In this document: positions 1-64,000 of the stretch, in pieces
Layout of the letters: every line of letters begins with the position of its first letter
Position numbering within the stretch: the stretch's first letter is position 1
Assembly (NCBI GenBank): GCA_029254745.1
Contig: JAQWWZ010000059.1
Coordinates: 1 to 64,000, forward strand
Direction: 5' to 3'
From: Opitutales bacterium
Lineage (GTDB): Bacteria; Verrucomicrobiota; Verrucomicrobiia; Opitutales; Seribacteraceae
DNA length: 64,000 nt
Notes under the pieces: generated by a model
What the model saw: only the letters and a program-made list of their open reading frames with translations
The model's database searches: none
What the model was told of the DNA's origin: nothing
Made by a program: the position numbers and the translations under genes

Positions 1-153
1 ATATTCTTTTCTCCCGGAAGCGATCCCTATATCCAGGATCCCTACGAAAGGGGCGAGGATGAAGATGTCGACGACCATTACGATGAAATCGTTTCTTCGA
101 TTGGATACGGGTGTTCTAAGCTTTACGCACAACTTCCGTCTTTAATAGGCTAA
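1..153 (+). CDS. C-terminal fragment of an unknown protein
   Basis: An open frame runs in from the left edge and stops with TAA at 151-153, giving the last 50 residues of a protein whose start lies outside the window. The fragment has a very acidic patch (GEDEDVDDHYDE) followed by a short hydrophobic end (SLIG). No domain is recognisable in so short a piece. A small hairpin with a T run follows the stop directly, which supports this being a real gene end. Confidence 0.55.
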   Translation: MFFSPGSDPYIQDPYERGEDEDVDDHYDEIVSSIGYGCSKLYAQLPSLIG

Positions 154-173
154 GTTGTCTCACAACAGTTTTT
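154..173 (+). terminator. Weak intrinsic terminator after the first partial gene
   Basis: GTTGT and ACAAC form a 5-bp stem with a 3-base loop directly after the TAA stop, followed by AG and five T. The stem is short and not GC-rich, so this is a weak candidate. Confidence 0.35.
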
Positions 174-342
174 GGCACAACATAAGACTGACGCAAAGGT
201 CTTTCGGCATTGCCTAATTACGGCTAATTCTATTTTATAGAAATTGTGGTTGGGACATATGTTTAAAATTTAGTTGGGTTATTTAAATAACAAACTAATT
301 AAATTCTACTCTGTTTCATTATAGTATTTATACTTTTGTTCG

Positions 343-378
343 TATCCGGCGTTCGGGGGTTTGTATAACTTCCGGATA
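343..378 (+). promoter_or_regulatory. Inverted repeat in the helicase leader
   Basis: TATCCGG (343-349) and CCGGATA (372-378) are perfect 7-base complements separated by 22 bases. The right arm ends five bases before the ATG of the RNA helicase, so a folded leader would place the start codon at the base of a hairpin. No Shine-Dalgarno sequence is visible there. A role in controlling translation, for example in the cold, is inference only. Confidence 0.35.
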
Positions 379-383
379 AACCA

Positions 384-1703
384 ATGAAAAATAATAACGA
401 ACAAAATGAGGTTCCCTCCAACGCGGAACTGTTACAAGGAGTGTTCCAAGAATACTGTGCGGAAATCAAGAAGGCACTTATTGAACAGTCCTATACTAAG
501 CCAACTCCAATCCAAGAGCAATGCATGCATCCCATTTCTGAAGGAAAGGATGTTATTGGAATTGCCCAAACAGGAACTGGGAAGACGGCAGCATTTTCTC
601 TTCCTCTGTTACAAAGAATGCAGGCAAACGATCGTCAGTTCAAAACTCGAAACCCAAAGGTTTTAATGCTTGCACCCACTCGTGAACTTGCCTCTCAAAT
701 TGGAGAAAGTATAGAAAAATATGGCACTAACCTTCCCTTCCGACATACAGTTATTTTTGGAGGTGTCGGACAAAAACCGCAGGTAAATGCATTGCGAAGA
801 GGAGTAAACATTCTAGTTGCTACTCCGGGTAGGTTAATCGATTTAATGGATCAGGGCTATATCCATCTTGAAGAAATCTCCTGTTTTATTCTTGATGAGG
901 TGGATCGTATGCTAGACATGGGATTCATTCATGCAATTCGAAGGATTCTCAAGGTCGTTCCTGAAGATAGACAAACCTTATTTTTCTCCGCAACCATGCC
1001 CCCGGCAATGGAGAAACTCGCACTTTCGATGGTGCGGAAAAATCCTATTCGGGTTTCAATCGCTCCCAAAGAGCCTGCTGTGGACAGAATCAAACAATCT
1101 CTTTTTCGAGTTCCCAAAAGTAGTAAATTAAATCTGCTACTCAAACTTTTTGAAAATGAAGATTTAAAAAAAGTGGTTGTTTTTACCCAGATGAAACACA
1201 TGGCAAACCGAGTGGCAAAAAAGCTCCAAAGTGTAGAAATCTCCTGTGCTGCAATTCATGGAAATAAAAGCCAGGCCGCTCGAACCAAGGCACTACAGAA
1301 CTTTAAAAGCGGTTCTTCCCGCGCATTAATTGCAACTGATGTGGCAGCACGTGGATTGGATATCAATAATGTGACACATGTTATTAATTTTGACCTACCA
1401 GTGGAAGCAGAAACCTATGTCCATAGGATTGGTCGTACCGCCCGTGCGGGAGCAGAAGGTGAGGCATTTTCATTTTGTGGCAAAGATGAGGCGGACCAAC
1501 TGAAAAGTATCGAGAGATTACTTCGTAAACCAATACCAGAAATGGAAACCCCAGAATTGCCAAAAGTGGAAAGTAAAAACAGAGAGGATGAATTTTCAAA
1601 CAGAAGCAGACCTCCGCAGAGAAGGTTTTCAAGGAAACCGAATTCGAATAATTCTTCATCCTCCCAAAACAGACCGCGAAATCGCTCCAGGAATCGACAT
1701 TAA
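384..1703 (+). CDS. rhlE: DEAD-box ATP-dependent RNA helicase, RhlE type
   Basis: This enzyme unwinds RNA duplexes using ATP, with likely roles in ribosome assembly or RNA decay. The 439-residue protein has the family motifs in order: Q motif region TKPTPIQ (38-44), Walker A AQTGTGKT (61-68), PTRELA (98-103), TPGR (147-150), motif II (171-174), SAT (202-204), then ARGLDI and HRIGRTAR in the second RecA domain. Motif II reads DEVD rather than DEAD; Asp-Glu and the last Asp are kept, so activity is expected. The C-terminal ~50 residues are rich in Arg, Asn and Ser, typical of an RNA-binding tail. The exact subfamily is uncertain. The gene appears to stand alone, with a leader hairpin just upstream. 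Confidence 0.93.
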   Translation: MKNNNEQNEVPSNAELLQGVFQEYCAEIKKALIEQSYTKPTPIQEQCMHPISEGKDVIGIAQTGTGKTAAFSLPLLQRMQANDRQFKTRNPKVLMLAPTRELASQIGESIEKYGTNLPFRHTVIFGGVGQKPQVNALRRGVNILVATPGRLIDLMDQGYIHLEEISCFILDEVDRMLDMGFIHAIRRILKVVPEDRQTLFFSATMPPAMEKLALSMVRKNPIRVSIAPKEPAVDRIKQSLFRVPKSSKLNLLLKLFENEDLKKVVVFTQMKHMANRVAKKLQSVEISCAAIHGNKSQAARTKALQNFKSGSSRALIATDVAARGLDINNVTHVINFDLPVEAETYVHRIGRTARAGAEGEAFSFCGKDEADQLKSIERLLRKPIPEMETPELPKVESKNREDEFSNRSRPPQRRFSRKPNSNNSSSSQNRPRNRSRNRH

Positions 1704-1869
1704 GGAGAATTAAATCAGACTGGTTGAATTATATTTTTCAAGGGAAGCAGGAAATCCATTTAATTCAGTAAATTAGCTTTTTCCTGTCTTACTGTAAGGC
1801 ACCTATTTAATATTCATATTGAAACCGTGAGTTCGTTACATATACCAATTACAAACGGATAATTCCCTC

Positions 1870-2772
1870 ATGAGTTTAACTTGTAAATCAATTGTAAACA
1901 GTAAATTTTTCCAATGGGTTATACTGGTAACCATTATTCTTGCAGGAGTAGTAGTTGGCATACAAACCTTCAAAGAATTTGCGATGGAGCATGCCATCGT
2001 ACTTCATACTTTGGATTCAATAATTTTGGGCGTTTTTGTGATTGAGGCAGTCATTAAAATTCTCGCGGAAGGAAATCGTCCTCAAAATTATTTTAAGAAC
2101 CCATGGAATATTTTTGATTTTAGTATTGTCGTTGCCTGCTTGCTGGGTCCCGTTATCCATTTTGGTGCGGATTTTCTTCCCGTTCTTCGATTAGCCCGTA
2201 TTCTACGAGTCCTTCGCTTGGTATCGGCAGTTCCAAAACTTCAACTCCTTGTCAGTTGCTTACTGAGAAGCCTGCCATCCATGTTCTATGTCAGTATCCT
2301 GCTTTTTCTTCTTTTTTACATCTATGGCACGATGGCGGTATTTTTATATGCGGAAAATGACCCTATACACTTTAGGAATCTCCAAACTTCTATTCTCTCT
2401 CTCTTTCGAATCGTTACTTTAGAGGATTGGACAGATGTAATGTATATTAACATGTATGGCTCGGAAAACTACGGTTACAATTCCAACGATCTAGGCAAGT
2501 GGACCCCCATTTCATCTGCCTCGCCTCTTGGAGCAGCTTTATTCTTTGTCAGCTTTGTATTAATAGGAACCATGATTGTACTGAATTTGGTAATCGGTGT
2601 CATTATGAACAGCATGGAAGAATCGAATGCTGAAATGAAAATTAAACAAGAGATAATCCGTAGAAAAACCAGTCCTGAACCCCTGCGCGACGGAATTCAC
2701 GACTTACAGTTACAAATGGAAACAATTGCCGGGGAAATAGAAGTAATTAAGAAGTTACTAGAAGAAAAGTAA
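1870..2772 (+). CDS. Single-domain voltage-gated cation channel (NaChBac family)
   Basis: This is a six-helix ion channel subunit expected to form a homotetramer in the inner membrane. Of its 300 residues, S1-S3 occupy about 17-95. S4 carries Arg at 107, 110, 113 and 116, spaced every third residue as in voltage sensors. S5 is about 135-160 and S6 about 218-247, and a cytoplasmic helix with heptad-like pattern ends the protein (about 276-298), as in the tetramerising tail of the family. The selectivity filter is TLEDWTD (183-189), where sodium channels of the family have TLESW followed by A/S-S/M. The extra acids at 186 and 189 resemble the calcium-selective filters made by mutation (TLDDWAD or TLDDWSD). 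A long loop with YGYNSND separates filter and S6. Ion preference is inferred, not shown. Confidence 0.9.
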   Translation: MSLTCKSIVNSKFFQWVILVTIILAGVVVGIQTFKEFAMEHAIVLHTLDSIILGVFVIEAVIKILAEGNRPQNYFKNPWNIFDFSIVVACLLGPVIHFGADFLPVLRLARILRVLRLVSAVPKLQLLVSCLLRSLPSMFYVSILLFLLFYIYGTMAVFLYAENDPIHFRNLQTSILSLFRIVTLEDWTDVMYINMYGSENYGYNSNDLGKWTPISSASPLGAALFFVSFVLIGTMIVLNLVIGVIMNSMEESNAEMKIKQEIIRRKTSPEPLRDGIHDLQLQMETIAGEIEVIKKLLEEK

Positions 2773-2932
2773 CCCAGTCAGAGTTGAAACCAAAACCACA
2801 GCAAGCAACCTGTTACTTTGCAAAATCTTTCATTTTGTAAATTCAGTTCATTATCCACTAGTACAAAAAGCGGGGTTTGCTTTTGCCAAATCCAAACAAT
2901 GTCTTCATCTTAATTCTTACTTAATTTAAAAA

Positions 2933-5506
2933 ATGGCAGACGAAGACAAACAATACGATTTTCTCGTAATCGAGAAAAAATGGCAAAAATTTTGGGAAGA
3001 AGAAAAGACTTTCCGGGCGGAGGATAATTCAGAAAAACCAAAGTTCTATGCATTAGATATGTTCCCCTACCCCTCAGGTGCCGGTTTGCATATTGGACAC
3101 CCAGAAGGTTATGTCGCATCTGATATTCTCGCTCGATACAAGAAAGCATGCGGTTTTAATGTTCTTCATCCTATGGGTTGGGATGCTTTTGGTCTACCTG
3201 CAGAACAATACGCAATTAAAACTGGTACCCACCCATCGGTTACCACTCAGGAAAATGTAGATAATTTTAGACGACAAATTAAAAGTATCGGATTTGCAAT
3301 CGACTGGGATCGTGAAATTAACACGACCGATCCCGACTATTATCGATGGACCCAGTGGATTTTCTTAAAACTTTTCCAGAGGGGGCTTGCCTATGTAGCT
3401 GAAAAACCGGTTTGGTGGTGTCCCAATTTACTTGCTGTTCTCGCAAATGAGGAAGTGGTCAATGGAAAATCTGAAGTGGGTGGTCATCCGGTGGAAAGGC
3501 GAAACCTAAGACAGGTAGTTCTTCGCATTACAGCCTATGCAGAAAAGTTAATCGCTGGATTGGACGATCTCGATTGGCCGAATTCTACCAAGCGACAACA
3601 AAAGGCATGGATTGGACGATCAGAGGGTGCCGAGGTTCAATTTTCGATCGAGGGGATGGAAGAGAAATTAGAAGTCTACACCACTCGGCCCGATACTCTT
3701 TTCGGTGCTACTTACATGGTGGTAGCTCCTGAACACGCACTACTCGAAAAGCTTGTCATTGCAGAAAAGAAGGAGGAAGTAAAAAACTACACCGAAGCAG
3801 CCGCAAAAAAAAGTGATCTCGACCGGACCGACCTTGCCAAGGATAAGTCAGGGGTATTTACCGGTAGTTACTGTATCAATCCAGTAAACGATAAAAAAGT
3901 TCCGATCTGGGTTGCGGACTATGTACTCATAACCTACGGCACCGGTGCAATCATGGCGGTGCCTGGTCATGATGAAAGAGACTTCGAATTTGCGGAAAAG
4001 TTTGGTATACCTATCAAGCGGGTTCTCGTCGGTAAGGATGGCGATGAAGAAAAAGCCAAGCTCCCCTATTCTGGGCCAGGTATCATGGTCAATTCCAGAG
4101 AATATAACGGAATGGAAGCGAATGAATGCAAGGCGAAGATCATTTCTGAAATTGAATCGAAGGGGATCGGGAAAGGAGCGGTAAATTATAAATTACGCGA
4201 TTGGATTTTTTCGCGCCAACGTTATTGGGGAGAACCAATCCCACTAGTTTGGGTATCTCAACAGGATTTTGAAAAAGCAAAGGCAACCACCGGAGTGATT
4301 CGCGATCTTTTACCAGAGGAACCGGTTACTTCCCATAAGGATGGTGTAACATGTTATGCACTACCACTGCCAGAGTCTCAACTTCCTTTACGATTACCCG
4401 ATGTTGAAAAATATCAGCCATCCGGAACCGGGGAAAGCCCGCTGGCCACAATTCCTGACTGGCTCGAAATTTGGTTTAATCTTTCCACCGGTCATTCACT
4501 TTCCCGAAGCGAATCCAAGCCAGATGGAGAAAACTGGGTACCCGCAACCCGGGAGACTAATACAATGCCACAATGGGCGGGGTCTTGCTGGTACCACCTT
4601 CGCTATCTCGATCCAAATAATACTGAGAACCTTGTTGATTCTGAAAAAGAAGCGTACTGGGGAGGACCAGATTTCTATATCGGTGGAGCAGAACATGCGG
4701 TACTTCACCTGCTTTATGCTCGCTTTTGGCATCGATTCCTTCACGACGAAGGGGTACTCGCTCACCCTGAACCGTATAAGAAATTATTTCACCAAGGCTT
4801 AATTTTAGGTGAAGACGGCAACAAAATGTCAAAAAGTGTAGGCAATGTGGTCAGTCCAGATGTGGTGATTGATGCCTATGGTGCCGACTCTCTCCGACTT
4901 TTTGAAATGTTTCTCGGTCCACTGGAAGCGGTCAAGCCGTGGAGTGAAAAGGGAATTGAAGGAGTACATCGATTCCTCAAAAAAGTTTTTCGTGAAGCAA
5001 GTTCTTCGGAAAAGCACTCAACAAGCGATGAAAAGAATCCTGAAACCCTTCGGCTTTTACACGAAACTATTCTCAAAGTAACGGAGTCAATTGAAGATCT
5101 GCGTTTCAATGTCGCAATATCTCAAATGATGATTTTGGCGAACCATCTGCAAAAAATGGAAATTTTTTCTGCCGAGACAATCAAAATACTATTACAGCTT
5201 CTTGCCCCCCTTGCTCCGCACTTATCTGAAGAGCTATGGCAGATATTGGGAGGTACCGAGTCAATCGTGAGCCAACCATGGCCAGTCGCTCGTAAAGAAC
5301 TCCTGGTAAGCGATGAAATAACCATCGTCTTTCAGGTAAATGGTAAACTTCGAGGAGAGGCAAATTTTGCCAAAGGTGCAAGCAAAGAAGAAATCATCTC
5401 CACTGCCAAGAAACATCAGAAAGTCCTGGCATTCACAACCGGAAAAGAAATCATGAAGGAAATTTATGTTCCGGGGAAACTAGTAAACCTTGCCGTAAAA
5501 GGCTAA
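2933..5506 (+). CDS. leuS: Leucine-tRNA ligase
   Basis: Class I aminoacyl-tRNA synthetase that charges tRNA-Leu in the cytoplasm. The 857-residue length is normal. The HIGH signature appears as LHIGH (52-56) and the KMSKS loop as KMSKS (631-635). The threonine-rich editing motif TTRPDTLFGATY of the CP1 domain is present, so hydrolytic proofreading should be intact. The C-terminal anticodon-binding helical domain and the small final domain are complete. It lies 10 bases upstream of lpxI on the same strand, so the two may be cotranscribed. Confidence 0.98.
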   Translation: MADEDKQYDFLVIEKKWQKFWEEEKTFRAEDNSEKPKFYALDMFPYPSGAGLHIGHPEGYVASDILARYKKACGFNVLHPMGWDAFGLPAEQYAIKTGTHPSVTTQENVDNFRRQIKSIGFAIDWDREINTTDPDYYRWTQWIFLKLFQRGLAYVAEKPVWWCPNLLAVLANEEVVNGKSEVGGHPVERRNLRQVVLRITAYAEKLIAGLDDLDWPNSTKRQQKAWIGRSEGAEVQFSIEGMEEKLEVYTTRPDTLFGATYMVVAPEHALLEKLVIAEKKEEVKNYTEAAAKKSDLDRTDLAKDKSGVFTGSYCINPVNDKKVPIWVADYVLITYGTGAIMAVPGHDERDFEFAEKFGIPIKRVLVGKDGDEEKAKLPYSGPGIMVNSREYNGMEANECKAKIISEIESKGIGKGAVNYKLRDWIFSRQRYWGEPIPLVWVSQQDFEKAKATTGVIRDLLPEEPVTSHKDGVTCYALPLPESQLPLRLPDVEKYQPSGTGESPLATIPDWLEIWFNLSTGHSLSRSESKPDGENWVPATRETNTMPQWAGSCWYHLRYLDPNNTENLVDSEKEAYWGGPDFYIGGAEHAVLHLLYARFWHRFLHDEGVLAHPEPYKKLFHQGLILGEDGNKMSKSVGNVVSPDVVIDAYGADSLRLFEMFLGPLEAVKPWSEKGIEGVHRFLKKVFREASSSEKHSTSDEKNPETLRLLHETILKVTESIEDLRFNVAISQMMILANHLQKMEIFSAETIKILLQLLAPLAPHLSEELWQILGGTESIVSQPWPVARKELLVSDEITIVFQVNGKLRGEANFAKGASKEEIISTAKKHQKVLAFTTGKEIMKEIYVPGKLVNLAVKG

Positions 5507-5516
5507 TCTTTGAGTA

Positions 5517-6359
5517 ATGAGTCGTTTTTTGCCCGACAACTTTGACGCCAGCAAACCGCTTGTTCTTATTGCGGGGAAAGGAACCTATCCTATTTTACTT
5601 GCGGAACGAGCTCGGTCTGCCGGAATTACGATCCGACTGATCGAATTGGGCGGAGAAACATCAGAGAAGTTAATTCATTCATTCCCTGACCGTGAACGAT
5701 CCGCAGTGAAGGTCGGACAGATCGGAAAACTTCTCAAGGAATTAAAAAATTTCAATGCCGGTTATGCGGTAATGGCAGGACAGGTAACCCCAGGAAAACT
5801 CTTTCGCGGATTACACCCTGACCTTAAAGCCATCCGTATGCTTGCCGGACTGAATCGAAAAAATGCGGAAACTATTTTTGGAGCAATTGGAGATGAAATC
5901 GAAAATGTGGGCGTGCACCTTCTAGATGCCCGTGTCTTTATGGATGAGGACTTAGCCGACGAAGGGGTAATGGTGAAAGGACAAGAAAAGATTGATCCAG
6001 AGCACCTCGCTCATGGTATTGAAATCGCCCGCGAAAATGCCCGTTTGGATGTAGGACAGGGAGTGGTGGTAAGCCGAGGGACAGTACTCGCCGTAGAAGC
6101 TTTCGAGGGCACAAATACCATGCTCGAACGTGCCGGAAAGTTTGGTGCAAAGAATTGCCTATTTATAAAGCTTGGAAAACCCAAACAAGATACTCGATTT
6201 GATGTGCCCGTCTTTGGACATCAAACCCTGCAAGTTATGAAAGAAGCGGGCATTGGGAACGCGGCCATGGAACCTGGTTCCGTTCTGCTATTGGATAAGC
6301 CTTCCGTCACGGAAACCGCAAAATCCTTTGGAATTGGGCTTTCTGGATTGTATTTCTAG
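5517..6359 (+). CDS. lpxI: UDP-2,3-diacylglucosamine pyrophosphatase LpxI (DUF1009)
   Basis: LpxI hydrolyses UDP-2,3-diacylglucosamine to lipid X and UMP, the step before LpxB in lipid A synthesis, and replaces LpxH in many non-enteric bacteria. The 280-residue protein matches the family in length and layout. An N-terminal nucleotide-binding segment has LIAGKGTYP (17-25), MAGQVTP (86-92) sits mid-protein, and the conserved block QDTRFDVPVFG (224-234) contains Asp225, the position of the known catalytic Asp in the Caulobacter enzyme. The substrate for lpxB, encoded near 54 kb, would come from this enzyme. It follows leuS after 10 bases. Confidence 0.92.
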   Translation: MSRFLPDNFDASKPLVLIAGKGTYPILLAERARSAGITIRLIELGGETSEKLIHSFPDRERSAVKVGQIGKLLKELKNFNAGYAVMAGQVTPGKLFRGLHPDLKAIRMLAGLNRKNAETIFGAIGDEIENVGVHLLDARVFMDEDLADEGVMVKGQEKIDPEHLAHGIEIARENARLDVGQGVVVSRGTVLAVEAFEGTNTMLERAGKFGAKNCLFIKLGKPKQDTRFDVPVFGHQTLQVMKEAGIGNAAMEPGSVLLLDKPSVTETAKSFGIGLSGLYF

Positions 6360-6367
6360 GGTTTTAA

Positions 6368-6386
6368 TACAGCTAATTCAGCTGTA
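6368..6386. repeat. Perfect 7-bp inverted repeat after lpxI
   Basis: TACAGCT, a 5-base spacer and AGCTGTA form a perfect hairpin nine bases after the lpxI stop. No T run follows, so it is either a weak terminator or an operator for the downstream secreted-protein gene. Confidence 0.4.
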
Positions 6387-6441
6387 AACTATACCAAAAA
6401 AAGATATTGATTTATCTTATTAAATCGCTCATGACAATACC

Positions 6442-8340
6442 ATGAAAATAAACCAAAAACTCTTTTTTTATAGCTTACTCCTCTTTTGTTTCTTACTCAA
6501 CTCGCCCGTCTTTGCAAATGCACCCAGCTCTTTGAGTGGAAAGAAAATCACGATTACTGTGCCCTCTAAGGACTATGATATGGAGTGGTATGTGCTCGAG
6601 GATGGAACAAAAGCCTGGCTTCATGAGCTTGAAGATGGGGAATGGGAACTTGATCTTTTAACCTGGAGCAAGACATCTTCGAATCAAGGTACAATACAAC
6701 TTGGAGTACCATCTGATTATATTGGTGTGCAGATGACTTTTTATTCATCCTCTGCTGGATCTTTTACCTACAACCTGCACGAATCCGATAATGGTGGACC
6801 GGTCCAAATCGTAGACAGTGGGTCTGGGACCTTTACCTCCACTGACTTTGATATTTCAGAAATCCCATTTGACAACTATTTTGAAGATCAATTTTCCGAC
6901 CAACAAATTAGCCAAGCGATTTGGCCATTAGGAACAGCTTATGGCATAACCATTGGATTAAACAACAACAGCTTACAACTTACTGGCACTCTCAATGATT
7001 CGGGGGATGATTATGACCAACGTTGGTATGCTTTTTCTGCAAGCTCGATTTTATCTACTGCCAATGATTGGAAAGTGAGCGGCTCCTCCTTTGCAAAAAT
7101 TGATGTCCAAAATGACTTCCTGAATTATCAGGCGGCTACCGGGGTTGAACTTAGAAATTCTAAAACAACCGGTCTAGAATTTGAGATATCGATAGGCCTT
7201 TCTTCACGGGGCATAATGAGTGAAATTTATGTAGGTGATTTTGGTACTTATGATTCACAATATCATTCAATTGGTATCGGTAGTGGGGTGGTGGAAGAAG
7301 GAAGTTTCAGAGTAGTGAATGACTCCTCAAATAAAATTCTTACCACCCAATACCTGTCAGGAAGTGAATGGCAAAGTTTATATGAACTGCATTGGGATAC
7401 GGGCGTTTTAAATGACAAAATTAACAACTCTGAAATCCAACTAAATAATTGGACTTCTTTTTCCTCGGAATATGTTCTTCCTGTAATGGATTTCTCCATT
7501 CCTCACACTAACGCCAATTGGAATGGTGAAAATATAGAGGTAATCCCGCTTGAGGAAGGCGAATTGGGCTTCACAAGTTTTTCTGTAACAGAGGAAACAT
7601 CGGAGCCCATCCCCGAATACGCTCCAGCTTCTTTAGCAGGAAAGATCTACCAAGGTTCTCTTAATGACACATACCAGTTTGTAGACGAAAGCAAGGCCAT
7701 CTTTTATCACCAAGAATCCAGCTTTCAGAATAGCGAGATCTCAAATGTAACCTATACTTGGTCTGCCAGCGGAAAGTCCGGCACTCTAACCACCAGTTTG
7801 GATGAAACCACCACGCTGTCCTTTAGCTCAACATCTGAAGGGACTTTCCAATGGCAGGAAAACGGAGGATCCAGTACTAACGGCAGCTTTACTCTTACGG
7901 ATGCCTCTTCCGGTTATGCGCCTTTGAGTCTAGAGGGAGATTCCATGATAGTTGGTACAAAGACCTATATTTTTAAGGAAAATGGCATTGTCACGATTCG
8001 ATCTACCACAGGCTCAGTGGATTCCACCTATGGCTTCGTAAAATCCGAAAATAATGAAATTGTTTTTACCACCCCGACCGATGTTAATGGGGTAACAAGC
8101 ACACTTTATAAAATGATATTTTCATCCACCGGTGCAGGAAGTCTTTACGAAGGTGGAAGCGGAAGTTTTAAGTACTTTATCGATGGCAGTAATCAGCCCT
8201 CCAGCAAAGGCTGGATGTGGTTTGATCAGTACCCCTGGGTTTATTCCGAAATTGAAGAGGGATGGCTTTATTTTCACCCAACGGGGTCTAAAATAATGGC
8301 CTATAGTTCCAAAGACCAAATTTGGAGAGAAATGGAATAA
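6442..8340 (+). CDS. Secreted protein with repeated beta modules and aromatic C-terminal motif
   Basis: I cannot assign a function. The 632-residue protein starts with a clear signal peptide (about 1-26, ending VFANA), so it is exported. A short phrase of the form AP-x-SL-x-G occurs at 27, 394 and 493, each time opening a Ser/Thr/Gly-rich stretch of alternating polar and hydrophobic residues that looks like beta sheet. The spacing from the second to the third copy is 99 residues, suggesting modules of about 100. Residues 145-385 form a separate part that resembles a lectin- or laminin-type sandwich in composition only. The protein ends with GWMWFDQYPWVYS and a second aromatic cluster GWLYF, a tail I recall from many exported Opitutae proteins. 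It is probably cell-surface or extracellular. Confidence 0.7.
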   Translation: MKINQKLFFYSLLLFCFLLNSPVFANAPSSLSGKKITITVPSKDYDMEWYVLEDGTKAWLHELEDGEWELDLLTWSKTSSNQGTIQLGVPSDYIGVQMTFYSSSAGSFTYNLHESDNGGPVQIVDSGSGTFTSTDFDISEIPFDNYFEDQFSDQQISQAIWPLGTAYGITIGLNNNSLQLTGTLNDSGDDYDQRWYAFSASSILSTANDWKVSGSSFAKIDVQNDFLNYQAATGVELRNSKTTGLEFEISIGLSSRGIMSEIYVGDFGTYDSQYHSIGIGSGVVEEGSFRVVNDSSNKILTTQYLSGSEWQSLYELHWDTGVLNDKINNSEIQLNNWTSFSSEYVLPVMDFSIPHTNANWNGENIEVIPLEEGELGFTSFSVTEETSEPIPEYAPASLAGKIYQGSLNDTYQFVDESKAIFYHQESSFQNSEISNVTYTWSASGKSGTLTTSLDETTTLSFSSTSEGTFQWQENGGSSTNGSFTLTDASSGYAPLSLEGDSMIVGTKTYIFKENGIVTIRSTTGSVDSTYGFVKSENNEIVFTTPTDVNGVTSTLYKMIFSSTGAGSLYEGGSGSFKYFIDGSNQPSSKGWMWFDQYPWVYSEIEEGWLYFHPTGSKIMAYSSKDQIWREME

Positions 8341-8360
8341 TTTTAGAGTAGAAAATGGAT

Positions 8361-8543
8361 GACTTCCGCCTTCGCCGTGTATCGCATTCATCAGTTATAT
8401 GACCTTCAAGATCTAGGTGGGTACCCTCGCACCGCCCTTAGTCTTCCGATTTACGGCATGACTGCAAACGATTGTCGATGAGTTCCCTGAGTGATAGGAG
8501 TAAGGAAAAGAACCAACGAGACTTCTCGAACGACGCAGAAATC
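8361..8543 (-). ncRNA. ssrS: Candidate 6S RNA
   Basis: The minus-strand stretch of 183 nt has the size and architecture of 6S RNA, which binds sigma-70 RNA polymerase. Its first bases GATTTCTGC pair with its last GCGGAAGTC, and the next GTCGT pairs with ACGGC, leaving a four-base bulge (GAAG) on the 3' side. That makes a long closing stem with a one-sided bulge. The 3' half contains a small hairpin ACCT...AGGT, as seen next to the central bubble of known 6S RNAs. A sigma-70 promoter is correctly placed before base 8543. No protein frame of note fills the region. The identification rests on fold, size and promoter; a different structured RNA remains possible. Confidence 0.6.
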
Positions 8544-8549
8544 AAGAAC

Positions 8550-8580
8550 ATTATCCTATTAAAAAAAACTCAGGGGTCAA
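8550..8580 (-). promoter_or_regulatory. Sigma-70 promoter for the 6S-like RNA
   Basis: On the minus strand TTGACC (8580-8575) is a 5/6 match to the -35 box and GATAAT (8555-8550) a 5/6 match to the -10 box, with a 19-base spacer. TAGGAT (8558-8553) with a 16-base spacer is an alternative. Six bases after GATAAT lies G8543, the 5' end predicted from the RNA closing stem. The -35 box sits inside the terminator hairpin of the upstream gene. Confidence 0.6.
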
Positions 8581-8597
8581 GTTGTACTTGCCTGAGT
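8561..8597 (-). terminator. Intrinsic terminator of the membrane-anchored protein gene
   Basis: On the minus strand ACTCAGG pairs with CCTGAGT, and inside them CAAGT pairs with ACTTG across a three-base loop, with a small GGT bulge on the plus-strand left side. Eight T follow. The hairpin lies 22 bases after the stop of the 8619-9404 gene. Confidence 0.75.
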
Positions 8598-8618
8598 CTC
8601 TATGGCTTGCCTATTTTC

Positions 8619-9404
8619 TCAGCATGCCACCCGATGACGAATAATGGAAAGACTTCGGTTGTAGAGTAAATCGTGCTTTTTTTTCTCCTTTACCGAGGCT
8701 GACTTGAGATATGCGAGTAAGACGGGGTCTTGTATCTCAACTTCCCGAACCAGTAAATATTGAGCTGAATAATCTTCGAGAATCCCGGATTCGTTGATTA
8801 TTCCCTTCGGTGTTTTTCTTTCCACAACAATTTCTGCACCGCGATATTTTTCTAATACAGGTTCCCAGGCATTGGGTACCAAATTTACCAGTCCAGACTT
8901 GAGCTCATTGATTCTTTTATCGGAATTCCTTACCTTGGCCAGAGAAGTGTCTTTGCTGATTGCTCCAACAATTGCTTGGGATGCCTGCCCAAATGCATCC
9001 CGCAACATGTTATAGAAGTTAAGAAAAGTACGACTGGCTTTGTCTGAGAAATTGGGATTTCTAATTCTGGTTAATTCTTTCCGCCACTTATATCCTTGTC
9101 TTGTATCTGCGTCAGGTGCGGGTCGGATGAAATATGGAATTATACTAACTTCGGCGGGATGAAGAACACGGGAGGAAATCTTAGCCACTGGTGTAGAATA
9201 TGGGATATCATAAATTAACTCAAGACCTTGGGCAAAAACATACAAAATCCCCTTTTCCCAGCTTTCTTCGCCTAAGGGTACAACCACTTTACATTCTTCA
9301 AATTTTTTGAGGCAATGATCTCTGGCCTTTCTCTTAAGAGCAGTACCAAGGAGCGCCGATATAAAAAGTAACAGTAGCGGAAGCCAAAAGGCTATAGTAT
9401 CCAT
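8619..9404 (-). CDS. Membrane-anchored protein of unknown function
   Basis: I do not recognise the family. The 261-residue protein begins with one hydrophobic helix (about 5-23) followed by KRKAR, which predicts an N-terminal anchor with the rest in the cytoplasm. The soluble part is mixed alpha/beta, with conserved-looking phrases IIPYFIRPAPDAD and ILEDYSAQYLLVREVEIQD. The latter resembles the small beta-barrel of proteins that hold a membrane-bound ring, but that is only a visual impression. It ends with a strong terminator and is transcribed away from the lipoprotein gene at 9511. Confidence 0.65.
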   Translation of the reverse strand: MDTIAFWLPLLLLFISALLGTALKRKARDHCLKKFEECKVVVPLGEESWEKGILYVFAQGLELIYDIPYSTPVAKISSRVLHPAEVSIIPYFIRPAPDADTRQGYKWRKELTRIRNPNFSDKASRTFLNFYNMLRDAFGQASQAIVGAISKDTSLAKVRNSDKRINELKSGLVNLVPNAWEPVLEKYRGAEIVVERKTPKGIINESGILEDYSAQYLLVREVEIQDPVLLAYLKSASVKEKKKHDLLYNRSLSIIRHRVAC

Positions 9405-9510
9405 GGTTCATTCAATACCTGAACGATACGCAAAAAACGAGTCGATTATTAATGAACTTGCATCATTTTCATAAGCTTGCTTCCATAGATACCTAACCCT
9501 ACCGCCTCTA

Positions 9511-10551
9511 TTGAAAACTTTTCCTAAATTATCGATCGCTGCCTTACTCTTTTCGATCCTTTCTTCTTGCTCAGACGACAAAGAAAAAATGGAGCTTCCC
9601 CCTGTTATCGAAAAAGCTGAAATTTCAGGTAAAGCTACTAAACCCACAGCAAATTTCCCAAAAGTCTACATTGAGGAACTTGATCAGTCACAAGAATTTT
9701 TTAAGGAGCAGCATGAGACAAGTTTCAGTCATGTGCCCAGCAAAAACTGGATGAGTTTTACGGCTGGTAAAAATGGTATCCTCACGAAAATCTTACTATT
9801 CGGGAAAGCAAACTATTTAATCTCTGAGCATTATGGCTCTGGCATGAAAGGGTTTGTGCGAGAAAATAATCCTGACAAAGGCCCGAAGTTAGGTGAATGG
9901 TCATTATCTCGGGATGAGATTGTCAATCAACTTTCCGCCCAGGGTTTAATGGAAACACAAGCTGGCTGGATTACGATTCGAATGCGTGGTGAAATCCCGC
10001 AAGAAAGCGGAAAAACCTATTTCTTGATTTGCCAAGAAATTTCAGACGGAAGGCCTTGGTTTGGGGCATTTGCTTTCAGCGAAGGTAACACTTACCTGGG
10101 CGGCCGCCATTGGTTACACCCCAAACATGACCTTGTCTTTAGAACTTATGTAGGAAAAGTTAGCGACCCCGCCCAAAATCAACAAAAATCTCCCAGTCCA
10201 AATACTTCCTCCGATGACGCAGACATACCATCCGTTGCAAACTCCACTGTAATTCAGCTCCCCCCTCCCCAACCAATGCTCGAGGATGGCCCCCGTATCA
10301 CTCCCACAGTAAATTACAAGCCTGCGGTAGAAGTTAAGGACAAGAAAAGTGTACCGGTTCCTGCAGCAGAGAAAAAGGCTGAACCTGTAGAGCCAAAGAC
10401 TAAGAAAAAAACTACTGCGGTCTCCCCAGTAGTTGAAAATATTGAAACCGAATCTGTTTCGAAAGAAGAGGCTACCAAACAGGATCGGGAAGTAGAATCT
10501 TCCCAAAATAATAGTTTGTTTGATCGATTGTTTAAAAAAGACGCTAAGTAA
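9511..10551 (+). CDS. Lipoprotein of unknown function with a Pro/Lys/Glu-rich tail
   Basis: The best start is TTG at 9511, because it gives a complete lipoprotein signal peptide of 19 residues with lipobox LSSC and the lipidated Cys at 20. A later ATG would lose it. Residues 45-215 look like a compact beta-rich domain (WMSFTAGKNGILTKILLF; TYFLICQEI), perhaps a jelly-roll, as often placed in exported Verrucomicrobiota proteins. From about 220 onward the chain is low-complexity Pro, Lys, Glu and Thr. A role at the envelope is likely; nothing more specific can be said. It is divergent from the 8619-9404 gene with about 106 bases between them. Confidence 0.65.
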   Translation: MKTFPKLSIAALLFSILSSCSDDKEKMELPPVIEKAEISGKATKPTANFPKVYIEELDQSQEFFKEQHETSFSHVPSKNWMSFTAGKNGILTKILLFGKANYLISEHYGSGMKGFVRENNPDKGPKLGEWSLSRDEIVNQLSAQGLMETQAGWITIRMRGEIPQESGKTYFLICQEISDGRPWFGAFAFSEGNTYLGGRHWLHPKHDLVFRTYVGKVSDPAQNQQKSPSPNTSSDDADIPSVANSTVIQLPPPQPMLEDGPRITPTVNYKPAVEVKDKKSVPVPAAEKKAEPVEPKTKKKTTAVSPVVENIETESVSKEEATKQDREVESSQNNSLFDRLFKKDAK

Positions 10552-10563
10552 GACCCATACAAA

Positions 10564-10640
10564 TGGTACCAGGGGGCGGACTTGAACCGCCGACCTTCGG
10601 GTTATGAGTCCGACGCTCTAACCGCCTGAGCTACCCTGGC
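10564..10640 (-). tRNA. tRNA-Met (CAT)
   Basis: A complete cloverleaf on the minus strand: acceptor GCCAGGG/CCCTGGT, D arm GCTC...GAGC, anticodon loop CTCATAA, T arm GGCGG-TTCAAGT-CCGCC, discriminator A and an encoded CCA. The anticodon CAT fits elongator Met; a lysidine-modified tRNA-Ile cannot be excluded from sequence alone. The first acceptor pair is G1-U72 and the pair below the anticodon loop is A31-C39, both unusual. Confidence 0.93.
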
Positions 10641-10771
10641 AAAAGAAATAAAGCATGTTTATCTTACCGCTTTAGTCAATGATAAGCGTGGGTACTTTTT
10701 TAAAAATTATTGGTTTCGTCTTTACCATTTAAAGGAAACTACAATGATGTAGTGCTACTACTCTTAAGATA

Positions 10772-12343
10772 ATGTCTACTAAAAACTCATCCATACTGCT
10801 CATTGATGACGATTCTGAAATCCGCTATTCTTTAGACCGTGTTTTAACACAAGAAGGTCACCATGTGGTCGCGGCTGACTCCGGGGAACAAGGCATTCAG
10901 ACTGCAAAAGAACTTAAACCAACCCTTATTTTCTTGGATAACCGCATGGGAGGAATCTCAGGAATTGAGACCCTCCAACACCTTAGAACTGCCGCCCCCG
11001 ACTCGTTGGTAATTTTAATGACGGCATACGGTACAACACAGACCGCGATCGAAGCGATGAAACATGGTGCTTTTGACTATGTTTTAAAACCTTTTGATCT
11101 GGTCAAACTTAAGGAATTGGTTGCCAAAGCACTCAAAGCGAGCAGAGATTTCACTAGCTCTGAAGAGTCCTACAAACGTCTTTTAAACTCTGCTGACTAT
11201 GCTGAGGGAATCGTGGGAAGTGGAGAAAAAATGCAGGAAGTACTCAAAAAAGTCGGTCAAGTAGCAGCATCGGAAGCAACCATCATGATTACCGGAGAAA
11301 GCGGAACAGGAAAGGAATTGATCGCTAGGTGTATCCACCGCCACAGCCACCGATTCGATGGGTCTTTCCATGCAGTAAATTGTGCCGCTATTCCCGAAAA
11401 TCTCATTGAAAGTGAACTTTTTGGCCATGAAAAAGGTTCGTTTACCGGAGCAACCGATGCAAAAGCTGGGCAATTTGAACTTTGCCATGGTGGTACATTA
11501 TTCTTGGATGAAATTGGTGACATGCAGTTGCCTACTCAAACAAAGATTTTGAGAGCGATCCAAGAAGGAGAAATCCAAAGAGTGGGTGCAACCAAAGTAA
11601 AAAAAGTAGATGTTCGCCTACTTGCTGCAACCCACAAAAACCTCGAAGCTATGGTCAGAGATAAATCCTTTCGAGAGGATTTATACTATCGGCTCAATGT
11701 GGTAAGAATCGAGACCCCTCCCCTACGGGACCGAATGGAAGATTTACCTGAGTTGATTGATTTCATGCTCCAACGATTAAATAAAAAGCATGCAACAGGC
11801 ACCACGGAAATATCCAAGGATGCAGTTGATACCTTGAGAAAATATAATTGGCCAGGGAATGTCCGAGAACTTGAAAATATTCTCCACTCTGCTTCCGTCG
11901 TATGTAAAGGAAAGCGAATTTTACTGAAGGACTTACCCGACAATTTTACCCCAACCGAAGAAACTGCCTCTTCAAAACCAAAACAAAGTTTCCCTGTAAG
12001 CTGTCCCGAGCAAAAGCCCACACCTGAGCATACCGATGACGGAGGTACGGTATCACTCAACTCGGAAAAGGTGGGACATTTTGGTACCAGTCACACCGCA
12101 GCAGATGATCGCGCTTTATTAGAAACGCCTCCCACCTCCATCTCTTTTAAGGAAAGCTATGATATTGCTTATGCTCACTCCCGGAAATTAGCTGATTCAA
12201 ATCTATTAGAATTAGTAGAAAAGGAGATGATTCAACGTACCCTATCCGAGTGTGGTGGAAACCAAGTCAAGGCATCAGCTTTACTGGGAATTACCCGAGC
12301 TACCTTGCGGAAGAGAATTGATACATATAGTATAAGATATTAA
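10772..12343 (+). CDS. Sigma-54-dependent response regulator, NtrC family
   Basis: This is a phosphorylation-controlled activator of sigma-54 RNA polymerase. The receiver domain (about 6-122) has the acidic pair Asp12-Asp13, phospho-acceptor Asp56 and Lys106. The AAA+ domain has Walker A GESGTGKE (175-182), the sigma-54 contact loop as GSFTGA (222-227) and Walker B LDEIGD (245-250). A linker of about 100 residues leads to a Fis-type helix-turn-helix near the C-terminus (VKASALLGITRATLRKRI). No histidine kinase lies next to it. The downstream ketosynthase gene starts 67 bases later on the same strand, so it could be a target or be cotranscribed. Confidence 0.93.
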   Translation: MSTKNSSILLIDDDSEIRYSLDRVLTQEGHHVVAADSGEQGIQTAKELKPTLIFLDNRMGGISGIETLQHLRTAAPDSLVILMTAYGTTQTAIEAMKHGAFDYVLKPFDLVKLKELVAKALKASRDFTSSEESYKRLLNSADYAEGIVGSGEKMQEVLKKVGQVAASEATIMITGESGTGKELIARCIHRHSHRFDGSFHAVNCAAIPENLIESELFGHEKGSFTGATDAKAGQFELCHGGTLFLDEIGDMQLPTQTKILRAIQEGEIQRVGATKVKKVDVRLLAATHKNLEAMVRDKSFREDLYYRLNVVRIETPPLRDRMEDLPELIDFMLQRLNKKHATGTTEISKDAVDTLRKYNWPGNVRELENILHSASVVCKGKRILLKDLPDNFTPTEETASSKPKQSFPVSCPEQKPTPEHTDDGGTVSLNSEKVGHFGTSHTAADDRALLETPPTSISFKESYDIAYAHSRKLADSNLLELVEKEMIQRTLSECGGNQVKASALLGITRATLRKRIDTYSIRY

Positions 12344-12410
12344 GATATAAATTTGCCTTCTTGCCTTCTTAATAAAATGATGCAACCTAATACTTTTTCT
12401 TTTTTTCAAC

Positions 12411-13652
12411 ATGCACTTGGATAGAATCGTTATTTCAGGCATTGGCCTTACCAGCCCTCTAGGCAACGACCTTGGCACATTTCGTCAAAACCTTCTCGCG
12501 GGCAATAGTGGAGTCAGTAGATTTCCAGTTCGCAACATGGGAGACTTACCAGCTGGGGTCTGCGACTTCGAGCAAACGAAGCACCAAAAGAGGAAAGAAA
12601 TTAGGATCGGCACCCGAGCTGGTAGTATTGCCATTTATTGTGCCCACGAAGCCTTGCATAACTCTGGGCTGGAGCTCGACAATATAGATCGATCCAGAGT
12701 CGGTGTTTATCTTGGTATTACCGAACATGGCAATGTGGAAACCGAAACCGAGGTATGCCAACTTTTCGATCATTACGATGAAGAAGTGAAGTACTGGAGC
12801 CACCATCACAACCCGAGAACGGTGGCAAATAATCCAGCTGGAGAAATAACCATCAACCTTGGCCTTACCGGACCTCATTACACAGTAGGTGCAGCTTGTG
12901 CTGCCGGTAATGCCGGTATTATCCAAGGAGTTCAGATGCTTCGTCTGGGAGAATGTGATTATGCCCTTGCAGGTGGAGTAAGTGAAAGTATCCGAGCTTA
13001 TGGTATTTTTGCAGGTTTTAAAAGCCAAGGAGCACTGGCTGATCACGAGGATCCGACAAAAGCCAGTCGCCCTTTTGATACCGACCGAAATGGGATTGTG
13101 GTCAGTGAGGGCGGTTGTATCTATGTACTCGAAAGATTACAGGATGCACAAGCAAGAGGAGCGAGAATCTATGCTGAAATCCTGGGCTATCGGATCAACT
13201 CAGATGGCACCGATTATGTCCTGCCCAATCCCGAACGGCAGGAAGAATGCATAAGGCAAGCACTTGACAATGCTGGCATCACCCCGAGCCAGGTAGATCT
13301 AGTCAGTTCTCACGCTACCTCTACTCCTCAGGGTGATGAACAAGAATGCAAAGCGATCAGAAATGTTTTTGGGGACAGTGGAAATACATTGGTGAATAAT
13401 ACCAAAAGTTTTATCGGACACTCCATGGGTGCTGCGGGTGCCATTGAACTTGCTGGAAATATTCCTTCGTTTGAAGACGGAAAGGTTCATGCTACCCTAA
13501 ACTTGGACAATTTGGACCCAGCTTGTGAATTGCCAGGTTTAGTATCAGGGAATGCAGTAGCCAAAGATGGAGGAGTGAATGTAATTCTTAACAACTCTTT
13601 TGGAATGCTTGGAATCAATTCCGTTCTTATCTTGAAAAAGTTCGAAGGATAG
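12411..13652 (+). CDS. Beta-ketoacyl-ACP synthase family protein
   Basis: A KAS-type condensing enzyme that would join a malonyl-ACP unit to an acyl chain. The 413 residues carry the full Cys-His-His triad: Cys163 in GAACAAG, His301 in SSHATSTPQGD and His337 in TKSFIGHSMGAAGA, with Lys332. It is clearly different from the FabF encoded near 19 kb, so it probably serves a special pathway. A carrier protein follows 23 bases later, then a CrtI-like oxidoreductase. The grouping resembles the ketosynthase, ACP and phytoene-desaturase-like genes described around ladderane lipid synthesis in anammox bacteria, but the product here is unknown. Confidence 0.92.
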   Translation: MHLDRIVISGIGLTSPLGNDLGTFRQNLLAGNSGVSRFPVRNMGDLPAGVCDFEQTKHQKRKEIRIGTRAGSIAIYCAHEALHNSGLELDNIDRSRVGVYLGITEHGNVETETEVCQLFDHYDEEVKYWSHHHNPRTVANNPAGEITINLGLTGPHYTVGAACAAGNAGIIQGVQMLRLGECDYALAGGVSESIRAYGIFAGFKSQGALADHEDPTKASRPFDTDRNGIVVSEGGCIYVLERLQDAQARGARIYAEILGYRINSDGTDYVLPNPERQEECIRQALDNAGITPSQVDLVSSHATSTPQGDEQECKAIRNVFGDSGNTLVNNTKSFIGHSMGAAGAIELAGNIPSFEDGKVHATLNLDNLDPACELPGLVSGNAVAKDGGVNVILNNSFGMLGINSVLILKKFEG

Positions 13653-13675
13653 GCTATAAAGACTTCATTGCACAT

Positions 13676-13936
13676 ATGAACAAGGAAAAGATTAAACAAA
13701 TCGTACTAGATATCATAGCTGAAATCGCACCGGATGAAGTTCTTACTGATGTTAAACCCGAAGTGCGCTTGCGCGATCAACTTGACCTTGATTCAATGGA
13801 TTTCCTAGACATCGTCATGGAACTTCGCAAGCAACACGGTATCGATGTACCAGAAGGCGAATACCGACAGCTCGAGTCTCTTGACAGTTGTGCCAATTAC
13901 TTACTCCCTAAATTTGAATCAGGAGCAACTGCTTAA
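13676..13936 (+). CDS. Acyl carrier protein (pathway-specific)
   Basis: An 86-residue four-helix carrier that holds acyl intermediates on a phosphopantetheine arm. The attachment site is Ser40 in LDLDSMDFLD. The usual DSL signature reads DSM here, unlike the housekeeping AcpP near 19.7 kb. It sits between the ketosynthase and the oxidoreductase genes with short gaps, so it most likely serves those enzymes. Confidence 0.93.
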   Translation: MNKEKIKQIVLDIIAEIAPDEVLTDVKPEVRLRDQLDLDSMDFLDIVMELRKQHGIDVPEGEYRQLESLDSCANYLLPKFESGATA

Positions 13937-13969
13937 GTAGTATATAACTACTCGATTCGGACTTTTACA

Positions 13970-15418
13970 TTGTCGACCGTTTCGCCCAACAACTCAACGG
14001 CAGACAGTCACTATGATGTAATTATCATAGGGGCTGGACTATCCGGACTATCTTCTGCGGTTAGGCTTGGTATGTTTGGACTCAAAGTTCTTTTACTCGA
14101 AAAGCACTATATTGTTGGAGGGTTGAACAGCTTTTATGCCAAAGGGGGACGGAAATTTGATGTTGGACTCCATGCTTTGACCAATTTCCCATCTCCTTCC
14201 TCAGGCAAGTCCTCCCCTCTTCTTAAATTGTGCCGCCAGCTAAGAATTTCTCTAGATTCCTTGGCCCTACAAGAACAGACCAGTTCAAGAATAACTTTTG
14301 GGAGAACTGATTTAAGATTTACCAACAACTTTGAATTTTTCATTTCCGAAATCGAAAGGGTATTTCCCCATGAGCAGAAACGGTTCCACCGCTTGCTCTC
14401 CAAAATGGAAAACTTTCCTGCCTACTCGGTTGATGCAGAAGAGTTATCAACCCGAAAAATTTTATCCGAAGAGCTAAATGACCCCCTCCTTGCCGAAATG
14501 TTGCTTTGCCCCACTTGCTACTATGGGTCGGCAAGGAAAAATGATATTGATTTCCCGACTTTCATCATGCTTTTTGACGCAATCTTTAAGCAAGGCTTAG
14601 CTAGGCCTGAACAAGGAATTCGGGCCTTGCTCGATCCTTTGACCTCTAAACTTAAAGAATTGGGTGTTGAAAGGAAAATGAATACGCCAGTACAAGCCAT
14701 CCATACAGATACTGACAAAATTACAAATATCGAACTTGAAAATGGGAAGTATGTAACTGCAACCCATTACATTTCCACTTGCGGTGGTCTTGAAACTGAA
14801 AATCTTCTCCAACCTTCGCCCCACGCTAAAAGTTTTGAAATTGGCAGGTTTTCCATTATCGAATCTATTTCTGTTTTTGAAGGTCACCCAAAGTCATTGG
14901 GTTGGGATGAAACCGTGGTATTTTTTAATGATAGTGAATCATTTTCTTACAATGAACCAAAGGAACTGGTTGATTTACATTCTGGAGTCATTTGTATTCC
15001 CAACAACTACGGTCCCCCCATTCTAGACATGGAAAAAGAAAGTAAGTTGAGAGTCACCCACCCCGCAAACTATAATCTTTGGTCTGAACTAGACAAAGAA
15101 ACGTATTTGCATAAGAAAAAAGTTTGGGAAGAAAGAATACTTGAAAATGGTCTCCAATATTTACCAACAAGTAGAGAAAAGCTTGCTCAATTTAAAAGTA
15201 AAACCCGAATGACTGATACTTTTACTCCGCGGACTATAAAGAAATTCACAAGCCATGAAAATGGGGCACTCTATGGCTCTCCAACAAAGAAAAGAGACGG
15301 GGCTACTCCCTTTAAAAATCTTTTTCTTGCGGGATCTGATCAAGGATATGTCGGTATTGTCGGTGCCATGCTTGGAGGGATTGCAGTGGCCAATAACCAA
15401 ATCCTTAGAAATCTCTAG
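13970..15418 (+). CDS. FAD-dependent oxidoreductase, phytoene desaturase (CrtI)-like
   Basis: The 482-residue protein starts at a TTG and has the dinucleotide-binding motif GAGLSG (21-26) followed by the acidic end of strand 2 (LLLEKH). The motif GGLNSFYAKGGRKFDVGLH continues the pattern of CrtI and retinol-saturase-like enzymes. Near the C-terminus LFLAGSDQGYVGIVGAMLGG is the conserved FAD-contact segment. The family desaturates, saturates or isomerises polyene or acyl chains. With the adjacent ketosynthase and ACP, action on an ACP-bound or released polyene chain is the natural inference. Its last bases overlap those of the convergent DUF2017-like gene by four. Confidence 0.88.
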   Translation: MSTVSPNNSTADSHYDVIIIGAGLSGLSSAVRLGMFGLKVLLLEKHYIVGGLNSFYAKGGRKFDVGLHALTNFPSPSSGKSSPLLKLCRQLRISLDSLALQEQTSSRITFGRTDLRFTNNFEFFISEIERVFPHEQKRFHRLLSKMENFPAYSVDAEELSTRKILSEELNDPLLAEMLLCPTCYYGSARKNDIDFPTFIMLFDAIFKQGLARPEQGIRALLDPLTSKLKELGVERKMNTPVQAIHTDTDKITNIELENGKYVTATHYISTCGGLETENLLQPSPHAKSFEIGRFSIIESISVFEGHPKSLGWDETVVFFNDSESFSYNEPKELVDLHSGVICIPNNYGPPILDMEKESKLRVTHPANYNLWSELDKETYLHKKKVWEERILENGLQYLPTSREKLAQFKSKTRMTDTFTPRTIKKFTSHENGALYGSPTKKRDGATPFKNLFLAGSDQGYVGIVGAMLGGIAVANNQILRNL

Positions 15419-15864
15419 TTCATGCAGGAAATCAGATTTTCTTGAATCTCTGCAAGGATAAGGTAGGAGAAGTATCCAAGTTTTACCGGGCCTTTACATT
15501 TTTCTAAATCAAAATCACCACTCTCTAATTGATCATCAGTTATTTCAGCCAATAAGTTTTGTCGAACAATTAGCCGAAGTTCGCTCAATCCTCTTACTGC
15601 ACTTTCAGCAGATTCCTCTTCCAATTCCACATACCCATGAGGTAATTTTTTTCCTCTTAGGAGCTTTGCTAAAGCAATACGATCTGCTGAAAACTCTTGA
15701 TCGAGGCTTTCATCCCAAGCACTGGAAAGATCCTCATCTTCAAGGGTTGGACAAGGAAAGGTCACATGCCAGGGATGCTTTGACATTAAAGCAAACGCCT
15801 CTTCAATTTTTGGCAGAATGGCACGAAGAATTCGGGAATCAGCCTGTAGTCGGAATTCAATCAT
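15415..15864 (-). CDS. DUF2017-like protein
   Basis: The 149-residue cytoplasmic protein is mostly helical and acidic and has no signal peptide. Its length, the N-terminal layout and its position directly after clpS match the DUF2017 family, which follows clpS in many actinobacteria. The function of that family is not known. It overlaps the clpS end by 8 bases, suggesting coupled translation, so a link to ClpS-ClpA/C proteolysis is a fair guess. The identification rests on gene order and general resemblance. Confidence 0.6.
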   Translation of the reverse strand: MIEFRLQADSRILRAILPKIEEAFALMSKHPWHVTFPCPTLEDEDLSSAWDESLDQEFSADRIALAKLLRGKKLPHGYVELEEESAESAVRGLSELRLIVRQNLLAEITDDQLESGDFDLEKCKGPVKLGYFSYLILAEIQENLISCMN

Positions 15865-16150
15865 CTACTTCCATGATTGTTTGTAATTTCCACCTCTGCA
15901 GTTGATAAACATAACTTTCTGCTTGCTCACGCTCCCCAATCCAAAGAACGGACTTTCCCAATTCATGGACTTCCATCATGTGCTTGTTTGCCTTTGTTTC
16001 ATTAAAACCAAAAACTTTTCTAAAAACCATCACTACATAACTCATTAAGTTTACCGGGTCATTTAAAACAATCACTTTCCAAAGCTTGGAAGTATCAATC
16101 TGTTCCTCTATTTTTTCTTTGAGTTCAGGTGCAGGTAGGGATGGGCTCAT
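15857..16150 (-). CDS. clpS: ATP-dependent Clp protease adaptor ClpS
   Basis: ClpS delivers N-degron substrates to ClpA/ClpC-ClpP. The 97-residue protein has the conserved start of the fold, WKVIVLNDPVNLMSYVV, where the ND pair and following hydrophobic residues form the N-degron pocket. Further on come KANKHMMEVHELGKS with the conserved His and the final helix EQAESYVYQL. No clp protease gene lies nearby. It leads the pair with the DUF2017-like gene and is divergent from the gene at 16259. Confidence 0.93.
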   Translation of the reverse strand: MSPSLPAPELKEKIEEQIDTSKLWKVIVLNDPVNLMSYVVMVFRKVFGFNETKANKHMMEVHELGKSVLWIGEREQAESYVYQLQRWKLQTIMEVDD

Positions 16151-16258
16151 CTATTTGGATTAAACTACGCTAAAACCATCAAAGAACAAAGCTCATTTTT
16201 CTACCTTTCTAGAGGATACGAGCTTGCCTGAAATCAGGTAAATCAATTTAGTAATTAG

Positions 16259-17791
16259 ATGATTAAAGTCCCAACTTTTATAATAGGTGGTTTTCTTGTC
16301 CTTACAGGTCTAATTGGATATCTTATTCAGGATCCCGGTTTAACCCTAAAACTTAAGGGACCTCTTGCAAGTAATGCTTCTTTCATCCTCTCAGATGGAG
16401 TTGATAAGCATGAACTTGATTTTATCCCCTGCCCGGAATCTGCTGGTGAGAATGTTTGGTGGATTGCTCACAAACTCAACGAAGATCACGCCCGGGTCGC
16501 CTCCCAGAAAAATTTCGCAACTGAAAATGGGGCAAATGACAACGACTTACACTCTTTTTGGTACGCCTCTTCCAGAGGGGAAACGATGAAAGGCTTACTT
16601 CTTGAATCCGAGAGGTACAACACAGCTGGCAGTGGAAATGAAATCTCCATTGATTGGACCAAAATTGATGTCAATTCCTCCAGCCTTCGAATTATCTACA
16701 AAAACGCCGCAGGAAATGAAGGTCCTGCTACCCTTACATCAAACAATTGGGAAAATGTTGCACTAGACCCACTCCCAGCAGCTGGAGAAGAACTAACTTT
16801 TTCTAAAAGTTGGACCGCTTTTATACCCGGCATTATTGGACTTCTACTTATTATCTTAGCACAAGGAGCTGACATGGTACAAAAAGCCCGAAAGCACATA
16901 ATGCATGTAGCTGTACTCGTTGGTTTGCTTGGATTTATAGTAAGTGCCGGAAAAATCGGTACTGCTGTTGCTGAAATGAACTGGTTGAAAGGTGAACCTT
17001 ACGGAATTATCCATGCGTCCATGCTTAAACCACTCTCGATGTTATTAACCTCAGGATTATTGTTTATTTATGTCCTGCTCTGTATCATTTCTTTTATAAA
17101 TGCTCGTAAGGAAATCGCAGCCAATGCTAAGGCTGAAGCCGAAAAGAAAAAGGAAGTCCTACGTAAAGTAAAAAAGAAAAACGAATCCGTTGAGCTAAAA
17201 AAAGAAAAGGTGTCAAAAAAACCAGCTGTTTCTTCATCTAATCAAAAAGCAAATATATCAGATTCAGACAGAAATAAATCCGAAAAAAAAGCAGCAGACC
17301 AAAAGAGTCCACAAGCAACATCCTCAAGTGATAAGAATAAGGAAGACTCCAAAGTAAAAAAGCCCTCTGTAGATAGTAAACTCTCATCTCAGGACTCAGT
17401 CTCTAAATCCGGAAAAGAAGGGGAAAAAATAAGTACATCTTCAGGTGATTCCGTCAAAAAGTCTTCCCAAGACAACGGAAAGAAAACAGAAGATACAGGT
17501 TCTAACATTTCAAAAAACATAAAAGAAGATGCCAGACTTGGACAAGAAAAGTCCATTGCCAGCCAAACAACTACTCCTATGTCGGTATCTCCAAAAGCTT
17601 ATAAACCTGTACCAGAAAAAGGGGGAGCAACCTCCAATGCCATCAGCAAAGATGATACCGACAAGGCTGAAAGTTCAACCAAACCTCGTCCTGAGATCTC
17701 GGAAACCGCGAAAGGAGATTTTGAAAAGCCTGTGGAAGAGTCCAAGCAATATAACAAACCTCTCGATAAAAAAGATTCAAGCAATAGTTAA
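16259..17791 (+). CDS. Membrane protein with a long lysine/serine-rich tail, unknown function
   Basis: The 510-residue protein has a transmembrane helix at about 5-24, an extracytoplasmic domain (about 25-185) and three more helices near 187-203, 214-234 and 259-282. Everything after 283 is low-complexity Lys, Ser, Asp and Glu with no hydrophobic segments, predicted disordered and probably cytoplasmic. The tail makes up nearly half the protein. I do not recognise the family, and no neighbour suggests a role. Confidence 0.65.
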   Translation: MIKVPTFIIGGFLVLTGLIGYLIQDPGLTLKLKGPLASNASFILSDGVDKHELDFIPCPESAGENVWWIAHKLNEDHARVASQKNFATENGANDNDLHSFWYASSRGETMKGLLLESERYNTAGSGNEISIDWTKIDVNSSSLRIIYKNAAGNEGPATLTSNNWENVALDPLPAAGEELTFSKSWTAFIPGIIGLLLIILAQGADMVQKARKHIMHVAVLVGLLGFIVSAGKIGTAVAEMNWLKGEPYGIIHASMLKPLSMLLTSGLLFIYVLLCIISFINARKEIAANAKAEAEKKKEVLRKVKKKNESVELKKEKVSKKPAVSSSNQKANISDSDRNKSEKKAADQKSPQATSSSDKNKEDSKVKKPSVDSKLSSQDSVSKSGKEGEKISTSSGDSVKKSSQDNGKKTEDTGSNISKNIKEDARLGQEKSIASQTTTPMSVSPKAYKPVPEKGGATSNAISKDDTDKAESSTKPRPEISETAKGDFEKPVEESKQYNKPLDKKDSSNS

Positions 17792-18138
17792 AATCATTAC
17801 AGACTAGGACGGACTTTAAGTTGACAACACAACTGAAAGTTTTTGGCCAAAATACATGGCAAACACTTTCCACGCACATTCCATCAAGCCCTTTGAGGCT
17901 CTGACTCGTGGGACTTGGGGAAAGAGGCTTTAAAGCTTATTCCAAGAGTATAACTTACTTTACGAGCACACCCAGTGATCAATCTTGATTGAAGCTCATT
18001 TTTCCTTCATCTCCAAAAGGTGAAGTGCTTGTAAGCAAAAAGATGTTGTATTTCTCATTTTGATACTTTTGCACCCTACAATCCTGCAATGTAAATTAAA
18101 AGTAAGACCATGAAATATGGCTACTGGTAGAGCCTCGT
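17792..18138. other. Gap without a recognised gene
   Basis: About 350 bases between the membrane protein and the terminator of tRNA-Arg. It contains a short inverted repeat TCAATC-TT-GATTGA near 17980 and a loose pairing of AAGCCCTTT with AAAGAGGCTT near 17900. Neither has a T run. I see no convincing protein frame and no signature of RNase P RNA, tmRNA or SRP RNA. Confidence 0.4.
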
Positions 18139-18172
18139 TAAATAAAAACAAAGACCCTCCCGAAGAAAGGTC
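18139..18172 (-). terminator. Intrinsic terminator after tRNA-Arg
   Basis: On the minus strand GACCTTTC and GGAGGGTC pair over eight positions (three G-U) around a TTCG tetraloop, followed by a T-rich run TTTGTTTTTATTT. It lies 34 bases beyond the tRNA end and fits as its transcription stop. Confidence 0.65.
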
Positions 18173-18205
18173 ACTGTGTAAGCGGGTATTTCCGCTATTT
18201 ATGAA

Positions 18206-18282
18206 TGGCACACCCGGCAGGAGTCGAACCTGCAACCTCCTGGTCCGTAGCCAGGCACTCTATCCAATTGAGCTACGGGTGC
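18206..18282 (-). tRNA. tRNA-Arg (ACG)
   Basis: A complete cloverleaf on the minus strand: acceptor GCACCCG/CGGGTGT, anticodon stem CCTGG/CCAGG with loop CTACGGA, T arm GCAGG-TTCGACT-CCTGC, discriminator G and an encoded CCA. The anticodon ACG (first base normally edited to inosine) decodes CGN arginine codons. The first acceptor pair is G1-U72, as in the tRNA-Met of this window. Confidence 0.96.
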
Positions 18283-18318
18283 ACACTAAAGAAACAAATT
18301 ACTGTAAGTACGATATCC

Positions 18319-18342
18319 CGCAAGCACAATCAACTGCTTGCG
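18319..18342 (-). terminator. Hairpin after fabF
   Basis: CGCAAGCA and TGCTTGCG are perfect 8-base complements around an 8-base loop, about 10 bases beyond the fabF stop on the minus strand. No T run follows, so it may act as an RNA 3' stabiliser or weak terminator. Confidence 0.4.
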
Positions 18343-18351
18343 ATGTAAAAT

Positions 18352-19590
18352 TTAAATATTCCGGAAGACTAAGGAGGCGTTATGTCCCCCAAAACCAGAA
18401 TTATTGCTCATAGCAATAGTAACATCGGCTTCCCGTGCCACATTTGGGATGTAATCAAGATCACAATCCGGGTCAGGGTCTTCGTAGTTAATCGTAGGAG
18501 GGACAACATTTTCCTCAATCGATTTACAGATAGCCGCAGCCTCTATAGCACCGGCTGCACCCAGTAAATGACCAGTCATGGATTTTGTGGAGCTTACCAT
18601 TAATCCAGAAGTTGCATGATTTGAAAATACATTTTTCAGAGCTGTGGTCTCTGAACGATCATTGTAAGGAGTGGAAGTGCCATGTGCATTTACATAATCA
18701 ACACTTTCCGCAGGGATTTGAGCTTGTTCGATAGCAAGGTTCATACAACGAGTGAGAGCTTTGCTCTCACCGTCTGGCGTTGTCACATGAAAAGCGTCAC
18801 AAGTTGCAGAATATCCAATGACTTCGGCATAAATCCGGGCGCCTCGTTTTTGTGCATGCTCTTTGGTCTCAAGAACCAAAACACCCGCACCTTCGCCCAT
18901 CACAAATCCGTCTCTATTTTTATCGAAAGGTCTTGATGCCCTAGCAGGTTCATCATTGAATTTAGTACTCATCGCTTTCATAGAGGAAAATCCGGCAAAT
19001 CCAATACGAGTAACAGCCGCTTCACTTCCGCCGGCAAAAATAACATCTGATACACCCCTTCTGATCATCTCAAAAGCTTCACCGATAGCATGGGAACCAG
19101 ATGCACAGGCACTGACTGGCGAGAAATTTGGACCCGTAGCACCAAGATCTATTGCGATAATTCCCCCTGCTATATTGGCGATTAAGGAAGGAATCATGAA
19201 GGGAGAAACTCGGCGAGGGCCTCTCTCAATCAGAGTGGTCATTTGCTTTTCAATTGTTTCCATCCCGCCTATTCCAGAACCGACAATGACGCCGGTACGA
19301 TGGGGAACAATATCATCCCTACTAAGCCCAGAATCTTTCAACGCATGCTGGGCGGCTGCAAGAGCGAGCTGGGCATACCTGTCATTTCTCCGGGCTTCCT
19401 TGGCATCCATGTAATCCTCAGGATCAAAGTCTGTAATTTCGGAAGCTACCTTGCTAGCAATATCACTGGCATCAAAACGTGTTACCCTTGTGATCCCGGA
19501 TTTTCCAGCCTTGAGACCATTCCAATAATTTTCAACCCCTGTTCCGATAGAAGTGAGGACTCCAATGCCTGTTACTACGACTTCGTTCAT
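18352..19590 (-). CDS. fabF: Beta-ketoacyl-ACP synthase II
   Basis: FabF extends acyl-ACP chains by two carbons in type II fatty acid synthesis. The 412 residues are full length, with active Cys162 in SACASGSHAIG, one His in NAHGTSTPYND and the other in STKSMTGHLLGAAGA. It is the last gene of fabG-acpP-fabF on the minus strand, 56 bases after acpP. Its closer match to housekeeping FabF and its context distinguish it from the ketosynthase at 12.4 kb. Confidence 0.97.
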   Translation of the reverse strand: MNEVVVTGIGVLTSIGTGVENYWNGLKAGKSGITRVTRFDASDIASKVASEITDFDPEDYMDAKEARRNDRYAQLALAAAQHALKDSGLSRDDIVPHRTGVIVGSGIGGMETIEKQMTTLIERGPRRVSPFMIPSLIANIAGGIIAIDLGATGPNFSPVSACASGSHAIGEAFEMIRRGVSDVIFAGGSEAAVTRIGFAGFSSMKAMSTKFNDEPARASRPFDKNRDGFVMGEGAGVLVLETKEHAQKRGARIYAEVIGYSATCDAFHVTTPDGESKALTRCMNLAIEQAQIPAESVDYVNAHGTSTPYNDRSETTALKNVFSNHATSGLMVSSTKSMTGHLLGAAGAIEAAAICKSIEENVVPPTINYEDPDPDCDLDYIPNVAREADVTIAMSNNSGFGGHNASLVFRNI

Positions 19591-19646
19591 AATCTAACCA
19601 AAAAATTTATTGTGAGTCGTTTTTTCCACATCCACTCACTGAAAGA

Positions 19647-19886
19647 TTACGAAAGATTGCTTTCGACATATGTTATGACTGAGCCAACTGTCTGAAGTTT
19701 TTCAGCAGCCTCTTCGGGAATTTCTGTGCCAAACTCTTCTTCGAGAGCCATAACAAGCTCTACTTGATCGAGCGAATCAGCTCCGAGATCATCGATGAAA
19801 CTCGCTTCTGGAGTGACTTGCTCTTCACTGACGTTAAGTTGAGAGATAATAATTTTCTTTACGCGATCGGCGTTATTTTCTGACAT
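19647..19886 (-). CDS. acpP: Acyl carrier protein
   Basis: The housekeeping carrier of growing fatty acids. The 79-residue acidic protein has the classic site [12 protein letters not shown] with phosphopantetheine Ser38 and [15 protein letters not shown] in helix 3. It lies between fabG and fabF, the usual order. Confidence 0.98.
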
Positions 19887-19925
19887 ATTTTTGTATTGGT
19901 TAGTTAATAGTATAGCTTCTCTTGT

Positions 19926-20675
19926 TCACATCACCATGCCTCCGTCAACCGTAAAAACTTGACCGGTGACATAGGATGCTTTTTCAGAACATAGAAATGA
20001 GGTCATATCGGCAATATCTTCAACCGATCCAAAACGCTTCAAAGGTACTTGAGAAAGGGCGACTTCCTTCACTCTCTCATCGAGCCCCGAGGTCATGTCT
20101 GTATCGATGAACCCGGGGGCTACAGCGTTAACCGTAACCGAACGAGCAGAAAACTCGCGGGCTAAACTTTTCGTTAAGCCTATCATTCCTGCTTTTGCTG
20201 CAGAATAATTGGCCTGCCCTGCATTTCCGGTCAGTCCAACAACTGATGAAATATTTACAATTCGCCCCCACCGCTTTCGGGTCATGGGCCGCCCCAAATG
20301 TTTAATCCAGTGGAAACAACTTGTTAAATTTGTGTTTAAAACAGCATTCCAGTCATCTTCTTCCATCCTAAAGAGCAAGTTATCACGGGTAATACCTGCA
20401 TTATTTACTAAAACATCCACACATTCATGTTCCTCTAGAATATTATCGCATGCCTGACGGATTTCTTCTCCTGATGAAACATCTACAGCTCGGGCAACTG
20501 CATCTCCGCCATCCGCACATATAGACTCAGCTGCTGCTCCACAGGATGACTCGGATTTACTTACGCAAATAACTTTCATTCCATCTTTGGCTAAAGCCAT
20601 TGCGATCGAACGGCCAATGCCTCTACCAGCACCTGTGACTAAGGCTATCTTGGGTTTACTATTTTCTTCGCTCAT
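19926..20675 (-). CDS. fabG: 3-oxoacyl-ACP reductase
   Basis: NADPH-dependent reductase of the fatty acid elongation cycle. The 249-residue short-chain dehydrogenase has the cofactor loop TGAGRGIG (14-21), NNAG (91-94), and the catalytic Ser144, Tyr157 and Lys161 in NISSVVG and YSAAK. The C-terminus GQVFTVDGGMVM is typical of FabG. It heads the fabG-acpP-fabF operon and is divergent from the pseudouridine synthase gene. Confidence 0.97.
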   Translation of the reverse strand: MSEENSKPKIALVTGAGRGIGRSIAMALAKDGMKVICVSKSESSCGAAAESICADGGDAVARAVDVSSGEEIRQACDNILEEHECVDVLVNNAGITRDNLLFRMEEDDWNAVLNTNLTSCFHWIKHLGRPMTRKRWGRIVNISSVVGLTGNAGQANYSAAKAGMIGLTKSLAREFSARSVTVNAVAPGFIDTDMTSGLDERVKEVALSQVPLKRFGSVEDIADMTSFLCSEKASYVTGQVFTVDGGMVM

Positions 20676-20757
20676 AAATTAATTTCGACAAACTGCTTAC
20701 AACAAGTCATTTACAAATGTGACATTTGTTGAGCGAAAGCAACCCACAAGTTAAATT

Positions 20758-21516
20758 ATGCCCCCCAAACCAGAACAAAATCAAAATCTTATCACTTCGC
20801 CTAAACTTCAAAAGTTTTTAGCAGAATCAGGTCTATGCTCACGAAGAAAAGGAGAAGAATGGATAGTGCAAGGTATCGTTTCCGTTAATGGGCATACTGC
20901 TAAGCTTGGGATGCGAGTTAATCCGAACAAGGATGTCGTAAAAGTGGGGAACAAGAGGATACAAGCCAATCGGATGAGTTCCGTCACTTTTATGCTCAAT
21001 AAGCCCAAAGGCTTTACCTGCTCAAATGAAGATGAGCATGCGGAACGCTTAATTTTTGAACTATTGGAAAAAAAGCATGCAAAACTCCGCCTTTTCTGCG
21101 CCGGAAGGCTGGATTTGGAAAGTGAAGGTTTAGTCATTCTCACCAATGACGGAACACTAAGTCACCGTCTAAGCCATCCCTCTCATGAAGTAAAAAAAAG
21201 GTATCAAGTAGAACTTAACCGTAAACTTGAGAAAGATGACTTTCACACTCTCCTAAATGGATTAGAGGTAGAAGGGGAATTTTTGAAACTTGATGAAATT
21301 CGAGGAAAAAGTGGGTCACCGGTCGGATCGTTAAAAATGGAGGTGATTATGGGGCATGGAAAAAAAAGAGAAATTCGCCGAGCTTTTTTGATGCTCAAAT
21401 ATCGTGTAAAAAAACTCAGGAGATACGCGGTGGGTAGATTATTTTTGGATGGTTTACCTATTGGAAATTACCGAGAGCTTCAGAAAAAAGAAATTGATTT
21501 GCTATTAAATAGATAA
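20758..21516 (+). CDS. Pseudouridine synthase, RluB/RsuA family
   Basis: The enzyme isomerises uridine in ribosomal RNA. Of 252 residues, about 14-70 form an S4 RNA-binding domain (KFLAESGLCSRRKGEEWI), and the catalytic domain has the signature GRLDLESEGLVILTNDG with catalytic Asp119. A later segment HGKKREIRRAF matches the family's conserved GRNRQVRRM position. Whether it acts on 23S (RluB, RluE, RluF) or 16S (RsuA) RNA cannot be told from the sequence alone. Confidence 0.92.
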   Translation: MPPKPEQNQNLITSPKLQKFLAESGLCSRRKGEEWIVQGIVSVNGHTAKLGMRVNPNKDVVKVGNKRIQANRMSSVTFMLNKPKGFTCSNEDEHAERLIFELLEKKHAKLRLFCAGRLDLESEGLVILTNDGTLSHRLSHPSHEVKKRYQVELNRKLEKDDFHTLLNGLEVEGEFLKLDEIRGKSGSPVGSLKMEVIMGHGKKREIRRAFLMLKYRVKKLRRYAVGRLFLDGLPIGNYRELQKKEIDLLLNR

Positions 21517-21535
21517 CTTTTCTAAACTGATAAAT

Positions 21536-22147
21536 ATGGGAAGATTAAAATCAATCACGACAAAGCAATTTTTGGCAACCATCTTGGCCACAAGTATCTT
21601 CTGTTTTAACCTAGTTGCCGATGAAAAGCCTGCGCCTGCTGAAGCGGTCATTACAAAGAATCCCAAGCAATCTACCGGTCCGGGTTTAATTCCTGAAGTT
21701 GACGAGGTTGAACCCATCGTTGTAGGCCGTAAATATTGGGACCAACCGCCACCCGATGAAATTGATCAAAAAGAAGCTCCTAAGAAGCTCTCGACAAGCT
21801 CCCCAATTGGAGAACTTGACGCCCTTGAAACAAAGCAAACCAATGTAGGAGCCAATGGTCTTCCCATTCTTCCTCCAAAGTTTATGCCTGCCGTTAACTT
21901 GAACCGCAATTTTGAAGGCAAGTTGGTGCTTAAGCCGAGAAAACTTGGTTTTCAAAATAAGTTCCCTTACCAGCTCGAAAGCTTTTCTGGTAGAAGGCTC
22001 GCTTTTCTTGACATGGCAAATATGAATGCGATCAACCCACTTCATTACAATGGGAAAAAAATTAATGTATTGGGAAAGCTCGAAGCTATCGAAGAAGGAT
22101 CAAAAGATTTGGTCATCCGAGCAAAAATAATTCGTTTAGTTGAGTAA
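21536..22147 (+). CDS. Exported protein of unknown function
   Basis: The 203-residue protein begins with a signal peptide (about 1-28, ending NLVADE). The mature protein starts with a Pro/Glu-rich stretch, and its last ~60 residues look like a small beta-barrel (KKINVLGKLEAIEEGSKDLVIRAKIIRLVE region). I do not recognise the family. It is 19 bases after the pseudouridine synthase and 29 before folD on the same strand, so probably cotranscribed. Confidence 0.6.
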   Translation: MGRLKSITTKQFLATILATSIFCFNLVADEKPAPAEAVITKNPKQSTGPGLIPEVDEVEPIVVGRKYWDQPPPDEIDQKEAPKKLSTSSPIGELDALETKQTNVGANGLPILPPKFMPAVNLNRNFEGKLVLKPRKLGFQNKFPYQLESFSGRRLAFLDMANMNAINPLHYNGKKINVLGKLEAIEEGSKDLVIRAKIIRLVE

Positions 22148-22176
22148 AACCTCAATTCCTCTATTGAGTTTAAGTT

Positions 22177-23064
22177 ATGGAAATTATTGATGGTAATGAT
22201 ATTGCGGGTCAGATTATTGATGAACTAAAAGTAAAAGTTAAAGAATTCAGTGACACCAAGCCCGTAGTTTTATTCATCCGCGTGGGAGAAGATCCAGCTT
22301 CCGTTTCCTATGTGAGGAAGAAGCAAATGACGGCGGATAAAATCGGAATCATTAGCGAACTGCTCGTGCTCTCTGATTCGATAACCCAACCAGAGTTGCT
22401 AGACAAAATTAGCGAAGCCAACGACAACCCTAGAATTCATGGGATCCTGATACAGGCCCCCCTTCCCCCTCACATCGACGAGCGGGATATTTTCAATCAT
22501 GTACTTCCTCAAAAAGATGTAGATGGGTTTAATGCAACGAACCTTGGAATGCTTTGCCAAGAAAGAGACGATTGCTTCGCCTCCTGTACGCCTGCTGGAA
22601 TTATTGAAATAATCAAAAGACAAAATATTGTCACAGAGGGTAAGCATGTCGTCGTGCTCGGAAGAAGTTTAATCGTTGGTAAACCTGTTGGCATGCTCAT
22701 GCTGAAAAAAGCTTTACCTGGAAACTCCACCGTTACATTTTGCCACTCTCGAACTGCAAATATTGAGAATTTCACACAACAAGCTGATATCCTTATCGCT
22801 GCAATCGGGAAGCCTCATTTTGTTGGAGAGGGAATGGTAAAAAAAGGGGCTACGGTTATCGATGTTGGAATTAACCGAATTCCAGATCAATCCAGGAAGT
22901 CAGGCTATCGATTAGTTGGGGATGTTGATTTTGAAAAAGTGGCACCACTTTGTTCTTCCATTACTCCGGTACCTGGGGGGGTGGGACCAATGACCGTGGC
23001 CATGCTTATGAATAACACGGTCAAAGCCTTTGAGCTTTCTCTGCTGAATAACTCTAAGACATGA
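22177..23064 (+). CDS. folD: Bifunctional methylenetetrahydrofolate dehydrogenase/cyclohydrolase
   Basis: FolD interconverts 5,10-methylene- and 10-formyl-tetrahydrofolate, supplying one-carbon units for purines and formyl-Met. The 295-residue protein has the active-site segment SYVRKKQ with the catalytic Tyr and Lys, the phrase DVDGFNATNLG, the cofactor motif VVLGRSLIVGKPVGMLM and the C-terminal PVPGGVGPMTVAMLM. The C-terminal ATGA overlaps the start of the RDD gene by four bases. Confidence 0.98.
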   Translation: MEIIDGNDIAGQIIDELKVKVKEFSDTKPVVLFIRVGEDPASVSYVRKKQMTADKIGIISELLVLSDSITQPELLDKISEANDNPRIHGILIQAPLPPHIDERDIFNHVLPQKDVDGFNATNLGMLCQERDDCFASCTPAGIIEIIKRQNIVTEGKHVVVLGRSLIVGKPVGMLMLKKALPGNSTVTFCHSRTANIENFTQQADILIAAIGKPHFVGEGMVKKGATVIDVGINRIPDQSRKSGYRLVGDVDFEKVAPLCSSITPVPGGVGPMTVAMLMNNTVKAFELSLLNNSKT

Positions 23065-23627
23065 GCACCGAACGGGAGGATTCACTTGAATCCCAAAATG
23101 GAAGCATGATCCCTGCCTCAAACTTCAAGCGTATTCTTGCATTTGGAATGGATTTCGTTCTTCTTTCATTTGCATCCACTCTGCTCTTTTTTTATATTCC
23201 GAAATTACACGGGCAGGTTACTGAACAGGAATTTGAACGACTCACGGAAAGGCTTTCACACGCACTTAGTTCACCAGACAAAGATCAAACTGCAGTTGAG
23301 AACCTTATGATAGAATTTTCTGAATTTACGGGTAATATGAACTACGAGCTTATCATGTCATTGTTTTTTGTTCTGTATTTTCTAGTTGGAGAAGTATTTT
23401 TTGGGGGTCGCTCGGTTGGTAAAGCAACCTTTTGCTTACAGACATCATCAGCTGACAAAGATCTTAGCCTACATCCAAGACAACTTGTTGTGCGGTCGTT
23501 CATCAAAGGAATTTCATGCAGTTTTATGTTCCTCGGGTTGGCCAACCTGCTTTTTTTTATTTTTAATCGGAATCATAGGTGCTTACACGATTTGGCTTCC
23601 AAAACTTCAACGACACAATCTAGGTAA
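23061..23627 (+). CDS. RDD family membrane protein
   Basis: The 188-residue protein has an N-terminal KRILAFGMDFVLLSF helix, the position where RDD proteins have their Arg-Asp motif (here Arg-Ile...Asp). Two further membrane helices lie near 90-110 and 145-170, and GGRSVGKATFCLQT is the family's conserved loop. RDD proteins are small inner-membrane proteins of uncertain function. The start overlaps the folD stop by four bases, indicating translational coupling. Confidence 0.8.
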   Translation: MSTEREDSLESQNGSMIPASNFKRILAFGMDFVLLSFASTLLFFYIPKLHGQVTEQEFERLTERLSHALSSPDKDQTAVENLMIEFSEFTGNMNYELIMSLFFVLYFLVGEVFFGGRSVGKATFCLQTSSADKDLSLHPRQLVVRSFIKGISCSFMFLGLANLLFFIFNRNHRCLHDLASKTSTTQSR

Positions 23628-23647
23628 TTTTTCGTTCGTATTATCTC

Positions 23648-24466
23648 ATGGCAAACAAGGCAAATCTAGCATTTATAGGAGCTGGGAAAATGGTAACTGC
23701 CATTGTTTCCTCCCTCCTTCGTACTCAATCCTTTCAGGCGGATCAAATCATTTGCTCCTCGGCCAACGATGGCACCTCAGAAAAACTCGCGGAAACCACT
23801 AAGATAAAACGAGCTGGCTCACTTGATGAGGTTTTAGATTTCAATCCAGATTTACTCGTACTCGGTTGTAAGCCCCAGCAATTAAGTACATTTTCTACAG
23901 AGCTTGGTGACCGGAAATTTGAATCCCTGGTACTTTCAATTATGGCTGGTATTCCCTTGAATCGACTATCTTCAACTTTTCCTGATGCCTCAAATATTAT
24001 TCGGTCGATGCCCAACACACCCGGGCAAATTGGAGCTGGGGTTACGGGCTATGTTTTCTCAAACCCTCCACGTCCATCTGACAAACTGCTCATCTCAGAT
24101 GTGGTATCCTCACTGGGTCATGCCTTAGAACTCCCATCTGAGGGTGATATTGATCGAATTACCGCGATAAGTGGTAGCGGTCCTGCCTATCTATTTGAGT
24201 TTACCTGTGCCCTTGAAGAAGCAGCTAAAGAAATTGGGCTTAGTAGTGACTTGGCCCATCAGTTTGCTCTGCAAACAATTACGGGTTCTGCAAAACTTAT
24301 ATCCGAAAGTGTACTACACCCAGAAGAGTTGAGAAATCAAGTAACATCCCCAAACGGAACCACCCAAGCCGCACTCGAAAGCTTTCGCTCAAGTGCGCTC
24401 CGCAAAACGGTCAGTAATGCAGTAAAAGCGGCATACAAAAGATCGATCGAGTTGTCCAATGCATGA
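23648..24466 (+). CDS. proC: Pyrroline-5-carboxylate reductase
   Basis: The last step of proline synthesis, reducing pyrroline-5-carboxylate with NAD(P)H. The 272-residue protein has the Rossmann motif FIGAGKM at the start, MAGIPL, RSMPNTPGQIGAG and the family signature ITAISGSGPAYLFEF followed by RNQVTSPNGTTQAAL. It overlaps hldD by 8 bases. Confidence 0.97.
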   Translation: MANKANLAFIGAGKMVTAIVSSLLRTQSFQADQIICSSANDGTSEKLAETTKIKRAGSLDEVLDFNPDLLVLGCKPQQLSTFSTELGDRKFESLVLSIMAGIPLNRLSSTFPDASNIIRSMPNTPGQIGAGVTGYVFSNPPRPSDKLLISDVVSSLGHALELPSEGDIDRITAISGSGPAYLFEFTCALEEAAKEIGLSSDLAHQFALQTITGSAKLISESVLHPEELRNQVTSPNGTTQAALESFRSSALRKTVSNAVKAAYKRSIELSNA

Positions 24467-25460
24467 TCTAGGCAAAGGTATTACGGTTGTAACCGGTGGG
24501 GCTGGCTTAATTGGTAGTGCTGTCATTTGGGGACTCAATCAAAAAGGTTTTCAAAACATCTTACTTGTAGATGAAGATAATCCTTCGGCTCCCAAAAAGA
24601 AAAACTTGGAAAACCTTTCATTCCACAGACAACTTAACCCAAAAAATTTCCGGGAGTTGGTACGATGCAAAAGCCAAGATCTTCAAGATATTCATACGAT
24701 TATTCACTTGGGTGCTTGCTCAAGTACAACGGAAACTAATGTAGACTACCTGAACGACAATAACCTTGGATACACACAGGACTTGTGCGAGTTCTCCATC
24801 GAGTCCAATGTAAGATTTGTCTATGCATCATCGGCTGCCACCTATGGGGATGGTTCCCATGGTATGAGTGACCAAGAGCCTGATATTCGGAAGCTCCAGC
24901 CTCTTAACTTATACGGATGGTCCAAGCATAAATTTGACCTTATTGCCAAAGAGAGATCTTGGGATGATCATATTGCAGGGCTTAAATATTTTAATGTTTT
25001 TGGTCCAAACGAAGAACACAAAGGGCACATGCGATCAGTCGTCAGTAAAGCCTACCAACAAATTTGTGAAACGGGTAAAATGACCCTCTTCAAAAGTCAT
25101 CACCCTGATTATGAGGATGGTAAACAAATGCGCGATTTTCTTTATGTTAAAGACGCGGTAAAAATGACCATCTGGTTGGCATCCGATGAACAAGTAAATG
25201 GACTTTTTAATTTGGGGAGTGGACAGGCTAGAACCTGGTTGGACCTGGGCTATTCAATTTTTAAAGCCATTAATCAAAATCCAAATATTGAGTTTTTGGA
25301 TATGCCTGAAATTCTTCGTGAAAAATACCAATATTTTACGGAAGCCAATATTCAAAAAATTCGGTCTGCAGGCTACAACCAACCTCTTTTGTCGCTAGAG
25401 CAAGGAGTGATGGACTATGTGCAGCAATACCTCCAAAAAGGTGAAAGGCTCGGAGCCTAA
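24459..25460 (+). CDS. hldD: ADP-glyceromanno-heptose 6-epimerase
   Basis: HldD converts ADP-D-glycero-D-manno-heptose to the L-glycero form used in the LPS inner core. The 333-residue extended short-chain dehydrogenase has GGAGLIGS near the N-terminus, the Ser of YASSAATYG, the catalytic YGWSK (Tyr and Lys), and the family phrase KQMRDFLYVKDAVKM. It overlaps the end of proC by 8 bases and meets the DAHP synthase gene tail-to-tail with a 4-base overlap. Its presence implies a heptose-containing core. Confidence 0.93.
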   Translation: MHDLGKGITVVTGGAGLIGSAVIWGLNQKGFQNILLVDEDNPSAPKKKNLENLSFHRQLNPKNFRELVRCKSQDLQDIHTIIHLGACSSTTETNVDYLNDNNLGYTQDLCEFSIESNVRFVYASSAATYGDGSHGMSDQEPDIRKLQPLNLYGWSKHKFDLIAKERSWDDHIAGLKYFNVFGPNEEHKGHMRSVVSKAYQQICETGKMTLFKSHHPDYEDGKQMRDFLYVKDAVKMTIWLASDEQVNGLFNLGSGQARTWLDLGYSIFKAINQNPNIEFLDMPEILREKYQYFTEANIQKIRSAGYNQPLLSLEQGVMDYVQQYLQKGERLGA

Positions 25461-26500
25461 GAACTTGCCTGATACCTGTTCGGCCACACCACTCGGCAAG
25501 CATCAATTAATTCCTTCATGGCTTGAGGAGTAATGGCCTGCTTGGGGTCATCACCAATTCCTTTTGAGGGCTCAATGTGAGATTCAATACATAAGCCATC
25601 TGCTCCATATGCAATAGAGGCGAGGGAGCACGCCTTTACGAAATCAGCATGTCCTACACTGTGAGATGGGTCGACAATTACAGGAGCCCATGTTCTATTT
25701 TTAAGCAGAGGGGTGACTGACTCATCGGGGTGGTTGCGGTAGCCATCAAGTACTGGAGTGGTTCCCCGCGGGCATAGCAAAATATTAGGATTCCCTGCTG
25801 CAACCAAATATTCTGCTGCTGCGATAAATTCATTGGGAGGGGCCATATGCCTTCCCCTTTTAAGAAGTACGGAAATTTGGCTACCAGCTGTAATGCTTCC
25901 CACCTCCTTGAGCAGGGAATAATTCAATGCATTCCGGGTACCAATTTGTAAAATATCGACTTTTGCATCGTGAGCAATTTTCAATTGCTCTACATCCATG
26001 ACTTCAATGTCTATGGGAAGCTTTGTCTCTTCTCGTGCCTGTAAAATGATTTCAAGTGCCTTTACATCCCCTTGATATGAATAAGGATTAGTTCTAGGCT
26101 TCCAAACCCCGCCACGAAGTGCATTAACTCCCGCTTCTTTTAGGGCATGAGCTGTTTCTAGAAAAAGGCTTGGATTATCGGGGTCGATCGTACACGGACC
26201 ACCAATAATAAAAGGAGCAGTCTTTCCGATTTCATCTTCTCCAACTTTTACAGCATGATCAGCAAGCCCGGACCGGCGGTCCATAAGCTTGTAAGGAGAT
26301 TCGATCATATCGACCTTGTGAATGAAGGAAAGACCGGCAATTCTTTTAAACATTACCTCTCTTCCCTCATCCCCAAGGATGGCGTAAACGCAGCGGTTAT
26401 GCCCCTGGATTTCTAAAATAGAGCAGTCAAAATCTTGGGCAATTACTTCGACTTCAATGAGTTGTTCTGGACTAAGCTTTGACCCTTTTGGAATAATCAT
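25457..26500 (-). CDS. aroF: 3-deoxy-7-phosphoheptulonate (DAHP) synthase, type I beta
   Basis: First step of the shikimate pathway, joining phosphoenolpyruvate and erythrose 4-phosphate. The 347 residues comprise an N-terminal regulatory FXD-type domain (about 1-70) and a TIM barrel with GGPCTID, WKPRTNPYSYQG, LLKRG and DPSHSVGH, the family's substrate and metal sites. The ATG at 26500 is fixed by an in-frame TGA upstream. The good Shine-Dalgarno AAGGAG sits 23 bases upstream, which is too far; it instead suits a tiny overlapping frame. Confidence 0.95.
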   Translation of the reverse strand: MIIPKGSKLSPEQLIEVEVIAQDFDCSILEIQGHNRCVYAILGDEGREVMFKRIAGLSFIHKVDMIESPYKLMDRRSGLADHAVKVGEDEIGKTAPFIIGGPCTIDPDNPSLFLETAHALKEAGVNALRGGVWKPRTNPYSYQGDVKALEIILQAREETKLPIDIEVMDVEQLKIAHDAKVDILQIGTRNALNYSLLKEVGSITAGSQISVLLKRGRHMAPPNEFIAAAEYLVAAGNPNILLCPRGTTPVLDGYRNHPDESVTPLLKNRTWAPVIVDPSHSVGHADFVKACSLASIAYGADGLCIESHIEPSKGIGDDPKQAITPQAMKELIDACRVVWPNRYQASS

Positions 26501-26516
26501 TTTTACTCTTTTTCAT
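26472..26516 (-). other. Possible 14-codon leader frame overlapping the start of aroF
   Basis: An ATG at 26516 lies seven bases after GGAG of the motif AAAGGAG and opens 14 codons (MKKSKNDYSKRVKA) before TAG, running over the first bases of aroF in another frame. It has the better ribosome site, so it may bring ribosomes to aroF by coupling. It contains only one aromatic codon (Tyr), which argues against classic attenuation. Confidence 0.3.
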
Positions 26517-27018
26517 GTCCAAGCTCCTTTTGCAACAAGACAATCATAAATTATTCACTTTCTTTACCATTTCTTCTTTCCTACAGATTTTTTTTCCTTC
26601 TTCTTCTTTAACTATAAAGGTTCAAGTTGGGACCTTCGAATTAAAAAGAATGCCTGAGGTGCTGGGCAAGCGTAAGCACTGCCCCAATCAACCTCCGTAA
26701 CTAAAGCTTACCAAATCTCACGAAAAGTCAATCCTCCCCACCCTTTCCCTGGACACTACCCGAGTTAAGCAAGCAGCATGGCACACAAAGCCAGCATTCA
26801 CTGGGCAAATAAAAAGCAGAAAAAAAGTATGTCTTATTTCGACACAAACTTTTTACCAAAATCAACAAATTGTGCCCTCTGTACCAGAGGAAGTAGCCTG
26901 ATACTTGTGCGAAGAATGATGGTATTCAATTACTCGCTCGAGCAAACTGCCAGATTCAAAATAAAAGGATCTTGGATTTCGTATCGCATTTGATCTTCCA
27001 TTATGAAAAGATAAAAAA
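26517..27018. other. Gap without a recognised gene between aroF and the MORN-type lipoprotein
   Basis: About 500 bases. It contains the aroF leader, a smaller inverted repeat AAGGT...ACCTT near 26617-26636, and the terminator-like hairpin listed separately. The short open frames inside have unconvincing composition and no good start sites. I found no tRNA, SRP, RNase P or tmRNA signature. Confidence 0.4.
26643..26695 (-). terminator. Terminator-like hairpin in the aroF leader region
   Basis: On the minus strand GAGGT (26695-26691) pairs with ACCTC (26660-26656), and an inner GGGCA pairs with TGCCC. A T run (26647-26643) follows 8 bases later. It lies about 140 bases before the aroF start in the sense direction, so it could end an upstream transcript or act as an attenuator. 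The stems are short and interrupted. Confidence 0.35.
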
Positions 27019-27888
27019 ATGAAGATTTTAAGTTCAAAATATTTCATCCACATTTGGGTGTATTTTATTTACTTGATCCTTTTGGGATGTGAAAACCAAA
27101 CATCAAAATCAGAAACAGATAATAAAAACAAAAGCTACGCTCTCTCCAAGTTATTATTTGATGAGGAATACTGGGAAGGTACATCGACGGAATACAAAGA
27201 AAGGTTTTTTGTAAACGATCAGTTCTTGTTTTGTAAGACCAAAACCAAGAATTCATACTCTGGTGTTATAAAAGTAAGATCCAGAACCGGACTTGTTGCA
27301 GCCTCTGGTAGTTATGTTATGGGTTCAAGAGATGGAGATTTTTTTGAATGGCATGAAAATGGGAAGCTAAAGTCCAAATCTCAATATAAACAGGGAATGA
27401 GACACGGGTATTTTTATGTTTGGACGAATAAAGGGTCAATTTACTCGAGACAATTCTACCAGGATGACCTCGAGGACTTTGGACGATTTCCAGATCAAGG
27501 AGTAGTGGAAAGTGGACGAAGCCTTGATGCTATTCAGCTAGAAACATGGGAAGGTAAAGGCACAGAATTTTACTTTAAATTTGCGGGCGACCCAAAACGG
27601 GAGGGTATACTTTACATTCGCACTACTGAAGAGCTTTATAACGGGACTATAACCGCCTTAGATGACAAAGGGCGAAAAGAAGCTGTATTACGATATCGTA
27701 ACGGGAAATATCACGGTACTATTTCCAAATGGAATGACCAAGGAATGCTCTGGGAAGAAGGAGAGTTTGACCGGGGAAAATTAGTTCAATTTTCAATCTT
27801 AGAAGGCAAGCCGTTTGATGGAAACCAGATTATTGACATTACCGATTCCAAAGATATCGAATTGGTTAATATGCTTTTCAACGAATGA
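27019..27888 (+). CDS. Lipoprotein with MORN-type repeats
   Basis: The 289-residue protein starts with a lipoprotein signal ending in the lipobox LLGC. It carries repeats of the form DGDFFEWHENGKLKSKSQY, GMRHGYFYVWTNKGS and NGKYHGTISKWNDQGMLWEEGEF, which are MORN or YwqK-like motifs, short beta hairpins that pack into a sheet. Such proteins are envelope-attached, but a precise function is not known. The gene is followed by an IR (GGTAGA...TCTACC) and meets the regulator gene tail-to-tail. Confidence 0.75.
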   Translation: MKILSSKYFIHIWVYFIYLILLGCENQTSKSETDNKNKSYALSKLLFDEEYWEGTSTEYKERFFVNDQFLFCKTKTKNSYSGVIKVRSRTGLVAASGSYVMGSRDGDFFEWHENGKLKSKSQYKQGMRHGYFYVWTNKGSIYSRQFYQDDLEDFGRFPDQGVVESGRSLDAIQLETWEGKGTEFYFKFAGDPKREGILYIRTTEELYNGTITALDDKGRKEAVLRYRNGKYHGTISKWNDQGMLWEEGEFDRGKLVQFSILEGKPFDGNQIIDITDSKDIELVNMLFNE

Positions 27889-27937
27889 GAGGTAGAAAGT
27901 TATTCAAACTGTTTTCCTTATTCCTCTATCTACCAAT

Positions 27938-29299
27938 CTAATTTTCGATTTCGTATTGTTTAATCTTATTTCGGAGAGTTCTGACATTCAGGCCTAATTT
28001 TTTAGCTGCGTGGGTTTTATTACCATCACATTTTCTCAAAATTTTGGATATATGCATTTTTTCAATTTCTTCGATGGATTCAATCTCTAGGACAGAAGAA
28101 GAGGTGTCATCATCGCCTTGCTCATCATTGCTTAAATGTCCAAGACCAAGCAGGTCTCCATGCAATGGTTTGCCAACATCTGCAAGAATCACAGCTCTTT
28201 CCACCGCGTTTTCAAGTTCTCTTACATTTCCTGGCCATGCGTGAGCAATGATAGCCTTTTCACAACTTGGAGAGAAAGATATTTTGTCAATTCCATGCCT
28301 TTTTTTGTGACGAACTAAAAAAGTTTGAGCAAGTAGAAGGATATCTTCACCCCGCTCACGGAGTGGAGGCACAGAGATGGGAAAAACATTAAGACGGTAA
28401 TATAAATCCTCTCTAAATTTCCCTGCTTTTACTTCCTCCAATAAATTTCTGTTCGTAGTAGCAAGCACCCGTACTTTAACTTGAATGGTTTTATTTCCAC
28501 CGACTCGTTCAAATTCTTTTTCTTGAAGAACGCGGAGTAGTTTCGCCTGAAGAGCGGGTGAGATCTCGCTAATTTCATCCAGTAAAATAGTTCCTCCATC
28601 TGCCAGTTCAAACCGGCCTTCACGTCGCTCAGTTGCACCGGTAAATGAACCTTTCTCGTGTCCAAAAAATTCACTTTCCATCAGTGTTTCTGAAATCGCA
28701 GCACAATTCACACGGATGTAGGGTTGTTTAGCCAGCAAGCTGTTACGGTACAATTCTCGAGCAACTAATTCCTTGCCTGTACCATTCTCCCCTGTGATCA
28801 AAACTGTCGCTTCGGTTTTGGCGACTTTATCAACCAGAGTTTTCAAAGCTTTTACAGGATTACTCTCTCCAACAATATCAGATGACCGACTGTCACTTTC
28901 TTCGACATAATATTTTGTGACCCTTCTCATCTTATCAAAGGATGCCACTTTATCGACTACGACCTCAATTTGATCGAATGAAAATGGTTTAACAACATAA
29001 TCAAATGCCCCCATCTGCATGCAAGAGACTGCAGACTCAACAGATCCGTAACCAGTCATCATAACCACCATTGGCCCATCAGCTTTTGCCATGATTTCTT
29101 CAAGTAAATCTGTTCCCTCACCGTCCGGGAGTCGTAAATCTAAAAAAATAAGGTCAAAAGAATCCCTGGCTAAAATTTTACGGGCACCTTTAAGGTTGCC
29201 AGTTGAAGCGACAGAATATCTTTTGTTTCGCAGTTGGGTTTCCAATGCTTTGCGAATCATCAACTCATCATCTACCACTACTATCTTTTCAATCGCCAT
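27938..29299 (-). CDS. Sigma-54-dependent response regulator, NtrC family (second copy)
   Basis: A 453-residue activator: receiver domain with Asp10-Asp11 and phospho-acceptor Asp54, an AAA+ domain with Walker A GENGTGKE, the GSFTGA sigma-54 loop and LDEISE, and a C-terminal Fis-type helix-turn-helix (THAAKKLGLNVRTLRNKI). Compared with the copy at 10.8 kb it is shorter, lacking that protein's long linker. No kinase gene is adjacent. It starts 91 bases from the divergent glycan cassette and might control it, but no sigma-54 promoter could be confirmed. Confidence 0.93.
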   Translation of the reverse strand: MAIEKIVVVDDELMIRKALETQLRNKRYSVASTGNLKGARKILARDSFDLIFLDLRLPDGEGTDLLEEIMAKADGPMVVMMTGYGSVESAVSCMQMGAFDYVVKPFSFDQIEVVVDKVASFDKMRRVTKYYVEESDSRSSDIVGESNPVKALKTLVDKVAKTEATVLITGENGTGKELVARELYRNSLLAKQPYIRVNCAAISETLMESEFFGHEKGSFTGATERREGRFELADGGTILLDEISEISPALQAKLLRVLQEKEFERVGGNKTIQVKVRVLATTNRNLLEEVKAGKFREDLYYRLNVFPISVPPLRERGEDILLLAQTFLVRHKKRHGIDKISFSPSCEKAIIAHAWPGNVRELENAVERAVILADVGKPLHGDLLGLGHLSNDEQGDDDTSSSVLEIESIEEIEKMHISKILRKCDGNKTHAAKKLGLNVRTLRNKIKQYEIEN

Positions 29300-29390
29300 T
29301 ATCTAAATTCTACAAAATTGATGAAATATTGTCGATTTCCAACTGTAAATTTTCGTTTTCAAAGCCCACAAAGCATTTACCTTACAAGAA

Positions 29391-31595
29391 ATGGATAAAT
29401 TACCTGGAAAGATTGCTTTAGTAACTAAAAAATCTAGTTCCCCAAGAATACTTCTTTGGGTACCCTTACTTAAAAATCTAGCGAAAGAAAAATCTTCCTC
29501 CATATATGTCTTGCAAAATAATACTGCTGGCGACCCGGAGGTTGATGATATAGTTGAGAAGGGTGATCATGTACACCAGGTTACTGATCCCTCTAGCATT
29601 GGTGAAGACCAACTGGTTTTAATCGCTGACACACCTGAACATTTAGATTCTTACCAACTAAAAAAGATAAAAGCTCGTTATGGTTGCTTCTTAGGAGGCA
29701 TTAACGCTGCTAACCTAGCCGAGCAAATCGATTGCGCAAAGCAAGCAGGAGTGAATTTTCTAATCTGTGATCTTTTGCCTGCTGAAGTGGAAACTGTTCT
29801 GACCGCGCAGGATTTTAAATACTTTCTTAAAGTATGTAGATTTCTACCCCATGGAGAGATAGATCATTTCATCCCAGTCAAGGATTCAGATGCTCCTTCA
29901 TTTTGTTTCATCACTGATTCAAAATCAAAATTAAATCACACTGAAATTGATGACATCTACCTCAAAATCTTTCACCAAAACAAAGATTTTAAAATCATTG
30001 ATACCCGTGAATTAACCACGATTGATAAAATTAAAAAGGCATTAGAGATTGGGAGTAAAACTAGATTTATAATCAATAACCTGCCTCTCTCGCTTACGCA
30101 CTTTATTGCCGATTTTTGTCGGGCTCATTCTATCGAATTAAAATTTCTAAAAAGAAACCCTCATTACTCAATAGAAAGATACTTCCTCTCTTACAACGAA
30201 CTGGAGATACTGTTGTTTTTTGATCAGAATAAAGAGTTTTCAATTCGCAAAAAGTTCAATGATCTTTTTGAAAAGCAAATGACCGCTATTCACCCTACTC
30301 CATGCTCCAAGCAAGAAGGTAGATTAACCAACAGTATTTCACAGACACTCACCTACCTTGGGATTCTTGAATATCCTCATGATACGCAATCATCTAACAC
30401 CCTTCTATCAATCAGGGAAACGCAACAGTATCAATATCACACCTCCCGGCAAAAAGGAGCTTTTGTAAATGCAAACCCTTTTGCTGCTTTGGGAAAATCT
30501 TCTCGTTCTCATTCTCTACACAATGCAATAACTCACTTCCGATTACTTCATGAAACTGAAAAACAAGTACCTAATGTAAATGAATTTTTATTACATTATG
30601 CAAAGGAGATCATTGCATTATTTTTAGAGAATGAAACTTCTGATCTATTGGTTAATAGCTTTACCAGAATCATAGTCAGTGAAGAGAATTTATTTCATGA
30701 CGCCATACATTCCCATCTTCAGAAAAATTTACTTTTTCAAGATAAAATCAGGCTGCTCAGATTAATTAGTTTTTCAATTCTTACATATGGAAAAATAAAT
30801 GAGCGTAAAACAAAGTTCTTACTTTCACTACAAAACCTCAATATCGAGGTTGAATTCAAATTACTTTTCGCGCTTTACACAAACGACCCAAAATGGATTT
30901 CCGAAAACTTTATTAAACTGTACTGTTCCTCTGACAAGCTACGTTTTTACAAATTCTTCAATTTTTGCTTACTGAATCATTTACCATCTCCTCCGCACCT
31001 CAAGTTCTTCATGGAAAAGTGTTTCCAAGAAACAAAACAGGGACTCCCCCCTGTAATCTTTGAGAAAACTGATATAATAGAATCTATTTTATCCCCACAA
31101 AAGAATAGTTTTAACGAGAAAGAAATCTGCTTTCTAGGTGAAACTCTTGATTATTCCTTTTTGTTTAAGTGCGTCATTCACTGCGTCATGAATAAGAAGC
31201 TTACACAAGCTGAGCAAATCACCACATCCATGAATGCAAAAGATATGTCTGCTACTACCCAAGCAACTCTGCTCATGGTATTGTGTACAAACCTTTTGCT
31301 CAAAAAAAATGAGGCAGTTTCTGATTTGGTTGATAAAATTTTAGCCCATCAAGAAAAGATTAACCTAAGTGAAACCGAACCCTATTTTTTCGCTCTGATT
31401 TTCTCTATTCTCGCTGCCCAAAGTAAAAAGGAAACTTATGCATTAAATGCGAAAAAGGTTTACCAGAAATTCTCAGACAAGACCAATGATATTTCCCCGG
31501 TTATATTTGCTACCATAGAAGAAAATACAATCCCACCATCATCAATAGAAAAAGTAATAAAAATTCTAGATTCCTGCCTCAATCCGTTTCTCTAA
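29391..31595 (+). CDS. Large protein of unknown function at the head of a glycan cassette
   Basis: I do not recognise this 734-residue protein. It has no signal peptide or membrane helix. The first ~300 residues look alpha/beta with Rossmann-like alternation (KIALVTKKSS, RILLWVPLLK, LVLIADTP, GVNFLICDL), reminiscent of GT-B glycosyltransferases or a nucleotide-sugar enzyme. The rest (about 385-734) is helical, like tandem repeats. The DNA is very AT-rich. It precedes a sulfotransferase and two glycosyltransferases, so a role in surface glycan assembly is inferred. Confidence 0.65.
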   Translation: MDKLPGKIALVTKKSSSPRILLWVPLLKNLAKEKSSSIYVLQNNTAGDPEVDDIVEKGDHVHQVTDPSSIGEDQLVLIADTPEHLDSYQLKKIKARYGCFLGGINAANLAEQIDCAKQAGVNFLICDLLPAEVETVLTAQDFKYFLKVCRFLPHGEIDHFIPVKDSDAPSFCFITDSKSKLNHTEIDDIYLKIFHQNKDFKIIDTRELTTIDKIKKALEIGSKTRFIINNLPLSLTHFIADFCRAHSIELKFLKRNPHYSIERYFLSYNELEILLFFDQNKEFSIRKKFNDLFEKQMTAIHPTPCSKQEGRLTNSISQTLTYLGILEYPHDTQSSNTLLSIRETQQYQYHTSRQKGAFVNANPFAALGKSSRSHSLHNAITHFRLLHETEKQVPNVNEFLLHYAKEIIALFLENETSDLLVNSFTRIIVSEENLFHDAIHSHLQKNLLFQDKIRLLRLISFSILTYGKINERKTKFLLSLQNLNIEVEFKLLFALYTNDPKWISENFIKLYCSSDKLRFYKFFNFCLLNHLPSPPHLKFFMEKCFQETKQGLPPVIFEKTDIIESILSPQKNSFNEKEICFLGETLDYSFLFKCVIHCVMNKKLTQAEQITTSMNAKDMSATTQATLLMVLCTNLLLKKNEAVSDLVDKILAHQEKINLSETEPYFFALIFSILAAQSKKETYALNAKKVYQKFSDKTNDISPVIFATIEENTIPPSSIEKVIKILDSCLNPFL

Positions 31596-31659
31596 GATTT
31601 TTTTGTAAGAGTCCTGATTGCAATATGTTCAACGCTTCATGGGAGTTCTCAATGGAATT

Positions 31660-32496
31660 ATGAATGATCAAAATTTAATCTTTATCATTTCTCAACCAAG
31701 GTCAGGATCTACCTTCTTACAAAGCCTCCTGAGCAATAATTCACAAATTAATACCTCCAGTGAATCGTGGATGATGCTGGCATTATCCCCGTTACTTAAA
31801 CCCTGTTCGGTCAAGGAAGCAGATTATGATCATGCGATGGCCACGGATGCGTTCCATGATTATTGTGCTAAATTTAAGATTAACCACCAACAGCAACTTA
31901 AGAACTTTGCCTTTAATCATTATAGTCCAATGCTGCAGGGTTTTTCTTTGATTATCGACAAAACCCCTCGATACTGGGAAATAGTTAATGAATTGTATGC
32001 ACTTTTTCCAAAAGCAAAGTATATACTACTTCAAAGAAGCCCAGTAGATGTTGTTGAATCAATGATAAAGACTTGGAACTTCAAGACCTTAAACGATTTA
32101 AAATACCTGGGTCGCGATCTCCTTTTTGCTCCGCAAATAATCACCAATTTCCTCAATCAGCACGGAGATCAAGAGAATGTTCAATGCCTGACTTATCAAG
32201 AATTGATAAAAAATACTGTAAAAGTTACGGGTGATTTGTATGAATGGATCGGAGTCCCTTTTCGAAAAGCATACATAAATATTTCCAATAATTTAAAAGT
32301 TCTGGGGAAATATGGTGATCCATATGTGAATGGACAAGAGAAGCAAAATCAACAGGTTGCACCTCACTTTCAAGAATTCATCTGTGGATATGCTCACTCT
32401 CTCGGGTCCAAATATTTACAAAACTTTGGCTTATCAGATAAAAGTTTCTCAAAAACCAGAGACTTTGAAAATTTCAGAAAATCTTTTACAAAGTAG
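31660..32496 (+). CDS. Sulfotransferase family protein
   Basis: Transfers sulfate from PAPS, probably to a glycan hydroxyl or an amine. The PAPS 5'-phosphate loop is QPRSGSTFLQSLLS very near the N-terminus, and a second site like RSPVDVVESM matches the 3'-phosphate loop. The frame can be extended to a TTG at 31618, but the ATG at 31660 places the loop at its usual distance (about 10 residues) from the start, so I chose it. The DNA is AT-rich like its neighbours. Confidence 0.8.
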   Translation: MNDQNLIFIISQPRSGSTFLQSLLSNNSQINTSSESWMMLALSPLLKPCSVKEADYDHAMATDAFHDYCAKFKINHQQQLKNFAFNHYSPMLQGFSLIIDKTPRYWEIVNELYALFPKAKYILLQRSPVDVVESMIKTWNFKTLNDLKYLGRDLLFAPQIITNFLNQHGDQENVQCLTYQELIKNTVKVTGDLYEWIGVPFRKAYINISNNLKVLGKYGDPYVNGQEKQNQQVAPHFQEFICGYAHSLGSKYLQNFGLSDKSFSKTRDFENFRKSFTK

Positions 32497-32626
32497 TGGT
32501 CAATAAACAGACACTGACCGATCACCTAGATTTAAAAATAGTAGATTTCTTACTGATTCAATGTGGGCGACAGCGGGTACTACCCAATCCAAAACAAAGC
32601 ACGAAAAGGGTGTTACATTTTAACGG

Positions 32627-34123
32627 TTGAAGGTCAGTGCCATAGTATCAACCTTCAATTCTGCTTCTTTCCTACAAGGTTGCCTTCAAGATCTTATTAA
32701 CCAATCATTATATAAAGTTGGTAATCTTGAAATCGTTGTAATTGATAGTGGGTCGACTCAGGAAGAAAAAGCGATTGTCGAATCATTCCAAAAAGAGTGG
32801 GATTTCATTAAATACTTTCGTACTGAAAACAAAGAATCTTTGTATATGGCATGGAACCGAGGGATCTCCTTGGCAGAAGGTCAATATCTGACCAATGCCA
32901 ACACTGACGATCGCCATGACTGCAACTGCCTTGAAAAGCTTAGTAATACATTGGACGAAGATAGGGACATAGGATTGGTATATGGAAAAATAAAAAAAGT
33001 TTTTTCAGTAAATGATGAAGAAAAAACAATGGACGGGGTTGCCTGTGATTCCCAGCATTTTTTCCCCGGATCTCTCTTTTTACATTACCCATACGGAGCA
33101 CAGCCGATGTGGCGTGCCAACCTTCACTCTCAATTCGGAGCTTTTAATCCTGACTACCAAGCAATCGGGGACTATGAATTTGCCATACGCCTATTGTTTG
33201 GTGGAGTAAAAGCCAAATATGTACCTCAAGCAAAAGGAAATATGCTATGGCACCAAGGTGCTTTGTCCACTCAAGGGAACTTGGCATTAACAGAAAAAAA
33301 AGTTCTAACAGCGTCTCTTCGAAATGTTGACTTTATCAACAAGGTATACAATCACTGCCGACCTAATAATTTTGGCAAACAAGGAAATCGATACACTGAA
33401 TATTTATTGGACCTAAGCATCCGATCACTTTGCCACTATCCACAGTTTTCGGAGGGAAAGCCAACTTTCAATCTTGAATTCCATCAATTTTTATCAAGCC
33501 AGGAAACTAAAGACTTTAGAATGATAAATAACCAAGCACTGGTTGACTCTATCATGGGTAAAAAAGTCTCACCCAAGTTTTTGGCAAGAGCGAGTGAAAA
33601 AAAATGTCAAATCACAGATCACAACCTAAAGGTTTTGCAATCAGGTTTGAATAGCGATCCATTTATCCTTTTTGGTTCAAGAATTTCATTTCCGACAGAA
33701 ATGGAACTTAAAGGAGTCAAATCTGGTTATCTCCAAAAATGGGGACCTGAGATGGAAGATAATTTACTTGAAAGCAGTCTTTTTTACTTTGATAACAAAG
33801 TATTCAACGAGACTTACTTGGAGGGAATAAATCTGCAAAAATTACTTCAATATTCAAACGTGTTTATTTGGGGAATTAATGAAAAAGCTAAATGGCTTAT
33901 GGGAATATTAGGAAAACAAAATAATCTTTCCGTTTTTCTGTTAGATTCAAGCGAGGAAAATGTTCAGGGTAGCAAATTTCGGGTTTATCACCCGCAGGTC
34001 TTTCTTGGAAAAAAAGATATGGATAGGAATGCATTTATTCTGTGTATGAGCTCCATACACAGAAAATCTGTAATTGATCAAATTGGGCAAATCCAACCCA
34101 ATTCTCGTATTTTTCATATTTAA
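32627..34123 (+). CDS. Glycosyltransferase family 2 protein
   Basis: An inverting GT-A enzyme that builds a surface glycan from an NDP-sugar. The frame starts at TTG 32627 and gives 498 residues. The catalytic domain opens with VSAIVSTFNSASFLQ, has IVVIDSGST (Asp40) and the metal-binding TDD (93-95) in NANTDDRHD. The segment MWRANLHSQFGAFN is the family's acceptor side. The remaining ~200 residues are an extra C-terminal domain of no clear type, with a Rossmann-like NVFIWGINEKAKWLMGIL. A GT4 gene follows after two bases. Confidence 0.85.
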   Translation: MKVSAIVSTFNSASFLQGCLQDLINQSLYKVGNLEIVVIDSGSTQEEKAIVESFQKEWDFIKYFRTENKESLYMAWNRGISLAEGQYLTNANTDDRHDCNCLEKLSNTLDEDRDIGLVYGKIKKVFSVNDEEKTMDGVACDSQHFFPGSLFLHYPYGAQPMWRANLHSQFGAFNPDYQAIGDYEFAIRLLFGGVKAKYVPQAKGNMLWHQGALSTQGNLALTEKKVLTASLRNVDFINKVYNHCRPNNFGKQGNRYTEYLLDLSIRSLCHYPQFSEGKPTFNLEFHQFLSSQETKDFRMINNQALVDSIMGKKVSPKFLARASEKKCQITDHNLKVLQSGLNSDPFILFGSRISFPTEMELKGVKSGYLQKWGPEMEDNLLESSLFYFDNKVFNETYLEGINLQKLLQYSNVFIWGINEKAKWLMGILGKQNNLSVFLLDSSEENVQGSKFRVYHPQVFLGKKDMDRNAFILCMSSIHRKSVIDQIGQIQPNSRIFHI

Positions 34124-34125
34124 GT

Positions 34126-35277
34126 GTGAACCTACTCCATATTTCTACATTTTTACAAGGTGGTGCTGGGAAAGTCATTGCCGATCTTGCAGTTAAAGAG
34201 AAAAATAAGGGCAATAGTGTATGGGTTGTGTGTACGGAGCAGAGTGTTGAAAACTACTCAAACTATCCGGCTCACATAGATCAATTGAAGGATGAAAATA
34301 TTCCTGTTATTTTTCTTGAATCCACTTTCAATAGGAAACTTGCTAACATCAGGTTCGTTTCAAATCAATTGGTGGAGATTATCAATAAATATGGCATCGA
34401 TATCATTCACAGCCATGCTGGTACCCCAAGTCTTATTGCCATGATTTCCGCCACTAAAACGGGGAAAAAAATTCCTGTCATCCAGACCATGCATGGCTGG
34501 GGTATCTTCAAAACAAAGCTTCAAAAGAATCAGGATATCTCCACCTTAAATTTACTGGATAAAGTAGTTGCTGTGTCTAAAAGTTCAGCGAAAGTTCTTA
34601 GTAAAAATGGCCTCAAGCACGGTAATCTTTCCACCATCTACAATGGAATATCTCATGCTCAAAAACCAACACCAATTACAACTGATTCTGGAATAAAAAA
34701 AATAAAGCTGCTGAAATCAAAAGGCTATTTTATCGGAGGTTGCGTTGGCACGATTGACGAAAGAAAAAATCAAAGGCTTATCATTGAAGCCCTAAGAGAA
34801 TTACCAGTTACCATCCCCATCCAATTCTTCTTTATTGGAGAAGGAAAAATAATAAAAGAGTTAGATATATTATGCTTAGAATATGGCATTTCGGACAAAG
34901 TTCACTTTCTAGGTTACAAGCCTAATGGAAGAGAGTATATTTCCCACTTCAATCTCTTGGTTTGCCCTTCGCTATCCGAAGGGGCTCCTACCCTATCGAT
35001 GATGGAAGCTTTTGCTGAAAAAGTACCGATCTTAGCCTCCAATACTCCGGAACATGCCGAGGCTATCCAACATAAATTCACCGGCTTACTGTTTAGTAAT
35101 AATTCTCCAGATTCCCTGGCCAAGTTTTTGGAGATTTGCATAAAAGATGGGATTGCAAATCAATATACCGCTGACGCCTATCAACTTTTTGAAGAAAACT
35201 TTTTCTTCGAAAAGAATTCAAATAAGTACAACAAACTATATCAACTACTTCTCGAAAACATAGATTTGGCACGGTGA
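34126..35277 (+). CDS. Glycosyltransferase family 4 protein
   Basis: A retaining GT-B enzyme of 383 residues starting at GTG. The N-terminal acceptor lobe has STFLQGGAGKVIADLA with a glycine-rich loop (12-17), and IIHSHAGTPSLIA. The C-terminal lobe has GCVGTIDERKNQRLIIEAL, FIGEG and the catalytic E-x7-E type segment EGAPTLSMMEAFAEKVPILAS. It follows the GT2 gene with two bases between. The sugar added cannot be told. Confidence 0.9.
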   Translation: MNLLHISTFLQGGAGKVIADLAVKEKNKGNSVWVVCTEQSVENYSNYPAHIDQLKDENIPVIFLESTFNRKLANIRFVSNQLVEIINKYGIDIIHSHAGTPSLIAMISATKTGKKIPVIQTMHGWGIFKTKLQKNQDISTLNLLDKVVAVSKSSAKVLSKNGLKHGNLSTIYNGISHAQKPTPITTDSGIKKIKLLKSKGYFIGGCVGTIDERKNQRLIIEALRELPVTIPIQFFFIGEGKIIKELDILCLEYGISDKVHFLGYKPNGREYISHFNLLVCPSLSEGAPTLSMMEAFAEKVPILASNTPEHAEAIQHKFTGLLFSNNSPDSLAKFLEICIKDGIANQYTADAYQLFEENFFFEKNSNKYNKLYQLLLENIDLAR

Positions 35278-35351
35278 GGGGCAGTGAAAAATATTTTACT
35301 AAGTTGTCTGTAATTTCTTGATTTCACATAAGGATCGTCTAATAGTTAAGT

Positions 35352-36164
35352 GTGCCAAACGACAAAACATCATCACTAAAGTGGGCTATCGATGAACTAT
35401 CGAAACAAAGGCTCGAGTTTGAAAACCAACTTTCAATTGCCCAGAAAAGAGATGAAACCCGTGAACTGATCACCGAAGTCCATGCCCAAAAAGAAGCATT
35501 ACAGAAACGAATTTCCGCTCTCGAAGATGGCTTAAAAGTTTCCTCTGAACTGGTCCAAGTTCCTGTGCCTAATCTGGAATCCGATATTTCTGAGATCAAT
35601 GATAAATTGGAAATAGCCAAGGAAAGATTAGACAACTTAGAGCAAGAAGAATATTTTGAAGAACTTGGTCGCAAACTTAACGGCAAGCAAACCCAGGATT
35701 CGAGCACGACCTCTGAAAAAGTTACCTTAGGGACTAACGACACCAATAATTTGGAAAAAACAGCTGCCCTCCCTTCCTCATTTTCTTCTTTTTCTGAATC
35801 ACACTTGCCCATCACATCCGAGCCGGATTTCAATTCGCCAGATATCAGTGATACAACAGCTTCTACATCTACCCCTACTGCTACAATGAAACCTACGTCC
35901 AGCCGAATCCAACAAACTGTGCCTAACACCTCGGATGCTGAAAGTTCTCGATTACCAGAGGAGGAATCTGACCGTTCCACAGAGCAAGCAACCATCACTA
36001 CCAATAACCTTTCTTCTGTGCCCGTAGCAAACCTTGAGGAAACTGCAGAAAAACTCGGGGTCGAGCAAGATTTTTTGGTCGAAAAAAGTATACAAGCGGT
36101 TTTAAGAATGGTTGCACGAAACGGTGGGAAACTTACTTTCCCGTTAGAGGTTGAGCAGGCTTAA
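35352..36164 (+). CDS. Coiled-coil protein of unknown function
   Basis: The 270-residue protein starts at GTG. Residues about 15-110 are highly charged with heptad-like pattern, predicted coiled coil. About 115-220 are Ser/Thr/Pro-rich and probably disordered. The last ~45 residues (from NLEETAEKLGVEQDFLVE) look like a compact helical end that could bind a partner. No signal peptide or membrane helix is present. A strong terminator follows 26 bases after the stop. Function unknown. Confidence 0.6.
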   Translation: MPNDKTSSLKWAIDELSKQRLEFENQLSIAQKRDETRELITEVHAQKEALQKRISALEDGLKVSSELVQVPVPNLESDISEINDKLEIAKERLDNLEQEEYFEELGRKLNGKQTQDSSTTSEKVTLGTNDTNNLEKTAALPSSFSSFSESHLPITSEPDFNSPDISDTTASTSTPTATMKPTSSRIQQTVPNTSDAESSRLPEEESDRSTEQATITTNNLSSVPVANLEETAEKLGVEQDFLVEKSIQAVLRMVARNGGKLTFPLEVEQA

Positions 36165-36189
36165 ATACACTTTACTTTTTACAAAAAAT

Positions 36190-36213
36190 CGGTCCAAAGG
36201 GACCGTTTTTTTT
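36190..36213 (+). terminator. Strong intrinsic terminator, possibly bidirectional
   Basis: CGGTCC-AAAG-GGACCG followed by eight T on the plus strand, preceded by six A which would serve as the T run in the other direction. It closes the coiled-coil protein transcript. Confidence 0.88.
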
Positions 36214-36331
36214 ACCCACGATTCTTTGCTTCAAATATTCTTATCTTATCTGAAGCATGAAATAATTTAGGCTGATTACCATCCTTCTAGGAAAAAGATC
36301 TGTTGTTAGAAAATCTTAGCCCTGCATATTT

Positions 36332-37867
36332 ATGAACACTACTATTTTGCACTCTATAAATAAATTCTGTACGGCTCTTTTAATTACTGTTTTTTCGTGC
36401 CAATTTTCTCATGGGTCCAGCCCAAATATTGATGCCAATAGTAGCAAAGCTTTAAAAAACTACCCTCCTGAAAATAAGAAACTGGAAATAAAAGAAAAAC
36501 TGCCTGCATCCATTAGGCCAAAATTAAAACATTTTAAGATACAATTGACTCTTGATGGTTTCATTGAGGACACTGAAGCAATCCCATTATCTGTAAACTC
36601 TTCCCACTGGAATGAACTTAAGGTTATCCAACCTCCAGTTCACGGCAAAAGCATCGTAAAGGGAGAAGTTCTGATGAAATTAGACGATCAAAAAATCAAA
36701 CGGCAAGTGGAATTACTTTCTTATGATTTGTCCATGTTGGACGCTGACCGTAACATTCTAAAAGTAGAAATCGAGCTAGCAGAAAAGTTGCTTCCTTTAC
36801 ACTTGAATGAAATAAAAACAGATGAAAAATATGGTCGAGAAGACCTTAAGCGCTTCCAAACTATCACCCTTCCGTTTGAAAAAAAATCCGTAGAGATGAA
36901 CCTCAAAAGATACCAAGATCACCTGCTCTATTCTCAGGAAGAATTAAATCAATTGAAACAAATGTATCAAGAAGATGACCTGACAGAGGAAACCGAAGAA
37001 ATAATTCTACAAAGAGCAAAAAATGATATTCAATACATGCATTTTTATGTGGAATCAGCAAAAAAACAGGTTGAAGAGTTTAATCAAATTAGAAGACCAC
37101 GAAGTGTGGAAACTCTGAGGGGTGCAATTGAACAACAAAATCTTCATTTCCAAGCACAACAAAAAACAAATCCTGCCAAAATTAAAATCCAGCGCCTGCA
37201 GCTATCTCGATTAAACAAAGAGCGAGAAATCATCATTGAAAAAAAGACGAATCTTACAAATGACCTCAAACATATGATCATGAAAAGCCCAGCAAAAGGT
37301 ACATTATACTGGGGTACGTTTGTGAGGGGAAAATGGTCAGGACCCGAGCCTTTCCACAATAAGTTACAAAAAGGGGGAAATCTAAAAGCACATGAGCCGG
37401 TTTTGACCCTATGTCCTGGGAAAAAAACCAGAGCCTGCATTAACATCCCGGAAAAACACCTAACTTCTTTTGAAAAAGTAAAAGAAGGTAGAATCGTTTT
37501 TATATCTGACCCACAAAGGAAGTATACCGCCGAGGTAAGCAGAATAAGTACGACTTCGGATTCAGCTGGATCCTACACTGGATACCTGAACTTTTCCTTG
37601 CCTCATAATGCAAGCCAACCGAATGCCGGCTCATCTTGCACTTTTTCTTTCACTGCCTATGAGAAAAAAAATGCCCTTCTGCTTCCATCCAATGTTATTT
37701 TTTCAGAAGATCATGATTCTGAAATTCAATATGTTTTTGTTCTCACAAAATCTGGTAAAACCATAAAAAGAATTGTAGAGACTGGACGAAAGACGGATAA
37801 AGTTACAGAAATTACTAAAGGAATATCAAAGCGTGAAAAAGTACTCAAAGAGAAGCCTGACTCTTGA
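36332..37867 (+). CDS. HlyD-like periplasmic adaptor subunit
   Basis: The 511-residue protein is exported: signal peptide at 1-30, with a possible lipobox VFSC ending at Cys23. It follows the membrane-fusion-protein layout: a first half-barrel (IQPPVHGKSIVKGEVLMKL), a long charged coiled coil (about 125-315), and a second half-barrel (LKAHEPVLTLCPGKKTRACINIPE) with a C-terminal beta domain. Such adaptors bridge an inner-membrane pump and an outer-membrane channel, but neither is encoded next to it. The stop overlaps the next start by four bases. Confidence 0.8.
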   Translation: MNTTILHSINKFCTALLITVFSCQFSHGSSPNIDANSSKALKNYPPENKKLEIKEKLPASIRPKLKHFKIQLTLDGFIEDTEAIPLSVNSSHWNELKVIQPPVHGKSIVKGEVLMKLDDQKIKRQVELLSYDLSMLDADRNILKVEIELAEKLLPLHLNEIKTDEKYGREDLKRFQTITLPFEKKSVEMNLKRYQDHLLYSQEELNQLKQMYQEDDLTEETEEIILQRAKNDIQYMHFYVESAKKQVEEFNQIRRPRSVETLRGAIEQQNLHFQAQQKTNPAKIKIQRLQLSRLNKEREIIIEKKTNLTNDLKHMIMKSPAKGTLYWGTFVRGKWSGPEPFHNKLQKGGNLKAHEPVLTLCPGKKTRACINIPEKHLTSFEKVKEGRIVFISDPQRKYTAEVSRISTTSDSAGSYTGYLNFSLPHNASQPNAGSSCTFSFTAYEKKNALLLPSNVIFSEDHDSEIQYVFVLTKSGKTIKRIVETGRKTDKVTEITKGISKREKVLKEKPDS

Positions 37868-39009
37868 AATTCATTCTATTACTTACTCTTAGCCTAAGTT
37901 TATTTCTCCAAAACTTGTGTCAAGCAGATCAACCTGCTTTTGCCAAAACATCCCAGAAAGCCATAGATCAAGGTTGTAACTTTTTATTAAAAAACCAAAA
38001 CTCAAACGGTTCCTGGGGATCAGCTACGAAAACCAAAGGGCTCAATATTTACGCCCCAATCCCGGGATCGCACCGAGCATTCCGTATGGCAGTTTCTGCA
38101 TTAAGCATTTCGGCCCTGCTTAAAACTAAAGCGAGGTGTGAAGATTTCAAGGAATGCATAAACAAGGGCACTAACTTTTTACTCCAAGAACTTCCAAATC
38201 TCAGGCGTGCTACTCCTATGGCTATTTATAATATTTGGTCTCATGCCTATGGGATCCAAGCCCTCTGCCTGCTCTACTCCAAAACAAAAGATCCAAAAAC
38301 CAAGCAGCAAATTCATGGGGTTATTCAACAACAGGTGAATATGCTTGAAAAATATGAGTCTATTGACGGCGGATGGGGGTATTATGATTTTAGAGCCTTG
38401 ACCAAGAAGCCATCAGGTTCTTCGATTTCTTTTGTTAATGCTACCGGGTTAGTAGCTCTTAAGGATGCAGAAAAGGTTGGTATCGAGGTACCTTTGAAGC
38501 TTGTAACCCGAGCAATTTCTGCCATTCACCGACAAAAATTACCCGATTACAGCTACCTCTATGGTGAATATTTAAAATACCGTCCGCGACGTGGTATAAA
38601 CCGGCCAGCTGGAAGTTTAGGTCGCTCACATGCGTGTAATTATGCGCTGCATATATGGGAGGACCCAAGCATCGATACCCAAGTTCACTTGCTTTGCTTG
38701 GATCGCTTGTTTGCAAGGAATGGTTGGTTGGATGTGGCACGAAAAAGACCTATCCCTCATGAATCATGGTTCGCTGTTGCTGGATACTTTTTTTACTACG
38801 GTCACATGTATGCCTCACATTGCATAACGACCCTGCCCTCTCAAGAAAGACAGACATACCAAATAAAGATGGTAGACACCCTTACACCCCTGCAAGAAAA
38901 AGATGGATCATGGTGGGATTTCCCCTTGTATAACTACCACAAACCTTATGGAACCGCTATGGCTATTCTTAGCCTTAACTCTTGCCTGCCAGCCTTACCT
39001 AAGAATTGA
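37864..39009 (+). CDS. Secreted alpha-toroid protein (prenyltransferase/squalene-oxidase repeat)
   Basis: The frame starts at TTG in a TTGA overlap with the adaptor gene. The 381-residue protein has a signal peptide (about 1-21) and repeated motifs NSNGSWGSA, IDGGWGYYDF and KDGSWWDFPLYNY, the QW-type repeats of terpenoid cyclases, prenyltransferase beta subunits and some polysaccharide enzymes. I see no Asp-rich DxDD cyclase motif, so a cyclase activity is doubtful. Being exported and coupled to an adaptor, it may modify or bind something in the periplasm. The stop region overlaps the acylphosphatase gene by 15 bases. Confidence 0.75.
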   Translation: MKFILLLTLSLSLFLQNLCQADQPAFAKTSQKAIDQGCNFLLKNQNSNGSWGSATKTKGLNIYAPIPGSHRAFRMAVSALSISALLKTKARCEDFKECINKGTNFLLQELPNLRRATPMAIYNIWSHAYGIQALCLLYSKTKDPKTKQQIHGVIQQQVNMLEKYESIDGGWGYYDFRALTKKPSGSSISFVNATGLVALKDAEKVGIEVPLKLVTRAISAIHRQKLPDYSYLYGEYLKYRPRRGINRPAGSLGRSHACNYALHIWEDPSIDTQVHLLCLDRLFARNGWLDVARKRPIPHESWFAVAGYFFYYGHMYASHCITTLPSQERQTYQIKMVDTLTPLQEKDGSWWDFPLYNYHKPYGTAMAILSLNSCLPALPKN

Positions 39010-39273
39010 AAATTTAGAAAAATGGGGGGCTTCATCCTGGTATTCAATTTCAGATCGAACCCAATAGCCCTTCATTCTCTCCTCAATTTTATCTCGACCT
39101 TGGTTAATCTCACCTTGCTTACCCTCGAGAATAACTTTGACCGTACCATCGCTTAAATTCTGTACTATTCCAGTGAGAACAAAACCAGTGATTACATCTG
39201 CTACATTCCACCGAAAGCCAACACCCTGTACACGACCTGAATAAATTATTTTACATCTCATTTCTCTACACAA
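38995..39273 (-). CDS. acyP: Acylphosphatase
   Basis: Hydrolyses carboxyl-phosphate bonds such as acetyl phosphate. The 92-residue protein has the signature GRVQGVGFRW, giving the catalytic Arg, and the catalytic Asn in GIVQNLSDGTV. The fold is an alpha/beta sandwich of the usual size. The true start may be the internal Met5 (39261), four codons on, since the family usually begins close to KxxVxGRVQGVGFR. It overlaps the toroid gene tail-to-tail by 15 bases. Confidence 0.93.
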   Translation of the reverse strand: MCREMRCKIIYSGRVQGVGFRWNVADVITGFVLTGIVQNLSDGTVKVILEGKQGEINQGRDKIEERMKGYWVRSEIEYQDEAPHFSKFSILR

Positions 39274-39368
39274 TTAGATCTAACTTTTTAAAAAAACAAA
39301 AAAATAAATTGACCTCATTCAATTCTAGATTGAAAACATATAAATACCCCTTGTAATTTTTACTCAAA

Positions 39369-40037
39369 ATGAGCCAATACGAATTTGAAAGCAACCACGA
39401 TGGAGATTGGGATGATCATGAGGATATTGCATGGAACGAAGCAGATTGGCAGAAATTTCTTCGTAATTCAGATAAAGAAGTAGCTCGTTTTATTACGGCT
39501 TACAACAAAGTAAAAAATGATCCCGATCGCTTAGATGCGACTGCTGCTATTATGGGATGGCACCGGGATGACTGGTCTTCTATGGATGAAATTGATATTG
39601 ATGATGAAGATCTCCAAAAGATCCGCCCCTTAGATCTTGAGGAAGTTCGTAAAATGGATCCCTACACCATTCATCGTCACCCTGTCTATATATCTTCGAC
39701 CGCATTATTTTCATACCTGCGCGCTGCTTGGGATCAACTAATGCGAAATAATCGCAACTTGCCAGAGGCCAGCCTTTCATGGAGTTATTCAAGCAGCTTA
39801 GCCGACGCAGAAAAACATTGTGTCCTTTCGGCCAACTGCTTGGACTTAGGAGATTTCCTTCTCGCTATTTGTCACCTCAAAAAAGCACACTCCGCCCTCA
39901 ACGAATCGATGCGTATAAATCGACTATTTTCTCATCATAGCGATACAGTTTTCGTTGATTATATAAAAGAAACTGACCTCCGTATGCATGACTTGAGAGA
40001 AATTTACCTTCGCATCATTCAGGATTGTCGAAGGTAA
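39369..40037 (+). CDS. Acidic protein of unknown function
   Basis: The 222-residue cytoplasmic protein has an acidic first 90 residues rich in Asp, Glu and Trp (DGDWDDHEDIAWNEADW) and a helical second half (about 100-222) with repeated-looking segments, LADAEKHCVLSANCLDLGDFLLAICHLKKAHSALNES resembling a TPR-like helix pair. I recall no known family. It is transcribed away from acylphosphatase and ends near a hairpin before the PQQ-propeller gene. Confidence 0.6.
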   Translation: MSQYEFESNHDGDWDDHEDIAWNEADWQKFLRNSDKEVARFITAYNKVKNDPDRLDATAAIMGWHRDDWSSMDEIDIDDEDLQKIRPLDLEEVRKMDPYTIHRHPVYISSTALFSYLRAAWDQLMRNNRNLPEASLSWSYSSSLADAEKHCVLSANCLDLGDFLLAICHLKKAHSALNESMRINRLFSHHSDTVFVDYIKETDLRMHDLREIYLRIIQDCRR

Positions 40038-40088
40038 GTCCGGCTCGGTTTTAATTTTTTGCTAGGATCGAGGCCGAAGGCTTCAAAG

Positions 40089-41345
40089 TTAGAAGTCTTT
40101 AATTTTCTTAATTTTTAGACCAACAAGACGCCGTTCATCCCGAAGAAAAAGCATCCCGCCAGCGTACGCATAGTGTGCTCGTCCACGGCCAAGAACCTGT
40201 TGGCGGTGAAGGCTAACAAAGGACTTTGATTGGGCTTCAAATATGATGAGTTCACCAGTTTCTGAGAGGAATATAATTTTCTCCCCTAGCCTCAAAAGAT
40301 TACCAGCTCCTAGACCTGACTTGCTCCACTGGACAGTTCCACTACGTAATTCAATACACCTCAATTGGGGGCGATGCTCCTGACGACCATGAACTCCATA
40401 TAAATAGCCCTGATATGAGACAGGGGTAGAATAATGACAGTCCATAGTCTCTTTTTTGGCCCACTTTTGCTCAAATATAGATCCGACACTCTTGCCATTT
40501 TCTTCCGTAAGTCTCCATAAACTTGATCCGACCTTATAGCACGCACTCAAAAATACCATATCTCCAATAACTAAGGGAGTTGCTGCATGAACAGATGCAT
40601 TAATTTGTGAACGAAAAGAAGAAAAAAATAGTTCTTTCCCGGTCGTGGCGTCGACGGCGATAAATCCTTCTCGCATAAAACTTAACACCAAGTCGAAATC
40701 CTTATACTTCAAAGGAACGCAGGAAGCATAATCTGCTGTTCGAGGTCTTGATTCCCATAATGTTTCTCCATTTTCTAATGAAAAAGCGACAATACCCGCG
40801 CCCTCTCCCCCTACATCTACAATGATTTTTTTGTCAATTATCAGAGGAGAAGAACAGCGACCAAAAAATCCCTTTGGAGACTGATATTCTGCTTTTAGAT
40901 CTCTTTTCCATAAAGCGGTACCACTATCCAAGCTAATACCTTTAAGTAACCCATTTGGGCTGTGAGTTACAATGATGCCATTCTTTATGCCTGGAGTAGA
41001 CCGCGGACCGTCTGACATCCCAAAATTATCCCGATAGTCTGACTGAAAAGAATGTTCCCATAATTTCTGTCCGGTTACAGCGTCGAAACAATGTACTCTC
41101 TCTACTTTACCCACCCTGTCATGTAAAATAACTTTTTCTTGCACAACGACAGGTGAAGACCAACCAGTGCCTACTTTCACTGTCCATAACAGGGGATATT
41201 CTTTATCCGCGGCCGGTACCTCAATGTGCACATCATCAATAGAACCGGTATGATTAGGACCTAACCAATTTGACCAAGATGAAGCATATGACCAAGGCAG
41301 GGTAAAAATAATGGACAAAATGAAAGAATAATATGTCCCCTTCAC
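40089..41345 (-). CDS. Exported PQQ-like beta-propeller protein
   Basis: The 418-residue protein begins at GTG with a signal peptide (about 1-22), then WSNWLGPNHTGS, the usual opening of exported PQQ-repeat proteins of Planctomycetes and Verrucomicrobiota. Repeats of the form LWTVKVGTGWSSPVV, HCFDAVTGQKLWEHSF, SLDSGTALWKRD and SLENGETLWESR each form a propeller blade. These folds bind proteins or act as scaffolds and need not contain PQQ. Its start shares one base with the stop of the upstream DUF362-like gene, so the two are coupled. Confidence 0.85.
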   Translation of the reverse strand: MKGTYYSFILSIIFTLPWSYASSWSNWLGPNHTGSIDDVHIEVPAADKEYPLLWTVKVGTGWSSPVVVQEKVILHDRVGKVERVHCFDAVTGQKLWEHSFQSDYRDNFGMSDGPRSTPGIKNGIIVTHSPNGLLKGISLDSGTALWKRDLKAEYQSPKGFFGRCSSPLIIDKKIIVDVGGEGAGIVAFSLENGETLWESRPRTADYASCVPLKYKDFDLVLSFMREGFIAVDATTGKELFFSSFRSQINASVHAATPLVIGDMVFLSACYKVGSSLWRLTEENGKSVGSIFEQKWAKKETMDCHYSTPVSYQGYLYGVHGRQEHRPQLRCIELRSGTVQWSKSGLGAGNLLRLGEKIIFLSETGELIIFEAQSKSFVSLHRQQVLGRGRAHYAYAGGMLFLRDERRLVGLKIKKIKDF

Positions 41346-42433
41346 TATTGGTTAGCCAAGAAAGATTTTATCACTTTGGGCTCAACGACCCGACCAAGGT
41401 TTAAACTTTCCGCGTACTTAAAAATCAAAGCTTCTTCTTTACTTCGAGAGGATAACTTTCTCATTTCTCTCGATTTTGCAATATATTTCCACGCGATAGA
41501 ATCAACCGAAAATGGATTCTGACTAACGAGTAAAATGGGAGAAGAATCAATAAATTCAGCATTAAAGTCACTTCCTCCTGCAAATTGATATCTATGTAAA
41601 TCTACCATTGAAAATAACCTCTTCCCCCAGATTTCGGGAATAGCAAGAATTTCGGTGATGGCAGCTGCACCCAAAGTCGAATCTTGGCGAAATCGCTTGG
41701 AATTACTGACAAGATCAAGAGACATGTTCGACGCGGCACCAGTAATCCCAAGTTTTGTATCATCCATTACGACCGCGAGATTAATCCAATAGGTCTGGGC
41801 ATCAAGCAAGGCTGCAGGGATGTAGCTTTTTCTTTCTTCCTCTATTCTTTTACTGAGATCATACGGAAATTGAAGGAAGAATTTGGCTCGATCATGGACT
41901 TGTGGGGGCATGGAACTATCATGAAACCATTCACTTGTAAAAAACCCTACATCTAAAGGAGTTTGAATTTTATGCCCTTTGTATTTTCGATTTTTACTTT
42001 GCAGTCCATATGCCTTGGACCGAACCAGTTCATCGAAATTGAAGCACAAAAGGTCAACCCTGTCTTTTGAATATCCTCGTTGCCCCAAGAATTCAAGGGT
42101 GGCGTCTACAAGGTTGCTAGATGGATGCAAGCCCGGAGCAGCAGAAGTATCTAATTTAATAATGATTTTCGGAAAGTTTTCTGGCATGATTTTAATTCCC
42201 CTAACACCTTCCATGGAATGCAGCAGAGGAACCATGGATTCATAGAGTCCAAGAGTTCCTAGGGAACTTTTGCCTATAAAAACAAAGGATGTGTTGTGAT
42301 CAAATTGCTCTTTTGATAAGAGTTTTTTTTGTGTAATGTTTTGCATCTCAGCAAACAAACAAGTTATCATTCCAAATATTGAAAATAACACCACTGCTTG
42401 CCGTTTAAAAATCCTCTGAAAAAAACAATTCAT
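41345..42433 (-). CDS. DUF362-like exported protein
   Basis: The open frame reaches to 42520, but Met30 at 42433 opens a good signal peptide (about 25 residues, ending CLFAE), so I place the start there. The mature part has IIIKLDTSAAPGLHPSSNLVDATLEFLGQRG and later GITGAASNMSLDLVS and IDSSPILLVSQNPFSVDSIA, which match the order of motifs in DUF362, a family of unknown biochemical function in which the second motif resembles the TGALKN segment. It is cotranscribed with the beta-propeller gene. Its ATG overlaps the ATG of the divergent TPR gene in one CATG. Confidence 0.6.
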   Translation of the reverse strand: MNCFFQRIFKRQAVVLFSIFGMITCLFAEMQNITQKKLLSKEQFDHNTSFVFIGKSSLGTLGLYESMVPLLHSMEGVRGIKIMPENFPKIIIKLDTSAAPGLHPSSNLVDATLEFLGQRGYSKDRVDLLCFNFDELVRSKAYGLQSKNRKYKGHKIQTPLDVGFFTSEWFHDSSMPPQVHDRAKFFLQFPYDLSKRIEEERKSYIPAALLDAQTYWINLAVVMDDTKLGITGAASNMSLDLVSNSKRFRQDSTLGAAAITEILAIPEIWGKRLFSMVDLHRYQFAGGSDFNAEFIDSSPILLVSQNPFSVDSIAWKYIAKSREMRKLSSRSKEEALIFKYAESLNLGRVVEPKVIKSFLANQ

Positions 42434-43931
42434 GCTCAAAGCTAAATCATGCATATCAATCATATTGTACGGGTCAATCATGCTTGTGCTTTTTGGTTGT
42501 GGTGAGCCTTTAGAAGACAAAATCCCACCTGTTCCCCAGACTCAATCTGAAGAGGAAAAAAAACCGGACCTTTCACAGGCGATTTCGAAGCGAATTGAAG
42601 GCGATGCTGAGGGTGCTATCCGGTTGCTAAGGAATCTGAACGAACAATTCCCTAATTCCCAAGAAATTCTTATCCAATTAGGACGATCCTTGGCGGATGT
42701 AAAAAAATACCCATTAGCGGCTTTTCGTTTCGAACAAGCAGTATCCTGTGGTGCTTCCAAAGAAATACATCGAGAAACCGCAGAAACTCACCTGCTTGCA
42801 GGCGACAAATTCAACGCCCAGCTTAATTTCAACAAATTCCTAAGCCATTTCCCTGAAGAAAAAAATGTGTGGCTAACATTTGCCAGGCTGTTAGCAGAAG
42901 CCGATAAAAAAACGGAAGCGATCAATGCTTTTTCTAGAGTTCCTGACCTTTGTACTCATAAAGATGCTTTAACATTAGCCACTCTTTTTTATGATAAAAA
43001 GTTGTGGGCACAATCTGCCCGTTGGTTCCGTGAATCAGCTAAAAGAGAAGACGGAATCAGCCCTAAGCCTCTTCTGGGCTTATTGCGCATCAGCCTTATT
43101 GAACAAGATGAAGATCAAGCTGAGTCTCTCTGCCTCGCTATTGAGAAAACTTATCCGGGCAGTATCGATTCCAGTGATTTGAGCCTTGATGCGGTCGATC
43201 TTTTAAGACGCAGAAGACTTGCCGACCTTCTTGATGCAGGTATCTCAACCGATGAAAAAAAATTTTCGGTTATGGCTAAAGCCCTACTACTGGAAACCAG
43301 TCCTGAAAAAGAAAGGGTGGTTTCATCTGGTTCAAAGATTCCCCCTCTTTCCAATGCACCTGAAAGCCTAAACGAAATCAAGCCCGACACACCACAGCCT
43401 ATGCCTACTCCCCTCCCTTCTTTTAATTTGGCCGATGCATTTGCCAAACCTGCCGAAGTGGAGAATGAGCAATCCTCGCTCGAAAATAGTCGAACCGCTT
43501 ACTTGAATTCGAGTTACACACAAGCTCTGTATTTTGCTCGCGAAGCCCTCAAAGCAAATGCATCAGATGCAGAAGCATGGAGACTTTGCTCCCAGGCTCA
43601 TTTTCAACTGGGTGAAGAAAGGGAAGCAGAAATGACCATACTAGAAGCAATCAGGCATAACCCTTTTGACTTAGTTACTCGACTAGACTACCTACGAATA
43701 GCTAGGGAAACTCTGCCGTCCGCTAGATACCTTGCAGAGCTAGAAAAATCAAAAGAATTATTTCCAAAATCTACCGAAATTCTTTGGGAATTGGCACGGC
43801 GCTACCACTTGGTCGAAAAAATGCCGGTAACCGCAAGCATATTGTATAAAGAGGTCATGAAATTGGTTTCGGAAAGTTCCGGATTACATCAACAAGCAAA
43901 AATGGAACTATTCAAACTGCAATCAATGTAA
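42432..43931 (+). CDS. TPR-repeat lipoprotein
   Basis: The 499-residue protein has a lipoprotein signal with lipobox LFGC and then tetratricopeptide-like helix pairs: AISKRIEGDAEGAIRLLRNLNEQFPNSQEI and, further on, AYLNSSYTQALYFAREALKANASDAEAWRLCSQAHFQLGEEREA. TPRs mediate protein contacts, here on the periplasmic side. It lies 23 bases upstream of dnaG, an odd neighbour that may simply share a promoter. Confidence 0.8.
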   Translation: MLKAKSCISIILYGSIMLVLFGCGEPLEDKIPPVPQTQSEEEKKPDLSQAISKRIEGDAEGAIRLLRNLNEQFPNSQEILIQLGRSLADVKKYPLAAFRFEQAVSCGASKEIHRETAETHLLAGDKFNAQLNFNKFLSHFPEEKNVWLTFARLLAEADKKTEAINAFSRVPDLCTHKDALTLATLFYDKKLWAQSARWFRESAKREDGISPKPLLGLLRISLIEQDEDQAESLCLAIEKTYPGSIDSSDLSLDAVDLLRRRRLADLLDAGISTDEKKFSVMAKALLLETSPEKERVVSSGSKIPPLSNAPESLNEIKPDTPQPMPTPLPSFNLADAFAKPAEVENEQSSLENSRTAYLNSSYTQALYFAREALKANASDAEAWRLCSQAHFQLGEEREAEMTILEAIRHNPFDLVTRLDYLRIARETLPSARYLAELEKSKELFPKSTEILWELARRYHLVEKMPVTASILYKEVMKLVSESSGLHQQAKMELFKLQSM

Positions 43932-43954
43932 TTTAAATATCTCGCCAAATAATT

Positions 43955-45817
43955 ATGCCAAGACTAGCTGATGGATTTATTAATGAGCTCAAAGAAAGGA
44001 TTGATCTATTCGACCTCATTAGCTCCTATGTCGAACTCAAAAAAAGCGGTTCTAGCTGGGTAGGACTAAGCCCCTTTCAGCAGGAAAAAACTCCTTCTTT
44101 TTATGTGCATCCACAAAAGGGATTTTTTAAATGCTTTAGCTCGGGTGAAACCGGAGATGCAATTTCCTTTGTCCAAAAATTAGAAAATCTTGATTTCCAA
44201 GAATCACTCGAATTTTTATCACAACGATTCGGGATTCCCCTTCGATATGAAAAAGGCGATCACTCCAAGCCTTTCGTTAAGTCAATTCGAGCAGAATTGC
44301 ATGCCGTTCATGAAGAAGCAATGAAGTGGTACATGCAACAACTCAAAACAAAGTCTTCTGAAAGCATGGTTGCTTGGGAATATTGGATTCAAGAAAGAAA
44401 ATTTGACGAAAAAACAGCGGAGGCGTTTGGGATTGGGTATGCTCCAACCAATGAATTTTCCCTTGGGGATCACTTAATGTGCAAAAATTTCTCCAAGGAA
44501 ATTCTTTCCAAAGCAGGACTTTTTCGGGAAAAACAAAGGCAAGGCAAATTAGTTTCTAATTTTCAAGGCAGACTGATGATTCCCATTTTCGAAAAATTAG
44601 GACGAATTTGTGGTTTCACGGCCCGTAAATTATCCGTAACACCTGAATGGGGAGACAAAAAAGCCCCAAAATATATAAATTCCCCAGAAACAACTATTTT
44701 CCAGAAAAGTCAGATACTTTTTAATCTACATCTTGCCAATAAAGCTCTCAAACAAGATCAAGATTTTTTACTTGTTGAAGGCCAACTCGATGCGATTCGA
44801 TGTTATATCGAAGGTTTTGAAACTGTAATTGCACCGCAAGGTACAGCATTCACTGAGACACAGGCGGGTTTGTTAAAAAAATCAAACCCAAGAAATATTA
44901 TCTGTCTGCTCGATGGAGATGAAGCGGGAAGGAAAGCGGGTCTTAAGTATGTGTCTATTTTCATGGAGAGTGGATTAAATGCTCGCTTTGCCACCCTCCC
45001 CCAAGGAAGTGACCCTGATCAAATCCTCCTTGACTTTGGTAAAGCTAAACTTTCAGAAATCCTTTCTGCATCTATCTCCATGGTACAATATGTTGTGGAA
45101 AACCTTGCCAGTCAAGAAGACCGTACTAACCCAAACATTAGAAAAAATATTTGTGATTTTATGTTTCGTTCTTTGTCGAAATTAGAATCATTTGTGGTGG
45201 AGGAAACTCATTTAAAAGAGCTGGGTGACCATCTAGGTGTATCTAACGAAGCTATAAAAAAAGATTACCAGCTATTTAAGCGAAACCAAAAGCCAAAATA
45301 TCAATTTCAGAAAGCCCAGCCCTCAAACCAAAAACCAGAAATTAAAGGACCTGTACGATTGACAAATGTCGAAGATGATTTATTATATATTCTTTTGCAT
45401 GACGATCGGATCGCCGGGCCACTTGCCTACCTTATCGAGCCTACATGGCTTAATTTCAACATTGTTTCTGGTCGTATTTTGGCCAAGATTCTTGCTGAAA
45501 TCAAAGCAGATGGTCCCATGCAGATCAGTCACATGGAAGATCTCCTCGAAGATGATGAAGAACGTAATTCCTTCCACCGTTGCCTTTTCAGCGATGCCGA
45601 TACTAATGAAAATGAATCTTCTCTGCAACTTGCCAACGAGTGCTTGGCGGTCCTTTTCTTGCGAAGTTCCAAGGAAAGAGAACTTTCAATCCGCTCTCGC
45701 CTCCAAATTTCCACCATTGAGTCCTCGACGCTCATAGACTTGAGAAATCAATTAAAGGAAATTAGAAAACAACGTAACTCACCTCCTACCCTATCCTTTT
45801 CAACATCCACGAATTAA
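43955..45817 (+). CDS. dnaG: DNA primase
   Basis: Makes the RNA primers for replication. The 620-residue protein has an N-terminal zinc-ribbon region, the TOPRIM core ([26 protein letters not shown]) and a C-terminal helicase-binding end. Oddly, the usual CHC2 pattern (Cys-x2-His...Cys-x2-Cys) is degenerate: residue 39 is Ser in GLSPF, 42 is Gln in FQQE, Cys60 remains in FKCFSS, and 63 is Ser. Only one of four zinc ligands is left. The rest of the motif's frame (EKTPSF) is intact, so the fold may hold without metal. The gene precedes rpoD by 8 bases; rpsU, the usual third member of the operon, is absent. Confidence 0.96.
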
Positions 45818-45825
45818 TACTTTCC

Positions 45826-47775
45826 ATGCCAACATCAAAGCCCCGAAAATCATCGAGTAAAAAAAAGTCAGCTGAGGTTAAACCTGTAGCATCTAAAAAA
45901 ACAGCCAAAAAATCTGACAATTCAAAAGATAAACCCGCAGCCAAAAAAACTGCTGCTATCAAAGGTAAAGCCGAAGCCAAAAAACCTAACAAAAAAGGTA
46001 AAACTGCACCGAAACTAGCAACACCGGCAACCGACAAAACCCTTAAGTCATCGGCTAAAGAAGTAGCAAAGACATTAAAAAAGAATGCCGAGCCACATGC
46101 GCTGAATGATGAGATGAATGAAAAAGTGCGGGAACTCATCCACTTATCCAGAGAACAAGGTTTTTTAACTTACAAAGATGTTGACACTGCCCTTCCAGAG
46201 ATTGCAACCCAACCTGAGGAGTTGCAGAATGTAATCTCGATTTTCAATAACCTCGAAATAAAACTTCTAGACTCTGCTGAAGTTGAAAAATTCAAGAAGA
46301 AAAAAGAGGAAAATGAAGAAGAAACCGCTCGTTCCAATCAGAGTGACATGCTCGATGACCCGGTTCGCATGTACCTTAAACAAATGGGACAAGTCCCTCT
46401 CCTTTCTAGAGAAGAAGAGGTTGATATTTCCAAGAGAATTGAATCTGCAGAAAGCTCCGCCCTCAAAATTATTTATTCGGTTTCCCTTACAACCGAATTT
46501 CAAATGGATATTTGTCGCAAACTTTTATCCAGAGAGGAAAGATTTGACCGAGTAGTTCTCGACAAAAAAATTGATAGTAGAGAAACATACTTTAAAAATC
46601 TTGCTAAACAATTGGTTGCTCTTGAAGACCTCTACAAGAAAATTGATAAGTCGTGGAAGAGTGTTGAAGCCGCAACAAACGACACCCAAAAGAAACGCTC
46701 GACAACGCGCTTCAATAAATTTGTAAGCGAGCTGGCTCCCATATTTAAAAAATGTTGCCTCAAGCTTAAGATTTTTGAAGATTTCCTACAACTTGTTGGT
46801 CCAGAATTAAAAGCAATCACGAGAAATGTAAATAACCTAGAGTTGGCCAAAAAAGACACGGTTAAGGTCAAACGAAAAGGGGTTAAAATGGAACGCGTCC
46901 ATGCTGAGTTAGAGGAAGCAAAATCGAAGTTTAGAATGGACCCAACCGATTTAGCTCAATTAATTCGTGACCTACGCCGTTACATGCGGCTTGCCCACAA
47001 AGCTAAAACCGAAATGGTGGAAGCTAATTTACGCTTAGTAATTTCGATTGCGAAAAAATATACAAACCGTGGATTATCCTTTTTAGATTTAATCCAGGAA
47101 GGAAATATGGGACTCATGAAAGCGGTTGAAAAATTTGAGTACCGTAGAGGGTATAAATTTTCCACCTATGCCACATGGTGGATCAGGCAGGCAATTACCC
47201 GATCGATAGCTGATCAAGCCCGTACAATCCGGATTCCTGTTCACATGATTGAAACCCTTAACAAGGTCATGCAGGTACAAAAGCAATTACTGCAAGAGCT
47301 TGGTCACGAGCCTACCCCTGACGAAGTTGCCACAGAAATGGGGCTACCCCTTGATAAAGTTCAAAGTATCATGAAAATGGCACAACAACCCATCTCTTTA
47401 CAGAGTCCAGTTGGGGATAGCGATGATACGAACTTTGGAGATTTTATTGAAGACAAAGGAGCTGAAAATCCCTACGATATGACGGCTTACTCGCTTTTAA
47501 GGGAAAAGATTTTGGATGTCCTCGACTCTCTTACAGAAAGAGAACGAAATGTGCTCTCCTTACGGTTTGGTCTGAAGGACGGGTACAGCAGAACCTTAGA
47601 AGAAGTCGGGCGACAATTCAAAGTAACTCGAGAACGAATTCGCCAAATTGAAGCAAAAGCACTCAGGAAGATGAGACACCCCACACGTATTCGACAACTC
47701 CATGGTTTCTTTGAGGCTGACCAAAGTTCTGTCAATAAGCCTAAACCAGAAGCTCTACGACAACTTGGATTATAA
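45826..47775 (+). CDS. rpoD: RNA polymerase primary sigma factor
   Basis: The housekeeping sigma factor, 649 residues. Regions in order: 1.2 ([22 protein letters not shown]), 2 with [18 protein letters not shown] and the -10 contact segment, 3 (MIETLNKV), and 4 with the -35 helix-turn-helix ([27 protein letters not shown]). The first ~85 residues are an unusual Lys/Ala/Ser-rich tail, reminiscent of histone H1, in place of the acidic region 1.1. A large insert lies between regions 1.2 and 2. It follows dnaG closely. Confidence 0.97.
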
Positions 47776-47854
47776 AAGATAAAATATTTTTCTTGGATTA
47801 ATCATCGTAAAATAAGTTGCCTCAAAGTGCTGATGACCTTATTTTTATAAAACT

Positions 47855-48154
47855 ATGAATTTACCTACATCGTACCTTGCTTTCATTGGAAACTTTGGTG
47901 GCGGAGAAATCATCCTTATTTTCCTAATTGTGCTGTTACTTTTTGGTGCCAAGAAAGTACCTGAACTTTTCCGATCTTTGGGAAAAGGAGTTAAAGAGTT
48001 CAAAAATGCCAAAAGCGAGTGGGAACAAGACATAAACGAAGTCATGAACCAAGAACCCTTAGAGGATCATGATTTCAAAAAAGACGGTACTGCCGTCAAA
48101 GACTCAGTACCCACCGAATCAGAAAGCAAAGAGAAAGAAAAGCAGACTTCCTAA
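47855..48154 (+). CDS. tatA: Twin-arginine translocase subunit TatA
   Basis: TatA forms the variable pore that moves folded proteins across the inner membrane. The 99-residue protein has one helix (about 18-33), the hinge LLFGAKKVPELFRSLGKG and the amphipathic helix that follows, then a charged tail. No tatB or tatC lies in the window. It follows rpoD after 79 bases. Confidence 0.95.
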   Translation: MNLPTSYLAFIGNFGGGEIILIFLIVLLLFGAKKVPELFRSLGKGVKEFKNAKSEWEQDINEVMNQEPLEDHDFKKDGTAVKDSVPTESESKEKEKQTS

Positions 48155-48175
48155 GTTTATGTAGTCGATGGGTGA

Positions 48176-48607
48176 TTATCCTCCAGCCAGCACAGGCTTA
48201 AATCCAGCACTTTCCATCCAAGCAAATACTTCCTCCCTTTTGTCTCCCTGCAATTCCATTGTTTGTTGATTCCATGTGCCGCCGGTACCTAAGGTACTTT
48301 TCAGTTTTTTTAAAAGTTTCCCTTTTTGGGTTTGGCCAATGTAGCTTGGGAATGGTTTGATCGTTGTAACTGTTTTCCCGCCTCGCCCACTTTTTTCCCT
48401 GCGGATCTCTAGCCGTTCCCCTTGGCCAATTTTTTCACTATTTTTCACCTTGCTTTCCGAAGTCCTAATTTTTTCAGTATCAATAGATTTTTCTAGGGGT
48501 ACAAAAGTAGATAACCCATCAACTTGGATAGAAGAAAAAGGGCTAGAGCCAAAGTCCTTTTCCGTTTCAAGTAAAATTTTCTTATTCTTACGATCTTTCT
48601 TACTCAT
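48176..48607 (-). CDS. SUI1/eIF1-like translation factor (YciH family)
   Basis: Bacterial YciH-type proteins resemble eukaryotic initiation factor 1 and bind the small ribosomal subunit. The frame can start upstream at 48655, but ATG 48607 overlaps the preceding stop in an ATGA, which I take as the start (143 residues). The C-terminal SUI1 domain has LEIRREKSGRGGKTVTTI, LLKKLKSTLGTGGTW and the final QGDKREEVFAWM. The first half is a charged, probably flexible N-terminus. Coupled with a 79-residue protein of unknown function. Confidence 0.85.
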   Translation of the reverse strand: MSKKDRKNKKILLETEKDFGSSPFSSIQVDGLSTFVPLEKSIDTEKIRTSESKVKNSEKIGQGERLEIRREKSGRGGKTVTTIKPFPSYIGQTQKGKLLKKLKSTLGTGGTWNQQTMELQGDKREEVFAWMESAGFKPVLAGG

Positions 48608-48843
48608 TTCCCGCAAATACCTTTTTCTGGTTTCCCTCCATGTAGCCATGTCCAAGCTTTTTGATAACTTCTTTTTTGAAGAAAATGTAATAAGCGCGGG
48701 TGCACTTCAGCATTCGAAGTATTAACATAATTATCCAAAATTTGTAAGGCAGCAACTAACTCACCCGGTTTTGCTTCCTTCGGATTTGTAATCAGATATA
48801 AACTGCTTTTTAATTCATCCATCATATACTCCCATTCTCTCAA
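48604..48843 (-). CDS. Small protein of unknown function coupled to the SUI1-like gene
   Basis: The 79-residue protein is helical and soluble with a Trp-rich end (YQKAWTWLHGGKPEKG). It has no cysteine pairs or membrane helix. The stop overlaps the start of the SUI1-like gene by four bases. I do not recognise it; the arrangement suggests a linked role in translation. Confidence 0.6.
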   Translation of the reverse strand: MREWEYMMDELKSSLYLITNPKEAKPGELVAALQILDNYVNTSNAEVHPRLLHFLQKRSYQKAWTWLHGGKPEKGICGK

Positions 48844-48877
48844 CCTTTCCTAATGCGACAAGCCCAAATCATAATCG

Positions 48878-50221
48878 ATGAAAAATAAAAAGATTTGTAT
48901 TCTTGGAGGAGGTCTTAGTGGTTTGTCTACTGCATGGAAGAAAATGCGTCAAGGGCACGAAATAACCCTCATCGAATCCAGTCCACGACTTGGGGGGGTA
49001 CTGCAATCTGAACAAAGAAATGGATATCTTCTTGATTATGGAGCTAACACCCTAAGTCTTCGAAATCAAGAAACGAGTGATATCCTAGAAGATATGGGGG
49101 TACTAAAATATGCATTAGATGCAAACCCAAATGCAAATAAACGTTTTATTGTTCGAAATCAAAAGCTTGTTTCCTTACCGCTCAATTTCTCATCTTTTTT
49201 ATCAAGCTCTTTCCTTAGTCCCCTTGGGAAATTACGCTTACTTCTTGAACCCTTTATTCAAAGAGGGAATCACGATGGAATGGAAACAGTTGCTTCTTTT
49301 ATCTCCAGAAGGCTCGGGAAAGAAGCTTTGGACTACTGTGGTAACCCATTTATTTCAGGTATTTATGCCTCTGATCCAGAAACCCTAAACCTTGCTAATG
49401 CATTTCCTGCCCTTTCCAGAATGGAGAAACAATATCGTTCTCTTTTGGTTGGCATGTTTAAAGAAAAAAGTTCGAAAAAGAAGCCACCCAAGACTCGCCT
49501 TTTATCATTCCCAGAAGGAATGAATCAATTGGCTTACCACATCCAAAAAAATCTCCCTCAAGACCAACTCTATACCAATGAATCAGTCACTTCTGTGACA
49601 AACTTTGGTCAAGGTTGGAAGGTCAAAAGTCATAACCAAGCAGGAAATATCTCTGAATTTCTATGTGATGAGGTCATTTCTACGATCCCTGTTGATCAAA
49701 TTTCGAATATTATTTGGGATAACCTTAAAGGACAGGAACACCTGAGCAACTTAATGGAAGTCACCCACTTTCCGCTTAGTATGGTTTTCTTTGGAATCGG
49801 AAGAGAAGAGATCAGTCATAATCTGGATGGGTTTGGCTTTTTGGTACCCGAAAAAGAAAAACTTTCTATTTTGGGCACCCTGTTCTCTAGCACACTATTT
49901 GAAAATCGTGCCCCCCATGGGAAAGTACTTCTTACGACCTTTGTGGGAGGGGAAAGAATGCCCAAACTTGCACTTGCTCAGGATGAGCAGATTTACAAGG
50001 CAGTAGAAAAAGATTTATCGAAATTGATTGGAATGAAAAAGGAGCCTTCTTTTAAACACATTAAAAGATGGAAGCAGAGTATTCCATTACCAGACAAAAA
50101 AATGAACCTCCGAATAAAAGCCTCAAAAGAGCTTTCTTTCCTAAACAATGGTCTGTATTTTTCTGGTTCTGCACTCTCGGGCGTTTCCCTGCCCAACTGT
50201 ATAGAAGCTGATATTGCTTAA
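48878..50221 (+). CDS. hemG: Protoporphyrinogen/coproporphyrinogen oxidase
   Basis: FAD-dependent oxidation of porphyrinogen in haem synthesis, HemY type. The 447-residue protein has GGGLSGLSTAW near the start, IESSPRLGGVLQSE and LDYGANTL, then a C-terminal segment GLYFSGSALSGVSLPNCI that contacts FAD. The clustering with ferrochelatase and hemA supports the assignment. Whether the substrate is protoporphyrinogen or coproporphyrinogen cannot be told here. Confidence 0.92.
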   Translation: MKNKKICILGGGLSGLSTAWKKMRQGHEITLIESSPRLGGVLQSEQRNGYLLDYGANTLSLRNQETSDILEDMGVLKYALDANPNANKRFIVRNQKLVSLPLNFSSFLSSSFLSPLGKLRLLLEPFIQRGNHDGMETVASFISRRLGKEALDYCGNPFISGIYASDPETLNLANAFPALSRMEKQYRSLLVGMFKEKSSKKKPPKTRLLSFPEGMNQLAYHIQKNLPQDQLYTNESVTSVTNFGQGWKVKSHNQAGNISEFLCDEVISTIPVDQISNIIWDNLKGQEHLSNLMEVTHFPLSMVFFGIGREEISHNLDGFGFLVPEKEKLSILGTLFSSTLFENRAPHGKVLLTTFVGGERMPKLALAQDEQIYKAVEKDLSKLIGMKKEPSFKHIKRWKQSIPLPDKKMNLRIKASKELSFLNNGLYFSGSALSGVSLPNCIEADIA

Positions 50222-50233
50222 TTCTTTTTTCTT

Positions 50234-50255
50234 AATCATTTCCTTCGGAAAGATT
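50234..50255 (+). terminator. Small hairpin between hemG and hemH
   Basis: AATC-A-TTTCC pairs with GGAAA-GATT around a TTC loop, leaving one bulged A. No T run follows. Weak terminator or processing site. Confidence 0.25.
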
Positions 50256-50311
50256 GCCTCAGTCAATACAAACTGCTACATAGAAATTATTCTTTAATTT
50301 CATACGCCACC

Positions 50312-51424
50312 ATGAATCTTACGAAAACAGACAACCCTGTGAAAACACTTATCATTCTTCTAAACATGGGGGGGCCCCAAAATAAAGAAGAGATACACCC
50401 CTATCTAAAAGAACTTTTTCAAGATCGAGAGCTTTTAAAGTTACCTTTTCAAAAAATTCTTGGGCGACTTATTGCCTGGCGTAGAACTCCGAAAATACAG
50501 GAACGTTACGAAGAAATCGGACAATATTCACCAACAAAGGCTATCATGGAAAGCCAAAGCGTTGAGATTGCAAAAAAACTCGATCAAGTTCACCCAGAAT
50601 CAGCGCCCCATGTTTGTGTTTCTGGCTTTCGTTACATCTCCCCGAGACCGGGAGAAATGATAAAAAAGTATCAACAAGCTGAAAAAATTATTCTTTTTTC
50701 ACAATATCCTCAGCATAGTTGCTGTACTAGTGGCTCTTCCTTCTGTGACGCGTATCGCTGGTTGGATAAAAAACAAAATGCAGGCTACCAACACAAAATT
50801 TCTGTAATTGATCAATGGTGGGACCGTGCGGATTATACCAAACTATGGGCCATGCTCATCAGAAAAAAGTTTGAGGAAATGAAAGAAAAGCACGACTTAA
50901 AAGACGGAGATATTCGAATCATCTATTCTGCGCACAGTTTACCTGAATCCTATTGCCTTGAAAAAGGAGATAAATATAACGAAGAAATTCAAGGTTCGGT
51001 GAACAGGATCGAAAAAGTTCTGCATGAAAACGGTTTGAAACACGAAGGTTCCTTGGCATGGCAGAGTAAAGTCGGTCCACAAAGAACAAAATGGCTCACC
51101 CCCTCCACTCCTCAGGTAATAGCTGAAACGAAACAAAAAGCTATTCTTATGGTCCCCATTGCTTTCACCACTGACCACATAGAAACACTTGACGAGATCG
51201 ATATCGAATTTCGGGGCTACGCTGACAAAGTGGTTGATTACTTTGCCAGGGTAGATTGTTTCAACATGGAAGAAAAGTTTATTGATTTATGTGCTCAACT
51301 TGTAGTCGAACATATGGATAGTGGGTTCAATTCATCCATTCGCCCCTGTTGCCTGAACTGCGAAGGCTCAGACTGTGCATCGATGAGAGAGTATTTTGGA
51401 TCAAAGCCCATCAGGCAGTCGTAA
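50312..51424 (+). CDS. hemH: Ferrochelatase
   Basis: Inserts ferrous iron into the porphyrin. The 370-residue protein opens with ILLNMGGPQNKEEI, has the SQYPQHSCCTSGSSF and YSAHSLPESYC segments with the active-site His, and the later DHIETLDEIDIEF that carries the catalytic Glu region. The C-terminus RPCCLNCEGSDC has four Cys that could bind a [2Fe-2S] cluster, as in several ferrochelatases. A terminator hairpin overlaps its stop. Confidence 0.96.
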   Translation: MNLTKTDNPVKTLIILLNMGGPQNKEEIHPYLKELFQDRELLKLPFQKILGRLIAWRRTPKIQERYEEIGQYSPTKAIMESQSVEIAKKLDQVHPESAPHVCVSGFRYISPRPGEMIKKYQQAEKIILFSQYPQHSCCTSGSSFCDAYRWLDKKQNAGYQHKISVIDQWWDRADYTKLWAMLIRKKFEEMKEKHDLKDGDIRIIYSAHSLPESYCLEKGDKYNEEIQGSVNRIEKVLHENGLKHEGSLAWQSKVGPQRTKWLTPSTPQVIAETKQKAILMVPIAFTTDHIETLDEIDIEFRGYADKVVDYFARVDCFNMEEKFIDLCAQLVVEHMDSGFNSSIRPCCLNCEGSDCASMREYFGSKPIRQS

Positions 51425-51451
51425 GAAGGTCTGTAGCGAACTGCCTTTTTT
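51413..51451 (+). terminator. Intrinsic terminator overlapping the hemH stop
   Basis: AGGCAGT (51413-51419) and ACTGCCT (51440-51446) form a perfect 7-bp stem with a 20-base loop that contains the hemH stop codon, followed by six T. It would separate hemH from the hemX-like gene, 24 bases on. Confidence 0.55.
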
Positions 51452-51474
51452 GAATTTATATTTTAAGTTGTAAG

Positions 51475-52356
51475 GTGAATATCAACGAAGCCAGAGACCT
51501 GCTTTGGTTAGCGGGTGGGTTTTACGGGCTTACATTTCTAGTTGGATTTTTAAAGTCCTTTAATACTGAGTCCCATCCGCTTCGTGAAACTCCATTGATT
51601 TCGGTCATATGCGGGTTTATCTTCCATACTCGGGCACTTTATCTTCGCGGAATGGATGTGCACGGATGTCCACTAGGAAATACCCTTGAAAGGGTTCAAT
51701 TTATACTTTGGTCTTTAATTCTTACATACTTGATCCTAAGAATTCTTTGGAAACTTAATCTGTTAGGTACTTTTTGTGCAGGCTTATCAATGTGTGCAGG
51801 ATGGCTCACGCTGAGTATTACATCTGCTGATAACCCCTATTGGTTGGCAAACGATTACACGCGCCTATTTTCTGACCCTTGGATTGAGTTGCACGCTTCC
51901 ATCGCAATTTTCAGCTACGGTATTTTTTCGCTCCTTGCTGTTGTATGCTTCATGTATGTTATTCAGAGGCAGGCTCTGCTTTCAAGAAAGTCAAACAAAC
52001 TAGGCTCTTTTTTACCTCCCATAAATGATTTGGAACATGCAAGCTATCGGCTTCTTTCTGTTGGTGTTTTCTTTCTGACACTTTCTATGATTGTCGGAGG
52101 TATGCACTGGTCAAAACAACCTGAATTTGTAACCACTTCCAAGCTTGTGATCACCATCGCTCTTTGGCTTGGTTATATTCTTTTATTTCTTCTTCGGATG
52201 GGAAACAAACTGTTTGGCTCAAGGTTTGCAAAATCATGCATTGCTTTATTCTTCATTGCTATCTTAAGCCTGAGCTTTGTTAACTCCAAAGTTGGTGCTG
52301 ACACTAACAATACTCTTTCTCCCCACCCTGTGCCTGCGGAACCTATTGATGATTAG
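51475..52356 (+). CDS. HemX/CcsA-like cytochrome c assembly family membrane protein
   Basis: The 293-residue protein starts at GTG and has about eight hydrophobic helices. The core FSYGIFSLLAVVCFMYVIQRQALL and the later segment FFLTLSMIVGGMHWSK, with a haem-contact His region, are typical of the CcsA/HemX fold. In many bacteria hemX lies directly upstream of hemA and may adjust its level. Here it overlaps hemA by 8 bases, the same order. Confidence 0.88.
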   Translation: MNINEARDLLWLAGGFYGLTFLVGFLKSFNTESHPLRETPLISVICGFIFHTRALYLRGMDVHGCPLGNTLERVQFILWSLILTYLILRILWKLNLLGTFCAGLSMCAGWLTLSITSADNPYWLANDYTRLFSDPWIELHASIAIFSYGIFSLLAVVCFMYVIQRQALLSRKSNKLGSFLPPINDLEHASYRLLSVGVFFLTLSMIVGGMHWSKQPEFVTTSKLVITIALWLGYILLFLLRMGNKLFGSRFAKSCIALFFIAILSLSFVNSKVGADTNNTLSPHPVPAEPIDD

Positions 52357-53452
52357 CCCTGCGACAAATGCACTGCACCTCCTCGGCATTTCTCATCATA
52401 CTGCGGACCTAGAAGCTAGGGAGAAAATCAGCCTTACTCCAGGACATATTGATGATTTCTACTCTGGCTTAACTAAGTTGCCAGGACTGAATGAGTGTTT
52501 GCTTCTCAATACATGTAATCGCACAGAAATTTACGGTGCCTCTGAAAGTGAAAACTTCTCACCCCATTCGCTCTCACAATATTTCTGTAAATTTAGCAAA
52601 CTAGAACCTGACTTCATCAAGCACCATACCTACCAGCATTCGGGAGAAAAAGTTGTCCAGCATCTTTTTGAAGTTACCTCCGGAATTGATTCACAAATGG
52701 TTGGGGAAACTGAAATTCTAGGACAGGTAAAAAAGGCCTACGACGATGCATGCAAACGGAAAGTTTCTGGAAAGATTTTAAATCGTCTCTTCCAAAAAGG
52801 TTTTCAAGCTGCGAAATGGGCAAGGACCAATACGGGGATTTCAAAGGGACAAGTAAATTTGGGCAATGTACTTTGTGAACTTGCGAGAAGAATATTTGGA
52901 GATATGAAACACTGTAGATTTCTTGTGATAGGTGCAGGTGATGTTGCGGAAAGTGCAATGGAAGCTTTTAAATCCAGAGGCTCTCAACCTATCACTGTCT
53001 CAGGAAGAACTTTCGACTGGTGTCCACTTAGTCGAAGAAAGCCAGATGAGTTGGCAAAGAAGTTTGGCGGTTTTGCACTAGCCTACCCTGAATTTAAAAA
53101 TTCTCTCCATTTATTTGATGTTATCCTTACCTCAACAAGTAGCGGTAGAGCTCTAATCAACTATGAACAGGTTCAGAAATGCATGAAACTCAGGCCTTCT
53201 AGACCTCTCTTTTTGATTGATTCTTCTGTGCCCCGAAATATTGACGAAAATGTTTCAAAATTGGATAATGTTTTTTTGTACAACATGGATGATGTCTCAA
53301 CCATTGCTAATGAAAACTTAAAGTCTAGAATGAAAGAGGTAGATCAGTGCCGTAGTGCTTTATCAAAAAGAGCAATCCGATTATGGGATCAAATGAAAGC
53401 TTATCGAAGCCCACCGGTATCCATCAACCAATCCACGACTCCATTTGCCTGA
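52349..53452 (+). CDS. hemA: Glutamyl-tRNA reductase
   Basis: First committed step of C5-pathway haem synthesis, reducing glutamyl-tRNA to glutamate-1-semialdehyde. The frame extends upstream to 52277, but ATG 52349 inside the end of the hemX-like gene gives the normal N-terminus HLLGISHHTADLEARE. Catalytic Cys56 is in LLNTCNRTEIY, and the NADPH domain has VIGAGDVAESAMEAF. The motif GIDSQMVGETEILGQVKKAY is intact. The 3' end overlaps the convergent lpxB gene by 52 bases. Confidence 0.96.
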   Translation: MISPATNALHLLGISHHTADLEAREKISLTPGHIDDFYSGLTKLPGLNECLLLNTCNRTEIYGASESENFSPHSLSQYFCKFSKLEPDFIKHHTYQHSGEKVVQHLFEVTSGIDSQMVGETEILGQVKKAYDDACKRKVSGKILNRLFQKGFQAAKWARTNTGISKGQVNLGNVLCELARRIFGDMKHCRFLVIGAGDVAESAMEAFKSRGSQPITVSGRTFDWCPLSRRKPDELAKKFGGFALAYPEFKNSLHLFDVILTSTSSGRALINYEQVQKCMKLRPSRPLFLIDSSVPRNIDENVSKLDNVFLYNMDDVSTIANENLKSRMKEVDQCRSALSKRAIRLWDQMKAYRSPPVSINQSTTPFA

Positions 53453-54579
53453 GGGACACATAAATTTTCCCGCAGGTAGTTGGCTGAATGCTTAAATGTC
53501 GCTCTGCTTTTACTTAGGTCAGAAAAGAAGGGATAAACACCTTGTGCAATCAAGTCAGCACGTGCCATACCCTGGATAAATTCGGGGTATGGGGGCGAAT
53601 GAGGGAGTAACAAGTTTGCCATACCCAAGTGGGGTACTTTTACGAATAGTTTTCCTATTAGGAAAGTCAAAGGGTGGGTTTTGTATACAATCGCACCTGG
53701 AATGCCGGATAGCGCACAGCGCAAAGACATGGTCCCCGAACTCATTAAAGCAAGCCTTGCACACAAATTATGGTTATCTTCAGTAACTGAAATACTTTTA
53801 GAATACTTTTTTTTGCTCTTAATTATTTTTTGAATGACACAGGAAATTTTTGGGTTAGCAGCGGGAATACAAGCAATAAGATCTGGGAAAGAGCCCTGTA
53901 AAATAGCAAATGTATCCAAGAGCACAGGAAGAATTCTTTCAACCGCTTGCACGCGACTTCCTGGAAGCAACAGAAGTGGACCTTCCTCTTCATATTTTAT
54001 TAAATGGTTAGATAGTGGATCATTCATGAAAGGATGACCGACAAAAGAAACCGGAAGTTTTACATCTTTGTAGCACTCCACTTCGAAAGGAAAAATTACT
54101 CCCAAACCATCAAGCACCTTTTCCATAGTAAACCTTCTCTTTGGTTTCCATGCCCACAGTTGCGGACTTACATACTGTAAAACCTTAATGTGCCCTCCCC
54201 CCTTTTGAGATAAACCTTTTTTTTGTAGGGCTTCAGCTAATCTTAAATTAAAACCTGGGTAGTCCACGAGTAGAATAGTTTTTGGCTTATGCTGGTCAAT
54301 CCACCGACAAGTCAAATCGAAGAGCCCTTTAAAGAAACTATAATTCTTAAAGACTTCGTAGATACCAACAACAGCATGGTCTACCAAATTGAATAGAAGA
54401 TCAGCTCCTGCTTCTTTTGCCCGAGGACCTCCTAGAGCGGCAACCTTCAATCCTGGATTTTGCTTTTTTAAACCTCTAATCAAGGCGGCTGCGTGCTCGT
54501 CACCCGATGCTTCACCCGCAACAACAAGAAGATCAACGGATGTGCTAGGTAACAGAGAAAATGAAAGCCGTGCTTTCAC
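53401..54579 (-). CDS. lpxB: Lipid-A-disaccharide synthase
   Basis: LpxB joins lipid X and UDP-diacylglucosamine. The 392-residue protein has VVAGEASGDEHAAALI at the start, LLVDYPGFNLRLAE, YVSPQLWAWK and the later LMSSGTMSLRCALSGIPGAIVYK, all conserved in the family. It ends the minus-strand envelope operon. The stop lies 52 bases inside hemA, so the two transcripts run into one another. Its donor step is served by the lpxI at 5.5 kb. Confidence 0.96.
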   Translation of the reverse strand: MKARLSFSLLPSTSVDLLVVAGEASGDEHAAALIRGLKKQNPGLKVAALGGPRAKEAGADLLFNLVDHAVVGIYEVFKNYSFFKGLFDLTCRWIDQHKPKTILLVDYPGFNLRLAEALQKKGLSQKGGGHIKVLQYVSPQLWAWKPKRRFTMEKVLDGLGVIFPFEVECYKDVKLPVSFVGHPFMNDPLSNHLIKYEEEGPLLLLPGSRVQAVERILPVLLDTFAILQGSFPDLIACIPAANPKISCVIQKIIKSKKKYSKSISVTEDNHNLCARLALMSSGTMSLRCALSGIPGAIVYKTHPLTFLIGKLFVKVPHLGMANLLLPHSPPYPEFIQGMARADLIAQGVYPFFSDLSKSRATFKHSANYLRENLCVPQANGVVDWLMDTGGLR

Positions 54580-54580
54580 T

Positions 54581-55510
54581 CTACCAATTTGCCTGAATCT
54601 GATTACTTATCTCTAAAGCTACTTCAAGGGCAGATTTACCAAACGAGCCATCCGTTTTCGGTGTCCTGGTATCTCTCACGCAACCCAGAAAAGATTGCAG
54701 TTCCAAAGCCAGTGGCTCTCCTTTTTCTACAGGGACTTCGCTTTTCTTCAATGCCTGCTCATTTTTTTGAATCAGATGCCCACATTGGTTCATAAAATCG
54801 AGAGACAGATATCCACTATCTTGAAAGACACGGATTTCTCGGGCTTTTTTTTCACTCACTCGGCTGGCACTCAAATTCGCTACACATCCGTTTTCAAAAA
54901 CTAGGCGAGCATTTGCAATATCCTCTGTCGCTGAAAGTACACGTACACCGATCGAATCTACTTTTACCAGAGGCGTTCCCACAAGTGCCAAGGCAATGCC
55001 AATATCATGGATCATTAGATCTAAAACCACCCCTACCTCCGTTCCTCGTGGTTGGAAAGGGGCTAAGCGCTCAACCGTTAAATACTTTGGGTTATCGACC
55101 GCATCTTCCAAAAAAGTCATGACCGGGTTGTAATGCTCAATATGACCAACTTGTACAATGGTTTTCGCTTTTTGGGCATTTTTGAGGATAAGCTCTGCCT
55201 CTTCACTCGATATACAAATTGGTTTTTCAATTAAAAGGTGACAGTTATGATGGATCAAGGGGACAGCAACTTCAGCATGTTTATCTGTGGGAGATACTAC
55301 ACTTACAGCATCACAGGCGTTGCCCAATTCCGCTAAAGTTTGAAAACGTGTACAACCATGAAGCTTGCACACCTTATTTGCTGCCTCATCATCAGGTTCG
55401 AATACTCCGACAAGATCACAGTCTTCAAGTTCGCTGTAAATTCGAGCATGGTGTTGCCCGAGATAACCGACCCCAGCAACTCCACACTTTATATTTTCTG
55501 TCTCATTCAT
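54581..55510 (-). CDS. Gfo/Idh/MocA family oxidoreductase
   Basis: An NAD(P)-dependent sugar dehydrogenase of 309 residues. The Rossmann motif GVAGVGYLGQHH lies near the start, and the motif LIEKPICIS is the family's conserved EKP. Next to lpxB it may oxidise a UDP-sugar for lipid A; an enzyme of this family, GnnA, makes the 3-keto form of UDP-GlcNAc for amide-linked lipid A, but its partner aminotransferase GnnB is not here. It overlaps nothing and is one base from lpxB. Confidence 0.85.
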   Translation of the reverse strand: MNETENIKCGVAGVGYLGQHHARIYSELEDCDLVGVFEPDDEAANKVCKLHGCTRFQTLAELGNACDAVSVVSPTDKHAEVAVPLIHHNCHLLIEKPICISSEEAELILKNAQKAKTIVQVGHIEHYNPVMTFLEDAVDNPKYLTVERLAPFQPRGTEVGVVLDLMIHDIGIALALVGTPLVKVDSIGVRVLSATEDIANARLVFENGCVANLSASRVSEKKAREIRVFQDSGYLSLDFMNQCGHLIQKNEQALKKSEVPVEKGEPLALELQSFLGCVRDTRTPKTDGSFGKSALEVALEISNQIQANW

Positions 55511-55519
55511 AATTTGCTT

Positions 55520-56233
55520 TCATACGATCAGATTTAATTCACCATCGCTAAGTACAGCAGCTCGGTCAGTTGCCTTGGCAAACTTGGGATTATGAGTGAC
55601 TAATAAAAGCGACGCTTTTTCCTCCTCACAAGTTTGCAATAATAAATCCATTACTTCCCCTCCTGTCTTTTCATCGAGATTTCCTGTGGGCTCATCAGCT
55701 AGAATTACTTCGGGCGAATTGATTAATGCACGAGCAATTGCGACCCTTTGCCTTTCACCACCTGATAATTTTGGTGGTATTTGATTCGCCTTTTTTTCTA
55801 CTCCCATTTTTTGCAGTAAATGAATGACTCGTTCCTGTTTTTTTTGATTCAAACTTCCGTTTAAACGGGCAGGTAAAATTACATTCTGAAAAACTGTTAA
55901 TTCTGGAATTAAGTAATAAGCCTGATAAATAACTCCAAGGTATGTTCCTCTTTGCGCAATCTGTTTGGCATCCTGTTTCTGAGATGCCTCCATCATTTTA
56001 TTGCCCCAAAAAATTTCTCCCCCATCACCTTGCTCCAAGCGAGCGAGTAAATTTAAAAGGGTTGATTTTCCACATCCAGAATCTCCTTGAATACTTAAGG
56101 ATTCTGCTTTTCTAAGAGAAAGGTTTACCGAACGCAGAACTTCGAGTCTTGAATCGCCAAAAACAAAAGACTTTTTTAAAGATTTTGCCTGAAGACTAAA
56201 ATGTTCAGTTGTATTATTCACTCCGCAATGCAT
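55520..56233 (-). CDS. lolD: Lipoprotein-release ABC transporter ATP-binding protein LolD
   Basis: The ATPase of the LolCDE complex that extracts lipoproteins from the inner membrane for the outer membrane. The 237-residue protein has Walker [10 protein letters not shown], signature [15 protein letters not shown], Walker [13 protein letters not shown] and the switch His in [11 protein letters not shown]. It overlaps the permease gene upstream by 20 bases and is followed by the Gfo/Idh/MocA gene after 9 bases. Confidence 0.92.
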
Positions 56234-57827
56234 CCGCTGGGTTTAACCGTGCAGCCCTCCAGGCAGGAAGTAAACCTGCGATTGTGGAAACCAAAATGGC
56301 GAAAGCGGCAAAGGAGAAAAAAGTCATCATACTTGCAGTTGACTCCCATGGGTAAAAGACTTCCAAACTGTAAAAATCATAAAACTGTGCTACTCCTGCT
56401 TGGCCCTCTTTACCTGCGATCTTCTCCACAATAAAACTCATGAGCCCATCGCGGTAACGAATAAACAAAATCGCTAGACCGCAACCGAGAATGGAACCCA
56501 GACTACCGATGATAAAGCCTTGCAGGCAGAAAATAAGCCCGACTGAAAATTGATTACCACCGATAGCGATCAAAAGACCAATTTCTTTTATCTTCCTCAA
56601 GACCGATGTCATCAGGGCGATAGCAATGGCAAAAGCCGCAACCAGTCCAATCGGTATCATAATCAAAACCATTAAATACTCTTCAAATTTTAAAAGTTCA
56701 AAAAACCACGCATTTTCAACAAACCAAGGAATAATCGCCCAATCGTCTCCCCCCTTTTCTTCCAACTCTTTGCAGAGATTACCAAGTCGTTCATCATTAC
56801 CTGCAATACTCTCAGAAAACTTTAGATAATAGCCATCCCTCACAGTAGGTTGATTCTTAATATCTTCCATAAAGCGAAGACTCCCAAAAAGAACCTCTGT
56901 ATGAAACCCCTGCCAAGGTACATCAATAATTCCTCCCACTTTAACCTCATGAGGCGGAGACATTTCATCTGACTTGGCTTTCTCGATCATGGATGGTGAA
57001 TAGACCTCCAATGTCGAAGCCCGGAAACATTGAAAATGGAAGGTATCTCCTTTGGCAAAAGAACGATCACCCTCAATAAACTCGAAGATCGGCCTGCCAA
57101 AGCCAAGATCAATAATTCCACCCGTAAGATCATAAATTCGTTTAAAACGAGAAAGCTTTTCCTTTATCAAAACCTGGCTCTGACCTAAGAATTCAATATC
57201 CCACTCCGCGGATGCCACAAAGGGGTCTAATCTTTGAACGCGAACGGTTCCGGTCTGTCTACCTTCCGAATTCGTTTTGTTATGATCTACTATTCGAAGA
57301 ACCGCTGCGGGTCTAACTCCTAACCGGTTGGCAACTTCTAGACTGATGAAAACGACTTCATCTTCCAACGAATCCATGGTCGGAACTGGAGTGATATCTT
57401 CAGCCCCGTAGGAATCAATAACTGAATGACCTTTCTCGAGGAATGTATTGAAAGGTAAGACTTCAGCACTGGTGACAGGATCTAACCCAATGGAATGAGG
57501 AATCGAAGTATATTCACGATTTTGAAGAAGGAGTTGCCCTTGAATGTACGGAGAGCACCCAACTACTTCAGGATGGGCACTAAGTATTGGCTTTAAATCT
57601 TTTGTCCGACTGCTTGGATTAAGGGGCAGAACCCGAGCATGACCTTGGGCATCAATAATATCTGACCTAAACTTTTCTTGAAAGCCCTGCATAAATGTAA
57701 TCACCACAATCATTACATTGACACCTAGCGCAACTCCGACAACAGCGAGCATCGAAAAAAACGATACTTTTTTTTGAGAAGGGAACAATTGTTTCCAGGC
57801 AAGATATAGCGGCCATGGTATTTTCAT
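56214..57827 (-). CDS. Lipoprotein-release ABC transporter permease, LolC/LolE family
   Basis: The 537-residue permease has an N-terminal helix (about 25-48, SFFSMLAVVGVALGVNVMIVVITFMQGF), a large periplasmic domain and three C-terminal helices (about 390-415, 430-460, 500-525). The phrase IGLLIAIGG and the [18 protein letters not shown] end are typical of LolC/E. It is longer than Escherichia coli LolC or LolE (about 400) because the periplasmic part is bigger. With only one permease gene, a LolF-type homodimer is the natural reading. Confidence 0.88.
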   Translation of the reverse strand: MKIPWPLYLAWKQLFPSQKKVSFFSMLAVVGVALGVNVMIVVITFMQGFQEKFRSDIIDAQGHARVLPLNPSSRTKDLKPILSAHPEVVGCSPYIQGQLLLQNREYTSIPHSIGLDPVTSAEVLPFNTFLEKGHSVIDSYGAEDITPVPTMDSLEDEVVFISLEVANRLGVRPAAVLRIVDHNKTNSEGRQTGTVRVQRLDPFVASAEWDIEFLGQSQVLIKEKLSRFKRIYDLTGGIIDLGFGRPIFEFIEGDRSFAKGDTFHFQCFRASTLEVYSPSMIEKAKSDEMSPPHEVKVGGIIDVPWQGFHTEVLFGSLRFMEDIKNQPTVRDGYYLKFSESIAGNDERLGNLCKELEEKGGDDWAIIPWFVENAWFFELLKFEEYLMVLIMIPIGLVAAFAIAIALMTSVLRKIKEIGLLIAIGGNQFSVGLIFCLQGFIIGSLGSILGCGLAILFIRYRDGLMSFIVEKIAGKEGQAGVAQFYDFYSLEVFYPWESTASMMTFFSFAAFAILVSTIAGLLPAWRAARLNPADALRSE

Positions 57828-57875
57828 TTCTTAAAAAAACCTCTGTTCTCTAGCAAATGAATACCATGAATAACT

Positions 57876-58172
57876 CTACTCAGGGATACGGCTACCGTTC
57901 ACTTCTAATAAATTGGTGACATTCAAGTCTTCTGTGATCCAATTCTGTATCCCATCCCTAATCTCCTCAATTCCTGTCATATCTACCTCAGGCAGAGGAT
58001 AGTCTGCTTGAAAGTAATGAACATACCCGAAGTAAAGGGCAATGAATACAAGAGAAATAAGAGCCATTTTCAGGAGCCTCTTCAAAATTGCAAAAATGAG
58101 CAGTAAGCAAAACAAGCTAAGTGTAACGGTTAGCAAAGGGTGGCTTAAAATTCTCTCTAAGATCTCTTCCAT
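57876..58172 (-). CDS. Small membrane protein of unknown function
   Basis: The 98-residue protein has one long hydrophobic stretch (about 11-49) that could cross the membrane twice, then an acidic end of about 45 residues. Last in the chain of minus-strand genes after the ydbH-like operon. I recall no family. Confidence 0.55.
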   Translation of the reverse strand: MEEILERILSHPLLTVTLSLFCLLLIFAILKRLLKMALISLVFIALYFGYVHYFQADYPLPEVDMTGIEEIRDGIQNWITEDLNVTNLLEVNGSRIPE

Positions 58173-58244
58173 AAAAAAGATCCTATATTGTGTAAGCTTG
58201 GGATCGGGACAACGAAAAAGGATCAGTTTTTCAAGGTAACCTTT

Positions 58245-58748
58245 CTATTTCACAATCGGACCAGTTGCTGCCGAAAAACCTAGCTGTGAAATCTCAAATC
58301 TTAATTCCCTTAGTTCACGATTGTATAAATTCAATTGAGCACGTGCATTTACCACATCTTCTTCCCTCGATTGAAGGCGTGCCTGCCAGGCTATTTTTTC
58401 CCGATCCACAATAAAACCTTCATCTGAAGGGAATTGTCGATTTAACCCTTCAAATCTTGCAATTCCAGCTTCGATTGAAAGTTTGGCAAGCTCAGCTACA
58501 TTCAGCTCCTTTTCGGCGATGACAAGCTTTGTTCTCATAACCAGCCATTTTTTTTCCAAAGTCAGGCTTAGCTTTTTTCTTTCGAGAATTTTTCTTTTCC
58601 GCTCAAAGTCATGCGATAACGGGGAAGTCTCATTAACCGTTTGATTCTTACCTGCATTATTTTTTCCAGTCTTGGACTGACATGCAGATAAAAAAATAAG
58701 ATAGGAGAAAATTGAAAGTCTCGTAAAAGCAGCAAAATATGCCTTCAC
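58245..58748 (-). CDS. Lipoprotein with a coiled-coil region, fourth gene of the ydbH-like operon
   Basis: The frame opens at 58784, but GTG 58748 overlaps the ydbL stop in GTGA and gives a proper lipoprotein signal with lipobox LSAC, so I start it there (167 residues). The mature part is almost all charged helix with heptad-like pattern (about 45-160; EKKLSLTLEKKW region and DREKIAWQARLQSREEDVV). It may form a coiled coil in the periplasm. No family is recognised. Its coupling to ydbL is a good hint that it works with the ydbH-ynbE-ydbL products. Confidence 0.6.
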   Translation of the reverse strand: MKAYFAAFTRLSIFSYLIFLSACQSKTGKNNAGKNQTVNETSPLSHDFERKRKILERKKLSLTLEKKWLVMRTKLVIAEKELNVAELAKLSIEAGIARFEGLNRQFPSDEGFIVDREKIAWQARLQSREEDVVNARAQLNLYNRELRELRFEISQLGFSAATGPIVK

Positions 58749-59107
58749 TTTTCTGACCAAGAGCCAGAAGAACCTTTTTGCCAATGTCCGTTTTTGTCAC
58801 GAGATTTCATCGCATTAGAAAACATTTGCGCAACTTCTTGAATCGTACTTCCGTGTTTTTTAGCAGCCGTAACAAAATACTTTTTTCGGTCTGAATTCTC
58901 ATCAGTAACAAGTTTCTTAGCGGCTTCACTTGCCAGATCCCGCAGATGAAGAAAGCCGTCAATGCCCTCACCTACGCTGCCTGCATCCTTTGCTTTTAGA
59001 ATGGAGGGCAATCGCTCCTTCATCCTATCTTTAAAATCTGCTTGCAAAGAAGTTTGTACGACTAAAAAGCTTATGGCTGTAAGGAATAGAATAGATAGTT
59101 TTTTCAT
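58745..59107 (-). CDS. ydbL: YdbL-like periplasmic protein (DUF1318)
   Basis: The frame opens at 59167, but Met21 at 59107 starts a clean signal peptide (about 23 residues, ending SLQAD). The mature protein has AKDAGSVGEGIDGFLHL, a middle with KKHGSTIQEVAQMF and the end GHWQKGSSGSW, which match the order of motifs in E. coli YdbL: a GxVGE phrase, a DEVAKMAG-like helix and a final GxWLKK. YdbL assists the YdbH-YnbE bridge. It follows ynbE by 28 bases and is coupled to the next lipoprotein. Confidence 0.75.
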   Translation of the reverse strand: MKKLSILFLTAISFLVVQTSLQADFKDRMKERLPSILKAKDAGSVGEGIDGFLHLRDLASEAAKKLVTDENSDRKKYFVTAAKKHGSTIQEVAQMFSNAMKSRDKNGHWQKGSSGSWSEK

Positions 59108-59135
59108 AATCAAGGGATATATCCGGGTTAATCTG

Positions 59136-59294
59136 CTAATCTGAGTAAAGATCATCCACAAAGTCATTTACTTCTTTTTCAACTTTGATCGTTATGTTGT
59201 GATCGAGAGTGATGTGGTGTTCTGTTTTTAAAGTAAAGCAACTGGTAAAACTTATGCACAGGCATAACATCAGCGTATTTTTAATAAAATTCAT
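59136..59294 (-). CDS. ynbE: YnbE-like small outer-membrane lipoprotein
   Basis: The frame opens at 59342, but Met17 at 59294 starts a lipoprotein signal with lipobox FTSC, so this is the likely start (52 residues). The short mature part HHITLDHNITIKVEKEVNDFV matches YnbE, where the phrase INxNVxIxxEIxIKxDKDVE extends the beta sheet of YdbH. In E. coli YnbE multimers are thought to connect YdbH to the outer membrane. It directly follows the ydbH-like gene. Confidence 0.75.
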   Translation of the reverse strand: MNFIKNTLMLCLCISFTSCFTLKTEHHITLDHNITIKVEKEVNDFVDDLYSD

Positions 59295-59342
59295 AGGCTC
59301 ATCTGAAAACAAAGATAAAATATTAGCAATCAAGTTTTGCAT

Positions 59343-61769
59343 TCATCGATTAACTTGAAATTTTATCAAATCTATCGCTTCTATTATTTCCTTTAGGTCA
59401 CCCGTAATTTTAGGCTTATAGTCGAGATCAATTTTTTTTCCCTCTACTTCTGCTGTGCCTTGGATGAGTCCACGAATCTCTCGAGTTCCATCGACGACCT
59501 TAAAATCTAATCTCATCGCATCCATTGAAAGATTTTGGAGTGCTGCCTCGGCCAATACAGTCTGCTTATACAACAAATCAGATTCATCAAGGGTATTGGA
59601 GAGCAACCCCTTGGCATTCCAACTGTAATAACCTTTCCCTTCATCCACGAACTTTAGAAACCCCCCGATAAAATCCCATACATTGGCACTATCAGGGGCT
59701 ATTGGTATTTGACCGGAAAAATTGCCATCAATTTGAAGATCCAAATCTTTAAATAAGTCCACAAGTCTCTGTCCACAAACTTGATCAAAATCTAAAACAA
59801 TACGGCTCTCTTTCTGGTTCAAAGAAATAATACTTTCTCCCAGTCCAAGCCTACCATCAAACCCGCTCATCGAAAGATGATGGATTTGGCAAACTTCACC
59901 CTTTTCAACACTTACGCTAAGATTACCATCAATAAACTCGAAATCTCCAACATTGACTTGATTGAAGGATAATAATTGTTCGTTGGCAGTGGTAAAGGGA
60001 TTCAATGACTTGATTTTCACAGATCCATCCAAATCAACAAGTTCAACTTCATATTCCTTATTTGATAATACAAAATGACTTCGATTAAACGAAATGCTAT
60101 AATTAGCATCTGCCAAAGGATCTTGCTCGGTCTGTATGATGATGTTGGCTGGATCCATTTTAAAAATGATATCTCCCATAGAAAACTTCAAGGTTTTCAG
60201 TTCGAGTTGCCGGGCAGATAAAACCCGGAATTCAAGAAAGATATCATTCATCATAAAGTCATCGCCTACCTGTACTTTCGGAATCCGTATTTCTTGAAAA
60301 TCAGGAACTTCAGGCAACAGGCTGAAATCAACTGTGCCTCGGTAAGAAAAATCTGTAAAAGTCAACTGACTGCCAGGCATATGAAATGTCAATGGTGGCA
60401 TTTCAAGATCCCAAAGTTTCAAATTCTCATGTCCTTTAAATAAAATACGCCCCTCCTCCAAGTTCACAGTACCAGAGTCCCAAGACAAGTGATCAAACCT
60501 TACCTCGCGCGTCTCAGTAAACATTTCTTCAAAGCTAGAATTTACATCGACCTCAAAAAAAGGAATCGATAAATTTCGAACCTTAACAGGGAATTGTTTA
60601 CTTCCATTTAATTCCCAGATCTCTGCACTGATAGCGTCCTTATCCGCCCGGGTTCCATCGGAACCCAAGCGTCTTTTTTGCATTCTTGCTCCAACCGCTT
60701 CAATTTGATTATTCCAAGTGAGATTAGCATAGGCATTTATTGTGGAAGGAACACCTTGGGAAAAATCCGTGACAAATGCCATGAACTTAGAAATTTGAAG
60801 TTTCTCGTTTCCAACATTAAATTCTAGGTCGCTTGCGTTTACTTCAACAAAGAGCGATTCTAGTATTTGCTGGTTTATGTTGGAATCATTGATATCAAGA
60901 GTGGCATTCTTCCGGAAAACTAAATCTCCCCCCTGTATGCTAAAACTCGGAGATGTAAGGATACCCAAATTCTTCATCTGCTCGGATGAAAAGTCAGCAT
61001 TTTCTAAATCTAATGCCTGAAGCTTTGAGGTCATGTGTAAAATGTCATCTTCCAGCGAAAAGGTGAGGTCACTTTTCATCGGCATACCTAGTAAAGACGC
61101 GTCTATTTGAAAGTTTAGAAAACCTTCAGTGAACAGGGAGGTTGAATTGAATTCTAGCCCCAATACCCCATCCTGCCCAGAAACTTCAATTGTTGAATCC
61201 CGAAGCCTCATGTGCGCGAGCGGGGGATACTTCAGGTACTCAGCAATCGCTAGCCCTGAAGGTTTAGTTTGGTTGTCATCTGTTCCATTTCCTGATGTCT
61301 CGCCCATTAATTTATACAATTTTGGCAAATCAACACGAATGGATAGACCATCAATACTCGTAGCATTCAGGAAAAGATTTAACTTTTTCCAAAAGTAAAC
61401 AAACTGTAACTTCTTGATATCAACTTGACCCGCATCACTCTCAATTTTCAAATCCTCAACAGTTGCCCTGAGTAGATTATTAGGAATAAAATATTTCCAC
61501 CATTGGGGCTTCATTACCTTTCCCACTTTTACCCCAACATTCAACAGGTCAAAAGCCATCCAATCTAAGGCAATTTTTTCAGCAGAAATCCATTCAGTAT
61601 TTAAATGCTCAAGGTGAAGGGAACTTATTTCTATGTCATTTTTTTGCGCAATATCTTTAATCGTAGATTCGGTAATATCATCGAGAAAAATATAGGTTAG
61701 TCCAAGAGCAGAAAATATTCCGACTACCCAAGCTAATGCAATTTTTTTCTTTCTTCTCGATTTTGCCAT
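59343..61769 (-). CDS. ydbH: YdbH-like AsmA-family intermembrane protein
   Basis: The 808-residue protein has one N-terminal membrane helix (about 10-30) and then a long chain of beta-rich repeats like the AsmA-type bridges YhdP, TamB and YdbH, which transport phospholipids between the membranes. Its size is near that of E. coli YdbH. The assignment is supported by the next two genes, which match ynbE and ydbL in order. The repeats are too diverged for residue-level comparison. Confidence 0.75.
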   Translation of the reverse strand: MAKSRRKKKIALAWVVGIFSALGLTYIFLDDITESTIKDIAQKNDIEISSLHLEHLNTEWISAEKIALDWMAFDLLNVGVKVGKVMKPQWWKYFIPNNLLRATVEDLKIESDAGQVDIKKLQFVYFWKKLNLFLNATSIDGLSIRVDLPKLYKLMGETSGNGTDDNQTKPSGLAIAEYLKYPPLAHMRLRDSTIEVSGQDGVLGLEFNSTSLFTEGFLNFQIDASLLGMPMKSDLTFSLEDDILHMTSKLQALDLENADFSSEQMKNLGILTSPSFSIQGGDLVFRKNATLDINDSNINQQILESLFVEVNASDLEFNVGNEKLQISKFMAFVTDFSQGVPSTINAYANLTWNNQIEAVGARMQKRRLGSDGTRADKDAISAEIWELNGSKQFPVKVRNLSIPFFEVDVNSSFEEMFTETREVRFDHLSWDSGTVNLEEGRILFKGHENLKLWDLEMPPLTFHMPGSQLTFTDFSYRGTVDFSLLPEVPDFQEIRIPKVQVGDDFMMNDIFLEFRVLSARQLELKTLKFSMGDIIFKMDPANIIIQTEQDPLADANYSISFNRSHFVLSNKEYEVELVDLDGSVKIKSLNPFTTANEQLLSFNQVNVGDFEFIDGNLSVSVEKGEVCQIHHLSMSGFDGRLGLGESIISLNQKESRIVLDFDQVCGQRLVDLFKDLDLQIDGNFSGQIPIAPDSANVWDFIGGFLKFVDEGKGYYSWNAKGLLSNTLDESDLLYKQTVLAEAALQNLSMDAMRLDFKVVDGTREIRGLIQGTAEVEGKKIDLDYKPKITGDLKEIIEAIDLIKFQVNR

Positions 61770-61878
61770 AATTTAAAGATAAGCACTTTACGATGCGGAG
61801 ATTCTAGCAGTCTGCAAAGCTCAAAATCATCTAAGCCCGATTTCGGTACGAAAATCCCAAAAAAGAGAAAGTAAAAAA

Positions 61879-62535
61879 GTGCAAGAAATTATAACTATAT
61901 GGCGAGATTCTTTGCACCGAGTTTTGGACATTTATGAGAGAAAGAGAGGAAGACTAATTATTTTTTTTCCGCTTCTCTTTCTCTTTTTTATTTTTCTAAA
62001 TATTGCCTGTTACTGGTGGGCTATTTACACGGCTTTTCCCTTTTATATGGAAACCCATGAGGCTTCTCATTATTTGAAGCTTCAATTTCCAGTAGGATTA
62101 TTCGGTGCCTTATTTGATAGCCTTTCTTTCTTTGTTACAATCTGGATAATAAGGAGAGCCTTGGATTCCACCAAAACTTCAGAATATATATTTCATCTCT
62201 CTTTGGACCTCGCCATTGCGTTGATCGCAACACTTTGGGTGCTTTTCGTATTCACTTTTGGGGGGTGGCTCATCAGTTTGTGGGAACAAGTTCCTGAGCA
62301 AATTTCTGAACGTAGTATAAAATATACCAACCGGGCTGTTCAAGCGATACAAGACCCAACCGGTAGAGAAAATGCTAAGAATATATATTTTGGGCTCATC
62401 ATGGGAGTTTCCGCTGCTCTCCCAACTTGCTTTCATCTTCTACTCTTTTTTTCCGCTTTTTTATCAAAAGCAAAGAAAAAAGTATTACCCACTCGAAAGA
62501 AAGTGATGCCAGAAAATATTAATCACCCAGACTGA
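61879..62535 (+). CDS. Multi-pass membrane protein of unknown function
   Basis: The 218-residue protein starts at GTG and has four hydrophobic helices (about 25-48, 66-90, 100-130, 172-197). Between the third and fourth helices is a soluble loop with EQVPEQISERSIKYTN. The short C-terminus is basic. I do not recognise the family. It is divergent from the ydbH-like gene and convergent with the histone-deacetylase-type gene. Confidence 0.6.
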   Translation: MQEIITIWRDSLHRVLDIYERKRGRLIIFFPLLFLFFIFLNIACYWWAIYTAFPFYMETHEASHYLKLQFPVGLFGALFDSLSFFVTIWIIRRALDSTKTSEYIFHLSLDLAIALIATLWVLFVFTFGGWLISLWEQVPEQISERSIKYTNRAVQAIQDPTGRENAKNIYFGLIMGVSAALPTCFHLLLFFSAFLSKAKKKVLPTRKKVMPENINHPD

Positions 62536-62562
62536 ATACTCTAAGAATGGATAGAGTGAGCT

Positions 62563-63558
62563 TCACCAAGTGGGCTCCGTCCCTTTATATTTCACTTCAT
62601 CCAGGGAGATCTTTGGGAATGAGTCCGTAGCTGTTACATCTTTCTTTACCCGCTTTGCGGCTTCCATGAAAAGATCTGTAAAAGCATCGACCGTATCCTC
62701 AATAGGTTTGGCATACCCGCCCCCCATAAAGACGACCATCGGCATATTCATTTCCTCACACCAGTCCATAACCAATTGATTTCTTTTCGCAAGACCTCGC
62801 CGAGACAAAGCAAGTAAACCAAGGGCATCTGTCGCAAGTCCGTCCACTCCTGCTTGATAAAACAGAAGGTCAAAATTCATACTTCGTAAGTGATCGAGTA
62901 CTTTGGAAAGAGATTCTAAATATTCTTCATCTCCAGTTTCATTTTCAAAACCTACATCCCAGTTACTCACTTTTTTTCGAAAAGGGAAATTATTAAGTCC
63001 ATGCAAAGAAACGGTAAACACCCGATCATCTTGCTTAAAAATTTCAGCTGTGCCATCTCCTTGATGTACATCTAAATCAAGGATAAGCACACGATTGACA
63101 TCTTTCTCCTGCAGAGCCTTTTCAGCACAAATTGCCAAATCATTAAAAATACAATACCCCGCACCCTGATCTCGAAATGCATGGTGCGTACCACCTGCCA
63201 TATTTCCTGCAATAGATTGGCCTTGAAAAATATCATGTAAGGCGGCGAGCGCACCACCAGTAAGACGGAGGGTCCTTTCAACAATCGAATCACGCCAAGG
63301 CCTAAGTCCAATTCTCCTCCTTTCTTTTTCAGTGAGCTGTCCGTCTAGGAAACGCTCCACATACTGCTCGTCATGGACAAGCAGTATGTCATCTACCTTA
63401 GCTAGATCTGGACTCGCCCAATGTATTGAATTGCCATGATCAACTTGTTTCAACTTGTGGTGTAATTTTTGGTACCGGCTGACTGGAAACCGGGCACTTG
63501 GATCAAGGCCTGATGAATAAATTTCATCATAATACAGGTTAAATATAGGGTCTGTCAC
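62563..63558 (-). CDS. Histone deacetylase family protein
   Basis: A zinc amidohydrolase of the HDAC/AcuC/acetylpolyamine group, 331 residues. The active-site His pair is in GGTHHAF (125-126), zinc ligands are Asp163 and His165 in DLDVHQGDGT and Asp240 in AGVDGL, and the catalytic Tyr283 is in GGGY. In bacteria such enzymes remove acetyl groups from proteins (for example acetyl-CoA synthetase) or from acetylpolyamines. The substrate cannot be read from sequence. The gene is divergent from an ADP-ribosylglycohydrolase gene 46 bases away. Confidence 0.94.
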   Translation of the reverse strand: MTDPIFNLYYDEIYSSGLDPSARFPVSRYQKLHHKLKQVDHGNSIHWASPDLAKVDDILLVHDEQYVERFLDGQLTEKERRRIGLRPWRDSIVERTLRLTGGALAALHDIFQGQSIAGNMAGGTHHAFRDQGAGYCIFNDLAICAEKALQEKDVNRVLILDLDVHQGDGTAEIFKQDDRVFTVSLHGLNNFPFRKKVSNWDVGFENETGDEEYLESLSKVLDHLRSMNFDLLFYQAGVDGLATDALGLLALSRRGLAKRNQLVMDWCEEMNMPMVVFMGGGYAKPIEDTVDAFTDLFMEAAKRVKKDVTATDSFPKISLDEVKYKGTEPTW

Positions 63559-63604
63559 AATAGAAGATGATATATTTGGGATATGAAAAATAACTCCTAT
63601 ACAT

Positions 63605-64000
63605 ATGTTTGTGAGTTTACAAAACGCATTCTTAGGTTCTCTGGTTGCAGATTCTGTTTCTATGCCTGTTCATTGGTACTACAATGTTCAGGACTTAGAC
63701 AAAGACTATGGTGAAATAACCGATTTCATGAGCCCTAAAAACCCACACCCTGACAGTATTCTATGGCGGTCGCATTTTGAGCCTAAATCACCCAAGTCTG
63801 ATATTCTCCATGGGCAAAATAAGTACTGGGGAAAAAGAGGTGTTCACTACCACCAGCATTTGAAAGCTGGTGAAAATACACTTAACCAACAATTATCAGC
63901 TGAACTCTATCGTTTTATCATTTTACATGGCGAGTTTAGTATCGAACATTGGCTCCAGAGATATGTGCATGTCATGCTAACCCCGGGTTGGCACAATGAT
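63605..64000 (+). CDS. ADP-ribosylglycohydrolase family protein (N-terminal part)
   Basis: The first 132 residues of a protein that runs out of the window. The opening NAFLGSLVADSVSMPVHWYY is the family's conserved start: a Gly-rich helix and a motif before the first metal-binding site. Such enzymes remove ADP-ribose from proteins or small molecules, or act as crystallin-like relatives. The frame is intact to the right edge. It is divergent from the deacetylase gene. Confidence 0.85.
   Translation, partial: MFVSLQNAFLGSLVADSVSMPVHWYYNVQDLDKDYGEITDFMSPKNPHPDSILWRSHFEPKSPKSDILHGQNKYWGKRGVHYHQHLKAGENTLNQQLSAELYRFIILHGEFSIEHWLQRYVHVMLTPGWHND

Follow-up and report, generated by a model that had tools for sequence, protein, structure and literature searches.

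DNA primase starts each new DNA strand. In its bacterial form, DnaG, the three cysteines and one histidine that hold zinc in the N-terminal ribbon domain have been described in a review as 'highly conserved' (PMC6163395), and the open-access literature that we searched treats the ligands in this way and zinc as needed for template recognition. In B. subtilis stable template binding depends on the ribbon domain and is abolished when the domain is removed (PMC5429622), and in C. difficile a lysine adjoining the ribbon ligands sets the trinucleotide preference, as reported in a study whose sequence comparison covered only 11 species and marked the ligands as the CHC2 motif (PMC5204125). Given these roles in template binding and trinucleotide choice, the domain can be expected to be kept by selection.

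Zinc-free forms of zinc-binding domains have been described in other systems. The putative zinc-binding domain of bacterial GluRS has a zinc-free form that functionally replaces the zinc-bound one (PMC4381286), and it resembles the case described here in that some lineages lost a structural zinc site but kept a working domain, although GluRS is an unrelated protein and its zinc-free domain was experimentally tested. Zinc ligands have similarly been lost from core proteins in the zinc-free paralogues of ribosomal proteins L31 and L36, which are reported to be second copies induced by zinc shortage (PMC13343924), whereas the metal-free DnaG is an only copy. We found no description of a zinc-free DnaG class in the open-access literature, and one could exist in a subscription paper or a database note.

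A DnaG with three of its four zinc ligands replaced

The window, by which we mean the whole stretch of 64,000 nucleotides that was analysed (contig JAQWWZ010000059.1 of an Opitutales bacterium, positions 1 to 64,000), contains the following features at the primase locus:

43955-45817, plus strand: dnaG, DNA primase of 620 amino acids, the genome's only DnaG
43955-44254, plus strand: N-terminal CHC2-type ribbon domain (residues 1-100), ligands replaced, fold predicted intact
44069-44071, plus strand: codon 39, AGC, Ser in place of a zinc ligand Cys
44078-44080, plus strand: codon 42, CAG, Gln in place of the zinc ligand His
44102-44104, plus strand: codon 50, Tyr
44132-44134, plus strand: codon 60, TGC, Cys, the sole ligand retained (Asp in many relatives)
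44138-44140, plus strand: codon 62, AGC, Ser in place of the zinc-knuckle Gly (second knuckle, CFGCG)
44141-44143, plus strand: codon 63, TCG, Ser in place of a zinc ligand Cys
44285-45244, plus strand: RNA polymerase domain with the TOPRIM core (residues 111-430)
45245-45814, plus strand: C-terminal region (residues 431-620), in the place of the helicase-binding domain
45826-47775, plus strand: rpoD, sigma factor gene directly 3' of dnaG, named from its sequence

An earlier note on this DNA had claimed that three of the four zinc ligands are missing from a ribbon whose frame, like the TOPRIM core, is intact, and both parts of that claim were confirmed. Where a CHC2 ribbon carries Cys-His-Cys-Cys, this DnaG reads Ser-Gln-Cys-Ser, with Ser39, Gln42, Cys60 and Ser63 aligning with the C-H-C-C of the zinc-bound structures 1d0q (B. 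stearothermophilus) and 2au3 (Aquifex). The window's protein has the same domain, strand order and frame motifs as those two, and differs from them in having S-Q-C-S and Ser62 instead of C-H-C-C and Gly62. The frame motifs GLSPF, EKTPSF and GDAI are present, the frame residues are invariant across 62 sequences, and so are the TOPRIM acidic residues E275, D320, D322, D353 and D355 (E, DxD, DPD). An alternative ligand set inside the ribbon domain was considered and rejected: residues 1-105 hold one cysteine (60) and two histidines (52 and 103), and therefore offer no other four-ligand site.

The ribbon scored 105.6 bits against Pfam Zn_ribbon_DnaG (CHC2, PF01807; gathering cut-off 24.9), the protein matched NCBIfam TIGR01391 (dnaG) over its full length with 388.6 against a cut-off of 283.6, and the Pfam DNAG_N match was likewise above cut-off. 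The family models already accept metal-free proteins as DnaG, so that the gene itself is known. The helicase-binding domain of DnaG is poorly conserved; the C-terminal 190 amino acids are correctly placed for it and gave no NCBIfam match to this poorly conserved type of domain. The genome encodes one DnaB-type helicase. Elsewhere in the window, a tandem gene pair lies on the minus strand at 40089-42520, and its first gene (40089-41345) resembles a PQQ-type beta-propeller protein, judged by sequence.

Copy number and selection

The source genome measures 2.45 Mb and is 96.5% complete. A genome-wide search for a second dnaG with an intact CHC2 motif, which would have undercut the earlier note, found none: the genome contained no second CHC2 domain above cut-off and no exact CHC2 motif. 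In 14 metal-free genomes beyond the phylum that were searched whole, there was one strong family match each, and mostly this was the single match.

The same note had also described a full-length protein in its normal place before rpoD and not a decayed copy. Length and position are as it stated, and decay of dnaG is rejected by the length, the invariant residues and the low dN/dS. All 33 loci of the window's family read Ser-x-Cys-[Ser/Thr], which rules out sequence error or chance. Among close relatives, dN/dS was 0 to 0.008 for ribbon residues 28-75, and in the closest pair it was 0.069 for the catalytic core; purifying selection acts more strongly on the ribbon than on the core. The four-cysteine zinc site of RpoC is intact in the source genome and in nearly all sampled relatives, so that the metal-free DnaG is not due to general zinc avoidance, a possibility that we rejected on this one marker.

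Predicted structure

The N-terminal fold, whose prediction the earlier note had proposed as a check, was modelled from relatives with AF2, which predicts a retained zinc-ribbon fold for the metal-free domain. The model of residues 1-430 had a mean pLDDT of 90.6 (about 84-91 for residues 11-90, and low at the hinge, 102-107), and its ribbon keeps the strands and helices. The ribbon superposed on 1d0q at 1.3 A over 93 columns with 38% identity by Foldseek, and with a VIA Z of 14.7 at 2.0 A over 101, while the catalytic part matched S. aureus DnaG (4edg) with a Z of 34.6 at 2.8 A over 312. AF2 reproduces family folds even where the real protein would need folding help.

A coordinated switch across the order

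The earlier note had mentioned similar ribbons in other Opitutae, and the sharing of this ribbon by relatives in the same order proved general: Ser39, Cys or Asp60, and Ser or Thr63, together with Ser62, were found in 27 of 27 sampled families, and every metal-free relative sampled has kept the ribbon domain. Position 60 is Asp in some families and Cys in most of the order, and members of the window's own family have Asp instead of His52. C-H-C-C members occurred in only one of the 27 families, f3, which we take to be probably Opitutaceae. By pattern count, the exact motif CPFH-x-E[KR]-x-PSF is present in 63 of 372 order genomes, all 63 of them in f3, and is absent from the order genomes sampled outside that family. 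Thirteen f3 genomes, from five genera, are without the exact motif, and the ten of these that were read are all metal-free. Within the class the metal-free state also occurs in families f12, f16 and f22; the remaining phylum loci that were read are all C-H-C-C, though these were mostly best-scoring matches, so that rarer metal-free forms were possibly missed.

Among 351 distinct ribbons, positions 39, 42, 62 and 63 divide the two states almost perfectly. Zinc forms have C, H, G and C (Gly62 in 81 of 82), and metal-free forms have Ser at 39, never His at 42, Ser or Ala at 62, and Ser, Thr or Ala at 63; in the order's own metal-free sequences, Ser39, Ser62, Ser or Thr63 and a residue other than His at 42 were found in 106 of 106. 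No intermediates were seen among the 166 sequences collected by homology from the order and the phylum. Position 50 is hydrophobic (aromatic or aliphatic) in most metal-free forms and mostly polar in zinc forms, and it covaries with the switch in the same direction in independent pairs, which are too few for significance. Four to five positions change together. One pseudomonadotal ribbon (L312) is the only zinc-type ribbon that we saw with Ser62 for Gly (CFSCG), a possible half-step between the forms.

Occurrence beyond the phylum and independent origins

Searches beyond the phylum selected on positions 39 and 42, and therefore prove occurrence and give counts that are lower bounds, not unbiased frequencies. 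A Ser39-motif scan of named bacterial genomes returned at least 118 stretches, which among the matches listed were mostly from Alphaproteobacteria, with others from Chlorobi, Nevskia, Polycyclovorans, Corynebacterium, Calditrichota, Patescibacteria and Flavobacteriia. The zinc motif was present in 144 of 190 sampled Pseudomonadota and the metal-free motif in 14 (Gln42 forms uncounted, one chance match removed); in Bacteroidota the metal-free pattern matched 66 of 188, and all 30 that were read were metal-free; and in Actinomycetota the seed Corynebacterium alone matched it. The suggestion that the state is special to the window's lineage was thus not borne out, since it recurs in Alphaproteobacteria, Flavobacteriia, Chlorobi, Corynebacterium, Nevskia, Calditrichota and Patescibacteria, and 'degenerate' is not the best word for it, because the replacing residues are themselves conserved.

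The DnaG of Bradyrhizobium, Methylobacterium and Caulobacterales, in the Alphaproteobacteria, carries the same metal-free signature as the order (for example, SPFNQEKTPSF...DFSSG). Flavobacteriia and Chlorobi share Ser39, Ser62, Ser or Thr63 and the lack of His42; unlike the window's protein, most Flavobacteriia-like sequences have Asp60, and both groups are distant from it in the core tree. Asp60 is also found in many Alphaproteobacteria and Flavobacteriia. Two sets of pseudomonadotal loci (L302-L306 versus L156, L220 and L271-L284) have zinc and metal-free ribbons on a common frame (VNDQKGFYHCFGC versus VNDQKGFYHCFSS) and form a further mixed clade suited to studying the switch. A short DnaG-like protein of Pseudorhodobacter sp. 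E13 (L232), perhaps of mobile-element origin, has an unusual S-H-D-I set and was excluded from the statistics.

In a DnaG core tree built with the ribbon left out, 9 changes of state are required, and branches starred as well supported force at least 5 of them; the metal-free state arose repeatedly, on several separate branches of this tree. The codons of Ser39 point the same way for the order. The AGY and TCN codons for serine are two steps apart; Ser39 is AGY in 106 of 110 metal-free order sequences (while the conserved Ser48 nearby is TCN in 106 of the 110) and TCN in all 14 Pseudomonadota sequences collected without codon selection. The order's Ser39 therefore probably arose once, from a TGY cysteine codon, and separately from that of Alphaproteobacteria, whose sampled members write Ser39 as TCN and not AGY and are set apart by the core tree as an independent switch.

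Intact zinc ribbons in family f3

Ten f3 loci (L105, L109, L111-L114, L125, L131, L378 and L379) have an intact zinc ribbon inside the metal-free order, and several carry one extra residue immediately ahead of the first ligand (for example, GGSRF or GGTRL). Family f3 forms one clade both in a tree of RpoBC (99/98) and in a tree of seven neighbouring proteins (99), nested in each within the metal-free order, and divides into a zinc subclade (100/99 and 100, respectively) and a sister metal-free subclade (98/95 and 97). With both subclades inside the metal-free order, a history with a single loss at the order's base and a single regain in f3 is more parsimonious than one with three or four losses.

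Each of the three ligands, and the knuckle glycine, is one first-position base away from the codons AGC-AAC-TGC-AGC-AGC of some metal-free relatives. With the switch positions excluded, the f3 zinc ribbons have 58-69% mean identity with the metal-free ribbons of f3 and about 37-41% with zinc ribbons from the class's other orders; acquisition of the f3 zinc ribbon by transfer from outside is unsupported, as the f3 zinc ribbons are closer to their metal-free counterparts. However, a tree with a single loss, in which the f3 zinc clade lies outside all metal-free rows, was not rejected by AU tests (p = 0.64 for the DnaG core, 0.108 for RpoBC and 0.286 for the seven genes). For this reason we hold only tentatively, at somewhat less than even chances, that the metal-free ribbon is ancestral in the order and that f3 re-evolved a complete zinc site in place.

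Discussion

We consider it highly probable that the window's DnaG works as a primase and that its ribbon domain has gone over from a zinc-held to a functional metal-free form. As far as its sequence can tell, the primase probably works without zinc, and template binding without zinc would follow from the ligands being missing while the ribbon is constrained. If the zinc of the ribbon domain is structural, as we take it to be, polar residues could close the knuckles in its stead: Ser39, residue 42, Cys or Asp60, Ser62, and Ser or Thr63 would close both by hydrogen bonds, and the hydrophobic residue at 50, with Leu38, would strengthen the ribbon core. In that case the metal-free ribbon would be expected to keep its docking on the polymerase domain and its hold on the template trinucleotide, as in zinc-bound DnaG.

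That the ribbon is instead a vestige without template recognition, leaving the polymerase domain (with DnaB) to prime alone and with relaxed specificity, would accord with the loss of three ligands and with reviews that give the zinc motif a part in sensing DNA and in conformation (PMC6163395), but a vestige would hardly be more strongly conserved than the catalytic core, keep frame residues invariant in 62 sequences, and persist in every sampled metal-free relative; we regard this reading as unlikely. Less likely still is a ribbon that binds metal through a different set, such as Cys60 paired with residues from a different domain or from a second subunit. Most of the order retains Cys60, the window's protein has His52 close by, and Cys60 could bind metal weakly or between subunits; yet position 60 is Asp in some of the order's families and in many Alphaproteobacteria and Flavobacteriia, and His52 gives way to Asp within the same family. 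We give almost no credence to a pseudogene, an assembly error, or a duplicate with an intact sister elsewhere. A genome 96.5% complete leaves room for a second gene, but only one family member scored above cut-off, the exact motif is missing both from this genome and from all sampled order genomes outside f3, metal-free genomes elsewhere mostly show a single match, and dN/dS far below 1 speaks against a pseudogene.

On the reading that we prefer, of a functional metal-free ribbon, primases without the zinc-holding ligands are found in members of entire major groups, including Alphaproteobacteria and Flavobacteriia. Judged by these ligands, zinc is not a universal part of DnaG, and its dispensability in large groups seems to be unreported. 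This bears on studies that take the ribbon for a conserved drug target and on annotation that names metal-free ribbons zinc fingers. For the organisms themselves, the likely effect is that neither a lack of zinc nor oxidised ribbon cysteines would impair the primase. Because one family contains sister genera with matched ribbons of the zinc and the zinc-free type, the role of zinc in priming can be approached directly, and, if the regain in f3 is true, the lost metal site of an essential enzyme was regained there, which would provide a natural test of reversibility.
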